Assembly (NCBI GenBank): GCA_037893245.1
Contig: JBAIAA010000443.1
Span: forward strand, 248,001 to 312,000
Source: Crossaster papposus
Taxonomy: Eukaryota > Echinodermata > Asteroidea > Velatida > Solasteridae
Reading direction: 5' to 3'
DNA length: 64,000 nucleotides
Shown: positions 1 through 64,000 of the stretch, piece after piece
How positions within the stretch are numbered: position 1 is the stretch's first letter
Layout: each line of letters opens with the position of its first letter
Notes under the pieces: generated by a model
What the model saw: the letters and a program-made list of their open reading frames with translations, nothing else
Databases searched by the model: none
What the model was told of the DNA's origin: nothing
Translations under genes and position numbers: made by a program

Positions 1-1467
1 TGAAAGAAAAATCAATTTTGTATGCATGACATGAAGGCAGAAACCTAACTTTATCATATAAATAAGCCACACAATTAAAACAAAACAATTAATTTTGTTT
101 CTGTTGGCTACTGTGCATATCCAGCACATGTAGGCCTACATATGTACATGTACATGCACCCCCTGTGTGCATAACACACGCTCTGCGTATGTACAAGCCG
201 AAAGACATGGCCGGAAAAGTTGAAATCGCGCGCACGAAAATCGTCGCAAAATACATGAAACAAATGTCGCCACAGGCTAAATTGTATACCAAACGAAAGA
301 TCATTGCTTCCTTTATCGACGTGTAGTAATCATTTTTGGCAATATTTGTTAGTCCAGTCAGGGCGCAGAAACTAAACACACGACAACAAATTTCCTTAAA
401 ATCATACCATAACTTCGAGTGAACAAAATTCTGCCAAAAACATACTGAATCTCGTCATATTTTATATCATTCGATTCAGAAAATCGTTCGCTTTCCACTT
501 ACCATGCCATCTTGGAGAATCACTGCTTCGTTTGCAACGTGTAGCTCGTGAAAACAAAGCGGTCGAACTCTCGCAATTACTCGCGTAAATCTCGTGGCCG
601 ATTTGCGACGCCGGGATATGACCTCATTAACGCGGGCGCTGCGGACTGACTGATGTGTGGAGGCCACTTTTGTTGCCAACTGGGTTTAAACACTTCCAGC
701 CATGTCTTTATCGTTCGTTTAATACCGGCCACGTGACGGGCTCTCGACCAATAGGAATGCCTAAACTGTCCCAGGTATTTATGAATATAAGTTTTTTAAA
801 AGAAGCCTGCGCTATATTCCTCTGTCAGTTGTTTAAAGATCAGTTCCTACTCGGCGCGAATTTGTGACGTCAGGGCAAGTTTTCGCGTCACGATTTTGCA
901 AAAGTTCAATACTCCGGGAAATTGCGCAGCGTATTACTACTTTATTCTCATAGGTAGTGTAGTAAGAGTACTGCAGTTTAGCCAAAGAGTATTTTGTAGT
1001 ATTGGGTGACGATTTTTAAAACAAATATTGTGAAATGACAACTGTGCAAAGGTATCTAGGCTTTATTATGATAGTTTCGTCCGTATAAATAGACAATCCA
1101 TTTTGGATTTATGACAGCAATATTGGAAAAATAACACATTTTTAAAGCCTTCTGGCATCCCAGTTCACCGTATTATGGATGACAGAGCTTGAGCGAACAC
1201 ACAAAATTAATATGTAGAGTGCTGTGGCGCAGTGGCCTTCTTTACAAGGAGTAAATGGGTACCTCTGAGGGTGGAGATGGTTGTTACATAAGTTGCTTTG
1301 TGCCAAAATGGCAGAATAGAGCTGTACACTCCCCAGGGAGCTAAGATGGTATTTGGACTGTTTCGTGGGCAGGGATAATAATGACACAGCGCCTTGAGTA
1401 ACAGTCTTGGTAGATACGTGACAGATCTTAAAATTGCCTATGGTTTTTATCATTCATGTGTGCTGAC
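1..1467. other. No further P450 exon seen (intron of the P450 gene)
   Basis: If the P450 gene continues to the left, this is intron. I looked on the minus strand for an I-helix AGxETT-type exon and for FxxGxRxCxG and found neither. No repeat with clear ends was recognised, and short open frames here have no family resemblance. Confidence 0.5.
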
Positions 1468-4400
1468 CTGTGACTTGAGTTCATCCATAGTCAGGGATTT
1501 CTTGCTCATGTGCTTGCGGTGTTCCTCTTCCAATCTCTCTTCCTCGGTCGCCTGGACCGATTTCACGTGGGCGTCTAGCATCAGCTGCAGGAAATCTATC
1601 CTCTGTAACAGAATATATATGCCAATCATCAGGGATGTAGTCAAGTCCCTGCAAGTCCATCGCATGTCCATCGCAAGTCCATCGCAAGTCCTTCAGTTCC
1701 AATTCAAATCACAAGCTATTCAAATCAGCTTTAACCAGTTCGCGCCGGATGACGTATATAAACGCAAGAATTTCCCAAAATTCAAAACGGATGACGCATA
1801 AACACGCCAAGTTCAAGTTCGGAAATGTATGTTAGCAGCGCGCAAGGCCGGAAATGCGTGGGTGTGCTTCCCGGCACTATCAGCCTGAACACGCTTCGGA
1901 TCGAGTTTCGTAAAAAATAATCCCGCCCGTCGGCTCGGCGTTGTTAAAATAATCCCGGCGCGAACTGGTTAACAAAAGCAGTCCTTTGTCATTGTTTATC
2001 CAGTTACTTGTGACTGCCTTTATGAAGGGACTTGTGACTGGCTTCACGAAAGGACTTGTGAACAGACTTGCAGGGACTCGACTACAACCCTGCCAATCAT
2101 CATCAACAATTCGCCAATTTGATATTTGATAAAAAGACAATAGAAACTTTGGTTCAAACAAAAGTTTAGACACACACACACAGTTATGTTTTGACCGGCA
2201 ATCGTGGACAGGAGTCCGACCGTCTTCCCTCTTTTGTTTATACTCGTTTTCGGATGATCGCCATAGGATTTGTACACGAGTTGAGATCGTGGACGTTGTG
2301 TCAATCGTGGACTCATTGTTTGCCTCCCAATTCTTTTGTCCCACGACCACGATTGCCGGTCAATACAAACGCACACGACACCTGAAAGACTTTGCTGTCC
2401 AAACATTTTTTGAAATATGGTACTTCAGAACACGACATTCTCTTTCAATTTGCTGGTACCCGCTATGCTTTTGAAAGGATACAATGAAATGTTTTTCTCG
2501 AAAGTTGGAATACTAAACTGGCTCATTGTGTTAAGTAATTTACTGTGTAAAGGTGTTTGGTTTTGTGGAATACCAAAAAGTGTAAGCTTGCAATTTGCCA
2601 AGTAGTGCAAAAGTGTTTTTGGGTTTTTTTAAAGAGGAAAAACTATAGGGTAAGTCGGTGTATAGTGCACATAGTGCACTGTTTCAAGCGGACCACTTAA
2701 CCAGTTCGCCCCGGGATTATTTTAACATCGCCGAGCCGACAGGCGGGATTATTTTTAACGAAACTCGATCCGAAACTCTATTTGAGTTGACCAAAGGTCT
2801 GGTCACATGGGAACAGTAAACAACATAAACATATGAATGCCTCTGTCGCTGCTTATTTCAATTTAGCTAGTGAAGTGACTTATCATTGGATAACCAGTTT
2901 TTCTTCGTTTGTTTGTTCATTTATTCAGCTCTAATCCGACATAGATAAATAAATAAATAAGTAAATCAATCAATCAATCGTCAATAAATAAATACATACC
3001 CGCTCTGCTCCACTACTCCGCAGTTCCACTGCCTGGTCCATGATGTTCTCAAAGAAACTCATTGTTGACCGTTTGAAGGTAGTCATGTTAAAATAGTTTA
3101 GGACAGGAGCCAGGAATGGAGCTCCAACTACAGAGAAACAAAACAGCATACCAATAATGGGGGTCGTGCACAACAAGCACCCCCTCAATGTTAAGAAACG
3201 GATAGCTGGGGAGTCACTATCGATGCCATCTTGGCAGACTGCAGTTTATTTGGGTGAAGTGACTAATTCCCAGGTCTATCATTCAGAAGCACAACCTTAT
3301 AAACCAGTTCGTGTCAGGTTACGGTGCAAGGTGTATACACGCAAAGTTTTTCTGGAATTCAAAACGGATGACAGATAAACCGTCACAAGTAAAGCTGGAA
3401 ATATCTGTCAGCGACCGGCTCACAGCGAGCAAGGACAAAAATATCAGGTTGTACTACCCAAAGATGCCGGCCTGAACCCGTTTCAAATTGAGGTTTGTGA
3501 AAAAACAAATCCCACGTCTGCGCCCGGTCAATATACAAATAATCTTGGCACGAAGTGGTTAACAGGGTCTTTAAACGGACTACCCAGCCCACCCCCGACC
3601 CCCCCCCCCCCCCCCCCCCCCCCCGAGGGCGGGCGTGTTTGAAACCAGCAAAATTGCATGCAACCCTCCCATGGGACGTCGTTGCTAGGTGAAAAAGCGC
3701 CCTCTTTTGTTGCCGCATGGAGCCCATACAATCCTGTAATACTGATTCTTGCTGTGTATAGGAGTCCCGTGCTGTTTCTGTCTTTCACTCCAAAACAGAG
3801 ATTTGCCTTTACTGCTATGTTCCCATCGATGTGAAAGGGAGGGGGGGGGTGGGGGGTTCTTTGGCCCAATTACACCCATGAAAAAGTGGATCTTTCATAC
3901 TGTCTTTGACCAAGGTTCTTGGACAAAATAGTCGATAGTAAGCCAGTTCGGTATTCAAAATGTGATGTGCACAACAAAATTTGATGATTTTTCCTATAGG
4001 AAAAACCTGGCAGATAAATGCACACAAGGCTATGGAGGACGGGGTAACCGAATCTGCATTCTGTGCATTTGTTTGCGTAATTGAAAACACGATAGAAACT
4101 TTTGTTTCAAAAACAGTTTGGACACAAAAGACACCTGAAAACACTGTTCGGACTTTTTGTTGTGTTTTTCTTCAAACAAGACGATCTCTGTAGATTTTCT
4201 GGTCGGTACCCGCTTCGCTTTTGAACGCATACGTTGAAATGTTTATCTTCAAATGGAAATCTTGCTGTGCACATACCAAGCTGGCTTATTACATTCACGT
4301 TGTCATTCTGAAACTGTTAACTTACTCCTTCATCTGCACGTTCTTGCCTTCTTTATGGTGTTTGGCAACCTTCCTCACCATCGGATCCAAGCAGCTGTTG

Positions 4401-7400
4401 ATGAGTGGCGCCATCTGAACAGATGATCACAAAATCATCAAATATTTTCACAAACTAAGAATTTGATAACAAATATTTATTTGATGAAATTTTAGTAACT
4501 TTAAATTAAGAGAGATACATGAGGGGGGTGGCTTAAACAGTAGAGAAGTGGGGGGGGGGGCTGACTATAGTGTATTCATGGACAAGTCAAAGTGGAAACC
4601 AACTAAGTGAATCGTGTGACAAAAGCTGTCGATGAAAGAAGAATCTCGTCAAAAAGAACGTCAAAACTAACATCAGAATAACATGCCTCTAGTTTGGCCC
4701 TCACTGGTAAAATAAAAACAAGTGCGAATTCGTGTAGGAGCCGCATTGTTGTGTATTGGTCTAGTTCAATGTGTATTGGTCGACGCGGCTAAAAAGTATG
4801 TCAAGGTCCAGAAATCCTCAACTTCAAACCCGACAACTCACCAGCTTCATCTTTGAGCCGCTGAACGTTGGACTGAGGATTCCACGTACGTCCTTCCAAT
4901 GGTCATCTCTTAGGACAGTCAATGCCTTGTGAAATGGCTTGTTATCAAGGGGCTGCTTCTGTGAGGTGCAAACAAAATAATCAATAGATAACTCGAAAGT
5001 CGGTCATCTTTGTTGGAAAACTCCAACTGTGTATGCTACGCAATTGAGCATGCATCGCACAGTGTGGAAAATGTTCCAAACGCGTGCTTGTTGTTAGAAA
5101 TGTTGCAATACAGCGCAGCCGACACACGATATAAATAATTGGAGAGGCTAATCATCCTTACTCACAGCTGGGGTGCTGAATGGAAAGTACACAACTAAAA
5201 CATAGTCGAGTAGATGGCATGTAAAGGTGCCCGAGTCGAGTCATTTGCCCATCGGGACTTGAGTCAAGTCATTTGCCTGCAGTGACTTGAGACGAGTCAT
5301 TTGCCTGCAGTGACTTGAGACGAGTCATTTGCCTGCTGTGACTTGAGACGAGTCATTTGCCTGCTGTGTCTTGAGACGAGTCATTTGCCTGCAGTGACTT
5401 GAGACGAGTCGTTTGCCTGCAGTGACTTGAGTCGAGTCATTTACTTGCAGTGACTTGAGTCAAGTCATTTACCCATCGGGACTTGGGTCGAGTCGAGTCA
5501 CCAAAAAATGCGACTCGAGTCCAGGGACGAGTCATTGATTTTGAGTCATTACAATGCTGGTACAGCCAGACAAATTTTGTATCAGGTGTGAGCACCTTAT
5601 ATAGTGCTTCCTCTTTAGCTACACCAATAGCACCCTCCGATTACATGTATAAACTAGTGTGGTCCCCCAAAACTGAGCAATCATATTTCCAGGTGCTTGA
5701 CAATACTTGCCGTCACATATGTGACCTGGCACCACGAAATGAGTGGAAAGTTGACTTGATTACATTTCTAGAAAGAAGAAGTCCTAAGCTTCCAAATGAT
5801 GTATTGTGTGTTGCTCTAGTTTATTCCTAGCCGCCGCTATTCTCTTTTAAAATAGCTGAAGTCATGCTCTCTTGTTTTTAGAAAACGGAGTTCAAAGTCT
5901 GTGAACCTTGCCAACTATACTATGACCGAGTATTAAGCCTAAAAAAAAACACACTGTTGAGATTTAATTGAGCTATACAATTTTGGGATATAAAAAAGAA
6001 GTTTTTTTTGTATGTAAAAGCGTTAACTACTCGAAACCGACTTCCCACTTGAAAAATTGACGTTTTGGCCAATAACTCGTGGTGCCAGAGGCCGATTTCA
6101 CGAAACTCGTCTTAACTTATGACTCATCTTAGGACTTAGGACGAGTCCCAAATCAAAGACCGATCTTGGCTAAGACGTGTCCTAAAATCGCTTTTACTAT
6201 CTTATGAAAGACGCATCGCAACTACCAATTTGATGGCTGTATCATGTTTGTTTTTACCGCTAGAAGAAACAGTCGCTGAAAAGAAACACGCAAACCAACT
6301 TTCAGCGTGCGCGCGGGCGAGAACACAAACTTTTGCTAACTGCGCAGTACAATCACGTACGGTAGTTCTGCATGTTCTATATACGACAGAGTCGACTAGT
6401 ATAAATAATTAGTTTTTAAAACTATACACACATAGCAAAATATAAATCAAATGCGTTTCTTCTTCGAAACTAAAAGTTTAGGCTGACATTTGTCAGTAAC
6501 GAGAAGATAAGTAATGCAATGGTTTTCAGACAATATACAGATTAACGCACGTATTATTGAGATAAGATAAGACAACCCTCGGACCGATCCTAAGTTAAGA
6601 AGAGTTTAGCCGCGTTGCTATGGAAGTTAGGACGTGTTGATCGCGTCTTAACTTTGGTGAAATCATTCCTAAGACAAGTCGCGAGTTGGGAGGAGTTACT
6701 CTTCCTAAGACGCGTCTTAGCGTTTCGTAAAAATCAGCCCCTGGTCACATATGTGATGGACAATTCCCCTACATGAAAAACAGTCTTAATCCAACCACCC
6801 AAGTATACAACCAAGTATAAACCAGCCTTAAAATGGGCACAACTCTTGAATGAGTATGAAAACAGACTATTTTCCATGTAAAGAATGTTCCAGTCAAATA
6901 TGTTGAAAACCAGTATCAATTTTTGGTACGCAATATCATACAGTACGTACCTTCCGATTGGTGAAACTGTTGTAGTCCTTGATGCACAACGTTCTGATCA
7001 TATCCACATCGGCAGTGATTACAGTAGGGCGCCAGCCGACATAAAAGCTATGAGAACCAATGACATGGGCGACAAGATTGAGAAAAAAAAACCAAGGAAC
7101 TCAAGAAAGGTCATTATTTAAAATGGCAGACGAAGGTTGTACTAGTGTCTAAACATACCAAACATTGTTTTTTAAAATATGCACTAATAGTTTTAGAAAT
7201 TCACTGGGTATATATAACCAGCGCTATTGAGTCCTAATACACTTAAATAAAGCCTTCGATTACAACCAAGAAGGCGCACTTGAAGTAGGCCACATTGAAA
7301 AAGGTTAATGAAAAGGCCACACATCTTAACAAATGGGCACTAGATGGACCAGTGGCTGAAAATCGTTATACCGATGTTTCACTGTATTGAGAAAAGTTTG

Positions 7401-10047
7401 GTAATGAGACCTTTTTTGAGTGGGTAGAGAGGCTCGATGCATTTTGGAAAGGTTTTGCATAGTTATGAGGTATTTCCCATACTAATTGGCCAAAGTACAA
7501 ACATCAACCGAAAAGAAGAAAATACAGTCTGAACCCCAGAAATTAAATTACTAACACATTTCTGTTGGAAATAAATTTTCTGTATTAAACTACAAACCAT
7601 GCAAAATAACTTGAATGCTACTTATTAATTTTTAAACATTTGGACATGATCTGGCGATAGTAATGGCCTAGATCATGTCAAAATGTTACTCAGACCATAG
7701 TACTAGCATTGCCTACCCGAATATTTTTCCGTAGCGAGCAAAATTCTTCTCATGGAAGCCGCTTATTCCCTGCAATAGACAAAATTTAAACTGTCATTTT
7801 CTCTCAATTTGTCCAGGATTTGATTTGAAAATCCCCGGTAATCGTCATATTACCTTCTAATTTACCTGGAATTTTGTTAGTCTGTCTTATCATACGATGA
7901 AAATCGCCTGCTGAATGAACAAAATTTGGCTGTTATGTTTTTGTAACATAGCAACGAGTATTACGAAAGACAGTGCAAACAATGCATTAAATACACGACC
8001 AATATCACGCACGTGGAACCTGAGGCCCCATGCCACTGTAGTAAATGTCTACGAGATAGCAGCATCGCCACAGCTATGTACGTTGTCATGGAATTGCGAC
8101 TAAACACCAAAACAGCTCGAGGTTTGGGGGGTCAGAAAAGTGACACCAGAAATTCGTTTTACACAAGAATAATAACACTAAACGCCCAGTTTAAAAAGAA
8201 GGGTGTGGATGTTTATTTCCTACTTTATGCTCTTTCCGATTCATTTCGTTCAAAACGCATTTTGTAGCCCGGATTGGGCTATTCAAGGAGATAGGGAACC
8301 TTTAGCCTTTAACAAGTCAAACACATTAGAATAACTTTTTGGACAGAAAATTTGTTAAACGGTGGCAAATCGCATGAAACTGCAAAATATTGCGAGTGAA
8401 TTTCCTCGTTCAGTGCACGAGTAACATTTTTCTTAAACACCTAGAGAATGTAAACCAGTTTTGTTGTCATTAGTCCGAGTATCAAACATATGGCATAACG
8501 TCTGATATATCTAGACAATGTTAATTTAATGCAACCCAGTGTGCCAGCCAATTATACTTTATAGTGGATTGACATTATTTAGAGCAGAAATGTGGACAAA
8601 GCTGCCAATTGGCCACTTTGGCCGTCGTGTTTTTGTAACATAACAACGGGTAACGAAAGACACAATATCGCAATTGAAAGCGCCGGCTGAATGCACAAAA
8701 TGCAGTCTTGTTTTGCATACTTATCACCAAAATCTGCTCGCTTATCACAGACGCTCGTGATTATATTCTATAGATTATTTGATGTTGGAAGTGCATCGAT
8801 TCAAACTGAATCATACGTACACCTTTTAACATGTCTCTTTTACTTACATCTTTGCTGAAAAAGAAGTCAAGGGTGTTACCGATAATTGGTTTGGTGTTTA
8901 TTTGGAGAAAACCCAATCTTGTCAGATAATGATGTTTCCAGTAATCGTAGCTGTAAAGAAAAAAACATGTTGAGCTCTTTAGTTATTATTATTATTTTTT
9001 TTTTTCGGCAATGAAACCGAGGATTCCTCAAAAACGCCCAAGGCACTGTAAGCTCGTAAGCCTGAAGAAACCAGTAGGAGAATAAACGAAATGCCAGAAA
9101 CACCGGGGCGAACCCCTTCTCTTTAGCGATAAGTGTGACTGGGTTCTTTTACGTGCATGTCCAGGTTCAATATATACATTATACACACACATGGGACCTA
9201 CGGCTTTACGTCCCATCCGAAGGACGAAGCAATAGTGGTTTAATTGCCTTAGGACACACGTGTCGACACCGGGACTCGAACTCACGCTCTGCGGAACAGA
9301 AAACCCAGCTCTTAACCGCTCGGCCACGACACTCCACTTGATGCTACGACGTTTCAAAGGATACAATGTAATAATGCGGCTAACTGCCTAACTGCTTTAT
9401 GGAAATTAGTCGTTTAACCAGTTCGCGCCGAAATTATTTTAACATCACCGAGCCGAGTGGCAGCATTATTTTTAACGAAACACGATCCGAAGCGGGTTCA
9501 GGCCGATAGCGCCGAAGAGCACACCCACGCATTTCCGGCCTTGCTCGCTGCTGTGACAGACATTTCCAAACTTGAACTTGGCGTGTTTATGCGTCATTCG
9601 TTCTGAATTTTGGGAAAACTTTGCATTTATATACGTCATCTGGCACGAACTGGTTAAGTTAAGGGTAGTAATAAACATGGCAGGGTTATACACTGCCACT
9701 GGGCACTCGCTGTTGTTATTTCGAGCAAGAGAAATTGATTGATAAAAGCCGCCATGTCATTTTCGGCCCGATTTGTTACAATTTTTCTTGTTAATTACTA
9801 CATCATACTAGTACTACTACTCATGTCGTATACTCCCGTCAGAATAGCATGCATGGTGCAGTCCAAAATGATGAAGTGAGCCATGGAGGAATAAGATGTG
9901 CTTTTAAAATACTCTTCTTAATCCTTCATGTCTATCAACCTACACAAATAGAAGAACACAGGCTGTGATGATCAAAAGCCACGTTGATGTGCTAAAAAGT
10001 GGCGGTTGCCAGCCCTCAGCTGCAGTTGTAGTGTCCGCTTCGTCCAT
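1468..10047 (-). CDS. Cytochrome P450, CYP3-like (clan 3), 5' portion, 8 exons found
   Basis: Haem monooxygenase of the CYP3/CYP5 group, normally ER-anchored. Exons read on the minus strand: E1 10047-9944, E2 8950-8848, E3 7769-7717, E4 7047-6951, E5 4958-4842, E6 4414-4326, E8 3127-3000, E9 1602-1468. All have AG/GT borders, and phases agree except across the gap between E6 and E8. E1 starts MDEADTT and carries a signal anchor (TWLLIITACVLLFV). E2 has a Pro/Gly-type hinge (TKPIIGNTLDFF). E5 contains the helix-C motif WKDVR followed by GILSPTFSGSKM. E8 reads APFLAPVLNYF and E9 RIDFLQLMLDA, the classic CYP3 pre-I-helix text. E3 (53 nt), E6 (89) and E8 (128) match vertebrate CYP3A exon lengths as I remember them. 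The I helix, ExxR and Cys-ligand exons must lie left of the window. The exon equivalent to vertebrate exon 7 (149 nt) was not found, so the gene may be damaged. Confidence 0.9.
1731..1972. mobile_element. TTAA-flanked MITE, copy 1
   Basis: The element begins TTAACCAGTTCGCGCCGG and ends with the inverse GGCGCGAACTGGTTAA, giving about 16-bp terminal inverted repeats with TTAA at both outer ends. TTAA duplication is typical of piggyBac and Kolobok elements. No transposase is present, so this is non-autonomous. Related copies lie near 3299-3562, 9414-9657 and 59487-59680, plus a half copy at 2697-2785. It sits in a P450 intron. Confidence 0.8.
2100..2530. repeat. Dispersed repeat, copy A (pair with 3965-4300)
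   Basis: Shared stretches include the AATAGAAACTTTGGTTCAAA region, GACACCTGAAA and GGTACCCGCT followed by an AATGAAATGTTT region. Copy B at 3965-4300 has the same order of motifs with substitutions. Family unknown. Confidence 0.6.
2190..2364. mobile_element. Short inverted-repeat insertion inside a dispersed repeat
   Basis: The block is bounded by GACCGGCAATCGTGG and its inverse CCACGATTGCCGGTC. The surrounding dispersed repeat (about 2100-2530) has a second copy at about 3965-4300 that lacks this block, so the second copy acts as an approximate empty site. Confidence 0.6.
2697..2785. mobile_element. Truncated TTAA MITE, copy 2
   Basis: Starts TTAACCAGTTCGCC and continues with the family body (GGGATTATTTTAAC, ACGAAACTCGATCCG), then loses similarity. 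No second terminal repeat is found. Confidence 0.6.
3299..3562. mobile_element. TTAA MITE, copy 3, degenerate left end
   Basis: The left end AAACCAGTTCGTGTCAGG has lost the exact TTAA. The right end GGCACGAAGTGGTTAA is retained. The body matches copy 1 (ACGCAAAGTTTTTC, AAAACGGATGAC). It lies in the gap where the missing P450 exon is expected. Confidence 0.65.
3599..3624. repeat. Poly-C tract
   Basis: A run of about 26 nt, nearly pure C. Similar tracts occur near 18717, 19545-19610, 19900, 55996 (C), 56157 (G) and 61181. Lengths in such tracts are unreliable in most assemblies. Confidence 0.9.
3965..4300. repeat. Dispersed repeat, copy B
   Basis: Partner of the repeat at 2100-2530. It lacks the inverted-repeat insertion found there. 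Confidence 0.6.
5232..5510. repeat. 28-bp minisatellite
   Basis: About ten head-to-tail copies of a 28-bp unit (GACTTGAGACGAGTCATTTG plus CCTGCAGT) with few changes. Edge copies carry CCCATCGGGACTTG on both sides, so the array is roughly symmetrical. It lies in a P450 intron between E4 and E5. Confidence 0.9.
5713..6757. mobile_element. Outer MITE with TCACATATGTGACCTGGCAC-type ends
   Basis: The left end at about 5714 reads TCACATATGTGACCTGGCAC followed by CACGA. The inverse right end is split: TCGTGGTGCCAG stops near 6088 and resumes as TGGTCACATATGTGA at 6742-6756. The interruption is a second element, described separately. Confidence 0.65.
6085..6744. mobile_element. Inner TIR element nested in the right TIR of the outer MITE
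   Basis: Left end CCAGAGGCCGATTTCACGAA, right end inverse of CCAGGGGCTGATTTTTACGA. Both continue inward into divergent runs of the CTCGTCTTAAC / CGCGTCTTAGG type. No transposase frame is present. Confidence 0.65.
7635..7687. repeat. Hairpin with ACATTTGGACATGATC arms
   Basis: ACATTTGGACATGATC pairs with GATCATGTCAAAATGT (one mismatch) around a loop containing CTGGCGATAG. It shares the core ACATTTGGACAT..ATCTGGCGAT with the hairpin at 14311-14419. Confidence 0.7.
8990..9338 (-). mobile_element. tRNA-derived SINE, full length
   Basis: Read on the minus strand, the head contains GTGGCCGAGCGGTTAAGAGC (A-box like, Leu/Ser-type) and GAGTTCGAGTCCC (B box). A body follows with AGCGATAAGTG and GCCTTGGGCG motifs, then an A-rich/AAT tail (ATT/T run on the plus strand at about 8984-9005). 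A 5'-truncated copy of the same body lies at 15812-15999, and part of it again at 16648-16745. Located in a P450 intron. Confidence 0.8.
9414..9657. mobile_element. TTAA MITE, copy 4, inverted
   Basis: Ends TTAACCAGTTCGCGCCG and GGCACGAACTGGTTAA. The body is the reverse of copy 1, including TGCGTCAT and ATATACGTCATC. Both TTAA sites are intact. Confidence 0.8.
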
Positions 10048-10588
10048 GATGAGTAGCTACGAATAAAATATGTATAACTGTTGTACATGTACATCAAAGA
10101 CCCTAGAGCGCGCGCCGCGCAGCGGCGCTCTAGGCAAGACAGTTTACTGTGTACTAAACGTCCATTGGCTGATGGTAGTACGTCTGGAGCAGATCGGCCG
10201 CCATTTTGGGAAGCGAACTTGTGTGTGACACAACGCCCCACGTGCAGTTTGCGTAAGTAAACAACTTGACAACACGTAAGTAAACAAATCAGATAGCATT
10301 CTAAAAATGATCGGCAGTCATAATGACGTGAAGCATATTTGGTAAGTATATGCAGGTATGCATTTTGTTTAGGGGTATGAAAATGTGTTACTGAGGTTAA
10401 ATATTTTGGGTGAATAGAAACGGAATTATAAACAAGCTGGCGACGTCCTTTGATTATAGTAACGTCTTTCCGACTTTTCTCAAATGTAAACGGTAGGCCT
10501 AGGCTACTTTACTACTTCTAGTTCCACCATTTCTCACTGACTTTTGGATAGACTTCCAATTAATTCAGTTAAAATTGTTGACCATGAT
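10048..10588. other. Upstream region of the P450 gene
   Basis: Expected 5' UTR and promoter of the minus-strand P450. A GC-rich hairpin (CCTAGAGCGC ... CGGCGCTCTAGG) lies at about 10102-10135. I see no convincing TATA box at a defined distance and no other gene. Confidence 0.4.
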
Positions 10589-10599
10589 CAAATTATGTA

Positions 10600-12129
10600 C
10601 CCCTGGCCCTAGAACTCTGGGTCTCCCGACGCCCATAGATAGAGAGGGTTTTTACAGGTTAACCGCCGTTAAACAATAGAAACCGTGCACAAATTACGGG
10701 CAATAACTCCATACTGCCGCACGGTCTACCCCGACAAAAAAATTGTATGAGTACTTGATCAACTCACCCAGCTGTGGCCAACCAAAAACCGGTCGAATCT
10801 CGGCCAATTTCTGTAAAAAAGGTGAAAACTAGCTATGCCCGTTCCGCACGGTCCTACTATTCACCGACAACACACCGACAACACACACAGCACCGACAAC
10901 ACACCGACAACACATCCAAAACGTATTATATATTGACTAAAAAGGTATAGCACTGTAATATACACGATACAAAAGAGTGTCATTGTACTTGAGGTTACAT
11001 TTCTTTTGTAAAAATGATTTTTTTTCACGCGAAAAAAATATCTCTAACTAGCAGTAGCACGGTCGTTGGTCGCCATCTTGCCTTCGCGCGGAGTTGGCCT
11101 ATACCATTTCATGTACGGGTGTGCAGAAAATGAAATTATCATGTCATACACAACAGAGGGCGCCCTGTACGGTTTTATGTTGAATTAAAGTTAGTTGGGG
11201 AGACAACATTACTATACTAGTAGGTCATGTCATATCAAAATTCACCTTTTATTCCAACTAACTTTATTTCAGCATAAAACCGTACAGAGCGCCCTCTGTT
11301 GTGTATGACATGAATATTTTTATTTTCTTCACACCCGTACATAAAATGGTATAGGCCAGCTCCGCGCGAAGGCAAGATGGCGGCCAACGACCGTGTTGGT
11401 TAGAGAAAAAAAATTCGCGTGAAAAAAACATCATTTTTACAAAAGAAATGTAACCTCAATGACACTCTTTTGCATCGTGAATATTACAGTGCTACACCTT
11501 TTTGGTCAATATAGATTACGTTTTGGATGTGTTGTCGGTGTGTTGTCGGTGCTGTGCGTGTTGTCGGTGTGTTGTCGGTGAATAGTAGGACCCGTTCCGC
11601 AAACGCGACTGTTACAAGATGGCGGATAACGACGTTGGTACCGTGACCCCGGCCGGGGTCAGTGCGGACCAATCACATGGCTTCTCTGAACGATGACAGG
11701 GCTGTTTTCCAAACTCTGGCTTCGGTCTTTTGTGGATGTGCCTCCGGCGCATTGCTTAACTGTATGAATAAGGCCTCGCAAGGTGAAGTTTGTGTTTCAA
11801 AAACGGCTAATGCGCATGCGGCTGCAGCTTGAAATTACGCACGAGTTATCCGCCATCTTGTAACAATCGCGTTTGCGGAACGGGCATAGTTTTCACCTTT
11901 TTTACAGAAATTGGCCGAGATTCGACCGGTTTTTGGTTGGCCACAGCTGGGTGAGTTGATAAAGTACTCATACAAAATTGTTGTTGGGGTAGACCGTGCG
12001 GCAGTATGGAGTTATTGCCCGTAATTTGTGCACGGTTTCTATTGTTTAACGGCGGTTAACCTGTAAAAACCCTCTCTATCTATGGGTCTCCGCCCTACGG
12101 GCGTCGGGAGACCCAGAGTTCTAGGGGTA
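10600..12129. mobile_element. Foldback element, about 1.5 kb
   Basis: Very long inverted repeats: the left arm starts CCCCTGGCCCTAGAACTCTG, and the right arm ends CCCAGAGTTCTAGGGG. Arms include GTTAACCGCCGTTAAACAAT and the CACCGACAACACACC motif on both sides and meet near 11190-11230. Flanks carry a matching 11-bp CAAATTATGTA (10589-10599 and 12130-12140), a probable target duplication. The right arm is longer because it holds another foldback. Confidence 0.8.
11587..11890. mobile_element. Nested foldback inside the right arm of the larger foldback
   Basis: GTTCCGCAAACGCGACTGTT near 11592 is mirrored by CAATCGCGTTTGCGGAAC near 11865-11882, with AAGATGGCGGATAAC and its inverse also paired. 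The left arm of the larger element has no counterpart for this block. Confidence 0.7.
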
Positions 12130-12344
12130 CAAATTATGTAGGCCCTACAATTTTTTAATCAAACTCGATTGCTGGTGTCCGGAAATTGGGCAGAAACGGG
12201 CAGTAGCTAGACTTCAGTAGCAATGCCAATGTCATGTTGCACTGAAATTGGCAATTATAAATATTAACCAAGGCATTATGATTTATGGCTACCTTCATTT
12301 TCATTGTGACTTTGCATTCATGAGATCGGCATCAGCCTTTTTTT

Positions 12345-13440
12345 ATAGCTCCATTAGGGGTGTTAGTGGTCGGAGGTGGTCGGAGGTGGTCGGAGGTGGT
12401 CGGAGCTAGCCGGAGGTAGCTTAATGCTGTTGTATACGCGTTGTATACGCTTTGTATAGTTTCCCACAGATTACTGATTACACTGAATACAATTAATACC
12501 TCTGGGTTTCCACAGACCATCAAAATTACATGTTGTCTGCATTTTAAAATAATATTGTTCACTCTAACTATAAGATCCTCTCTTTGGTTCGCGTCAGGTT
12601 TTCATTGTAACGGTTTAATGCGCGCGCCCTCCGGCTAGTAGCTTCCTTCTTATTCCTCCATGCTCCGACCAGGGGGGGGGCGGAGGGGGGGCCCTTCGAG
12701 GTTGTGATTGCGAAACGCTGTGGTACCGTCCATTCTCAAAATAGGGGGGGAACAATTTTCTCACTCGAAAAATAAAGAGTTTTTGGCATCCAATCTTAAC
12801 ATCTTGTCTTTTGTAGTTGTACAAGGTTGTTATTTACCTTAATGATTATCATCCAATGACAATAATTGTATTGAAAATGAAAAAAGCAGTCGAAAAAAAT
12901 AAGCGTTGACGTACCGTTGATGCGCGTGGAGATTGTGCACAAATACTCAAACGACGTTAACAAATACCTCCCCTAAAAAGGGCAATAATAATTGATAAAT
13001 TGTGAAAAATCGTGCTTTGACCCCACTCATTTTTTTCCATAGATAAGTTAAAAAAGGATGTAGCAGTGATATACTGAATTTTTAAAAAAATCTGCCTGTG
13101 ACCCCCTTGCGTTTTATCGTGTTGTTTTCGAACGAAAATGGCAGAAAATGACATCGCCCCAAACAAAATTCGTGTAGATCGTGCCTTCGTACCTGGCTTT
13201 GCGGACGTTGTATGAATCACTAAATGCGGAGAGCGATACACGGAGCAAATCTGTACGTGTTTCAATGGAGCGCTTCGCGGTAGCGATCTATACGTATTTA
13301 CTGTGTGAGATGTGTGGCTCATGAGCGTGGAAGAACGAATGAGATACATTTCAACGTTGGTGGCGCACTTTCTTGGGCCCCTCCTCCGCCCCCCCCCCTG
13401 GCTCCGACTACCTCCGACTTTTACCAACACCCCTCCATTA
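12345..13440. repeat. Foldback region with (GGTCGGAGG)n
   Basis: Several tandem GGTCGGAGGT units at 12366-12420 near TTAGGGGTGTTAGT have an inverted counterpart at 13390-13440 (CTCCGACTACCTCCGAC, CCAACACCCCTCCATTA). Another inverted pair surrounds GCTCCGACCAGG at about 12661 and CCTGGCTCCGAC at about 13397. The interior holds no recognisable protein domain. Confidence 0.55.
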
Positions 13441-13444
13441 GTCC

Positions 13445-14306
13445 TAGTTGCGATAATCGTAACCCACCATCCTCCCGACGGTCGAAGACCGGAGGGTTAC
13501 GAGACAAACTAGTGTACAAAATTGGAGAAGTTGCAATTTCGACCATTTTTGCCAGACTAGTCACCAGATTTGCCGGATTTTAACCACTTTTAAAGATCAT
13601 GACACACATTTGGTGAAATGTTGTTCTCCATGTTCACGACTTCATAAACGAATTAAATACTCGCGCATGCGTGTTGGTTCACGTACGAGTTCTTGTGCGA
13701 TAAACAACGTCCTTACCGCACGGCTAACTCGACTGTGCGCGTGCGTTGTGGTGTGTAGCGTTAGGAATGCAACCTTTTGTGCAACATGGATAAAATTCAC
13801 GATGAACACGATAAACAAGGCGCGATTGGAACGCATCATAATTAATGAGCGCCGAGACAATTCCAAGCACATCCGTGCAGTGAGTTCGCAAGCGGGAATA
13901 GCCGTTTAGCGGCGTACAGCCGAAGCTCCACCCAGTCTGTCTTTCCTTGGTTTACGCTGATTGGTCGGGATTGTTGCTAGGTTCCGAAGTGCGGGGTTTA
14001 AAATGTAAACCTCGTTTGGTGAGAATTTCGCTCAGTCTCTGGTAAGTGTTTGTCATTTTATCCCCAAAATATTTTCTCAATGATGTTTAGAGTGTTATGA
14101 GCGGAGTCATTACACATTGCAGATCAAATCTGTGTTCTTAAAATGTGTGTCATGATCTTTAAAAGTGGTTAAAATCCGGCAAATCTGGTGACTAGTCTGG
14201 CAAAAATGGTCGAAATTGCAAATTCTCCAATTTTGTACACTAGTTGTCTTGTAACCCTCCGGTCTTCGACCGTCGGGAGGATGGTGGGTTACGATTATCG
14301 CAACTA
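13445..14306. mobile_element. Non-autonomous DNA transposon with ~170-bp TIRs and 9-bp TSD (Mutator-like?)
   Basis: The left end TAGTTGCGATAATCGTAACC and right end GGTTACGATTATCGCAACTA begin terminal inverted repeats of about 165-170 bp that run to the ATCATGACACACAT region. The element is flanked by a perfect direct repeat CATTAGTCC (13436-13444 and 14307-14315). Long TIRs with a 9-bp duplication fit Mutator-like elements best. No transposase is visible. The unique interior (about 13610-14145) carries a GCGCATGCG NRF1-like motif, a GTTGCTAGG half X-box and a CTG|GTAAGTG donor-like site, so a captured promoter/first exon is conceivable but unproven. Confidence 0.8.
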
Positions 14307-14310
14307 CATT

Positions 14311-14419
14311 AGTCCGAGTTACTGGACTCTAGTTATCGCTTTTTTAACATTTGGACATCATCTGGCGATGTCCAAATGTTAAAGAAGCGATAACTAGAGT
14401 CCAGTCAGTAACTCGGACT
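14311..14419. mobile_element. Near-perfect 109-nt hairpin element
   Basis: AGTCCGAGTTACTGGACTCT and following bases pair with the inverse ending AGTAACTCGGACT. An inner stem ACATTTGGACATC / GATGTCCAAATGT surrounds a loop ATCTGGC. It abuts the 9-bp-TSD element, and the two share the AGTCC at their junction. Confidence 0.75.
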
Positions 14420-14930
14420 ACTTCAGATCAATGAATCTTAGGAAGAAAATACACTAATCTGCAAATAGCGTCACGCTGTGATTTGAACCGAGGGCCATTG
14501 CTCACAAGCTAAGAATGTTTAATCTAGTATAGGCCATGTGCTGGTTCGAAGGAGTGGTCATTTTTATAAAATTTATGTAGGGCCTAGTTGAGGAGGCATC
14601 AAGCACATGAATTGCAATTATAATTTCATTTGGACAGTGAAGTTGTAATAAAGTCAAAACACAACATCCAGTTGATCATAATTTTGGTCATTTAGTCAAA
14701 TTATAAAGAATTATGACCAAGGAATGCCAATTGTAATGATTCATTTAAATAGGCAAATATGAACCTAATGATGAGTTACAAGACCGGATAAACTTCTTAT
14801 TGACTTGATGTGATGAATTAATTATTAAAAACAATATTTGTATAACAAGAATTACATCTTAAATTGAAACTAGAAATATGGCAGCCAGGAAGAACTGACA
14901 GCGAGGATTGGGCGTAGAATCAACGACCAG
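14420..14930. other. AT-rich stretch, nothing recognised
   Basis: No gene, RNA or bounded repeat could be supported. A local inverted motif occurs around AATTATGACCAAGG / TTTTGGTCATTTAG, but it is short. Confidence 0.4.
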
Positions 14931-15180
14931 GGCCCAATTTCTTGGCTATGTTAACCGCAGAATTCCTCGCTTACGGTCACCATTTTCCGCTAACCGCGAT
15001 AGCAGAAAAATTATGTGCTTACCCTGTAAGCACAGAATCCTTAGTTACGAGTTCTACGCATGCTCAGAGACCAAAATTCCTCGCTAACGTGTGAAATACG
15101 TTTACTGTAAGCACCAAATTTTCTGCTATAGTAAGCAGGGATTTTTTCGCTAACGGTAAGCAGAGCCAAGAAATTGGGCC
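14931..15180. mobile_element. 250-bp MITE
   Basis: Terminal inverted repeats GGCCCAATTTCTTGGCT and AGCCAAGAAATTGGGCC (17 bp, perfect). The interior has repeated GTAAGCA and CCTCGCTAAC motifs in both orientations. No coding capacity. Confidence 0.85.
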
Positions 15181-15584
15181 TAGAGCGCACGGTACATGTA
15201 CGGTACATGTACACAATAGATTTAGCACTCGGCAGCGCGCGCTGCATGCATGCATGACGCGTACAACAGCGATAAAAAGTTGGCCTTTACTATGTGGCCG
15301 TTTTCTAAACGTTTGTTTCGTCTACATTCCGGCTTCATGCAATTCACTATCAGAACTACACAGCGCGGAGCATTTAAAACGACTGGAAAAAAGACTAGGG
15401 GGTGTCGCAATTGAGCAATTAGGTATACCCCACTCTGGGCACGCGATCGCTGCATGTGCTATTATGTATGCATGCAGTATATACTGCAGCGATATCGGCA
15501 AAGTAAACCTCGTGCGATATTGTGACTGTACTGGTTTAAAGTTTTCATAGATTGTTTGAGTGCCAATACAGTGTAAGTCCTGAT

Positions 15585-15685
15585 CCAAGACCGAGCTAGC
15601 CGTTCATTTTGTTCCGCGGCGCGCCGTCCGTATCCAGGCTTATTGAGGACGCCCTAAATGGACCGATCCGGATTTGACCATAAGC
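15585..15685. repeat. Repeat paired in inverse with 24305-24430
   Basis: About 90 bp including CCAAGACCGAGCTAGC, GTTCCGCGGCGCG and AGGCTTATTGAGG appears in reverse orientation at 24305-24430. The 24-kb copy has a 32-bp palindrome inserted relative to this one. Confidence 0.75.
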
Positions 15686-15811
15686 CCCGCCCACCTTAGC
15701 AACGGCATGGCGACGCCATTATACCTCGGTCAAGTTGCACACGCGTGAACATGTACGTACGTACATATATGGTACATGCTCTTGTCAAAGCCTGCAAATC
15801 GAGCACTTTCG

Positions 15812-15999
15812 TGTGATTATTATTATTATTATTATTATTATTTTCTGGTAATAAAACCAAGGATCCTTCAAAAGTGCTCAAGGCACTGTAGCTCGTAAGC
15901 CAGAAGAAACCCGTAGAAAGAGGCTGTGTCAGCCAGGAACACCGGGGCAAACTCCTTCTCTTAGCGATAAGTGTTCTGGGTTCTTTTACTTGCATTATA
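15812..15999 (-). mobile_element. 5'-truncated SINE copy
   Basis: A (TTA)n tract of about 30 nt is followed by the same body as the SINE at 8990-9338 (TCCTTCAAAAGTGCTCAAGG, AGCGATAAGTGTTCTGGG), read on the minus strand. The tRNA-like head is missing. Confidence 0.75.
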
Positions 16000-16102
16000 C
16001 ACTCACAGACCGAGGACCTTCAACATACCGAGGAGGTCCTCGATTTGTTATTAGGTCAAAAATGGCATCTCCTTGGCGATTTATAATTATTGTCAAAATA
16101 TA

Positions 16103-16646
16103 CAATATACATTGTACGCGCGTTGTTTTTGCACTCGGAGCAACGTTATTTCTATATACGTAGGAACAAAATACAATTTGTCTGTTCGTAAAAATTCCAA
16201 ATCTACGGTGGTGTTTTTTTTTCCCATAGCGCACGAATTTGTCTCTTCGTGAAAACTTAAAAACTTGTTTTGCCCATTTTTGTCTCCGCGAATGTATATA
16301 CAATATATATATACATTGTACGCGCGTTGTTTTTGCACTCGGAGCAACGTTATTTTTATCTACACAGAAACACATTATAATTTGTCTATTCGTGAAAACT
16401 GAAAATACGATTTGTGTGAAATTTCCCCCTGTATGATTTTTGTAATCTTAATGATTCAGGCTGATTTTGACAATATTAACCTCGCCAGAATGTTCGTTTC
16501 TATCCACTTAATCGATTTCGGCCAACAAACGAATTTTGAAAAAAATAATGATTTTGGCCAAATTCGTCTCTTTGTGAAAATGCTGACGATGTGGTTGTCA
16601 CGCCGGAACGGCATGGTTAACTCAAACGTTAACGGTTATGGGTTAG
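16103..16646. repeat. Duplicated block, copy 1
   Basis: Matches 17797-18334 with very few differences, at an offset of 1688 bp at the right end. Both include TACATTGTACGCGCGTTG, CACTCGGAGCAACG and repeated AATTTGTCT(G/C/A)TTCGTGAAAA motifs. The second copy is preceded by one more internal unit (17655-17800). Confidence 0.85.
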
Positions 16647-16840
16647 AAGAAACCCGTAGAAAGAGGCTGTGTCAGCCAGGAACACCGGGGCAAACTCCTT
16701 CTCTTAGCGATAAGTGTTCTGGGTTCTTTTACTTGCATTATACACTCACAGACCGAGGACCTTAAACATACCGAGGACGTCCTCGATTTGTTATTAGGTC
16801 AAAAATGGCATCTCCTTGGCGATTTATAATTATTGTCAAC
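16646..16840. repeat. Direct repeat of the 15895-16095 segment
   Basis: GAAGAAACCCGTAGAAAGAG through the GGCATCTCCTTGGCGATTTA region repeats 15902-16090 almost exactly. It includes the inner part of the truncated SINE and the flanking CCGAGGACCTT motif. The duplication therefore carries SINE plus neighbour. Confidence 0.8.
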
Positions 16841-17316
16841 ATTTCAACGGATTTGGAATATGTTCTTGGTTCGTTGTAATGCCAACGTGCAGTGTGTTGT
16901 ATTTCGGCAGTATTTTTTATCCATCCGAACAAGTCAACTTGTAATAGCGCCACCTAGCGGCCAGATTATCGAAGTGTCGTTCGCGTTATTCGCGTCTTCT
17001 TGCAGTCATTTTGGGAAAGCGTCATTTTCATCGGCTCAAGTTCAGACCTAAAGAAAGTGCCCTAATGTTATGGTACGTACATTATAATTAACAAATATGT
17101 TTAAAACTTTTCTCGTGTACAATTTACATAGGATATTGAAGGAAATAGTAATCGGGTATTGTTGAAATAATTAATTTCACATGTGGAATTCTTTTCGCAT
17201 GTCCGACGTCAGCGTTTTCACGAAGAGACGATTTTGGCCACGGGGAGTTGCACATTGGTTTTGAGAAAATCAGGTTTTAAGTTGGTCACTTTTTGAAAAA
17301 GAGATTTTACCATTAA

Positions 17317-17644
17317 CAGGCCCGTACGCAGGATTTTTTATGGGGGGTGCGAATTTGTACTACTGATGGGACCAAAAATGAAACCAAACATTTTCTGGCC
17401 AGTATCGTTATTTTTACATCAAAATACCATTATTTACCCCGGAAAATGTGGACCTTTTGGTAATTTGGGGGGCGAATTTGTACTGATGGGACCAAAAATG
17501 GGACCTAAATTTTTCGTGTGCCTGTAGTACAGTTATTTCTACATCAAAATACCATTATTTATCAGGAAAATGTGGACCTTTTAGTAATTTTTGGGGTGGG
17601 GGGTGCGTACGCACCCGTCGCACCCCCCCATGCGTACGGGCCTG
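17317..17644. mobile_element. MITE with CAGGCCCGTACGCA ends
   Basis: Ends CAGGCCCGTACGCA and TGCGTACGGGCCTG (14-bp inverted repeats), followed inward by GGGGGGTGCGA and its inverse. Inside are two direct repeats of about 120 bp (TTTGTACT..TGATGGGACC, ATCAAAATACCATTATTTA). The end motif resembles hAT-type termini. A precise target duplication could not be assigned. Confidence 0.7.
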
Positions 17645-17796
17645 ATTAATGTAGATATAAATTTGTATGTTCGTGAAAATTCCAAATCTACGGTGGTGGC
17701 TTTTTTCCCATAGCGCACGAATTTGTCTCTTCGTGAAAACTTAAAAACTAGTTTTGCCCTAATTTGTCTGTTCGTGAATGTATATACAATGTATAT

Positions 17797-18334
17797 ATAC
17801 ATTGTACGCGCGTTGTTTTTGCACTCGGAGCAACGTTATTTCTATCTACGTAGGAACAAAATACAATTTGTCTGTTCGTAAAAATTCCAAATCTACGGTG
17901 GTGTTTTTTTTTCCCATAGCGCACGAATTTGTCTCTTCGTGAAAACTTAAAAACTTGTTTTGCCCATTTTTGTCTCCGCGAATGTATATACAATATATAT
18001 ACATTGTACGCGCGTTGTTTTTGCACTCGGAGCAACGTTATTTCTATCTACACAGAAACACATTATAATTTGTCTATTCGTGAAAACTGAAAATACGATT
18101 TGTGTGAAATTTCCCCCTGTATGATTTTTGTAATCTTAATGATTCAGGCTGATTTTGACAACATTAACCTCGCCAGAATGTTCGTTGCTATCCACTTAAT
18201 CGATTTCGGCCAACAAACGAATTTTGAAAAAAATAATGATTTTGGCCAAATTCGTCTCTTTGTGAAAATGCTGACGATGTGGTTGTCACGCCGGAACGGC
18301 ATGGTTAACTCAAACGTTAACGGTTATGGGTTAG
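17797..18334. repeat. Duplicated block, copy 2
   Basis: Second copy of the 16103-16646 block. Differences include CTATCTACG against CTATATACG and GTTGCTATCC against GTTTCTATCC. Confidence 0.85.
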
Positions 18335-20598
18335 GCAATAATCTTTGGCCCGAACATGGAGGTACTATAGTAGAGCAATCGTCAGCTTTCTCACAACCAT
18401 TACAGTAGGTTCCACCATACCTCCATGGTTCCACATGCCCAATCAAACCAAAAAACATTAACATAAAAAATCCACCCAATTAAGAAATATTTGGTTATAC
18501 TAAAAAATCATTAATTAATATTTTCAAACAATAATAATAATATTCACTTTTCATATTGTTTATTTTATGCATTTAGTTTAACTTTTTAATATAAATGTAC
18601 ATAATGTACATTTTGAATGAGTTTATTATGCAAATGTAGTTATTTATTAATTCTAAATAAATTGAACAGTTAATGCCCAATTGTAATATTTTGTAAATGC
18701 AAGTTTAATTAATGTCCCCCCCCCCCCCCCCCTTCACGGTGTCACTCGAGGTCGGATGGATGTGGTCGCTGCATGTTTGTACTGAATACTACATGTACGT
18801 CCGCCGCGAGGATGTGAAATCGCTAATCGCGTTGCAAAATAGACCACCTAAGGCTAATTGAACCAGGGCAGTATCTAGAATTTTTTTAGTGCCGGCTGTT
18901 TTCGGGCCGAGAGCCGCACGGTCGTACCAGCTCCAACCTCGTTACCATGGCTACGATCTTGCTGCGCCATGTTTTCCCACCATGCCTTGCGTGATCTTAA
19001 CGCGCACGCGCCCATGGAGTCGAGGCTGTGGGCTGTATCAGCTCATTTAGCTGCAAGAACGAGGAGCGCGCGCGCTCGCGGGTCAATGTACATTGTACCG
19101 GTACATGTGCATACAGTGTACGTACGTACGTACATCACCGGCTCTATGATTGAATAAAACAAAACGACGTGACGTCGGATAGTCTAGTCCCCTGACCTAA
19201 TCAACCAGAAATTAGTCAGAATATTTTGGTCTGAGAACCGGAAAACCTGCGAGCGCTCTTGTCTAGTTAAGCATGCGGCAAGTACGCGTATACACATGTA
19301 CGTGCATCAGCGATTGCGGCATGAAGCATGCAAATGGACACGTACAAAATTGCGATGCGATGCGATGCGATGCAGCAAAAAATACAAAATCGCGAGTAAT
19401 TCGGCAAAATTTGTGCCGGCCGGCAAGCTTTATTTTTACCCCGAGTGCCGGCCGGTGATGTTGAATGCTGGCTACCGCCGGCCGGCGCCGGCCAGCGTAG
19501 CTACAACCCTGGCAGTATCCATTTAATTTTATTGACTTCAACCCCCCCCCCCCAACCACACTCCCCCCCCCCAACCCTCCCCCCCCCCCCCCACCCCCCA
19601 CCCCCCAAAAATGTAATGGCCGACTAAACCCCACCCCCCAAAAAAAACCAAAAAAAAAAAAAAAAAAAAAACGTATAGATTTTTATTTAATGATCCCTTT
19701 ATTACTGTCGCCTTTTTGAAGGGCACATGTATTTTGCAGGGTGGCAGATGTTTCTAAAGGACGTTAGATGTTTATAAATAATTTGCGGCCGCGACTTATT
19801 ATTTCGTTGCTGCAAATTATTGTATTATCTCGCGGCCGCGACTTATCTAGCAGCCGCAACTTAATAACATTAGTCATTTCATTGTATCTACATGTACTCC
19901 CCCCCCCCCCCCCCCGCAACAAATATTAAACTAAACACATAATTCACGAACCAGGCCGATATTTTGTTTTTGGGTTGGGCGACTTTGCGAGGGGCAGACA
20001 ACTGGGCGAATTGATGATGGGCGACCTGGCCATTGGGTGACTTGGCGAGGGGGTGATTTTGTAGTGTGCAACTTTGCGAGGGGGCGAATTGACTTGACCC
20101 CCCTCAAGTTACCTGTGATTAATAGCTCATGTGGCCTTTCTAGGCCCCCATAATTTTTCGTACTGAATTTAGTCCGGTACCATTTTCAGATGGTATTGTC
20201 ACTTTTACATGTAACGTCTGGGAACAGACAACAAAAAAAGTTTGTTTAATATTTGAAAGCTGTAAACGCTTTTAATAACCGTGATATATCATGTAATATG
20301 TCCCCCATTGTCTATTACTTATTACAAATTGGCTTATTCGCACATCTCATAGTAGCAAGGCATGTGTTATATAGCTCACACGCATTTTGGGGGGGTAACA
20401 AAAGAACCACAAATATTTTTTAAAAATGCGTCTCCGCAACACTTTGAGCCAATTACCCCTGACCAGAAACCAAATTTGTTATTTTTGGGGGGACCTTAGG
20501 CTTGAATACTAAATAAAGCAGTTTCCTAAGCAATAAGGATGAATAGCAATCAGTCTTGACATGTTTAACAATGAGTATGGTTGCATTTCTCTTTGCAG
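18335..20598. other. Low-complexity intergenic stretch
   Basis: Contains an AT-rich part (18480-18710), poly-C at 18717, TACG-rich sequence near 19120, (GCGAT)n at about 19351, GCCGGCCGG-rich sequence at 19415-19495, a long C-rich then A-rich tract (19540-19670), and a degenerate GGGCGA..TTGGCGAGG repeat (19975-20095). No protein family or RNA was recognised. Confidence 0.5.
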
Positions 20599-20715
20599 GT
20601 GGCCCCTTAGTATATCATCATTTGTGACTGTGTTGAAGTTCTCCAGAGAGGGTTTACATATGAGAGTTTGTTCACCAATAGCAGTTCCCATGGCCTTTAC
20701 AGTTTAAATCCTATT

Positions 20716-23317
20716 ATGGCAGACCTTGGACACAGTGCTTGCAGCAGCACTTCCCTCTGTCCGTCCAGTTGTAACAGTGCTCCAGTTCATACGGATGCCA
20801 GTGATTCTGATTGCGTTTCTCACGTCCGTTTGGATGACACATTGAATACTGCAAATGAACCGTTGAGTGTACGATCTCGCATCCCGTCGCCCATCAGAGA
20901 CTTGACAGATGAGTGTAACATGAAAGTGGTCAAAGAAAATTGGACAAGAAAAACTTCTGCTTCTACTGTGATAAACCACAGGCCAAATTACCCCGTCATC
21001 TCACGTCTTTGCATAAGGAAGAAACCGAAATAGTGCAGATAGTGTCCGCAACCAACAATTTGACCCGCAATAAATTTATGTTAAAGATCCGCAATGCTGG
21101 TAATCACAGACACAATTGCCAAGTACTTCGCCAAGGTAACGGTGTGCTTATAGTAGCATACAGACCCAATCATCGAGTAGGTGCAGATGCATACATGGAC
21201 CATGCATGTATTGCTTTGGCTATTATGTGCGAACTGATCTTTGGAGACATCGTTGCTTACTAAATCCAGTGCTCTCTGCCCCTGAGAATAGCGGTAGTAA
21301 AGGTGTTCGTGTACGTGGCCGAGTTGCTCACAAGAGTGATTTATTGAAACCGCCTCCTCCGGGTGTGTCTTTTGAGCTGAACAAGATTCTCTGTCCGATG
21401 AAGAAAGATGAGGTTGCCTTGATAGCCAAAACCGACTCGTTGGTTATTGAGTTCGCCAAACGTGAATTCCTAAAAATGGGCCATGATGTAGATCAACACG
21501 GATATATCCAAAACAAAAAGCGCGAATTAGGTCGCCTCATCTTACAACTCCGGAAGAATACTGTGCAACCAAATGCATCGCTCGAGCTGTTTGTGCATCC
21601 CCGGCATGTGAATGACATCATTCAGGCTGTCCATGACATTGCTGGCTTTGAGGAACGCAAACAATTGTATAGTGTTCCATCATTGGCACTAAAGATAGGA
21701 CATTCCATAAAAAATGTGCCCTGGTGGTGAAAGGAAATGCTCTAGAGCATGGCCTCAAGCAGAAAGCTGACGACGCAGAACAGTTTTTGGAGTTATGCAA
21801 TTTGAAGTGGCGAGACCATGTATCTGTCCATGCACACCGAACATTGTACCAAGAAAAGCGGAACAAGAATACAGTTCTCCCAACCAATGCAGATGTTGTT
21901 AAGATGTCGTCCTTCCTTAAAGAAGCTGCCAACCAGCAAGTGCAAATTCTGGAAGATGCGTCTGGTGATGGAATCAAACCTGCATGGAAGTGTTTGAATG
22001 AAGTGACACTGTGCCATCTCATAATGTTCAATCGCAGGCGACAAGGGGAGGTGTCAAAGATGCAATTACACGATTTTCACAAGCGCACCACAGCACAACT
22101 TGATGGGGGCTGTGTCTTGAGTGATTTGGAACGGCATCTATGCGAAATGTTCACAGTTGTTGAAATAGTGGGTAAGAAGGGCCGGACTGTACCAGTGCTG
22201 CTGTGTACTGATGCAGTGACATGGTTGGGTGCACTTGTAGCCAAGAGAATTGAAGCTAGAGTAGCGCCAGAGAACACTTACTTGTTTGCGCGCTGTTATG
22301 GAGGCTTGGGCCACATACGAGGAAGTGACCAGCTCCGATCCTATGCTGACATTGTGGGTCTAGATAATCCTACAAGCATCCGGTCTACTAAGCTTCGTAA
22401 ACATGTAGCAACTGCATCACAAATATTATCATTAAAGGAGCATCAGTTGGAGACATTAGCAAACTTCATGGGTCACGACTTGCAAATACACCGTGAATAC
22501 TACCAGCTACCAGACACTGTGCAGAGGGTAACACAATTGTCGAGACTGTTCCTCAGCTTAGAGAGGGGCAACTTGCCTTCCAAGGAGGGCAGGTCCTTGG
22601 ACGAATTGGATGTATTGGGAGGTAAGTACAATTGAAATGGATCTGTGCATGAGGTGCACATGCCCGATGACTGTAAGTTGACCTGGATATATGCATTTAG
22701 ACAATAGTGTTTTATATGTGTTTTTTTCCCAATCACTTCAGAAGGCTTCACGAGTGACGGCACCGATGACACACATGGCAGCGACAATGGCAGTGACGAT
22801 GGCAGTGACGATGGCAGTGACACCCGCAGTGATGGTAACATCGGTGATGTCAACGACACCCGCAGTGATGGTAACATCGGTGATGTCAACGACACCCGCG
22901 GCGATGGTAACATCGGTGATGGCAACATCGGTGATGGCAGGGACACCTGTGGCAGCAGTAAGTTGAAATGTCTTATCAGTGTGTCACCAGCGTCACAATG
23001 TCAGGCAGTCATTGTATGTGTGAAAACTACTGATGAATTTGTGTCTAAAACTGTAATATATGCGTTGTATTACAGTACAGGTTCAAGCAAACAAGACATC
23101 AGTCACGGTGAGGCATCGCCGGAGAACGGCGACACGTCGTAATTGGACGGAAGAGGAGAGAAGAGACGTCATGGAAAGTCTGCACAGATTCCTTGTTCTG
23201 TAGAAAATTCCTGGTAAGCGCGATATTGAAAGATCATGCACCATAGCACTGCAGAGTCGATCATGGAAGAACATCAAAGACTTTTGCCGCAACACACTTA
23301 TTCGAGAACAACGATAA
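20716..23317 (+). pseudogene. Tyrosine-recombinase-like zinc-finger protein with SANT-like tail; disrupted
   Basis: Three exons: 20716-22621, 22742-22957, 23076-23317, joined in matching phase. In order: a C2H2 finger (FCFYCDKPQAKLPRHL, then TSLH), a second C-x2-C-x11-H-x-C finger (CMYCFGYY..LWRHRC), a helical region, and a tyrosine-recombinase-like domain with FNRRRQGEVSKM (Arg I), GKKGRTVPVL (Lys), TKLRKHVAT (Arg II) and FMGHD..HREYYQLPD (His, Tyr). An Asp/Gly/Ser/Asn repeat fills exon 2, then WTEEERRDV..PGKRDIE..RSWKNIKDF, a Myb/SANT-like end. The family is common and uncharacterised in fish and marine invertebrates; I infer a Crypton/YR transposon origin. The frame shifts by -1 near 20936-20939, 21197 and 21709-21714, and a TAG sits at 23201-23203. 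Start chosen as the first ATG in frame after a stop at 20608. Confidence 0.75.
22780..22945 (+). repeat. Minisatellite inside exon 2 of the recombinase-like gene
   Basis: GGCAGTGACGAT units (12 bp) are followed by two copies of a 39-bp unit (GACACCCGCAGTGATGGTAA and 19 more bases), a partial third, and GGTGATGGCAACATC repeats. All keep the reading frame, encoding DDGS and GNIGDVNDTR-type repeats. Confidence 0.85.
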
Positions 23318-24300
23318 GTGGCTATCTTTAATCACTCCACGCCGGTGGACGTGTACACACGCATCGATTTTCCGCACCCGAGGAAATAATTTACTCGTGT
23401 TAGAAAACATTTGTGAATGTATTTGGGCTGAAATGGCAAATCCGCCTTGATAATAAGCAAAATAGAGAATTATGTGTATGGCGTCCTCGCATTGATATGA
23501 TCATGTACCTCCAGAAAAATGTCCCCTATTGGATAGACTGCTCAATAGGTCCTCCATGTGATGGTCTGCACATGTATGCATGTACGTGTAGGCTAGGCGT
23601 AGAACACGTACAACGAAAATATTGATTTAAACTTTAGGCGGGGACAAAATTACTATCAGTAAGCTAGCGGGCGAACTAAAAGGATGACCATTATTTTAAG
23701 GAACGGTATGAACAGTACATGGAGGATGGTTAAGTTGCAGTTGGAGGAAATGAAGCATGCATGCATGTCAATTTATATGGACGGTGTACAAAAATGTAAG
23801 TGTTGCTTGGTATTCACTACCGGTACTGGAATAAATGGCGTATTTTGTCACAACAGGATTAAACCATAGCCTAATTAATAGACTGCTATACATGTAGAGC
23901 ATTACTATTAACTCTACATACTTTAGGCCCATATCCTACCTTAGACTGCACTGTCCTTGACCTTGTGGCTTGTTTATCTTCTTGACATTTCTGCCGTTCA
24001 CGTCACCTTTAGAGTTCAACGGTAATTCTCAATTTCGAGATTTGTTTTGGAATTTAACGGGAAAAAATGATGTCGTAATCCGAGTACCAGCGTGTTATTT
24101 ACATTTTTCATGACCATTTCATACATATTTTGATTGACAAATACGGTGCTTTTTCGTACCGAAGCCATTTGTTTGTGTACACGTTTGTAACCACATGTGA
24201 TAGTTTGACCGAGCTAATGGCGGACCACGCCTGTAGCAACCGTTGCTAAGTTGCCTAAACAAAACTCGTAATCTTATTGGTCATTGCGCGCGTAGTGATT
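23318..24300. other. Intergenic, nothing recognised
   Basis: No exon with borders and family resemblance was found on either strand between the recombinase-like gene and the 24.3-kb repeat. Confidence 0.4.
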
Positions 24301-24304
24301 GACA

Positions 24305-24430
24305 GGCCGGATCGGTCCATTATCGCCAGATTCGAACGAATCTGGCGATAATTTAGGGCGCCCTCAATAAGCCTGGATATATACGGACACCGCGCCGCGG
24401 AACAAACAGCTAGCTCGGTCTTGGATCAAG
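24305..24430. repeat. Inverse copy of the 15585-15685 repeat with a 32-bp palindrome inside
   Basis: The palindrome TTATCGCCAGATTCGA plus its mirror occupies 24320-24351, between CGGTCCA and TTTAGGGC, where the 15.6-kb copy has the two flanks directly joined. Confidence 0.8.
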
Positions 24431-24481
24431 ACTAGTGCCAGATAAACTCAAGTACTCAATAAATTGTATCCTTTTGTTAAT

Positions 24482-24598
24482 TAATGAAAAAGTAGCCCCC
24501 GAAATGGAAAAAAAGTAGCCCCCAAAAGAGTAGCCCCCGAAATGGAAAAAGTAGCCTAGAAAGTTAAAAAATGGAGCCCCCGAAATAAAAAAAATAAT
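24482..24598. repeat. Short imperfect tandem repeat
   Basis: Four or five copies of AGTAGCCCCCGAAATGGAAA-like units with slippage and length variation. Confidence 0.8.
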
Positions 24599-24893
24599 TT
24601 CTCCCCTGGCAACTTGTACTGCAACTGTACATGCAAAAGCTTTAGATGCAGAGGGAGCACAAGCTTTGTGAGTGTATAACATGCCAAATCAGGCTCATAA
24701 TATGCTGTGGACCCGGGTGGTTATCAACGAAAACTACGTCTGAAAGCCCGCAAAAGTCCTACTTTTATCCTGATTTTTGTCCCCCAAATTTCTACTTTGT
24801 GTCTTGCGTAATGAACAACTTTGATACTACATTTCTACTTGTTCAAACTGGGTCCTCTTGAAAGCCTGAGCCAAGTTGCCTCTCTTTTTGCAG

Positions 24894-26077
24894 GAAAAGT
24901 GGACGCATATTTGCAGATGTCTCAGATTGCAGCGGCGGTCAAGCTTCAAGCTCGCTGGCGGGGGATCATTGAGAGACGCAAGCTGGGTCTGCGGAAGGCC
25001 ACGGCCAAGCAAGTCAGGGCGGCCATCACCGTTCAGAGAGTTGTAAGTTTGCCATTTGCGCGCTTACTTATTAGACCTGGTAAACCAACCAGTGGTTGAT
25101 TTTTGTTGTGTGTGTATCGGCGCCCCTGGTAGGCCGATCTCGCTGACCCAAGTGCCCCAGCCTACGTCAGGGTACAGGAAGTCGAGAGTTGCCATTGTTG
25201 TATGCTACAGTACACCATTTGTCAGTTGTGCAGTTTTATCATTTTAAGCAGCAAAAGTTCTCAAAATCGAAAGAATGGGGCTTGACAACTAAACCTGACC
25301 AAGTTGTATGTCTGCAAATGCTGCATATTCTGATAAAAATAATATTCTAAGATTTTTGATTTTGAAGCAGCTACTATTGGACATTTTCAAAAATGCATAT
25401 CTGAGACGCAATTTTTGACTTCTGTTTTTTGTTAGACTTCTGCAGTAGGTGGCAAGTGAACCCTGCTACACTGTATATGCAGAAAATGCACACGTAAACA
25501 AGATTAAAGTTATCGACTTAATAGTAATACATGTAATAATAATAGGCAATTCTTAAATAGCGCACGTATCTACCAAGACTGGTACTCTAGGCACTGTGTA
25601 ATTATTATACCTGCATATTGGGCATGCGAAACATTCCAAATACCATCTCGGCTCCCTGGAGAGTTTTCAGCTCAATTCTGCCTCACAGGTACCCATTTCA
25701 CTTATGGGTGGGGAGAAGCAAGTGGCAAAGTGCCTTGCCCAAGGGCACATGGACCTTAGGTCCAGGCCAGACTCGAACCCACAACCTGCAGCTTTATCCT
25801 ACAGATGGTGAAATTAGTGCTCCAGATCACAAGGCCACGGCACTCCAGAAGTCAATTTTTATAGATGAATTTTGTTCTTCTGTTTTAGATGCTGGTGATT
25901 ATTCCACTTGTTTTCTTCAAATACAGCGTGTTTTGTGGGTTATAGGTCCGTAGATTCCTGAAGAGATTGGAGGAGAAGAGAAGAGAGCCGTTGTTGTTTC
26001 GGCCTCCGCCTGGCCTGACGGATGAGAGAAGGGTTGACCTGCAGAGACAGATTGACCAACACAGAGAGGCGCACCCG
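24894..26077 (+). CDS. IQCB1: IQCB1 (nephrocystin-5) fragment, two exons
   Basis: Exons 24894-25042 and 25946-26077, both with AG/GT borders, joined in phase 0. Exon one holds an IQ motif (AAAVKLQARWRGIIERRKLG) and AAITVQRV. Exon two continues VRRFLKRLEEKRREPLLFRP, PPGLTDERRVDLQRQIDQHR, EAHP. This matches the C-terminal part of vertebrate IQCB1, where an IQ motif is followed by a TLQRAALKFL segment and a LTDARRVELKKRV segment. IQCB1 binds calmodulin and works with CEP290 at the ciliary transition zone. The first exon needs one nucleotide from an upstream exon, and the last ends at a good donor (GTAAGA), so both ends should continue. I found no matching exon up to 23.3 kb on the left, nor between the array and 58 kb on the right. 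It is either a gene with very long introns or a fragment. Confidence 0.8.
25545..25852 (-). mobile_element. tRNA-derived SINE in the IQCB1 intron
   Basis: On the minus strand: GGAGTGCCGTGGCCTTGTGA head, B-box GTGGGTTCGAGTCTGG, then CCCTTGGGCAAGGCACTTTG, a core shared by many aquatic-animal SINEs, and a tail toward (ATT)n at about 25540. Confidence 0.7.
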
Positions 26078-26253
26078 GTAAGAAAGTCCAAGAATTTTGT
26101 TACTCTATGCGATTTCATCAGTTAAGACTCTTCACATGACATATTCAAAGATTTTTAGATTGTTTCCCCGACTCTGTGAAGTACCTAGTAATTTTGTTTT
26201 TGTTAAAGTTAAACAAGGAAATTAACTAAAGCGGGGTTTGAACCTGCCAACCT

Positions 26254-26480
26254 GTCTAACGTAGTTTGTTCTGTTCATATTTCTTACGTTTTTTTCCTAA
26301 TATCGGATCACATTTTCATACTATTCTTGTTTACAACTCATTGGCCAAGCCCGTCTAACGTAGTTTGCTCTGTTCATATTTCTTATTTTTTTCCTATTAT
26401 CGGATCACATTTTTATACTATTCTTGTTTACAACACATTGGCCAAGCCCGTCTAACGTAGTTTGGTCTGTTCATATGATG
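26254..26480 (+). repeat. Left edge of the array: three ~99-bp subrepeats
   Basis: Copies start at 26254, 26353 and 26450 with GTCTAACGTAGTTTG and run to TTGGCCAAGCCC. The first two are diverged (TTACGTTTT, ACAACTCATT, TTTTTATACT), as expected at an array edge not homogenised by exchange. Full units follow. Confidence 0.85.
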
Positions 26481-27177
26481 ATCTCTATGTCCTCGGGCTG
26501 ACGAATTTTGGGTTTTTCCGCATCCTCCCTTAGATGCTCCAACCCGTTTTATCCAAGGGTTCTACTTGTGGTTGATTAAATAAGACACAATTTGTCTTGA
26601 TACTTATTTACTCCAGACTAAGCCTACTGGTTGTAGGACTTCTTTCGGAGGTTGCACATACAACCTCTGAAACAGAGTTTGGAACCGCTTTAGTTAGCAC
26701 GTCTTATTGCGAACGTGCAGTTCACGACCCTTATTCACAGTAGCATCTCGCATACCCACCACCGGTCTACGGTGCCATATCATGCATATGTAGTGGCTCT
26801 ACAGGTAAGTAGAGTGACGTAGACCCCCCTACCACAGTAGTGTGGTAGGGGTCTACGAACAAATACTTACCTGTAGAGCTCCCCCCCGCCTCCCCACTTA
26901 TTCTCGATCTTGTGGTTGTGGGAGGGTCAACACATTGGACAAGCCTGTCATCACATTTTCATACTATTCTTGTTGACAACACATTGGCCAAGCCTGTCTA
27001 ACGTAGTTTGTTCTGTTCATATTTCTTAGGTTTTTTCCTATTATCGGATCACATTTTCATACTATTCTTGTTTACAACACATTGGCCAAGCCCGTCTAAC
27101 GTAGTTTGGTCTGTTCATATGATGATCTCTATGTCCTCGGGCTGACGAATTTTGGGTTTTTCCGCATCCTCCCTTAG

Positions 27178-27449
27178 ATGCTCCAACCCGTTGTATCCAA
27201 GGGTTCTACTTGTGGTTGATTAAATAAGATACATTTTGTCTTGATACTTATTTACTCCAGACTAAGCCTACTGGTTGTAGGACTTCTTTCGGAGGTTGCA
27301 CATACAACCTCTGAAACAGAGTTTGGAACCGCTTTAGTTAGCACGTCTTATTTGCGACCGTGCAGTTCAGGACCCTTATTCACAGTAGCATCTCGCATAC
27401 CCACCACCGGTCTACGGTGCCATATCATGCATATGTAGTGGCTCTACAG
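27178..27449 (+). other. Pseudo-exon defined by strong splice signals (representative; one per unit)
   Basis: A pyrimidine-rich acceptor (TTTTTCCGCATCCTCCCTTAG) ends at 27177 and a consensus donor CTCTACAG|GTAAGTAG follows 272 nt later. Stops occur in all three frames (GGTTGATTAAATAAG), so it cannot be a coding exon. A second acceptor-like site (TGTTCATATTTCTTAGG) lies in the subrepeat part. Confidence 0.55.
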
Positions 27450-27524
27450 GTAAGTAGAGTGAAGTAGACCCCCCTACCACAGTAGTGTGGTAGGGGTCTA
27501 CGAACGAATACTTACCTGTAGAGC
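27441..27524. repeat. 84-nt palindrome with paired 5' splice site (representative; one per unit)
   Basis: The outer arm GCTCTACAGGTAAGTA pairs with TACTTACCTGTAGAGC without mismatch. The inner arm GTAGACCCCCCTACCAC pairs with GTGGTAGGGGTCTAC apart from two extra C. The left arm is a perfect 5' splice site on the plus strand, and the right arm is the same on the minus strand. ATACTTACCTG equals the 5' end of U1 snRNA. Confidence 0.9.
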
Positions 27525-29705
27525 TCCCCCCGCCTCCCCACTTATTCTCGATCTTGTGGTTGTGGGAGGGTCAACACATTGGACAAGCCTGTCATCACAT
27601 TTTCATACTATTCTTGTTGACAACACATTGGCCAAGCCTGTCTAACGTAGTTTGTTCTGTTCATATTTCTTAGGTTTTTTCCTATTATCGGATCACATTT
27701 TCATACTATTCTTGTTTACAACACATTGGCCAAGCCCGTCTAACGTAGTTTGGTCTGTTCATATGATGATCTCTATGTCCTCGGGCTGACGAATTTTGGG
27801 TTTTTCCGCATCCTCCCTTAGATGCTCCAACCCGTTTTATCCAAGGGTTCTACTTGTGGTTGATTAAATAAGATACATTTTGTCTTGATACTTATTTACT
27901 CCAGACTAAGCCTACTGGTTGTAGGACTTCTTTCGGAGGTTGCACATACAACCTCTGAAACAGAGTTTGGAACCGCTTTAGTTAGCACGTCTTATTTGCG
28001 ACTGTGCAGTTCAGGACCCTTATTCACAGTAGCATCTCGCATACCCACCACCGGTCTACGGTGCCATATCATGCATATGTAGTGGCTCTACAGGTAAGTA
28101 GAGTGAAGTAGACCCCCCTACCACTGTAGTGTGGTAGGGGTCTACGAACGAATACTTACCTGTAGAGCTTCCCCCCGCCTCCCCACTTATTCTCGATCTT
28201 GTGGTTGTGGGAGGGTCAACACATTGGACAAGCCTGTCATCACATTTTCATACTATTCTTGTTGACAACACATTGGCCAAGCCTGTCTAACGTAGTTTGT
28301 TCTGTTCATATTTCTTAGGTTTTTTCCTATTATCGGATCACATTTTCATACTATTCTTGTTTACAACACATTGGCCAAGCCCGTCTAACGTAGTTTGGTC
28401 TGTTCATATGATGATCTCTATGTCCTCGGGCTGACGAATTTTGGGTTTTTCCGCATCCTCCCTTAGATGCTCCAACCCGTTGTATCCAAGGGTTCTACTT
28501 GTGGTTGATTAAATAAGATACATTTTGTCTTGATACTTATTTACTCCAGACTAAGCCTACTGGTTGTAGGACTTCTTTCGGAGGTTGCACATACAACCTC
28601 TGAAACAGAGTTTGGAACCGCTTTAGTTAGCACGTCTTATTTGCGACCGTGCAGTTCAGGACCCTTATTCACAGTAGCATCTCGCATACCCACCACCGGT
28701 CTACGGTGCCATATCATGCATATGTAGTGGCTCTACAGGTAAGTAGAGTGAAGTAGACCCCCCTACCACAGTAGTGTGGTAGGGGTCTACGAACGAATAC
28801 TTACCTGTAGAGCTCCCCCCGCCTCCCCACTTATTCTCGATCTTGTGGTTGTGGGAGGGTCAACACATTGGACAAGCCTGTCATCACATTTTCATACTAT
28901 TCTTGTTGACAACACATTGGCCAAGCCTGTCTAACGTAGTTTGTTCTGTTCATATTTCTTAGGTTTTTTCCTATTATCGGATCACATTTTCATACTATTC
29001 TTGTTTACAACACATTGGCCAAGCCCGTCTAACGTAGTTTGGTCTGTTCATATGATGATCTCTATGTCCTCGGGCTGACACGAATTTTGGGTTTTTCCGC
29101 ATCCTCCCTTAGATGCTCCAACCCGTTTTATCCAAGGGTTCTACTTGTGGTTGATTAAATAAGATACATTTTGTCTTGATACTTATTTACTCCAGACTAA
29201 GCCTACTGGTTGTAGGACTTCTTTCGGAGGTTGCACATACAACCTCTGAAACAGAGTTTGGAACCGCTTTAGTTAGCACGTCTTATTTGCGACCGTGCAG
29301 TTCAGGACCCTTATTCACAGTAGCATCTCGCATACCCACCACCGGTCTACGGTGCCATATCATGCATATGTAGTGGCTCTACAGGTAAGTAGAGTGAAGT
29401 AGACCCCCCTACCACTGTAGTGTGGTAGGGGTCTACGAACGAATACTTACCTGTAGAGCTCCCCCCGCCTCCCCACTTATTCTCGATCTTGTGGTTGTGG
29501 GAGGGTCAACACATTGGACAAGCCTGTCATCACATTTTCATACTATTCTTGTTGACAACACATTGGCCAAGCCTGTCTAACGTAGTTTGTTCTGTTCATA
29601 TTTCTTAGGTTTTTTTTCTATTATCGGATCACATTTTCATACTATTCTTGTTTACAACACATTGGCCAAGCCCGTCTAACGTAGTTTGGTCTGTTCATAT
29701 GATGA

Positions 29706-32700
29706 TCCCTATGTCCTCGGGCTGACGAATTTTGGGTTTTTCCGCATCCTCCCTTAGATGCTCCAACCCGTTGTATCCAAGGGTTCTACTTGTGGTTGAT
29801 TAAATAAGATACATTTTGTCTTGATACTTATTTACTCCAGACTAAGCCTACTGGTTGTAGGACTTCTTTCGGAGGTTGCACATACAACCTCTGAAACAGA
29901 GTTTGGAACCGCTTTAGTTAGCACGTCTTATTTGCGACCGTGCAGTTCAGGACCCTTATTCACAGTAGCATCTCGCATACCCACCACCGGTCTACGGTGC
30001 CATATCATGCATATGTAGTGGCTCTACAGGTAAGTAGAGTGAAGTAGACCCCCCTACCACTGTAGTGTGGTAGGGGTCTACGAACGAATACTTACCTGTA
30101 GAGCTCCCCCCCGCCTCCCCACTTATTCTCGATCTTGTGGTTGTGGGAGGGTCAACACATTGGACAAGCCTGTCATCACATTTTCATACTATTCTTGTTG
30201 ACAACACATTGGCCAAGCCTGTCTAACGTAGTTTGTTCTGTTAATATTTCTTAGGTTTTTTCCTATTATCGGATCACATTTTCATACTATTCTTGTTTAC
30301 AACACATTGGCCAAGCCCGTCTAACGTAGTTTGGTCTGTTCATATGATGATCTCTATGTCCTCGGGCTGACGAATTTTGGGTTTTTCCGCATCCTCCCTT
30401 AGATGCTCCAACCCGTTTTATCCAAGGGTTCTACTTGTGGTTGATTAAATAAGATACATTTTGTCTTGATACTTATTTACTCCAGACTAAGCCTACTGGT
30501 TGTAGGACTTCTTTTGGAGGTTGCACATACAACCTCTGAAACAGAGTTTGGAACCGCTTTAGTTAGCACGTCTTATTTGCGACCGTGCAGTTCAGGACCC
30601 TTATTCACAGTAGCATCTCGCATACCCACCACCGGTCTACGGTGCCATATCATGCATATGTAGTGGCTCTACAGGTAAGTAGAGTGAAGTAGACCCCCCT
30701 ACCACTGTAGTGTGGTAGGGGTCTACGAACGAATACTTACCTGTAGAGCTCCCCCCGCCTCCCCACTTATTCTCGATCTTGTGGTTGTGGGAGGGTCAAC
30801 ACATTGGACAAGCCTGTCATCACATTTTCATACTATTCTTGTTGACAACACATTGGCCAAGCCTGTCTAACGTAGTTTGTTCTGTTCATATTTCTTAGGT
30901 TTTTTCCTATTATCGGATCACATTTTCATACTATTCTTGTTTACAACACATTCGCCAAGCCCGTCTAACGTAGTTTGGTCTGTTCATATGATGATCTCTA
31001 TGTCCTCGGGCTGACGAATTTTGGGTTTTTCCGCATCCTCCCTTAGATGCTCCAACCCGTTTTATCCAAGGGTTCTACTTGTGGTTGATTAAATAAGATA
31101 CATTTTGTCTTGATACTTATTTACTCCAGACTAAGCCTACTGGTTGTAGGACTTCTTTTGGAGGTTGCACATACAACCTCTGAAACAGAGTTTGGAACCG
31201 CTTTAGTTAGCACGTCTTATTTGCGACCGTGCAGTTCAGGACCCTTATTCACAGTAGCATCTCGCATACCCACCACCGGTCTACGGTGCCATATCATGCA
31301 TATGTAGTGGCTCTACAGGTAAGTAGAGTGAAGTAGACCCCCCTACCACTGTAGTGTGGTAGGGGTCTACGAACGAATACTTACCTGTAGAGCTCCCCCC
31401 GCCTCCCCACTTATTCTCGATCTTGTGGTTGTGGGAGGGTCAACACATTGGACAAGCCTGTCATCACATTTTCATACTATTCTTGTTGACAACACATTGG
31501 CCAAGCCTGTCTAACGTAGTTTGTTCTGTTCATATTTCTTAGGTTTTTTCCTATTATCGGATCACATTTTCATACTATTCTTGTTTACAACACATTCGCC
31601 AAGCCCGTCTAACGTAGTTTGGTCTGTTCATATGATGATCTCTATGTCCTCGGGCTGACGAATTTTGGGTTTTTCCGCATCCTCCCTTAGATGCTCCAAC
31701 CCGTTGTATCCAAGGGTTCTACTTGTGGTTGATTAAATAAGATACATTTTGTCTTGATACTTATTTACTCCAGACTAAGCCTACTGGTTGTAGGACTTCT
31801 TTCGGAGGTTGCACATACAACCTCTGAAACAGAGTTTGGAACCGCTTTAGTTAGCACGTCTTATTTGCGACCGTGCAGTTCAGGACCCTTATTCACAGTA
31901 GCATCTCGCATACCCACCACCGGTCTACGGTGCCATATCATGCATATGTAGTGGCTCTACAGGTAAGTAGAGTGAAGTAGACCCCCCTACCACAGTAGTG
32001 TGGTAGGGGTCTACGAACGAATACTTACCTGTAGAGCTCCCCCCGCCTCCCCACTTATTCTCGATCTTGTGGTTGTGGGAGGGTCAACACATTGGACAAG
32101 CCTGTCATCACATTTTCATACTATTCTTGTTGACAACACATTGGCCAAGCCTGTCTAACGTAGTTTGTTCTGTTCATATTTCTTAGGTTTTTTCCTATTA
32201 TCGGATCACATTTTCATACTATTCTTGTTTACAACACATTGGCCAAGCCCGTCTAACGTAGTTTGGTCTGTTCATATGATGATCCCTATGTCCTCGGGCT
32301 GACGAATTTTGGGTTTTTCCGCATCCTCCCTTAGATGCTCCAACCCGTTGTATCCAAGGGTTCTACTTGTGGTTGATTAAATAAGATACATTTTGTCTTG
32401 ATACTTATTTACTCCAGACTAAGCCTACTGGTTGTAGGACTTCTTTCGGAGGTTGCACATACAACCTCTGAAACAGAGTTTGGAACCGCTTTAGTTAGCA
32501 CGTCTTATTTGCGACCGTGCAGTTCAGGACCCTTATTCACAGTAGCATCTCGCATACCCACCACCGGTCTACGGTGCCATATCATGCATATGTAGTGGCT
32601 CTACAGGTAAGTAGAGTGAAGTAGACCCCCCTACCACTGTAGTGTGGTAGGGGTCTACGAACGAATACTTACCTGTAGAGCTCCCCCCCGCCTCCCCACT

Positions 32701-34859
32701 TATTCTCGATCTTGTGGTTGTGGGAGGGTCAACACATTGGACAAGCCTGTCATCACATTTTCATACTATTCTTGTTGACAACACATTGGCCAAGCCTGTC
32801 TAACGTAGTTTGTTCTGTTAATATTTCTTAGGTTTTTTCCTATTATCGGATCACATTTTCATACTATTCTTGTTTACAACACATTGGCCAAGCCCGTCTA
32901 ACGTAGTTTGGTCTGTTCATATGATGATCTCTATGTCCTCGGGCTGACGAATTTTGGGTTTTTCCGCATCCTCCCTTAGATGCTCCAACCCGTTTTATCC
33001 AAGGGTTCTACTTGTGGTTGATTAAATAAGATACATTTTGTCTTGATACTTATTTACTCCAGACTAAGCCTACTGGTTGTAGGACTTCTTTTGGAGGTTG
33101 CACATACAACCTCTGAAACAGAGTTTGGAACCGCTTTAGTTAGCACGTCTTATTTGCGACCGTGCAGTTCAGGACCCTTATTCACAGTAGCATCTCGCAT
33201 ACCCACCACCGGTCTACGGTGCCATATCATGCATATGTAGTGGCTCTACAGGTAAGTAGAGTGAAGTAGACCCCCCTACCACTGTAGTGTGGTAGGGGTC
33301 TACGAACGAATACTTACCTGTAGAGCTCCCCCCGCCTCCCCACTTATTCTCGATCTTGTGGTTGTGGGAGGGTCAACACATTGGACAAGCCTGTCATCAC
33401 ATTTTCATACTATTCTTGTTGACAACACATTGGCCAAGCCTGTCTAACGTAGTTTGTTCTGTTCATATTTCTTAGGTTTTTTCCTATTATCGGATCACAT
33501 TTTCATACTATTCTTGTTTACAACACATTCGCCAAGCCCGTCTAACGTAGTTTGGTCTGTTCATATGATGATCTCTATGTCCTCGGGCTGACGAATTTTG
33601 GGTTTTTCCGCATCCTCCCTTAGATGCTCCAACCCGTTTTATCCAAGGGTTCTACTTGTGGTTGATTAAATAAGATACATTTTGTCTTGATACTTATTTA
33701 CTCCAGACTAAGCCTACTGGTTGTAGGACTTCTTTTGGAGGTTGCACATACAACCTCTGAAACAGAGTTTGGAACCGCTTTAGTTAGCACGTCTTATTTG
33801 CGACCGTGCAGTTCAGGACCCTTATTCACAGTAGCATCTCGCATACCCACCACCGGTCTACGGTGCCATATCATGCATATGTAGTGGCTCTACAGGTAAG
33901 TAGAGTGAAGTAGACCCCCCTACCACTGTAGTGTGGTAGGGGTCTACGAACGAATACTTACCTGTAGAGCTCCCCCCGCCTCCCCACTTATTCTCGATCT
34001 TGTGGTTGTGGGAGGGTCAACACATTGGACAAGCCTGTCATCACATTTTCATACTATTCTTGTTGACAACACATTGGCCAAGCCTGTCTAACGTAGTTTG
34101 TTCTGTTCATATTTCTTAGGTTTTTTCCTATTATCGGATCACATTTTCATACTATTCTTGTTTACAACACATTCGCCAAGCCCGTCTAACGTAGTTTGGT
34201 CTGTTCATATGATGATCTCTATGTCCTCGGGCTGACGAATTTTGGGTTTTTCCGCATCCTCCCTTAGATGCTCCAACCCGTTGTATCCAAGGGTTCTACT
34301 TGTGGTTGATTAAATAAGATACATTTTGTCTTGATACTTATTTACTCCAGACTAAGCCTACTGGTTGTAGGACTTCTTTCGGAGGTTGCACATACAACCT
34401 CTGAAACAGAGTTTGGAACCGCTTTAGTTAGCACGTCTTATTTGCGACCGTGCAGTTCAGGACCCTTATTCACAGTAGCATCTCGCATACCCACCACCGG
34501 TCTACGGTGCCATATCATGCATATGTAGTGGCTCTACAGGTAAGTAGAGTGAAGTAGACCCCCCTACCACAGTAGTGTGGTAGGGGTCTACGAACGAATA
34601 CTTACCTGTAGAGCTCCCCCCGCCTCCCCACTTATTCTCGATCTTGTGGTTGTGGGAGGGTCAACACATTGGACAAGCCTGTCATCACATTTTCATACTA
34701 TTCTTGTTGACAACACATTGGCCAAGCCTGTCTAACGTAGTTTGTTCTGTTCATATTTCTTAGGTTTTTTCCTATTATCGGATCACATTTTCATACTATT
34801 CTTGTTTACAACACATTGGCCAAGCCCGTCTAACGTAGTTTGGTCTGTTCATATGATGA
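29706..34859 (+). repeat. Duplicated four-unit block inside the array
   Basis: The rare GATCCCTATG variant occurs at 29706 and 32283, followed in both by GTTAATATTTC (about 30241 and 32818), then two units with CTTTTGGAGG and CATTCGCC. The same order with a shift of about 2,577 bp shows a four-unit duplication. Confidence 0.8.
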
Positions 34860-37800
34860 TCTCTATGTCCTCGGGCTGACACGAATTTTGGGTTTTTCCG
34901 CATCCTCCCTTAGATGCTCCAACCCGTTTTATCCAAGGGTTCTACTTGTGGTTGATTAAATAAGATACATTTTGTCTTGATACTTATTTACTCCAGACTA
35001 AGCCTACTGGTTGTAGGACTTCTTTCGGAGGTTGCACATACAACCTCTGAAACAGAGTTTGGAACCGCTTTAGTTAGCACGTCTTATTTGCGACCGTGCA
35101 GTTCAGGACCCTTATTCACAGTAGCATCTCGCATACCCACCACCGGTCTACGGTGCCATATCATGCATATGTAGTGGCTCTACAGGTAAGTAGAGTGAAG
35201 TAGACCCCCCTACCACTGTAGTGTGGTAGGGGTCTACGAACGAATACTTACCTGTAGAGCTCCCCCCCGCCTCCCCACTTATTCTCGATCTTGTGGTTGT
35301 GGGAGGGTCAACACATTGGACAAGCCTGTCATCACATTTTCATACTATTCTTGTTGACAACACATTGGCCAAGCCTGTCTAACGTAGTTTGTTCTGTTCA
35401 TATTTCTTAGGTTTTTTCCTATTATCGGATCACATTTTCATACTATTCTTGTTTACAACACATTGGCCAAGCCCGTCTAACGTAGTTTGGTCTGTTCATA
35501 TGATGATCTCTATGTCCTCGGGCTGACGAATTTTGGGTTTTTCCGCATCCTCCCTTAGATGCTCCAACCCGTTGAATCCAAGGGTTCTACTTGTGGTTGA
35601 TTAAATAAGATACATTTTGTCTTGATACTTATTTACTCCAGACTAAGCCTACTGGTTGTAGGACTTCTTTCGGAGGTTGCACATAGAACCTCTGAAACAG
35701 AGTTTGGAACCGCTTTAGTTAGCACGTCTTATTTGCGACCGTGCAGTTCAGGACCCTTATTCACAGTAGCATCTCGCATACCCACCACCGGTCTACGGTG
35801 CCATATCATGCATATGTAGTGGCTCTACAGGTAAGTAGAGTGAAGTAGACCCCCCTACCACTGTAGTGTGGTAGGGGTCTACGAACGAATACTTACCTGT
35901 AGAGCTCCCCCCCGCCTCCCCACTTATTCTCGATCTTGTGGTTGTGGGAGGGTCAACACATCCGACAAGCCTGTCATCACATTTTCATACTATTCTTGTT
36001 GACAACACATTGGCCAAGCCTGTCTAACGTAGTTTGTTCTGTTCATATTTCTTAGGTTTTTTCCTATTATCGGATCACATTTTCATACTATTCTTGTTTA
36101 CAACACATTGGCCAAGCCCGTCTAACGTAGTTTGGTCTGTTCATATGATGATCTCTATGTCCTCGGGCTGACGAATTTTGGGTTTTTCCGCATCCTCCCT
36201 TAGATGCTCCAACCCGTTTTATCCAAGGGTTCTACTTGTGGTTGATTAAATAAGATACATTTTGTCTTGATACTTATTTACTCCAGACTAAGCCTACTGG
36301 TTGTAGGACTTCTTTTGGAGGTTGCACATACAACCTCTGAAACAGAGTTTGGAACCGCTTTAGTTAGCACGTCTTATTTGCGACTGTGCAGTTCAGGACC
36401 CTTATTCACAGTAGCATCTCGCATACCCACCACCGGTCTACGGTGCCATATCATGCATATGTAGTGGCTCTACAGGTAAGTAGAGTGAAGTAGACCCCCC
36501 TACCACTGTAGTGTGGTAGGGGTCTACGAACGAATACTTACCTGTAGAGCTTCCCCCCGCCTCCCCACTTATTCTCGATCTTGTGGTTGTGGGAGGGTCA
36601 ACACATTGGACAAGCCTGTCATCACATTTTCATACTATTCTTGTTGACAACACATTGGCCAAGCCTGTCTAACGTAGTTTGTTCTGTTCATATTTCTTAG
36701 GTTTTTTCCTATTATCGGATCACATTTTCATACTATTCTTGTTTACAACACATTGGCCAACCCCGTCTAACGTAGTTTGGTCTGTTCATATGATGATCTC
36801 TATGTCCTCGGGCTGACGAATTTTGGGTTTTTCCGCATCCTCCCTTAGATGCTCCAACCCGTTGTATCCAAGGGTTCTACTTGTGGTTGATTAAATAAGA
36901 TACATTTTGTCTTGATACTTATTTACTCCAGACTAAGCCTACTGGTTGTAGGACTTCTTTCGGAGGTTGCACATACAACCTCTGAAACAGAGTTTGGAAC
37001 CGCTTTAGTTAGCACGTCTTATTTGCGACCGTGCAGTTCAGGACCCTTATTCACAGTAGCATCTCGCATACCCACCACCGGTCTACGGTGCCATATCATG
37101 CATATGTAGTGGCTCTACAGGTAAGTAGAGTGAAGTAGACCCCCCTACCACAGTAGTGTGGTAGGGGTCTACGAACGAATACTTACCTGTAGAGCTCCCC
37201 CCGCCTCCCCACTTATTCTCGATCTTGTGGTTGTGGGAGGGTCAACACATTGGACAAGCCTGTCATCACATTTTCATACTATTCTTGTTGACAACACATT
37301 GGCCAAGCCTGTCTAACGTAGTTTGTTCTGTTCATATTTCTTAGGTTTTTTCCTATTATCGGATCACATTTTCATACTATTCTTGTTTACAACACATTGG
37401 CCAAGCCCGTCTAACGTAGTTTGGTCTGTTCATATGATGATCTCTATGTCCTCGGGCTGACGAATTTTGGGTTTTTCCGCATCCTCCCTTAGATGCTCCA
37501 ACCCGTTGAATCCAAGGGTTCTACTTGTGGTTGATTAAATAAGATACATTTTGTCTTGATACTTATTTACTCCAGACTAAGCCTACTGGTTGTAGGACTT
37601 CTTTCGGAGGTTGCACATAGAACCTCTGAAACAGAGTTTGGAACCGCTTTAGTTAGCACGTCTTATTTGCGACCGTGCAGTTCAGGACCCTTATTCACAG
37701 TAGCATCTCGCATACCCACCACCGGTCTACGGTGCCATATCATGCATATGTAGTGGCTCTACAGGTAAGTAGAGTGAAGTAGACCCCCCTACCACTGTAG

Positions 37801-39489
37801 TGTGGTAGGGGTCTACGAACGAATACTTACCTGTAGAGCTCCCCCCCGCCTCCCCACTTATTCTCGATCTTGTGGTTGTGGGAGGGTCAACACATCCGAC
37901 AAGCCTGTCATCACATTTTCATACTATTCTTGTTGACAACACATTGGCCAAGCCTGTCTAACGTAGTTTGTTCTGTTCATATTTCTTAGGTTTTTTCCTA
38001 TTATCGGATCACATTTTCATACTATTCTTGTTTACAACACATTGGCCAAGCCCGTCTAACGTAGTTTGGTCTGTTCATATGATGATCTCTATGTCCTCGG
38101 GCTGACGAATTTTGGGTTTTTCCGCATCCTCCCTTAGATGCTCCAACCCGTTTTATCCAAGGGTTCTACTTGTGGTTGATTAAATAAGATACATTTTGTC
38201 TTGATACTTATTTACTCCAGACTAAGCCTACTGGTTGTAGGACTTCTTTTGGAGGTTGCACATACAACCTCTGAAACAGAGTTTGGAACCGCTTTAGTTA
38301 GCACGTCTTATTTGCGACCGTGCAGTTCAGGACCCTTATTCACAGTAGCATCTCGCATACCCACCACCGGTCTACGGTGCCATATCATGCATATGTAGTG
38401 GCTCTACAGGTAAGTAGAGTGAAGTAGACCCCCCTACCACTGTAGTGTGGTAGGGGTCTACGAACGAATACTTACCTGTAGAGCTCCCCCCCGCCTCCCC
38501 ACTTATTCTCGATCTTGTGGTTGTGGGAGGGTCAACACATCCGACAAGCCTGTCATCACATTTTCATACTATTCTTGTTGACAACACATTGGCCAAGCCT
38601 GTCTAACGTAGTTTGTTCTGTTCATATTTCTTAGGTTTTTTCCTATTATCGGATCACATTTTCATACTATTCTTGTTTACAACACATTGGCCAAGCCCGT
38701 CTAACGTAGTTTGGTCTGTTCATATGATGATCTCTATGTCCTCGGGCTGACGAATTTTGGGTTTTTCCGCATCCTCCCTTAGATGCTCCAACCCGTTTTA
38801 TCCAAGGGTTCTACTTGTGGTTGATTAAATAAGATACATTTTGTCTTGATACTTATTTACTCCAGACTAAGCCTACTGGTTGTAGGACTTCTTTCGGAGG
38901 TTGCACATACAACCTCTGAAACAGAGTTTGGAACCGCTTTAGTTAGCACGTCTTATTTGCGACCGTGCAGTTCAGGACCCTTATTCACAGTAGCATCTCG
39001 CATACCCACCACCGGTCTACGGTGCCATATCATGCATATGTAGTGGCTCTACAGGTAAGTAGAGTGAAGTAGACCCCCCTACCACTGTAGTGTGGTAGGG
39101 GTCTACGAACGAATACTTACCTGTAGAGCTCCCCCCGCCTCCCCACTTATTCTCGATCTTGTGGTTGTGGGAGGGTCAACACATTGGACAAGCCTGTCAT
39201 CACATTTTCATACTATTCTTGTTGACAACACATTGGCCAAGCCTGTCTAACGTAGTTTGTTCTGTTCATATTTCTTAGGTTTTTTCCTATTATCGGATCA
39301 CATTTTCATACTATTCTTGTTTACAACACATTCGCCAAGCCCGTCTAACGTAGTTTGGTCTGTTCATATGATGATCTCTATGTCCTCGGGCTGACGAATT
39401 TTGGGTTTTTCCGCATCCTCCCTTAGATGCTCCAACCCGTTGTATCCAAGGGTTCTACTTGTGGTTGATTAAATAAGATACATTTTGTC

Positions 39490-42400
39490 TTGATACTTAT
39501 TTACTCCAGACTAAGCCTACTGGTTGTAGGACTTCTTTCGGAGGTTGCACATACAACCTCTGAAACAGAGTTTGGAACCGCTTTAGTTAGCACGTCTTAT
39601 TTGCGACCGTGCAGTTCAGGACCCTTATTCACAGTAGCATCTCGCATACCCACCACCGGTCTACGGTGCCATATCATGCATATGTAGTGGCTCTACAGGT
39701 AAGTAGAGTGAAGTAGACCCCCCTACCACAGTAGTGTGGTAGGGGTCTACGAACGAATACTTACCTGTAGAGCTTCCCCCGCCTCCCCACTTATTCTCGA
39801 TCTTGTGGTTGTGGGAGGGTCAACACATTGGACAAGCCTGTCATCACATTTTCATACTATTCTTGTTGACAACACATTGGCCAAGCCTGTCTAACGTAGT
39901 TTGTTCTGTTCATATTTCTTAGGTTTTTTCCTATTATCGGATCACATTTTCATACTATTCTTGTTTACAACACATTGGCCAAGCCCGTCTAACGTAGTTT
40001 GGTCTGTTCATATGATGATCTCTATGTCCTCGGGCTGACACGAATTTTGGGTTTTTCCGCATCCTCCCTTAGATGCTCCAACCCGTTTTATCCAAGGGTT
40101 CTACTTGTGGTTGATTAAATAAGATACATTTTGTCTTGATACTTATTTACTCCAGACTAAGCCTACTGGTTGTAGGACTTCTTTCGGAGGTTGCACATAC
40201 AACCTCTGAAACAGAGTTTGGAACCGCTTTAGTTAGCACGTCTTCTTTGCGACCGTGCAGTTCAGGACCCTTATTCACAGTAGCATCTCGCATACCCACC
40301 ACCAGTCTACGGTGCCATATCATGCATATGTAGTGGCTCTACAGGTAAGTAGAGTGAAGTAGACCCCCCTACCACTGTAGTGTGGTAGGGGTCTACGAAC
40401 GAATACTTACCTGTAGAGCTCCCCCCCGCCTCCCCACTTATTCTCGATCTTGTGGTTGTGGGAGGGTCAACACATTGGACAAGCCTGTCATCACATTTTC
40501 ATACTATTCTTGTTGACAACACATTGGCCAAGCCTGTCTAACGTAGTTTGTTCTGTTCATATTTCTTAGGTTTTTTCCTATTATCGGATCACATTTTCAT
40601 ACTATTCTTGTTTACAACACATTGGCCAAGCCCGTCTAACGTAGTTTGGTCTGTTCATATGATGATCTCTATGTCCTCGGGCTGACGAATTTTGGGTTTT
40701 TCCACATCCTCCCTTAGATGCTCCAACCCGTTGAATCCAAGGGTTCTACTTGTGGTTGATTAAATAAGATACATTTTGTCTTGATACTTATTTACTCCAG
40801 ACTAAGCCTACTGGTTGTAGGACTTCTTTCGGAGGTTGCACATAGAACCTCTGAAACAGAGTTTGGAACCGCTTTAGTTAGCACGTCTTATTTGCGACCG
40901 TGCAGTTCAGGACCCTTATTCACAGTAGCATCTCGCATACCCACCACCGGTCTACGGTGCCATATCATGCATATGTAGTGGCTCTACAGGTAAGTAGAGT
41001 GAAGTAGACCCCCCTACCACTGTAGTGTGGTAGGGGTCTACGAACGAATACTTACCTGTAGAGCTCCCCCCCGCCTCCCCACTTATTCTCGATCTTGTGG
41101 TTGTGGGAGGGTCAACACATCCGACAAGCCTGTCATCACATTTTCATACTATTCTTGTTGACAACACATTGGCCAAGCCTGTCTAACGTAGTTTGTTCTG
41201 TTCATATTTCTTAGGTTTTTTCCTATTATCGGATCACATTTTCATACTATTCTTGTTTACAACACATTGGCCAAGCCCGTCTAACGTAGTTTGGTCTGTT
41301 CATATGATGATCTTTATGTCCTCGGGCTGACGAATTTTGGGTTTTTCCGCATCCTCCCTTAGATGCTCCAACCCGTTGTATCCAAGGGTTCTACTTGTGG
41401 CTGATTAAATAAGATACATTTTGTCTTGATACTTATTTACTCCAGACTAAGCCTACTGGTTGTAGGACTTCTTTCGGAGGTTGCACATACAACCTCTGAA
41501 ACAGAGTTTGGAACCGCTTTAGTTAGCACGTCTTATTTGCGACCGTGCAGTTCAGGACCCTTATTCACAGTAGCATCTCGCATACCCACCACCGGTCTAC
41601 GGTGCCATATCATGCATATGTAGTGGCTCTACAGGTAAGTAGAGTGAAGTAGACCCCCCTACCACTGTAGTGTGGTAGGGGTCTACGAACGAATACTTAC
41701 CTGTAGAGCTCCCCCCGCCTCCCCACTTATTCTCGATCTTGTGGTTGTGGGAGGGTCAACACATTGGACAAGCCTGTCATCACATTTTCATACTATTCTT
41801 GTTGACAACACATTGGCCAAGCCTGTCTAACGTAGTTTGTTCTGTTCATATTTCTTAGGTTTTTTCCTATTATCGGATCACATTTTCATACTATTCTTGT
41901 TTACAACACATTCGCCAAGCCCGTCTAACGTAGTTTGGTCTGTTCATATGATGATCTCTATGTCCTCGGGCTGACGAATTTTGGGTTTTTCCGCATCCTC
42001 CCTTAGATGCTCCAACCCGTTGTATCCAAGGGTTCTACTTGTGGTTGATTAAATAAGATACATTTTGTCTTGATACTTATTTACTCCAGACTAAGCCTAC
42101 TGGTTGTAGGACTTCTTTCGGAGGTTGCACATACAACCTCTGAAACAGAGTTTGGAACCGCTTTAGTTAGCACGTCTTATTTGCGACCGTGCAGTTCAGG
42201 ACCCTTATTCACAGTAGCATCTCGCATACCCACCACCGGTCTACGGTGCCATATCATGCATATGTAGTGGCTCTACAGGTAAGTAGAGTGAAGTAGACCC
42301 CCCTACCACAGTAGTGTGGTAGGGGTCTACGAACGAATACTTACCTGTAGAGCTCCCCCCGCCTCCCCACTTATTCTCGATCTTGTGGTTGTGGGAGGGT

Positions 42401-44650
42401 CAACACATTGGACAAGCCTGTCATCACATTTTCATACTATTCTTGTTGACAACACATTGGCCAAGCCTGTCTAACGTAGTTTGTTCTGTTCATATTTCTT
42501 AGGTTTTTTCCTATTATCGGATCACATTTTCATACTATTCTTGTTTACAACACATTGGCCAAGCCCGTCTAACGTAGTTTGGTCTGTTCATATGATGATC
42601 TCTATGTCCTCGGGCTGACACGAATTTTGGGTTTTTCCGCATCCTCCCTTAGATGCTCCAACCCGTTTTATCCAAGGGTTCTACTTGTGGTTGATTAAAT
42701 AAGATACATTTTGTCTTGATACTTATTTACTCCAGACTAAGCCTACTGGTTGTAGGACTTCTTTCGGAGGTTGCACATACAACCTCTGAAACAGAGTTTG
42801 GAACCGCTTTAGTTAGCACGTCTTATTTGCGACCGTGCAGTTCAGGACCCTTATTCACAGTAGCATCTCGCATACCCACCACCAGTCTACGGTGCCATAT
42901 CATGCATATGTAGTGGCTCTACAGGTAAGTAGAGTGAAGTAGACCCCCCTACCACTGTAGTGTGGTAGGGGTCTACGAACGAATACTTACCTGTAGAGCT
43001 CCCCCCCGCCTCCCCACTTATTCTCGATCTTGTGGTTGTGGGAGGGTCAACACATTGGACAAGCCTGTCATCACATTTTCATACTATTCTTGTTGACAAC
43101 ACATTGGCCAAGCCTGTCTAACGTAGTTTGTTCTGTTCATATTTCTTAGGTTTTTTCCTATTATCGGATCACATTTTCATACTATTCTTGTTTACAACAC
43201 ATTGGCCAAGCCCGTCTAACGTAGTTTGGTCTGTTCATATGATGATCTCTATGTCCTCGGGCTGACGAATTTTGGGTTTTTCCACATCCTCCCTTAGATG
43301 CTCCAACCCGTTGAATCCAAGGGTTCTACTTGTGGTTGATTAAATAAGATACATTTTGTCTTGATACTTATTTACTCCAGACTAAGCCTACTGGTTGTAG
43401 GACTTCTTTCGGAGGTTGCACATAGAACCTCTGAAACAGAGTTTGGAACCGCTTTAGTTAGCACGTCTTATTTGCGACCGTGCAGTTCAGGACCCTTATT
43501 CACAGTAGCATCTCGCATACCCACCACCGGTCTACGGTGCCATATCATGCATATGTAGTGGCTCTACAGGTAAGTAGAGTGAAGTAGACCCCCCTACCAC
43601 TGTAGTGTGGTAGGGGTCTACGAACGAATACTTACCTGTAGAGCTCCCCCCCGCCTCCCCACTTATTCTCGATCTTGTGGTTGTGGGAGGGTCAACACAT
43701 CCGACAAGCCTGTCATCACATTTTCATACTATTCTTGTTGACAACACATTGGCCAAGCCTGTCTAACGTAGTTTGTTCTGTTCATATTTCTTAGGTTTTT
43801 TCCTATTATCGGATCACATTTTCATACTATTCTTGTTTACAACACATTGGCCAAGCCCGTCTAACGTAGTTTGGTCTGTTCATATGATGATCTTTATGTC
43901 CTCGGGCTGACGAATTTTGGGTTTTTCCGCATCCTCCCTTAGATGCTCCAACCCGTTGTATCCAAGGGTTCTACTTGTGGTTGATTAAATAAGATACATT
44001 TTGTCTTGATACTTATTTACTCCAGACTAAGCCTACTGGTTGTAGGACTTCTTTCGGAGGTTGCACATACAACCTCTGAAACAGAGTTTGGAACCGCTTT
44101 AGTTAGCACGTCTTATTTGCGACCGTGCAGTTCAGGACCCTTATTCACAGTAGCATCTCGCATACCCACCACCGGTCTACGGTGCCATATCATGCATATG
44201 TAGTGGCTCTACAGGTAAGTAGAGTGAAGTAGACCCCCCTACCACTGTAGTGTGGTAGGGGTCTACGAACGAATACTTACCTGTAGAGCTCCCCCCCGCC
44301 TCCCCACTTATTCTCGATATTGTGGTTGTGGGAGGGTCAACACATTGGACAAGCCTGTCATCACATTTTCATACTATTCTTGTTGACAACACATTGGCCA
44401 AGCCTGTCTAACGTAGTTTGTTCTGTTCATATTTCTTAGGTTTTTTCCTATTATCGGATCACATTTTCATACTATTCTTGTTTACAACACATTGGCCAAG
44501 CCCGTCTAACGTAGTTTGGTCTGTTCATATGATGATCTCTATGTCCTCGGGCTGACGAATTTTGGGTTTTTCCGCATCCTCCCTTAGATGCTCCAACCCG
44601 TTGTATCCAAGGGTTCTACTTGTGGTTGATTAAATAAGATACATTTTGTC
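39490..44650 (+). repeat. Second duplicated four-unit block
   Basis: Units starting 40136 and 42716 share the AC insertion and ACCAGTCTAC. The next units (40781, 43361) share TTTTTCCACATCC, CATAGAACC and a following CACATCCGAC. The next (41426, 44006) share GATCTTTATG. The shift is 2,580 bp. A third, related run starts at 49811. Confidence 0.8.
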
Positions 44651-47600
44651 TTGATACTTATTTACTCCAGACTAAGCCTACTGGTTGTAGGACTTTTTTC
44701 GGAGGTTGCACATACAACCTCTGAAACGGAGTTTGGAACCGCTTTAGTTAGCACGTCTTATTTGCGACCGTGCAGTTCAGGACCCTTATTCACAGTAGCA
44801 TCTCGCATACCCACCACCGGTCTACGGTGCCATATCATGCATATGTAGTGGCTCTACAGGTAAGTAGAGTGAAGTAGACCCCCCTACCACAGTAGTGTGG
44901 TAGGGGTCTACGAACGAATACTTACCTGTAGAGCTCCCCCCGCCTCCCCACTTATTCTCGATCTTGTGGTTGTGGGAGGGTCAACACATTGGACAAGCCT
45001 GTCATCACATTTTCATACTATTCTTGTTGACAACACATTGGCCAAGCCTGTCTAACGTAGTTTGTTCTGTTCATATTTCTTAGGTTTTTTCCTATTATCG
45101 GATCACATTTTCATACTATTCTTGTTTACAACACATTGGCCAAGCCCGTCTAACGTAGTTTGGTCTGTTCATATGATGATCTTTATGTCCTCGGGCTGAC
45201 GAATTTTGGGTTTTTCCGCATCCTCCCTTAGATGCTCCAACCCGTTGTATCCAAGGGTTCTACTTGTGGTTGATTAAATAAGATACATTTTGTCTTGATA
45301 CTTATTTACTCCAGACTAAGCCTACTGGTTGTAGGACTTCTTTCGGAGGTTGCACATACAACCTCTGAAACAGAGTTTGGAACCGCTTTAGTTAGCACGT
45401 CTTATTTGCGACCGTGCAGTTCAGGACCCTTATTCACAGTAGCATCTCGCATACCCACCACCGGTCTACGGTGCCATATCATGCATATGTAGTGGCTCTA
45501 CAGGTAAGTAGAGTGAAGTAGACCCCCCTACCACTGTAGTGTGGTAGGGGTCTACGAACGAATACTTACCTGTAGAGCTCCCCCCCGCCTCCCCACTTAT
45601 TCTCGATATTGTGGTTGTGGGAGGGTCAACACATTGGACAAGCCTGTCATCACATTTTCATACTATTCTTGTTGACAACACATTGGCCAAGCCTGTCTAA
45701 CGTAGTTTGTTCTGTTCATATTTCTTAGGTTTTTTCCTATTATCGGATCACATTTTCATACTATTCTTGTTTACAACACATTGGCCAAGCCCGTCTAACG
45801 TAGTTTGGTCTGTTCATATGATGATCTCTATGTCCTCGGGCTGACGAATTTTGGGTTTTTCCGCATCCTCCCTTAGATGCTCCAACCCGTTGTATCCAAG
45901 GGTTCTACTTGTGGTTGATTAAATAAGATACATTTTGTCTTGATACTTATTTACTCCAGACTAAGCCTACTGGTTGTAGGACTTCTTTCGGAGGTTGCAC
46001 ATACAACCTCTGAAACGGAGTTTGGAACCGCTTTAGTTAGCACGTCTTATTTGCGACCGTGCAGTTCAGGACCCTTATTCACAGTAGCATCTCGCATACC
46101 CACCACCGGTCTACGGTGCCATATCATGCATATGTAGTGGCTCTACAGGTAAGTAGAGTGAAGTAGACCCCCCTACCACAGTAGTGTGGTAGGGGTCTAC
46201 GAACGAATACTTACCTGTAGAGCTCCCCCCGCCTCCCCACTTATTCTCGATCTTGTGGTTGTGGGAGGGTCAACACATTGGACAAGCCTGTCATCACATT
46301 TTCATACTATTCTTGTTGACAACACATTGGCCAAGCCTGTCTAACGTAGTTTGTTCTGTTCATATTTCTTAGGTTTTTTCCTATTATCGGATCACATTTT
46401 CATACTATTCTTGTTTACAACACATTGGCCAAGCCCGTCTAACGTAGTTTGGTCTGTTCATATGATGATCTCTATGTCCTCGGGCTGACACGAATTTTGG
46501 GTTTTTCCGCATCCTCCCTTAGATGCTCCAACCCGTTTTATCCAAGGGTTCTACTTGTGGTTGATTAAATAAGATACATTTTGTCTTGATACTTATTTAC
46601 TCCAGACTAAGCCTACTGGTTGTAGGACTTCTTTCGGAGGTTGCACATACAACCTCTGAAACAGAGTTTGGAACCGCTTTAGTTAGCACGTCTTATTTGC
46701 GACCGTGCAGTTCAGGACCCTTATTCACAGTAGCATCTCGCATACCCACCACCGGTCTACGGTGCCATATCATGCATATGTAGTGGCTCTACAGGTAAGT
46801 AGAGTGAAGTAGACCCCCCTACCACTGTAGTGTGGTAGGGGTCTACGAACGAATACTTACCTGTAGAGCTCCCCCCCGCCTCCCCACTTATTCTCGATCT
46901 TGTGGTTGTGGGAGGGTCAACACATTGGACAAGCCTGTCATCACATTTTCATACTATTCTTGTTGACAACACATTGGCCAAGCCTGTCTAACGTAGTTTG
47001 TTCTGTTCATATTTCTTAGGTTTTTTCCTATTATCGGATCACATTTTCATACTATTCTTGTTGACAACACATTGGCCAAGCCCGTCTAACGTAGTTTGGT
47101 CTGTTCATATGATGATCTCTATGTCCTCGGGCTGACGAATTTTGGGTTTTTCCGCATCCTCCCTTAGATGCTCCAACCCGTTGAATCCAAGGGTTCTACT
47201 TGTGGTTGATTAAATAAGATACATTTTGTCTTGATACTTATTTACTCCAGACTAAGCCTACTGGTTGTAGGACTTCTTTCGGAGGTTGCACATAGAACCT
47301 CTGAAACAGAGTTTGGAACCGCTTTAGTTAGCACGTCTTATTTGCGACCGTGCAGTTCAGGACCCTTATTCACAGTAGCATCTCGCATACCCACCACCGG
47401 TCTACGGTGCCATATCATGCATATGTAGTGGCTCTACAGGTAAGTAGAGTGAAGTAGACCCCCCTACCACTGTAGTGTGGTAGGGGTCTACGAACGAATA
47501 CTTACCTGTAGAGCTCCCCCCCGCCTCCCCACTTATTCTCGATCTTGTGGTTGTGGGAGGGTCAACACATCCGACAAGCCTGTCATCACATTTTCATACT

Positions 47601-50600
47601 ATTCTTGTTGACAACACATTGGCCAAGCCTGTCTAACGTAGTTTGTTCTGTTCATATTTCTTAGGTTTTTTCCTATTATCGGATCACATTTTCATACTAT
47701 TCTTGTTTACAACACATTGGCCAAGCCCGTCTAACGTAGTTTGGTCTGTTCATATGATGATCTCTATGTCCTCGGGCTGACGAATTTTGGGTTTTTCCGC
47801 ATCCTCCCTTAGATGCTCCAACCCGTTTTATCCAAGGGTTCTACTTGTGGTTGATTAAATAAGATACATTTTGTCTTGATACTTATTTACTCCAGACTAA
47901 GCCTACTGGTTGTAGGACTTCTTTTGGAGGTTGCACATACAACCTCTGAAACAGAGTTTGGAACCGCTTTAGTTAGCACGTCTTATTTGCGACCGTGCAG
48001 TTCAGGACCCTTATTCACAGTAGCATCTCGCATACCCACCACCGGTCTACGGTGCCATATCATGCATATGTAGTGGCTCTACAGGTAAGTAGAGTGAAGT
48101 AGACCCCCCTACCACTGTAGTGTGGTAGGGGTCTACGAACGAATACTTACCTGTAGAGCTCCCCCCCGCCTCCCCACTTATTCTCGATCTTGTGGTTGTG
48201 GGAGGGTCAACACATCCGACAAGCCTGTCATCACATTTTCATACTATTCTTGTTGACAACACATTGGCCAAGCCTGTCTAACGTAGTTTGTTCTGTTCAT
48301 ATTTCTTAGGTTTTTTCCTATTATCGGATCACATTTTCATACTATTCTTGTTTACAACACATTGGCCAAGCCCGTCTAACGTAGTTTGGTCTGTTCATAT
48401 GATGATCTCTATGTCCTCGGGCTGACGAATTTTGGGTTTTTCCGCATCCTCCCTTAGATGCTCCAACCCGTTTTATCCAAGGGTTCTACTTGTGGTTGAT
48501 TAAATAAGATACATTTTGTCTTGATACTTATTTACTCCAGACTAAGCCTACTGGTTGTAGGACTTCTTTTGGAGGTTGCACATACAACCTCTGAAACAGA
48601 GTTTGGAACCGCTTTAGTTAGCACGTCTTATTTGCGACCGTGCAGTTCAGGACCCTTATTCACAGTAGCATCTCGCATACCCACCACCGGTCTACGGTGC
48701 CATATCATGCATATGTAGTGGCTCTACAGGTAAGTAGAGTGAAGTAGACCCCCCTACCACTGTAGTGTGGTAGGGGTCTACGAACGAATACTTACCTGTA
48801 GAGCTCCCCCCGCCTCCCCACTTATTCTCGATCTTGTGGTTGTGGGAGGGTCAACACATTGGACAAGCCTGTCATCACATTTTCATACTATTCTTGTTGA
48901 CAACACATTGGCCAAGCCTGTCTAACGTAGTTTGTTCTGTTCATATTTCTTAGGTTTTTTCCTATTATCGGATCACATTTTCATACTATTCTTGTTTACA
49001 ACACATTCGCCAAGCCCGTCTAACGTAGTTTGGTCTGTTCATATGATGATCTCTATGTCCTCGGGCTGACGAATTTTGGGTTTTTCCGCATCCTCCCTTA
49101 GATGCTCCAACCCGTTGTATCCAAGGGTTCTACTTGTGGTTGATTAAATAAGATACATTTTGTCTTGATACTTATTTACTCCAGACTAAGCCTACTGGTT
49201 GTAGGACTTCTTTCGGAGGTTGCACATACAACCTCTGAAACAGAGTTTGGAACCGCTTTAGTTAGCACGTCTTATTTGCGACCGTGCAGTTCAGGACCCT
49301 TATTCACAGTAGCATCTCGCATACCCACCACCGGTCTACGGTGCCATATCATGCATATGTAGTGGCTCTACAGGTAAGTAGAGTGAAGTAGACCCCCCTA
49401 CCACAGTAGTGTGGTAGGGGTCTACGAACGAATACTTACCTGTAGAGCTTCCCCCGCCTCCCCACTTATTCTCGATCTTGTGGTTGTGGGAGGGTCAACA
49501 CATTGGACAAGCCTGTCATCACATTTTCATACTATTCTTGTTGACAACACATTGGCCAAGCCTGTCTAACGTAGTTTGTTCTGTTCATATTTCTTAGGTT
49601 TTTTCCTATTATCGGATCACATTTTCATACTATTCTTGTTTACAACACATTGGCCAAGCCCGTCTAACGTAGTTTGGTCTGTTCATATGATGATCTCTAT
49701 GTCCTCGGGCTGACACGAATTTTGGGTTTTTCCGCATCCTCCCTTAGATGCTCCAACCCGTTTTATCCAAGGGTTCTACTTGTGGTTGATTAAATAAGAT
49801 ACATTTTGTCTTGATACTTATTTACTCCAGACTAAGCCTACTGGTTGTAGGACTTCTTTCGGAGGTTGCACATACAACCTCTGAAACAGAGTTTGGAACC
49901 GCTTTAGTTAGCACGTCTTATTTGCGACCGTGCAGTTCAGGACCCTTATTCACAGTAGCATCTCGCATACCCACCACCAGTCTACGGTGCCATATCATGC
50001 ATATGTAGTGGCTCTACAGGTAAGTAGAGTGAAGTAGACCCCCCTACCACTGTAGTGTGGTAGGGGTCTACGAACGAATACTTACCTGTAGAGCTCCCCC
50101 CCGCCTCCCCACTTATTCTCGATCTTGTGGTTGTGGGAGGGTCAACACATTGGACAAGCCTGTCATCACATTTTCATACTATTCTTGTTGACAACACATT
50201 GGCCAAGCCTGTCTAACGTAGTTTGTTCTGTTCATATTTCTTAGGTTTTTTCCTATTATCGGATCACATTTTCATACTATTCTTGTTTACAACACATTGG
50301 CCAAGCCCGTCTAACGTAGTTTGGTCTGTTCATATGATGATCTCTATGTCCTCGGGCTGACGAATTTTGGGTTTTTCCACATCCTCCCTTAGATGCTCCA
50401 ACCCGTTGAATCCAAGGGTTCTACTTGTGGTTGATTAAATAAGATACATTTTGTCTTGATACTTATTTACTCCAGACTAAGCCTACTGGTTGTAGGACTT
50501 CTTTCGGAGGTTGCACATAGAACCTCTGAAACAGAGTTTGGAACCGCTTTAGTTAGCACGTCTTATTTGCGACCGTGCAGTTCAGGACCCTTATTCACAG

Positions 50601-53600
50601 TAGCATCTCGCATACCCACCACCGGTCTACGGTGCCATATCATGCATATGTAGTGGCTCTACAGGTAAGTAGAGTGAAGTAGACCCCCCTACCACTGTAG
50701 TGTGGTAGGGGTCTACGAACGAATACTTACCTGTAGAGCTCCCCCCCGCCTCCCCACTTATTCTCGATCTTGTGGTTGTGGGAGGGTCAACACATCCGAC
50801 AAGCCTGTCATCACATTTTCATACTATTCTTGTTGACAACACATTGGCCAAGCCTGTCTAACGTAGTTTGTTCTGTTCATATTTCTTAGGTTTTTTCCTA
50901 TTATCGGATCACATTTTCATACTATTCTTGTTTACAACACATTGGCCAAGCCCGTCTAACGTAGTTTGGTCTGTTCATATGATGATCTTTATGTCCTCGG
51001 GCTGACGAATTTTGGGTTTTTCCGCATCCTCCCTTAGATGCTCCAACCCGTTGTATCCAAGGGTTCTACTTGTGGTTGATTAAATAAGATACATTTTGTC
51101 TTGATACTTATTTACTCCAGACTAAGCCTACTGGTTGTAGGACTTCTTTCGGAGGTTGCACATACAACCTCTGAAACAGAGTTTGGAACCGCTTTAGTTA
51201 GCACGTCTTATTTGCGACCGTGCAGTTCAGGACCCTTATTCACAGTAGCATCTCGCATACCCACCACCGGTCTACGGTGCCATATCATGCATATGTAGTG
51301 GCTCTACAGGTAAGTAGAGTGAAGTAGACCCCCCTACCACTGTAGTGTGGTAGGGGTCTACGAACGAATACTTACCTGTAGAGCTCCCCCCGCCTCCCCA
51401 CTTATTCTCGATCTTGTGGTTGTGGGAGGGTCAACACATTGGACAAGCCTGTCATCACATTTTCATACTATTCTTGTTGACAACACATTGGCCAAGCCTG
51501 TCTAACGTAGTTTGTTCTGTTCATATTTCTTAGGTTTTTTCCTATTATCGGATCACATTTTCATACTATTCTTGTTTACAACACATTGGCCAAGCCCGTC
51601 TAACGTAGTTTGGTCTGTTCATATGATGATCTCTATGTCCTCGGGCTGACACGAATTTTGGGTTTTTCCGCATCCTCCCTTAGATGCTCCAACCCGTTTT
51701 ATCCAAGGGTTCTACTTGTGGTTGATTAAATAAGATACATTTTGTCTTGATACTTATTTACTCCAGACTAAGCCTACTGGTTGTAGGACTTCTTTCGGAG
51801 GTTGCACATACAACCTCTGAAACAGAGTTTGGAACCGCTTTAGTTAGCACGTCTTATTTGCGACCGTGCAGTTCAGGACCCTTATTCACAGTAGCATCTC
51901 GCATACCCACCACCAGTCTACGGTGCCATATCATGCATATGTAGTGGCTCTACAGGTAAGTAGAGTGAAGTAGACCCCCCTACCACTGTAGTGTGGTAGG
52001 GGTCTACGAACGAATACTTACCTGTAGAGCTCCCCCCCGCCTCCCCACTTATTCTCGATCTTGTGGTTGTGGGAGGGTCAACACATTGGACAAGCCTGTC
52101 ATCACATTTTCATACTATTCTTGTTGACAACACATTGGCCAAGCCTGTCTAACGTAGTTTGTTCTGTTCATATTTCTTAGGTTTTTTCCTATTATCGGAT
52201 CACATTTTCATACTATTCTTGTTTACAACACATTGGCCAAGCCCGTCTAACGTAGTTTGGTCTGTTCATATGATGATCTTTATGTCCTCGGGCTGACGAA
52301 TTTTGGGTTTTTCCGCATCCTCCCTTAGATGCTCCAACCCGTTGTATCCAAGGGTTCTACTTGTGGTTGATTAAATAAGATACATTTTGTCTTGATACTT
52401 ATTTACTCCAGACTAAGCCTACTGGTTGTAGGACTTCTTTCGGAGGTTGCACATACAACCTCTGAAACAGAGTTTGGAACCGCTTTAGTTAGCACGTCTT
52501 ATTTGCGACCGTGCAGTTCAGGACCCTTATTCACAGTAGCATCTCGCATACCCACCACCGGTCTACGGTGCCATATCATGCATATGTAGTGGCTCTACAG
52601 GTAAGTAGAGTGAAGTAGACCCCCCTACCACTGTAGTGTGGTAGGGGTCTACGAACGAATACTTACCTGTAGAGCTCCCCCCCGCCTCCCCACTTATTCT
52701 CGATATTGTGGTTGTGGGAGGGTCAACACATTGGACAAGCCTGTCATCACATTTTCATACTATTCTTGTTGACAACACATTGGCCAAGCCTGTCTAACGT
52801 AGTTTGTTCTGTTCATATTTCTTAGGTTTTTTCCTATTATCGGATCACATTTTCATACTATTCTTGTTTACAACACATTGGCCAAGCCCGTCTAACGTAG
52901 TTTGGTCTGTTCATATGATGATCTCTATGTCCTCGGGCTGACGAATTTTGGGTTTTTCCGCATCCTCCCTTAGATGCTCCAACCCGTTGTATCCAAGGGT
53001 TCTACTTGTGGTTGATTAAATAAGATACATTTTGTCTTGATACTTATTTACTCCAGACTAAGCCTACTGGTTGTAGGACTTCTTTCGGAGGTTGCACATA
53101 CAACCTCTGAAACGGAGTTTGGAACCGCTTTAGTTAGCACGTCTTATTTGCGACCGTGCAGTTCAGGACCCTTATTCACAGTAGCATCTCGCATACCCAC
53201 CACCGGTCTACGGTGCCATATCATGCATATGTAGTGGCTCTACAGGTAAGTAGAGTGAAGTAGACCCCCCTACCACAGTAGTGTGGTAGGGGTCTACGAA
53301 CGAATACTTACCTGTAGAGCTCCCCCCGCCTCCCCACTTATTCTCGATCTTGTGGTTGTGGGAGGGTCAACACATTGGACAAGCCTGTCATCACATTTTC
53401 ATACTATTCTTGTTGACAACACATTGGCCAAGCCTGTCTAACGTAGTTTGTTCTCTTCACATTTCTTAGGTTTTTTCCTATTATCGGATCACATTTTCAT
53501 ACTATTCTTGTTTACAACACATTGGCCAAGCCCGTCTAACGTAGTTTGGTCTGTTCATATGATGATCTCTATGTCCTCGGGCTGACGAATTTTGGGTTTT

Positions 53601-55658
53601 TCCGCATCCTCCCTTAGATGCTCCAACCCGTTTTATCCAAGGGTTCTACTTGTGGTTGATTAAATAAGATACATTTGTCTTGATACTTATTTACTCCAGA
53701 CTAAGCCTACTGGTTGTAGGACTTCTTTCGGAGGTTGCACATACAACCTCTGAAACAGAGTTTGGAACCGCTTTAGTTAGCACGTCTTATTTGCGACCGT
53801 GCAGTTCAGGACCCTTATTCACAGTAGCATCTCGCATACCCACCACCGGTCTACGGTGCCATATCATGCATATGTAGTGGCTCTACAGGTAAGTAGAGTG
53901 AAGTAGACCCCCCTACCACTGTAGTGTGGTAGGGGTCTACGAACGAATACTTACCTGTAGAGCTCCCCCCCGCCTCCCCACTTATTCTCGATCTTGTGGT
54001 TGTGGGAGGGTCAACACATTGGACAAGCCTGTCATCACATTTTCATACTATTCTTGTTGACAACACATTGGCCAAGCCTGTCTAACGTAGTTTGTTCTGT
54101 TCATATTTCTTAGGTGTTTTTCTATAATCGGATCACATTTTCATACTATTCTTGTTTACAACACATTGGCCAAGCCCGTCTAACGTAGTTTGGTCTGTTC
54201 ATATGATGATCTCTATGTCCTCGGGCTGACGAATTTTGGGTTTTTCCGCATCCTCCCTTAGATGCTCCAACCCGTTTTATCCAAGGGTTCTACTTGTGGT
54301 TGATTAAATAAGATACATTTTGTCTTGATACTTATTTATTCCAGACTAAGCCTACTGGTTGTAGGACTTCTTTCGGAGGTTGCACATACAACCTCTGAAA
54401 CAGAGTTTGGAACCGCTTTAGTTAGCTTGTCTTATTTGCGACCGTGCAGTTCAGGACCCTTATTCACAGTAGCATCTCGCATACCCACCACCGGTCTACG
54501 GTGCCATATCATGCATATGTAGTGGCTCTACAGGTAAGTAGAGTGAAGTAGACCCCCCTACCACAGTAGTGTGGTAGGGGTCTACGAACGAATACTTACC
54601 TGTAGAGCTTCCCCCCGCCTCCCCACTTATTCTCGATCTTGTGGTTGTGGGAGGGTCAACACATTGGACAAGCCTGTCATCACATTTTCATACTATTCTT
54701 GTTGACAACACATTGGCCAAGCCTGTCTAACGTAGTTTGTTCTCTTCACATTTCTTAGGTTTTTTCCTATTATCGGATCACATTTTCATACTATTCTTGT
54801 TTACAACACATTGGCCAAGCCCGTCTAACGTAGTTTGGTCTGTTCATATGATGATCTCTATGTCCTCGGGCTGACGAATTTTGGGTTTTTCCGCATCCTC
54901 CCTTAGATGCTCCAACCCGTTTTATCCAAGGGTTCTACTTGTGGTTGATTAAATAAGATACATTTTGTCTTGATACTTATTTACTCCAGACTAAGCCTAC
55001 TGGTTGTAGGACTTCTTTCGGAGGTTGCACATACAACCTCTCAAACAGAGTTTGGAACCGCTTTAGTTAGCACGTCTTATTTGCGACCGTGCAGTTCAGG
55101 ACCCTTATTCACAGTAGCATCTCGCATACCCACCACCGGTCTACGGTGCCATATCATGCATATGTAGTGGCTCTACAGGTAAGTAGAGTGAAGTAGACCC
55201 CCCTACCACTGTAGTGTGGTAGGGGTCTACGAACGAATACTTACCTGTAGAGCTCCCCCCCGCCTCCCCACTTATTCTCGATCTTGTGGTTGTGGGAGGG
55301 TCAACACATTGGACAAGCCTGTCATCACATTTTCATACTATTCTTGTTGACAACACATTGGCCAAGCCTGTCTAACGTAGTTTGTTCTGTTCATATTTCT
55401 TAGGTGTTTTCCTATAATCGGATCACATTTTCATACTATTCTTGTTTACAACACATTGGCCAAGCCCGTCTAACGTAGTTTGGTCTGTTCATATGATGAT
55501 CTCTATGTCCTCGGGCTGACGAATTTTGGGTTTTTCCGCATCCTCCCTTAGATGCTCCAACCCGTTTTATCCAAGGGTTCTGCTTGTGGTTGATTAAATA
55601 AGATACATTTTGTTTTGATACTTATTTACTCCAAACTAAGCATACTGGTTGTAGGACA

Positions 55659-56050
55659 AACACTAGTTGATCTAATGTTGTGACACCGTCCTCAGTGACA
55701 CCGTCCTATGAGAAGTCGTGTTACCGAAAACAACCCACAGGGTCTCCTGATTAATTATTACATTGGAGTATGTTATACAATTACAATTAAGCCTAGGTAG
55801 GATACAACATTTGCAGAGTATCAAACATTTCTACTACCGAATTATTAAGAAATATCCTACTTATTCGAAAGTAAATAATGATTCTACTAAACATTCTGCA
55901 AAGGAATTGTGCTAGATATCCAGTAATTGTTCCGAAAAATTGAATTTTATTTAAATTTATTTAAACTGCCCGACGACGGTTAAAAACGAATCTTCCCCCC
56001 CCCCCCCCCCCCCCCCCCGAATTCACCCATTTCTGACAATTCAAGTAATT
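55659..56050. other. Right flank of the array
   Basis: Unique AT-rich sequence after the truncated last unit, with a poly-C tract at about 55996-56018. No exon resembling the IQCB1 C-terminus is seen. Confidence 0.5.
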
Positions 56051-56058
56051 AGCAATAG

Positions 56059-56152
56059 CAGGGGCGGCGCCAGGGTATTTTGATAGGGGGGGCAAACAAT
56101 AGTTGACAGTACGGCGCGTCAGCGGCGGCCGACGCACTAGCGCTACGCGGGG

Positions 56153-56185
<33 letters not shown>

Positions 56186-57269
56186 CTGAGAGAAAATGTG
56201 CCCCCCCCGCCGAAGACGGAAAAAATCAAAGTCAAAGCTAAAATGAAGCTATTTTATGCAGCATTTTTACGCTTTTGGTTCGTTATTTATTTATTTTCAG
56301 ACCATAATTTTGGATCATCCATTAAGCTACCGGGACGCAATCCGTAGTCAGCATTGCTTCGGGCTCTCCATAGCAACAGTTAAAGATTGTTTAGACTTTG
56401 ATTTTTTATTGTAAAATATATTGTAAAATTTAGTTTTTAAATGGAGTGGGATTCGAACCACAGAACACTGATCAATATGCCAATCTACCTAACCACTTTA
56501 CTAGAGAGGGTGAGCTGCCAGAAATGTGATTTTAATCCTCTATAATTCTTACGGAATCAATCTATATTCCTAATATGATATAGAGCGTACACATAGAAGA
56601 CCGTTACTGTATTGTATATTATTAATACAATCTGAAACCGATAATGAACGTTTCCGCTGACTCTAAGATCACTATTCAAATGTTGGCTACGGAAAATAAT
56701 TCGCTACCGGCACCGACTTCCATGCCTCGTACACTGCAAATTGATCTGAACAACTCGGACGTTCTCTGGTGTTACGCTTTTTGAACACCGGCATGTGTTC
56801 ATATAAAGCATTAGAACACATAGGCCTATGCCTAACACATGTGTAGTAAATGTTCTGAAATTTGTTAGAACACATAGCACACTTGTAGAACAATGATTTT
56901 CAATCTAAAGAACCATAACTATTGAGCTTGTAAGCCCACACTAATTTCATTCAGTAAAAAGGAACTCTAATCTGCGGGGAGGTTTTTGGGCAAACGCATT
57001 GATTACTTTATCAAAAATCACGGCGCTTTTAGCGTTGTGAGCGTTTTAGGGCCTCAGTCTGCACAAAGTCTTCCGTGTGTCAGTGGGTTTTTTTCAGATC
57101 CGGGTCCTTAGAAATATAAGCAAGACAAACACAACCCCCTCCACCATTTCTCCTTCTTTTTCTCCTCCTTCTTCTTCTCCTTTTTTTTTTTTTTTTTAAA
57201 TCATAGGGGGGGCGGCCGCCCCCCCCTGCCCCCCCTGCCCCCCCTGCCCCCCCTGTAGCGCCGCGCCTG
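56059..57269. mobile_element. hAT-like non-autonomous element
   Basis: Ends CAGGGGCGGCGCCAGGG and an inverse-like GCGCCGCGCCTG, flanked by AGCAATAG (56051-56058) and AGCAATGG (57270-57277), an 8-bp duplication with one mismatch, as expected for hAT elements. Inside are a long G run (about 56155-56184), a C/T-rich end with four CCCCCCTG units, and a tRNA-like block. No transposase frame. Confidence 0.7.
56446..56518 (-). other. tRNA-like block (SINE head or tRNA relic)
   Basis: The minus strand reads AGTAAAGTGGTTAGG then TGGTTCGAATCCCACTCC, an A-box-like and a near-perfect B box at tRNA spacing. No clean cloverleaf with a paired acceptor stem was verified, so I treat it as tRNA-derived rather than a tRNA gene. 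Confidence 0.5.
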
Positions 57270-57317
57270 AGCAATGGTGTATCCTACCTCAAAGTTGCGT
57301 GTTTTTTTTGGTTAGTA

Positions 57318-57922
57318 CAGTGGAACGCCGCTATAAGTACGTCACAGGATCGTATATTGATCGTTCGGTATAGCGATTTTCAGGTGCTAGTCCATCACGT
57401 GCCTATTTTTCAAGATGGCGTCCGCCCTCTTGTGGCCTACACACCAAATTCTTATTCATCACATTAAATTATAAAGCAACTGTTGGCTTTTCCCTTCTAT
57501 TCACATGGTAAATAATAGTCACCCAACACTCTTTAACATAAAGCACTGGCCAGTTGACATTTGGGAATTAAAGTCAGCCTAAATAAGCCTTATCGCAAAT
57601 ACCACTTGAATGAATTCGCAAAATAGATACAAAGCACTGTGGGAAGGAAAAGGGAGCAGTATCTGCTCCTCTTCTCTTCCCACAATTCTTGTTATCCATT
57701 GTGCAAATTTACTCAAGCAGCTAGTACACCTAGCGATAAGGCTTATAGCGTTAAATATACCCAGTGAATTTCTAACAAATCTATTGACTCATTTTAAACA
57801 ATATTTGGTACATGTACATAAATGTTTTTACACAAAATATTTGGAGCCAAGGATTGTGTTCGGTTAAATTAATAGCCGAATGTTCGCTATAGCGGTGTTC
57901 GGTATAGCGGTGTTCCACACTG
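57318..57922. mobile_element. pogo/Tigger-like MITE
   Basis: Left end CAGTGGAACGCCGCTATA, right end inverse of CAGTGTGGAACACCGCTATA, with GTTCGGTATAGCG repeated near both ends. This style of terminus is known from pogo/Tigger elements. A TA precedes the left end. The interior short frame at 57610 has no family resemblance. Confidence 0.65.
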
Positions 57923-58002
57923 AAAAATTAGATTGAAAAACTAAATACGTGTTTTTTAATTAAATTTTGTTCTATAGATGTAGTACCAACATGTAAGCAG
58001 TA

Positions 58003-61000
58003 ATGGCGTCGTCTGGATCAATAGGAGGAATGGCAGGGTCCAATCAAATCTGCCTAAAAGACGCAGAGGCAGCTGCATTTCAGAAGCTGAGGGATGCAAA
58101 GACGTGAGTATACTAGAGAAAACAAGACACCAAGTTAAAAAAATGGAAAGTATCCTGATGCTACTTCAGCGGTTGTGTACAAAGACTATGGAGATTCTAG
58201 TTCCATACATGTGGCTCAAATACTAGACTTCCTTCGTATTGTGAGCCACACAGCTGCCATGTAAAAATAGAGAAAGGGCCAGAAAACATTCTGTTGCTAT
58301 GGACATGGACATAGTGCCATCAACCGCCCCCCAAAAAGATCAATGACGCATGCTCGATCTATTCACGACCAAAGCTGCCGTTGGTGGCGCTATGCAATCT
58401 TGTGCATGACTCCATCTTGCTAGTTATTGTTCTCGTATTTGTTTTTGGGGAAAAGTATGAAATTGTGTAAGAAATTACAGGATAGCTAAACAGTTTGAAG
58501 ATACAGAATCCCCAAGATTTGCAACTTTAACAAGGTCAGAAATGGAATGATTATCAACTGAAAACAAAAGCCCAAATCGCTTTTTTTGTACCTGTTCGCC
58601 ATTTTTACATAAGGCCGCTGTGTGGCTCACATTACGGAGGAGGTCCAGTATTTAAGCCACATTATGGGGCTATGGAGAGTCAAGAAAAAACAATTTTTAA
58701 CAAGATTAGAAATGTATCTTAGTCCAAGATTCATGTCTTTTCAACATTTTTGCACTGATTGACCTTCACTGAGATGATATATAAAGGAAAAAACAGCAGT
58801 GTTTCCAAAATAATTGATTATCTCACAGAATAATATTTTCAAGTAATTTCTCGACAATTTCATCTCATCATTTCCCCTTCAAACTATATATAATTTAAAA
58901 GTAAACAAAGAAATTGGCGCTCTACCAACTGAGCTATCTTGCCCATTTCTTGTTCACTTTGAAATTTATGCAAATTTACCTGGTCAGTTTATCTGGTTTA
59001 TTTGTGTATTATAAGATAAAAGGTCGTATCCTCAATAAGTGATCTCCACAATGTCGCTTCCACGGTTGTATCGTAAAATTGGGTGTGATCCCTGGTCACA
59101 CGGCATTCTGGTGTGTATGACTTCTGACTAGCGCCTTCGAACAAAGATACTGAAAAATTGGGAGACCGCCAACATAGGGCAAGATAGCTTGTTTGGTAGA
59201 GCGCTAGTCCAATATCCCGCCTTGCCAATTTCTTTGTTTACTTTGAAATTTATGCAAATTTACCTGTCAGTTTCCCCTGTGGTTTATTTGTGTATATATA
59301 ATTTCATTACAAATTATTTGTTTACTTTATTTTCACTCAGCCCTGATGAGAGACAGAAGGCTCTAAAGACATGCCGTAAGATAATTTGTCATCTAGTGGA
59401 TAGCTGCTTGACAGACTTGCAAAAAGGTCAGTGTGTCCGGTTAAAAAGTTGTGGACATTATTTCAAGACCTTTTTTAGTTGCCCGTTTAACCAGTTTGTG
59501 TCGATTGCCGTGTATACACGCAAAGTTATCACAAAGGGCGGAAATATCTCCCAACGAAATATCAGGGTGTGCTACTCACAAATGCCGGCATCAACCCACA
59601 TCGGATCGGATCGCGGTTTGTGAGAAACAAAATCCTGTGCCTGGTCCTGGTCAATGCCAAAATAATCCAGAACTGGTTAAAAAAGAAAGCAATTTTAGAA
59701 AGAAAAAAAAAAGCTGCAGTAAAGTGAGCATAATCTACTTTTAATAACCCTATCTCTCTAGCCCATTTTTCTTGCACATAACCTGAGCCCTGCAAAATAC
59801 TGCAGTTCCAAAGTGGTAAAACTCCATGTAACCTGAATCCTGCAAAATTTTGCAGTGGATTTGCCATTGAGCTATAAAGCAGCCAAACATGGAACAAACA
59901 GCTGCTACCTACGTGCCCAATTGACCATTTGCCCTTTGGAATTTGAATAATATCTGGTACACTGACTCGTTCACACAGCTTGGCACAGTTTACATCTAAA
60001 TTCTCCAGACCAAAGACACTGTTGCTATATCACGTGATTCGGGGCAAGCCTTACGCTAGCAACCCCCGGCTCTGGAATGGTCTGGTGTCTTTGTACTATT
60101 GTCAACCATTGTGAACAATCTATTGGTGCTGAGCGTCTCTAACGTAACTATGCAAGAGCTTGCCCCAAATGACGTGATCAGTGTATTTGTTCTGGATAAT
60201 TTAAAGTCAAACTGTGCCAAGCTGTGTGAACAAGTCAGTGTACCAGATATTATTTAAATTCCACACGCAAATGGTCAATTACAATATAGGTCTGCACACA
60301 TGACCCTTGGTATGCAAACGTTTCCCATCCTTGACACATAACTTGCATCTTGACTGAAGATCTATCATGAAGAATGTGCATAGAGCATGAGCAGTGTGAA
60401 AGTACAAAGGAACAAAAACCTTCATTTTGATAAATACCCAAGTAACAGCAAATCTGCAAAAGCATTCAGTATTAGTTTAGGCTTTATGACCTGGATCCTG
60501 CATTGTCCTCCAGTGGCAAAACCCCAATTGCACTCAATCCTGCACATTTCTCTGATGCATCAACTTCCAAGTGACCTCAATCCTGCAAAATTCCTTGCAA
60601 TTTGCAAATAGTATTTTAAAAAATTTGGGAAGGTTAGGGTAAAAAAAAAAAAAAGTAAAGAAATCACAATAATTTTGATTGTTAAATATTTTAATTTATT
60701 GTTTTGTAAGCATTGTGGTTTATTTTACGAATGAGAGCATTCTTTTTTCTATCAGAGTTCTTTACTGCAAGTCAGTGATACATGTCAAATTACTCCAGCT
60801 GCAGTGCATTGAAGGATTTTTGCATGTACAGTGAAGAGCCCTTCTGTATAATAAATGGGCATATGGCTTTGCTTATCAGTGTAATATACACAGTGGACCC
60901 AGCATGACCTAGTTGACCTGCAGTTTCTTTTGGCATTTCTTGGAGTTTTTTTAAGGGCCATGTGAAAAACATACCAGTAGTCCTCCATAGTGCTCCTGCC

Positions 61001-63990
61001 CCCTTCCCTGGCAACTTGTCTTGCCTCCTCTTGTATTCCATCTGTGCCATCTTGTTGCATTCACAAACCAAATGGATTACATTTTCATCTTTCTGCTCCC
61101 ACATCCTACACATTGGTCCCTCTATCTTCGCCTTCATTACTTTCGTCCAAAGTGCCTGGTCCTGTGCAGCAGTTATCAACCCCCCCCCCCCCCCCATCTT
61201 CTTCTTCAAGTCACCTCTCTTTAATCAACTCCAGGTCTTGTTACCTGCTACCTCTTCTGTGTCTCTCAGAAATTCCTTATAAAGTGGCTTTCCTTCTTAA
61301 TCTCTGAGCCTTTCCTCCTTTCTTTCACAACAGGATCAACTTCCTTTCCAACGACAAGTTTTTAGCCATTCTCAACAATCCATCCTGCGCCCGAGAAATT
61401 AACATACCCCTAAAAACCTCTCTTCTCAATGTCAACAGTCTGTCATGCTTTTAGAGTTATTTCATATGGCCAAAACAATTCCCGCAAATTTAAAACAAGT
61501 CTGTGGGCCTGACGCAGAAAAGTATTTGATTTCACACAAAATGACCTTTTTTGTATGATCTTATCATTTGGACCACAGTTGCAGCCGAGTTATCCAACAG
61601 CCAGCTAAGCACCGTCATGCTCAATTTCCTCGACCAGTACTGCATTAGTCAGTTCCCCATCATGTTTGCTCGCACCAGTTTGACAATGTCTGGTGTCAGC
61701 GATACAACAGGACCGTTAAGGCCGCAGTTAAAGGTGCCTCAGGATCCAAAATATCACATATGCAAAGGTACGAGACTGGGTGCTAGACCTGTTAAGGGTG
61801 GGTTTTCACGGGGCTTGCGAACGAGTTGCAAAGGATGCGAATGCCAAAAAAATTGCAAAGTCCAACATTCGGAGAAGTTTTTCTCTGAATGTTTCGCGAC
61901 AATGCAGTTTGTGCATAGTTCTCACAACGTACGTGCGAATGTCGTGTGTAACGTTGCCGAACTATGGCCAGTCCACATACACGAGGAACATGCGACTAAA
62001 ATGTGAACAACACTAATGTTGCACGAATCTCGGGAAACTTTTTCAAATTCCCGCCAAACTAAAAACGACTCCCGCGAACAATTGACGACGCTTCCGAACC
62101 CCCGCCCCGCTAATGTTTGGCGAACATTTGGAACCTAAAATATGAATTTTCACTTTGCCATTTTTTCGGCATTTGCATCATTCGCGAATCGTTCGCGTGC
62201 CCCGTAAAAAATCACCCCAACTGTTAAACTGAATATAGTCTGGTTTTCTGCCCTGACAATATTTTCATGTCCAGACTTCTAAAATTTAAGTTCAGGTAGG
62301 CCGACAACAAAAATAGTTCACGACCACAGTACACTGCGTAGCTATTTTTATATGATGCAAATGATGCAACAATTCAAATTATGACGGCTTTTTCCCAAAA
62401 GGCACATTGGCGTTAAATAGTGATATTATATTTTGTCTGGTGTTGATTTTTGCCAATGCAAGTTTTGATTTCATGCAAAACAAAAATCTGGATCGATGAG
62501 CTTTATTTTGTTAACATTGTTTGCCTTACAACCACATAACTCCCAGAAACACTCAAACAGTGCAAAAGTTAACGATAATACCCGACTGTCAATAAAAAGT
62601 GTTCAAAACATTTCGGACATTTTCAGGAAAAGGCAGCATTCCCCTTTTTTTTTCGTCATGTGACACTGGACGATACTGGACCTCAAAATTCATCAGGAAT
62701 AGTCAGATGTATTTAGTCTGGGAACAGACTAGACTGAATACTGTTTTGACTGGTTTGAATGTTGGCGCAGATCTTGTTTTTTTGAATTACTTGATTTTCT
62801 GTTTACAATTTCTTTCACAAAACCCTTGGTTGGTTTGCTATATACTCACTTGCCTAAACGATGAACCCGACCATTGATGTCAGGTACCAGAATCGACCAG
62901 TAAAGCAACTTTGTTAGACAGCACGAACTAATCTGATTATCTCTCTGAGGAGTACAATGCAATGCACACAATAACACAGCTGTGTTTCTTTATATTGCTG
63001 CCAACTGACCCAAATAGTGACTTCTGCATAGGAGGGTTAATGCACAACCCACAACCTGACCCCCCTCACTTATAACCTGTCCGTTTTGATTCCATCCACA
63101 GGTCTGAATACGTGGCTGCTATCTTGTCTGATCCGGATTCTCAATGATTACTTCTGTCTTGACCTTCATGATCAGATTGTCAAAGTTATGGTATCTCTGC
63201 TTCATGCTGTCAAGTACAAGGATCCACCTTCCTTTTCTGAGCTTCTCAATGAGCTCTGTAGATTTGTAACAGGTGAGATTCACACGAACGTTATTTATTT
63301 TGTGTTAATTGTCAGTAATATAAAAATTAGTAATTTTTTTTCTTTTTCTAATTGATTTTTTTATTGCTATTCTGGTACCTTATCGTTAAACGCTGTTTTC
63401 ATCGAACTTTGCATCGCCAATAATCGACGTTCATGTTAACTAACTTTTTTATTTTTTTATTTTTTTATTTTTTTATTTTGCCACCATGTGGCAGGTTTTC
63501 ACAGATCGCATCACATTTTAGATATGAAGCTCACAATATCATGAAGTATCCTACTTGATGGCATGTAAATACAGTCAAGTCTCGTTAAATACAAACTCGA
63601 CCGGACCTAGCAAAATGGTTGGGTATATTAGATTTTTGTTTCGGTCCCATTCACTGTGCACATAAATGCAGAGTTAATGCACATGTCTATTGTCCATGAC
63701 ACCTTGCAAGAGATTATAAATCCAACGTCATACTTATCTCAAGGGTGGACAAAAAATGCATTCAGTTTGACTTTCAAGTGAATAAAATTAAATGCGGCAA
63801 AAACAAACGAAAAAGCAAAAGATCAGTAACATTGCAAGATAGGTTTATCAAGTCTCGGTTTTATGTTTTGCGTACAGATGTATCTGCAGCCGTCTTGAAC
63901 AACTTTGCGGCTGGCGATGTTGAAGAACTAGAACCTCCTCTGATAATGAAGCACTTTACTGTTGATGTAGACAAGCTAAGCAGCTTGGAG
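58003..63990 (+). CDS. Unidentified alpha-helical protein, first five coding exons
   Basis: Exons 58003-58103, 59341-59426, 61579-61767, 63102-63272 and 63779-63990 total 759 nt, 253 codons, with every junction in phase and GT/AG borders. A 5' UTR exon probably begins at 57977 after TTCTATAG. The start MASSGSIGGMAGSN is followed by a charged helix (TPDERQKALKTCRKIICHLV) and hydrophobic helices (LSTVMLNFLDQYCISQFPIM, LNTWLLSCLIRILNDYF, DQIVKVMVSLLHAVKY, SFSELLNELCRF). A basic cluster KCGKNKRKSKRS and VLRTDVSAAVLNNF come next. Helix pairs of this kind suggest a HEAT/ARM-like solenoid of a large protein. I do not recognise the family. The last acceptor (CTTTCAAG|TG) is the least certain border. 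The gene continues past the right edge (donor at 63991). Confidence 0.75.
58905..59300. mobile_element. Pair of tRNA-like SINE pieces in the first intron
   Basis: GGCGCTCTACCAACTGAGCT (58916 on, minus-strand A-box sense) and GGGCAAGATAGCTTGTTTGG (59177 on, plus sense) are tRNA-like heads. Both are followed by the same CACTTTGAAATTTATGCAAA or TACTTTGAAATTTATGCAAA tail region. Confidence 0.55.
59487..59680. mobile_element. TTAA MITE, copy 5
   Basis: TTAACCAGTTTGTGTCG and CCAGAACTGGTTAA ends with intact TTAA. A shortened body retains ACGCAAAGTTATC and ATCGGATCG. It lies in intron 2 of the unidentified gene. Confidence 0.7.
59920..60288. mobile_element. Hairpin/foldback element
   Basis: Left arm CAATTGACCATTTGC, ATAATATCTGGTACACTGAC and CACACAGCTTGGCACAGTTT is mirrored on the right by AAACTGTGCCAAGCTGTGTG, GTCAGTGTACCAGATATTAT and AAATGGTCAATT. 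Arms are about 130 bp with small gaps. Confidence 0.8.
60905..61480 (-). pseudogene. Non-LTR retrotransposon fragment, C-terminal region
   Basis: The minus strand encodes KPLYKEFLRDTEE, then GLITAAQDQALWTKVMKAKI, then CRMWEQKDENVIHLVCECNK and MAQMEYKRRQDKL. This matches the conserved tail of reverse-transcriptase ORFs in invertebrate LINE elements, where a CRxC..H..C knuckle follows ALRT..KAKI. The knuckle's second Cys is Trp here, an in-frame TGA follows KTWS, and a G run (poly-C at 61181 on the plus strand) disrupts the frame. A dead fragment in intron 2 of the unidentified gene. Confidence 0.7.
61796..62220. mobile_element. TIR element with 7-bp CTGTTAA duplication
   Basis: Left GGGTGGGTTTTCACGGGGCT and the inverse of the right end (GGGGTGATTTTTTACGGGGC) start about 60-bp diverged TIRs including GCGAACG..GCGAATGCC. 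CTGTTAA flanks both sides (61789-61795 and 62221-62227). No coding capacity. Confidence 0.7.
62228..63101. other. Intron of the unidentified gene, nothing recognised
   Basis: An open stretch near 62625 follows an acceptor-like TTTTCAG but does not end in a usable donor, and skipping it keeps the phase. I treat the whole segment as intron. Confidence 0.5.
63443..63478. repeat. (A T7)n microsatellite
   Basis: Four copies of ATTTTTTT in intron 4 of the unidentified gene. Confidence 0.9.
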
Positions 63991-64000
63991 GTATGATGGC

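Follow-up and report, generated by a model that had tools for sequence, protein, structure and literature searches.

The 64,000-nucleotide stretch of Crossaster papposus DNA analysed here (the window) contains a satellite array of about 29.4 kb in which 45 hairpin-bearing units of about 645 bp (643-646 bp each) lie head-to-tail, and the hairpin in each unit presents a consensus splice donor on both strands. The array is best read as a locally homogenised satellite, ordinary apart from a striking true palindrome. Taken as a whole, the account that we consider rather likely is that of a homogenised satellite whose palindrome came from an inverted-repeat element, with a role, if any, at the DNA level and a donor that is hidden only passively. 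The array, its palindrome, the near identity of its units, the donor on both strands and the gene context are observed directly, and the masking of the donor is predicted by folding; a mobile-element origin, a DNA-level role, transcription by read-through and the lack of a selected splicing role are what we infer. The features of the array are as follows:

26246 to 55657, no strand: satellite array, defined by unit spacing and alignment, with edges placed by blastn of a consensus dimer
27441 to 28085, plus strand: representative unit
27441 to 27524, no strand: 84-nt imperfect palindrome (hairpin) of the representative unit
27441 to 27456, plus strand: 5' outer arm, GCTCTACAGGTAAGTA, with donor CAG/GTAAGTA on the plus strand
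27509 to 27524, minus strand: 3' outer arm, the exact complement, with donor CAG/GTAAGTA on the minus strand
27572 to 27764, plus strand: internal sub-repeats, two 73-nt copies 98 nt apart and three 22-nt copies
27931 to 27960, no strand: smaller inverted repeat with 12-nt arms and a 6-nt loop, 92% complementary

The 45 hairpins were gathered by means of the 5' arm and, given that their spacing is unbroken at 643-646 bp, none of them can have been skipped; the 3' arm was likewise counted 45 times in the window. Forty-four units are complete from hairpin to hairpin, and partial units stand at both ends of the array. The complete units comprise 30 distinct sequences, and their alignment has 38 variable columns out of 648, which fall into 28 patterns, many of them common to several units. 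Blocks of unit types recur along the array, for instance F-G-H at units 6-8 and again at units 10-12, the expected outcome of unequal exchange. The 44 aligned units form the long tandem of near-identical, non-coding sequence that defines a satellite (there is no long open reading frame in the unit, the longest open stretch in a consensus trimer being 72 codons), and the recurring blocks and shared variant patterns are those of concerted evolution by unequal exchange. The left edge of the array (26246-26476) starts within the sub-repeat as a 97-bp tandem of 2.4 copies and has one extra sub-repeat copy relative to the inner units.

An earlier note on this DNA, made from the letters alone, had described about 45 units in which an arm is followed some 55 nt later by its exact complement, with a consensus donor on both strands. 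The hairpin and its two-strand donor are confirmed and only the gap needs correction: the outer arms of the representative unit are 16 nt long, 100% complementary and separated by 52 nt, an inner stem extends the palindrome to 84 nt, and identical perfect 16-nt outer arms are present in 45 of the 45 hairpins, giving 45 copies of CAG/GTAAGTA per strand. The sequence CTCTACAGGTAAGTA occurs 90 times in the window, 45 times on each strand and every time inside the array, and is absent from 100 dinucleotide shuffles. Folded as RNA, positions 27430-27535 reach -58.6 kcal/mol where shuffles average -27.8 (z -9.96), and the same hairpin stretch folded as DNA reaches -31 (z -9.00); none of 200 shuffles folded as well, in RNA and DNA alike. 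Three alleles of the hairpin, in 32, 12 and 1 copies, differ at hairpin positions 23, 41 and 66. In the majority T allele (32 of 45 hairpins) position 41 has no pairing partner; it forms a loop-closing pair in the A form, which is found in 12 copies and in unit 1, while the variants at positions 23 and 66 are confined to this unit at the array edge.

Unit differences had been said to fall mainly outside the outer arms and, among the 44 complete units, none of the 38 variable columns does fall within the 32 outer-arm columns. However, this is unremarkable, given that only 1.9 would be expected there and that 17% (0.174) of circular placements of the outer-arm mask are equally variant-free: conservation of the outer arms is not above the array background. 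Variants are likewise absent from the 66 columns that pair in the consensus fold, against 3.9 expected, a result matched by 2.6% of placements. Taken as a sign of selection this invariance is suggestive at most, because one variable position, hairpin position 41, does pair in the A allele. No compensatory changes are found among the array units, all variation there lying in columns that are unpaired in the consensus fold.

The array is flanked by coding exons:

24894 to 25042, plus strand: IQ-motif exon, IQCB1/NPHP5-like, left flank (Pfam IQ, PF00612, E=1.3e-4, 21.8 bits against a cutoff of 20.3)
25946 to 26077, plus strand: next exon of the IQCB1-like gene (in-frame join; tblastn E=0.017 with a human IQCB1 fragment)
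58003 to 63272, plus strand: first coding exons of the ATR kinase gene, right flank (58003-58103, 59341-59426 and 63102-63272; joined frame open)

We take the left-flank gene to be IQCB1-like, a name resting on comparison with a human sequence, a fragment of which matches exon 24894-25042 in tblastn (E=2.8e-4); exon 25946-26077, which has no Pfam match of its own, joins the first in frame. The donor of this second exon, GTAAGA, starts at 26078 and the array begins 168 bp further on. An intronic position of the array is possible; no further IQCB1 exon appeared between the array and ATR among the 30 best tblastn matches of the human probe. One possibility is that the array has split the IQCB1-like gene near its end, or displaced that end (interval 26078-58002). 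On the right, the third ATR exon matches Pfam N-HEAT_ATR (PF25032, E=1.2e-7, 31.2 bits against a cutoff of 27) and, weakly, ATR in the PDB (E=0.16). The genes on both sides are in keeping with an animal genome.

Other features of the flanks were also recorded. Two adjacent open frames lie at 21140-22632 on the plus strand, the second of which (21673-22632) is tyrosine recombinase-like, with a Pfam Phage_integrase match (E 2e-5, 24.9 bits) under the 27.1 cutoff, and probably belongs to a mobile element; a donor-like GAGGTAAGTA stands at 22619, at the end of this frame, and short tandem repeats of 12, 24, 36 and 15 bp occupy an open frame just past it (22775-22939). The near-identical translated frames at 15998-16762 and 17660-18405 are two copies of a dispersed repeat, the latter holding a 202-bp tandem of 2.1 copies. 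A 28-bp minisatellite of 8.5 copies is found at 5233-5470, and runs of G or C are scattered at 56155-56184, 3588-3624 and 19542-19606.

A start only 168 bp past the IQCB1-like exon raises the possibility that the array lies in transcribed sequence and that the stem has been kept in order to hide 45 sense donors from the spliceosome. Self-masked donors had been proposed in the earlier note, and when the whole unit is folded with the hairpin centred, opening of the donor 9-mer is predicted to cost 22.2 kcal/mol on the plus strand (rank 1 of 35 GT sites examined, median 7.5) and 17.5 kcal/mol on the minus strand (rank 2 of 37 examined, median 5.4), both more than would be gained from the duplex between the donor and the U1 5' end (-13.2 kcal/mol). 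In contrast, a cruder local-window fold does not single out the donor, which it places 17th least accessible of 49 GT sites on the plus strand and 34th of 46 on the minus strand. We think that the local-window estimate may average windows that do not hold the partner arm and the whole-unit estimate is preferred, yet the two disagree; on the folding predictions the donor is probably self-masked in any transcript. Selection for this masking, to which the invariance of 66 of the 66 consensus-paired positions might also point, is nevertheless very unlikely for several reasons: first, a single mutation destroying the donor would be simpler than maintaining a stem. Second, the outer arms are no more invariant than the background (0.174), and one loop-closing pair is missing from the 32 of 45 copies that have T at position 41. 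Third, the donor is not unusually hidden in the local-window fold, and no later IQCB1 exon to the right of the array was among the 30 best matches of the human probe. Cells do have to contend with cryptic splice sites in repeats: passages of a study of human SAFB proteins (PMC10901741) describe how these exclude some intronic transposons from mRNA and how their loss activates cryptic splice sites in L1 and Tigger elements, work that says nothing on this array.

On the plus strand, the 3' outer arm together with the preceding A reads ATACTTACCTG, like the 5' end of U1 snRNA, and does so in all three hairpin alleles (45 copies). The claim that the complement contains the U1 5' end is correct to this extent, but the corresponding arm on the minus strand reads CTACTTACCTG, one letter less than U1, and the likeness is not independent evidence. 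Since U1 pairs with the donor consensus through its 5' end, a likeness of this kind arises in any palindrome around a consensus donor, which necessarily includes the donor's complement; 10 of the 11 U1-like letters follow from the pairing, the extra letter being the first A, on the plus strand only. Past the 11-mer, only 3 of 20 positions are identical to U1. At the gathering threshold Rfam has no match of any RNA family in the window, U1 and other spliceosomal RNAs included, and nothing spliceosomal appeared among the 801 bases around one unit with E up to 5; the unit was rejected as a U1 snRNA on the missing Rfam match and the 3 of 20 identity after nucleotide 11. Weak Rfam matches to mir-876, HOTAIR_2 (twice) and GlsR5, with scores far under the gathering cut-offs, were also set aside.

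Transcripts of the array might instead serve as U1 decoys, either by titrating U1 through their donors or by binding the donors of other genes through the U1-like arm, and the 45 perfect donors per strand and 45 plus-strand copies of ATACTTACCTG would supply the necessary sequences. This suggestion of the earlier note does not hold up well: the arms are expected not to act as U1 baits or mimics in RNA because, in the whole-unit fold, they are predicted to bind each other better than U1 would bind the donor, so that neither arm would be readily free, and the similarity to U1 ends at 11 nt. A decoy is the least likely of all the readings weighed here.

The base-paired donor also invites comparison with a tandem small-RNA gene, for example one for a spliced-leader RNA or a diverged snRNA. 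Spliced-leader RNAs are transcribed from tandem genes and their donor is base-paired in stem I, formed by exon and donor; here, too, tandem units hold a base-paired donor, and the consensus unit has one Sm-like AATTTTGG on the plus strand. However, this Sm-like site lies about 270 nt beyond the hairpin, strict TATA, A-box and B-box (Pol III) patterns are absent from both strands of the consensus, and Rfam gave no match at the gathering threshold and no spliced-leader or snRNA match up to E=5. Furthermore, the array donor occupies the 5' arm and pairs with a complement that follows it, whereas in stem I of spliced-leader RNAs the order is reversed. A small-RNA gene is therefore extremely unlikely, if not quite so unlikely as a decoy; of the features of a spliced-leader RNA gene, neither an Sm site just past the hairpin nor a match to the strict promoter patterns was found.

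Because unequal exchange has homogenised the units, all 90 donors go back, through copying within the array, to a single ancestral sequence and hence count as a single evolutionary datum. How readily such a sequence arises was judged from 3000 first-order Markov imitations of the unit, read on either strand with a donor weight matrix: a perfect CAGGTAAGT occurred in 27 of them (0.9%), CAGGTAAGTA, the donor with the next A, in 6 (0.2%), while 866 contained a donor scoring no more than 3 bits below the maximum. The sequence beyond the array, 69 kb when both strands are counted, holds no perfect donor and 6 within 3 bits. A perfect donor is uncommon per unit, and more so within a palindrome, but it was noticed after the fact and these figures precede any look-elsewhere correction. 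Chance in a satellite, one of the options first put forward, is the best supported for the donor motif, which is best regarded as a passenger of the palindrome, and the present data lend no support to claims of a splicing function for the array. Four words of sequence from the unit had no match in the literature searched by sequence, and among the papers listed on satellites, introners, spliced leaders and transposon donors no title or abstract opening describes this repeat; the kind of element, a satellite with a palindrome, is already known.

The most interesting of the rivals is that the palindrome is a bidirectional introner- or mirtron-like element, one of whose arms supplies the donor CAG/GTAAGTA and the opposite one an acceptor-like CTGTAG/, spliceable in either orientation and trapped in tandem by a satellite in transcribed DNA, where the stem would mask the donor and render the array invisible to the spliceosome. 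By inverted symmetry, either strand reads GTAAGTA in its 5' arm and CTGTAG in its 3' arm. According to passages of a paper on introner families (PMC9860276), 72 of the 177 families assessed have terminal inverted repeats, median lengths range from 30 to 654 nt and some introners carry both splice sites, and the palindrome is compatible with these properties. Nevertheless, no copy is seen beyond the array in the window and the acceptor-like site has no preceding polypyrimidine tract. This reading is judged very unlikely, though it ranks ahead of selected self-masking, a spliced-leader-like gene and a U1 decoy.

Returning to the preferred reading, in which a homogenised satellite holds a palindrome of mobile-element descent, the 84-bp imperfect palindrome would most likely have descended from an inverted-repeat element of the MITE/TIR type. 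Passages of a review (PMC12628747) report that whole transposable elements, terminal inverted repeats and further portions of DNA transposons all give rise to satellites, in which palindromes and inverted repeats are common. The arms of the palindrome align as inverted repeats across about 40 bp with small indels, and are candidates for the terminal repeats of an element. A tiny foldback element or MITE may have inserted into the unit from which the array grew; alternatively, the palindrome may mark where a tandemised element's terminal inverted repeats, of about 40 bp, were joined. The array would then have been amplified locally, with unequal exchange or gene conversion keeping its units nearly identical. 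If the palindrome acts at all, it may do so as a DNA fold-back that favours replication slippage and tandem amplification. The donor would have been present once in the ancestral arm, palindromy would have placed it on both strands and expansion of the array would have raised the number to 90; in a transcript, for example one reading through from the upstream IQCB1-like gene, the stem would passively hide it.

Searches for traces of such an element were made at several levels. No target-site duplication of 2-9 bp was found at the outer ends of the palindrome at offsets 0-3, and no dispersed copy of the unit or hairpin was found in the 34.6 kb of flanks, where blastn aligns at best pieces of 13-18 nt (E 2.9). 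A 15-mer of the arm occurs in 49 stretches of viral contigs; given that each holds one match, none has the exact two-arm hairpin. Two bacterial contigs each hold a single copy of an 18-mer. Among viral sequences, neither the one sub-repeat pattern nor the one inner-stem pattern searched gave a match, and blastn of one unit against phages and plasmids returned nothing, an absence that says little in non-eukaryotic collections. The essential CENP-B box pattern is absent from both strands of the consensus.

If the array is as ordinary as it appears, it carries two cautions: satellite homogenisation can make one sequence mimic dozens of independent conserved splice signals, and any palindrome around a donor will resemble U1. 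Were the introner or masking reading true, the array would show how repeat arrays in genes evade the spliceosome and would be an example of splice-site-carrying inverted-repeat elements within a satellite.

Among known systems, U1 snRNA shares with the array the 11 nt of ATACTTACCTG on the plus strand, whereas the array arm has no further similarity (3 of 20) and no Rfam match. With spliced-leader RNA genes, the array shares tandem units with a base-paired donor, but its donor is on the opposite arm, its Sm-like site is distant, and promoter motifs and an Rfam match are absent. Introners, as described in passages of PMC9860276, have in common with it an inverted repeat of suitable length with consensus splice signals on both strands; here, however, the palindrome is found only within the satellite and none is inserted in genes in the flanks. 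A further comparison is with transposon-derived satellites, including MITE/TIR and Helitron/Helentron tandems, as presented in passages of PMC12628747. Unlike these, the array has no dispersed copy or outer-end target-site duplication in the window, and peculiar to it is a 645 bp unit with one 84-bp palindrome, to which no element family is assigned. What the array has in common with transposon-derived satellites is a long head-to-tail arrangement of a non-coding unit, inverted repeats including a palindrome, internal sub-repeats and high local homogeneity.
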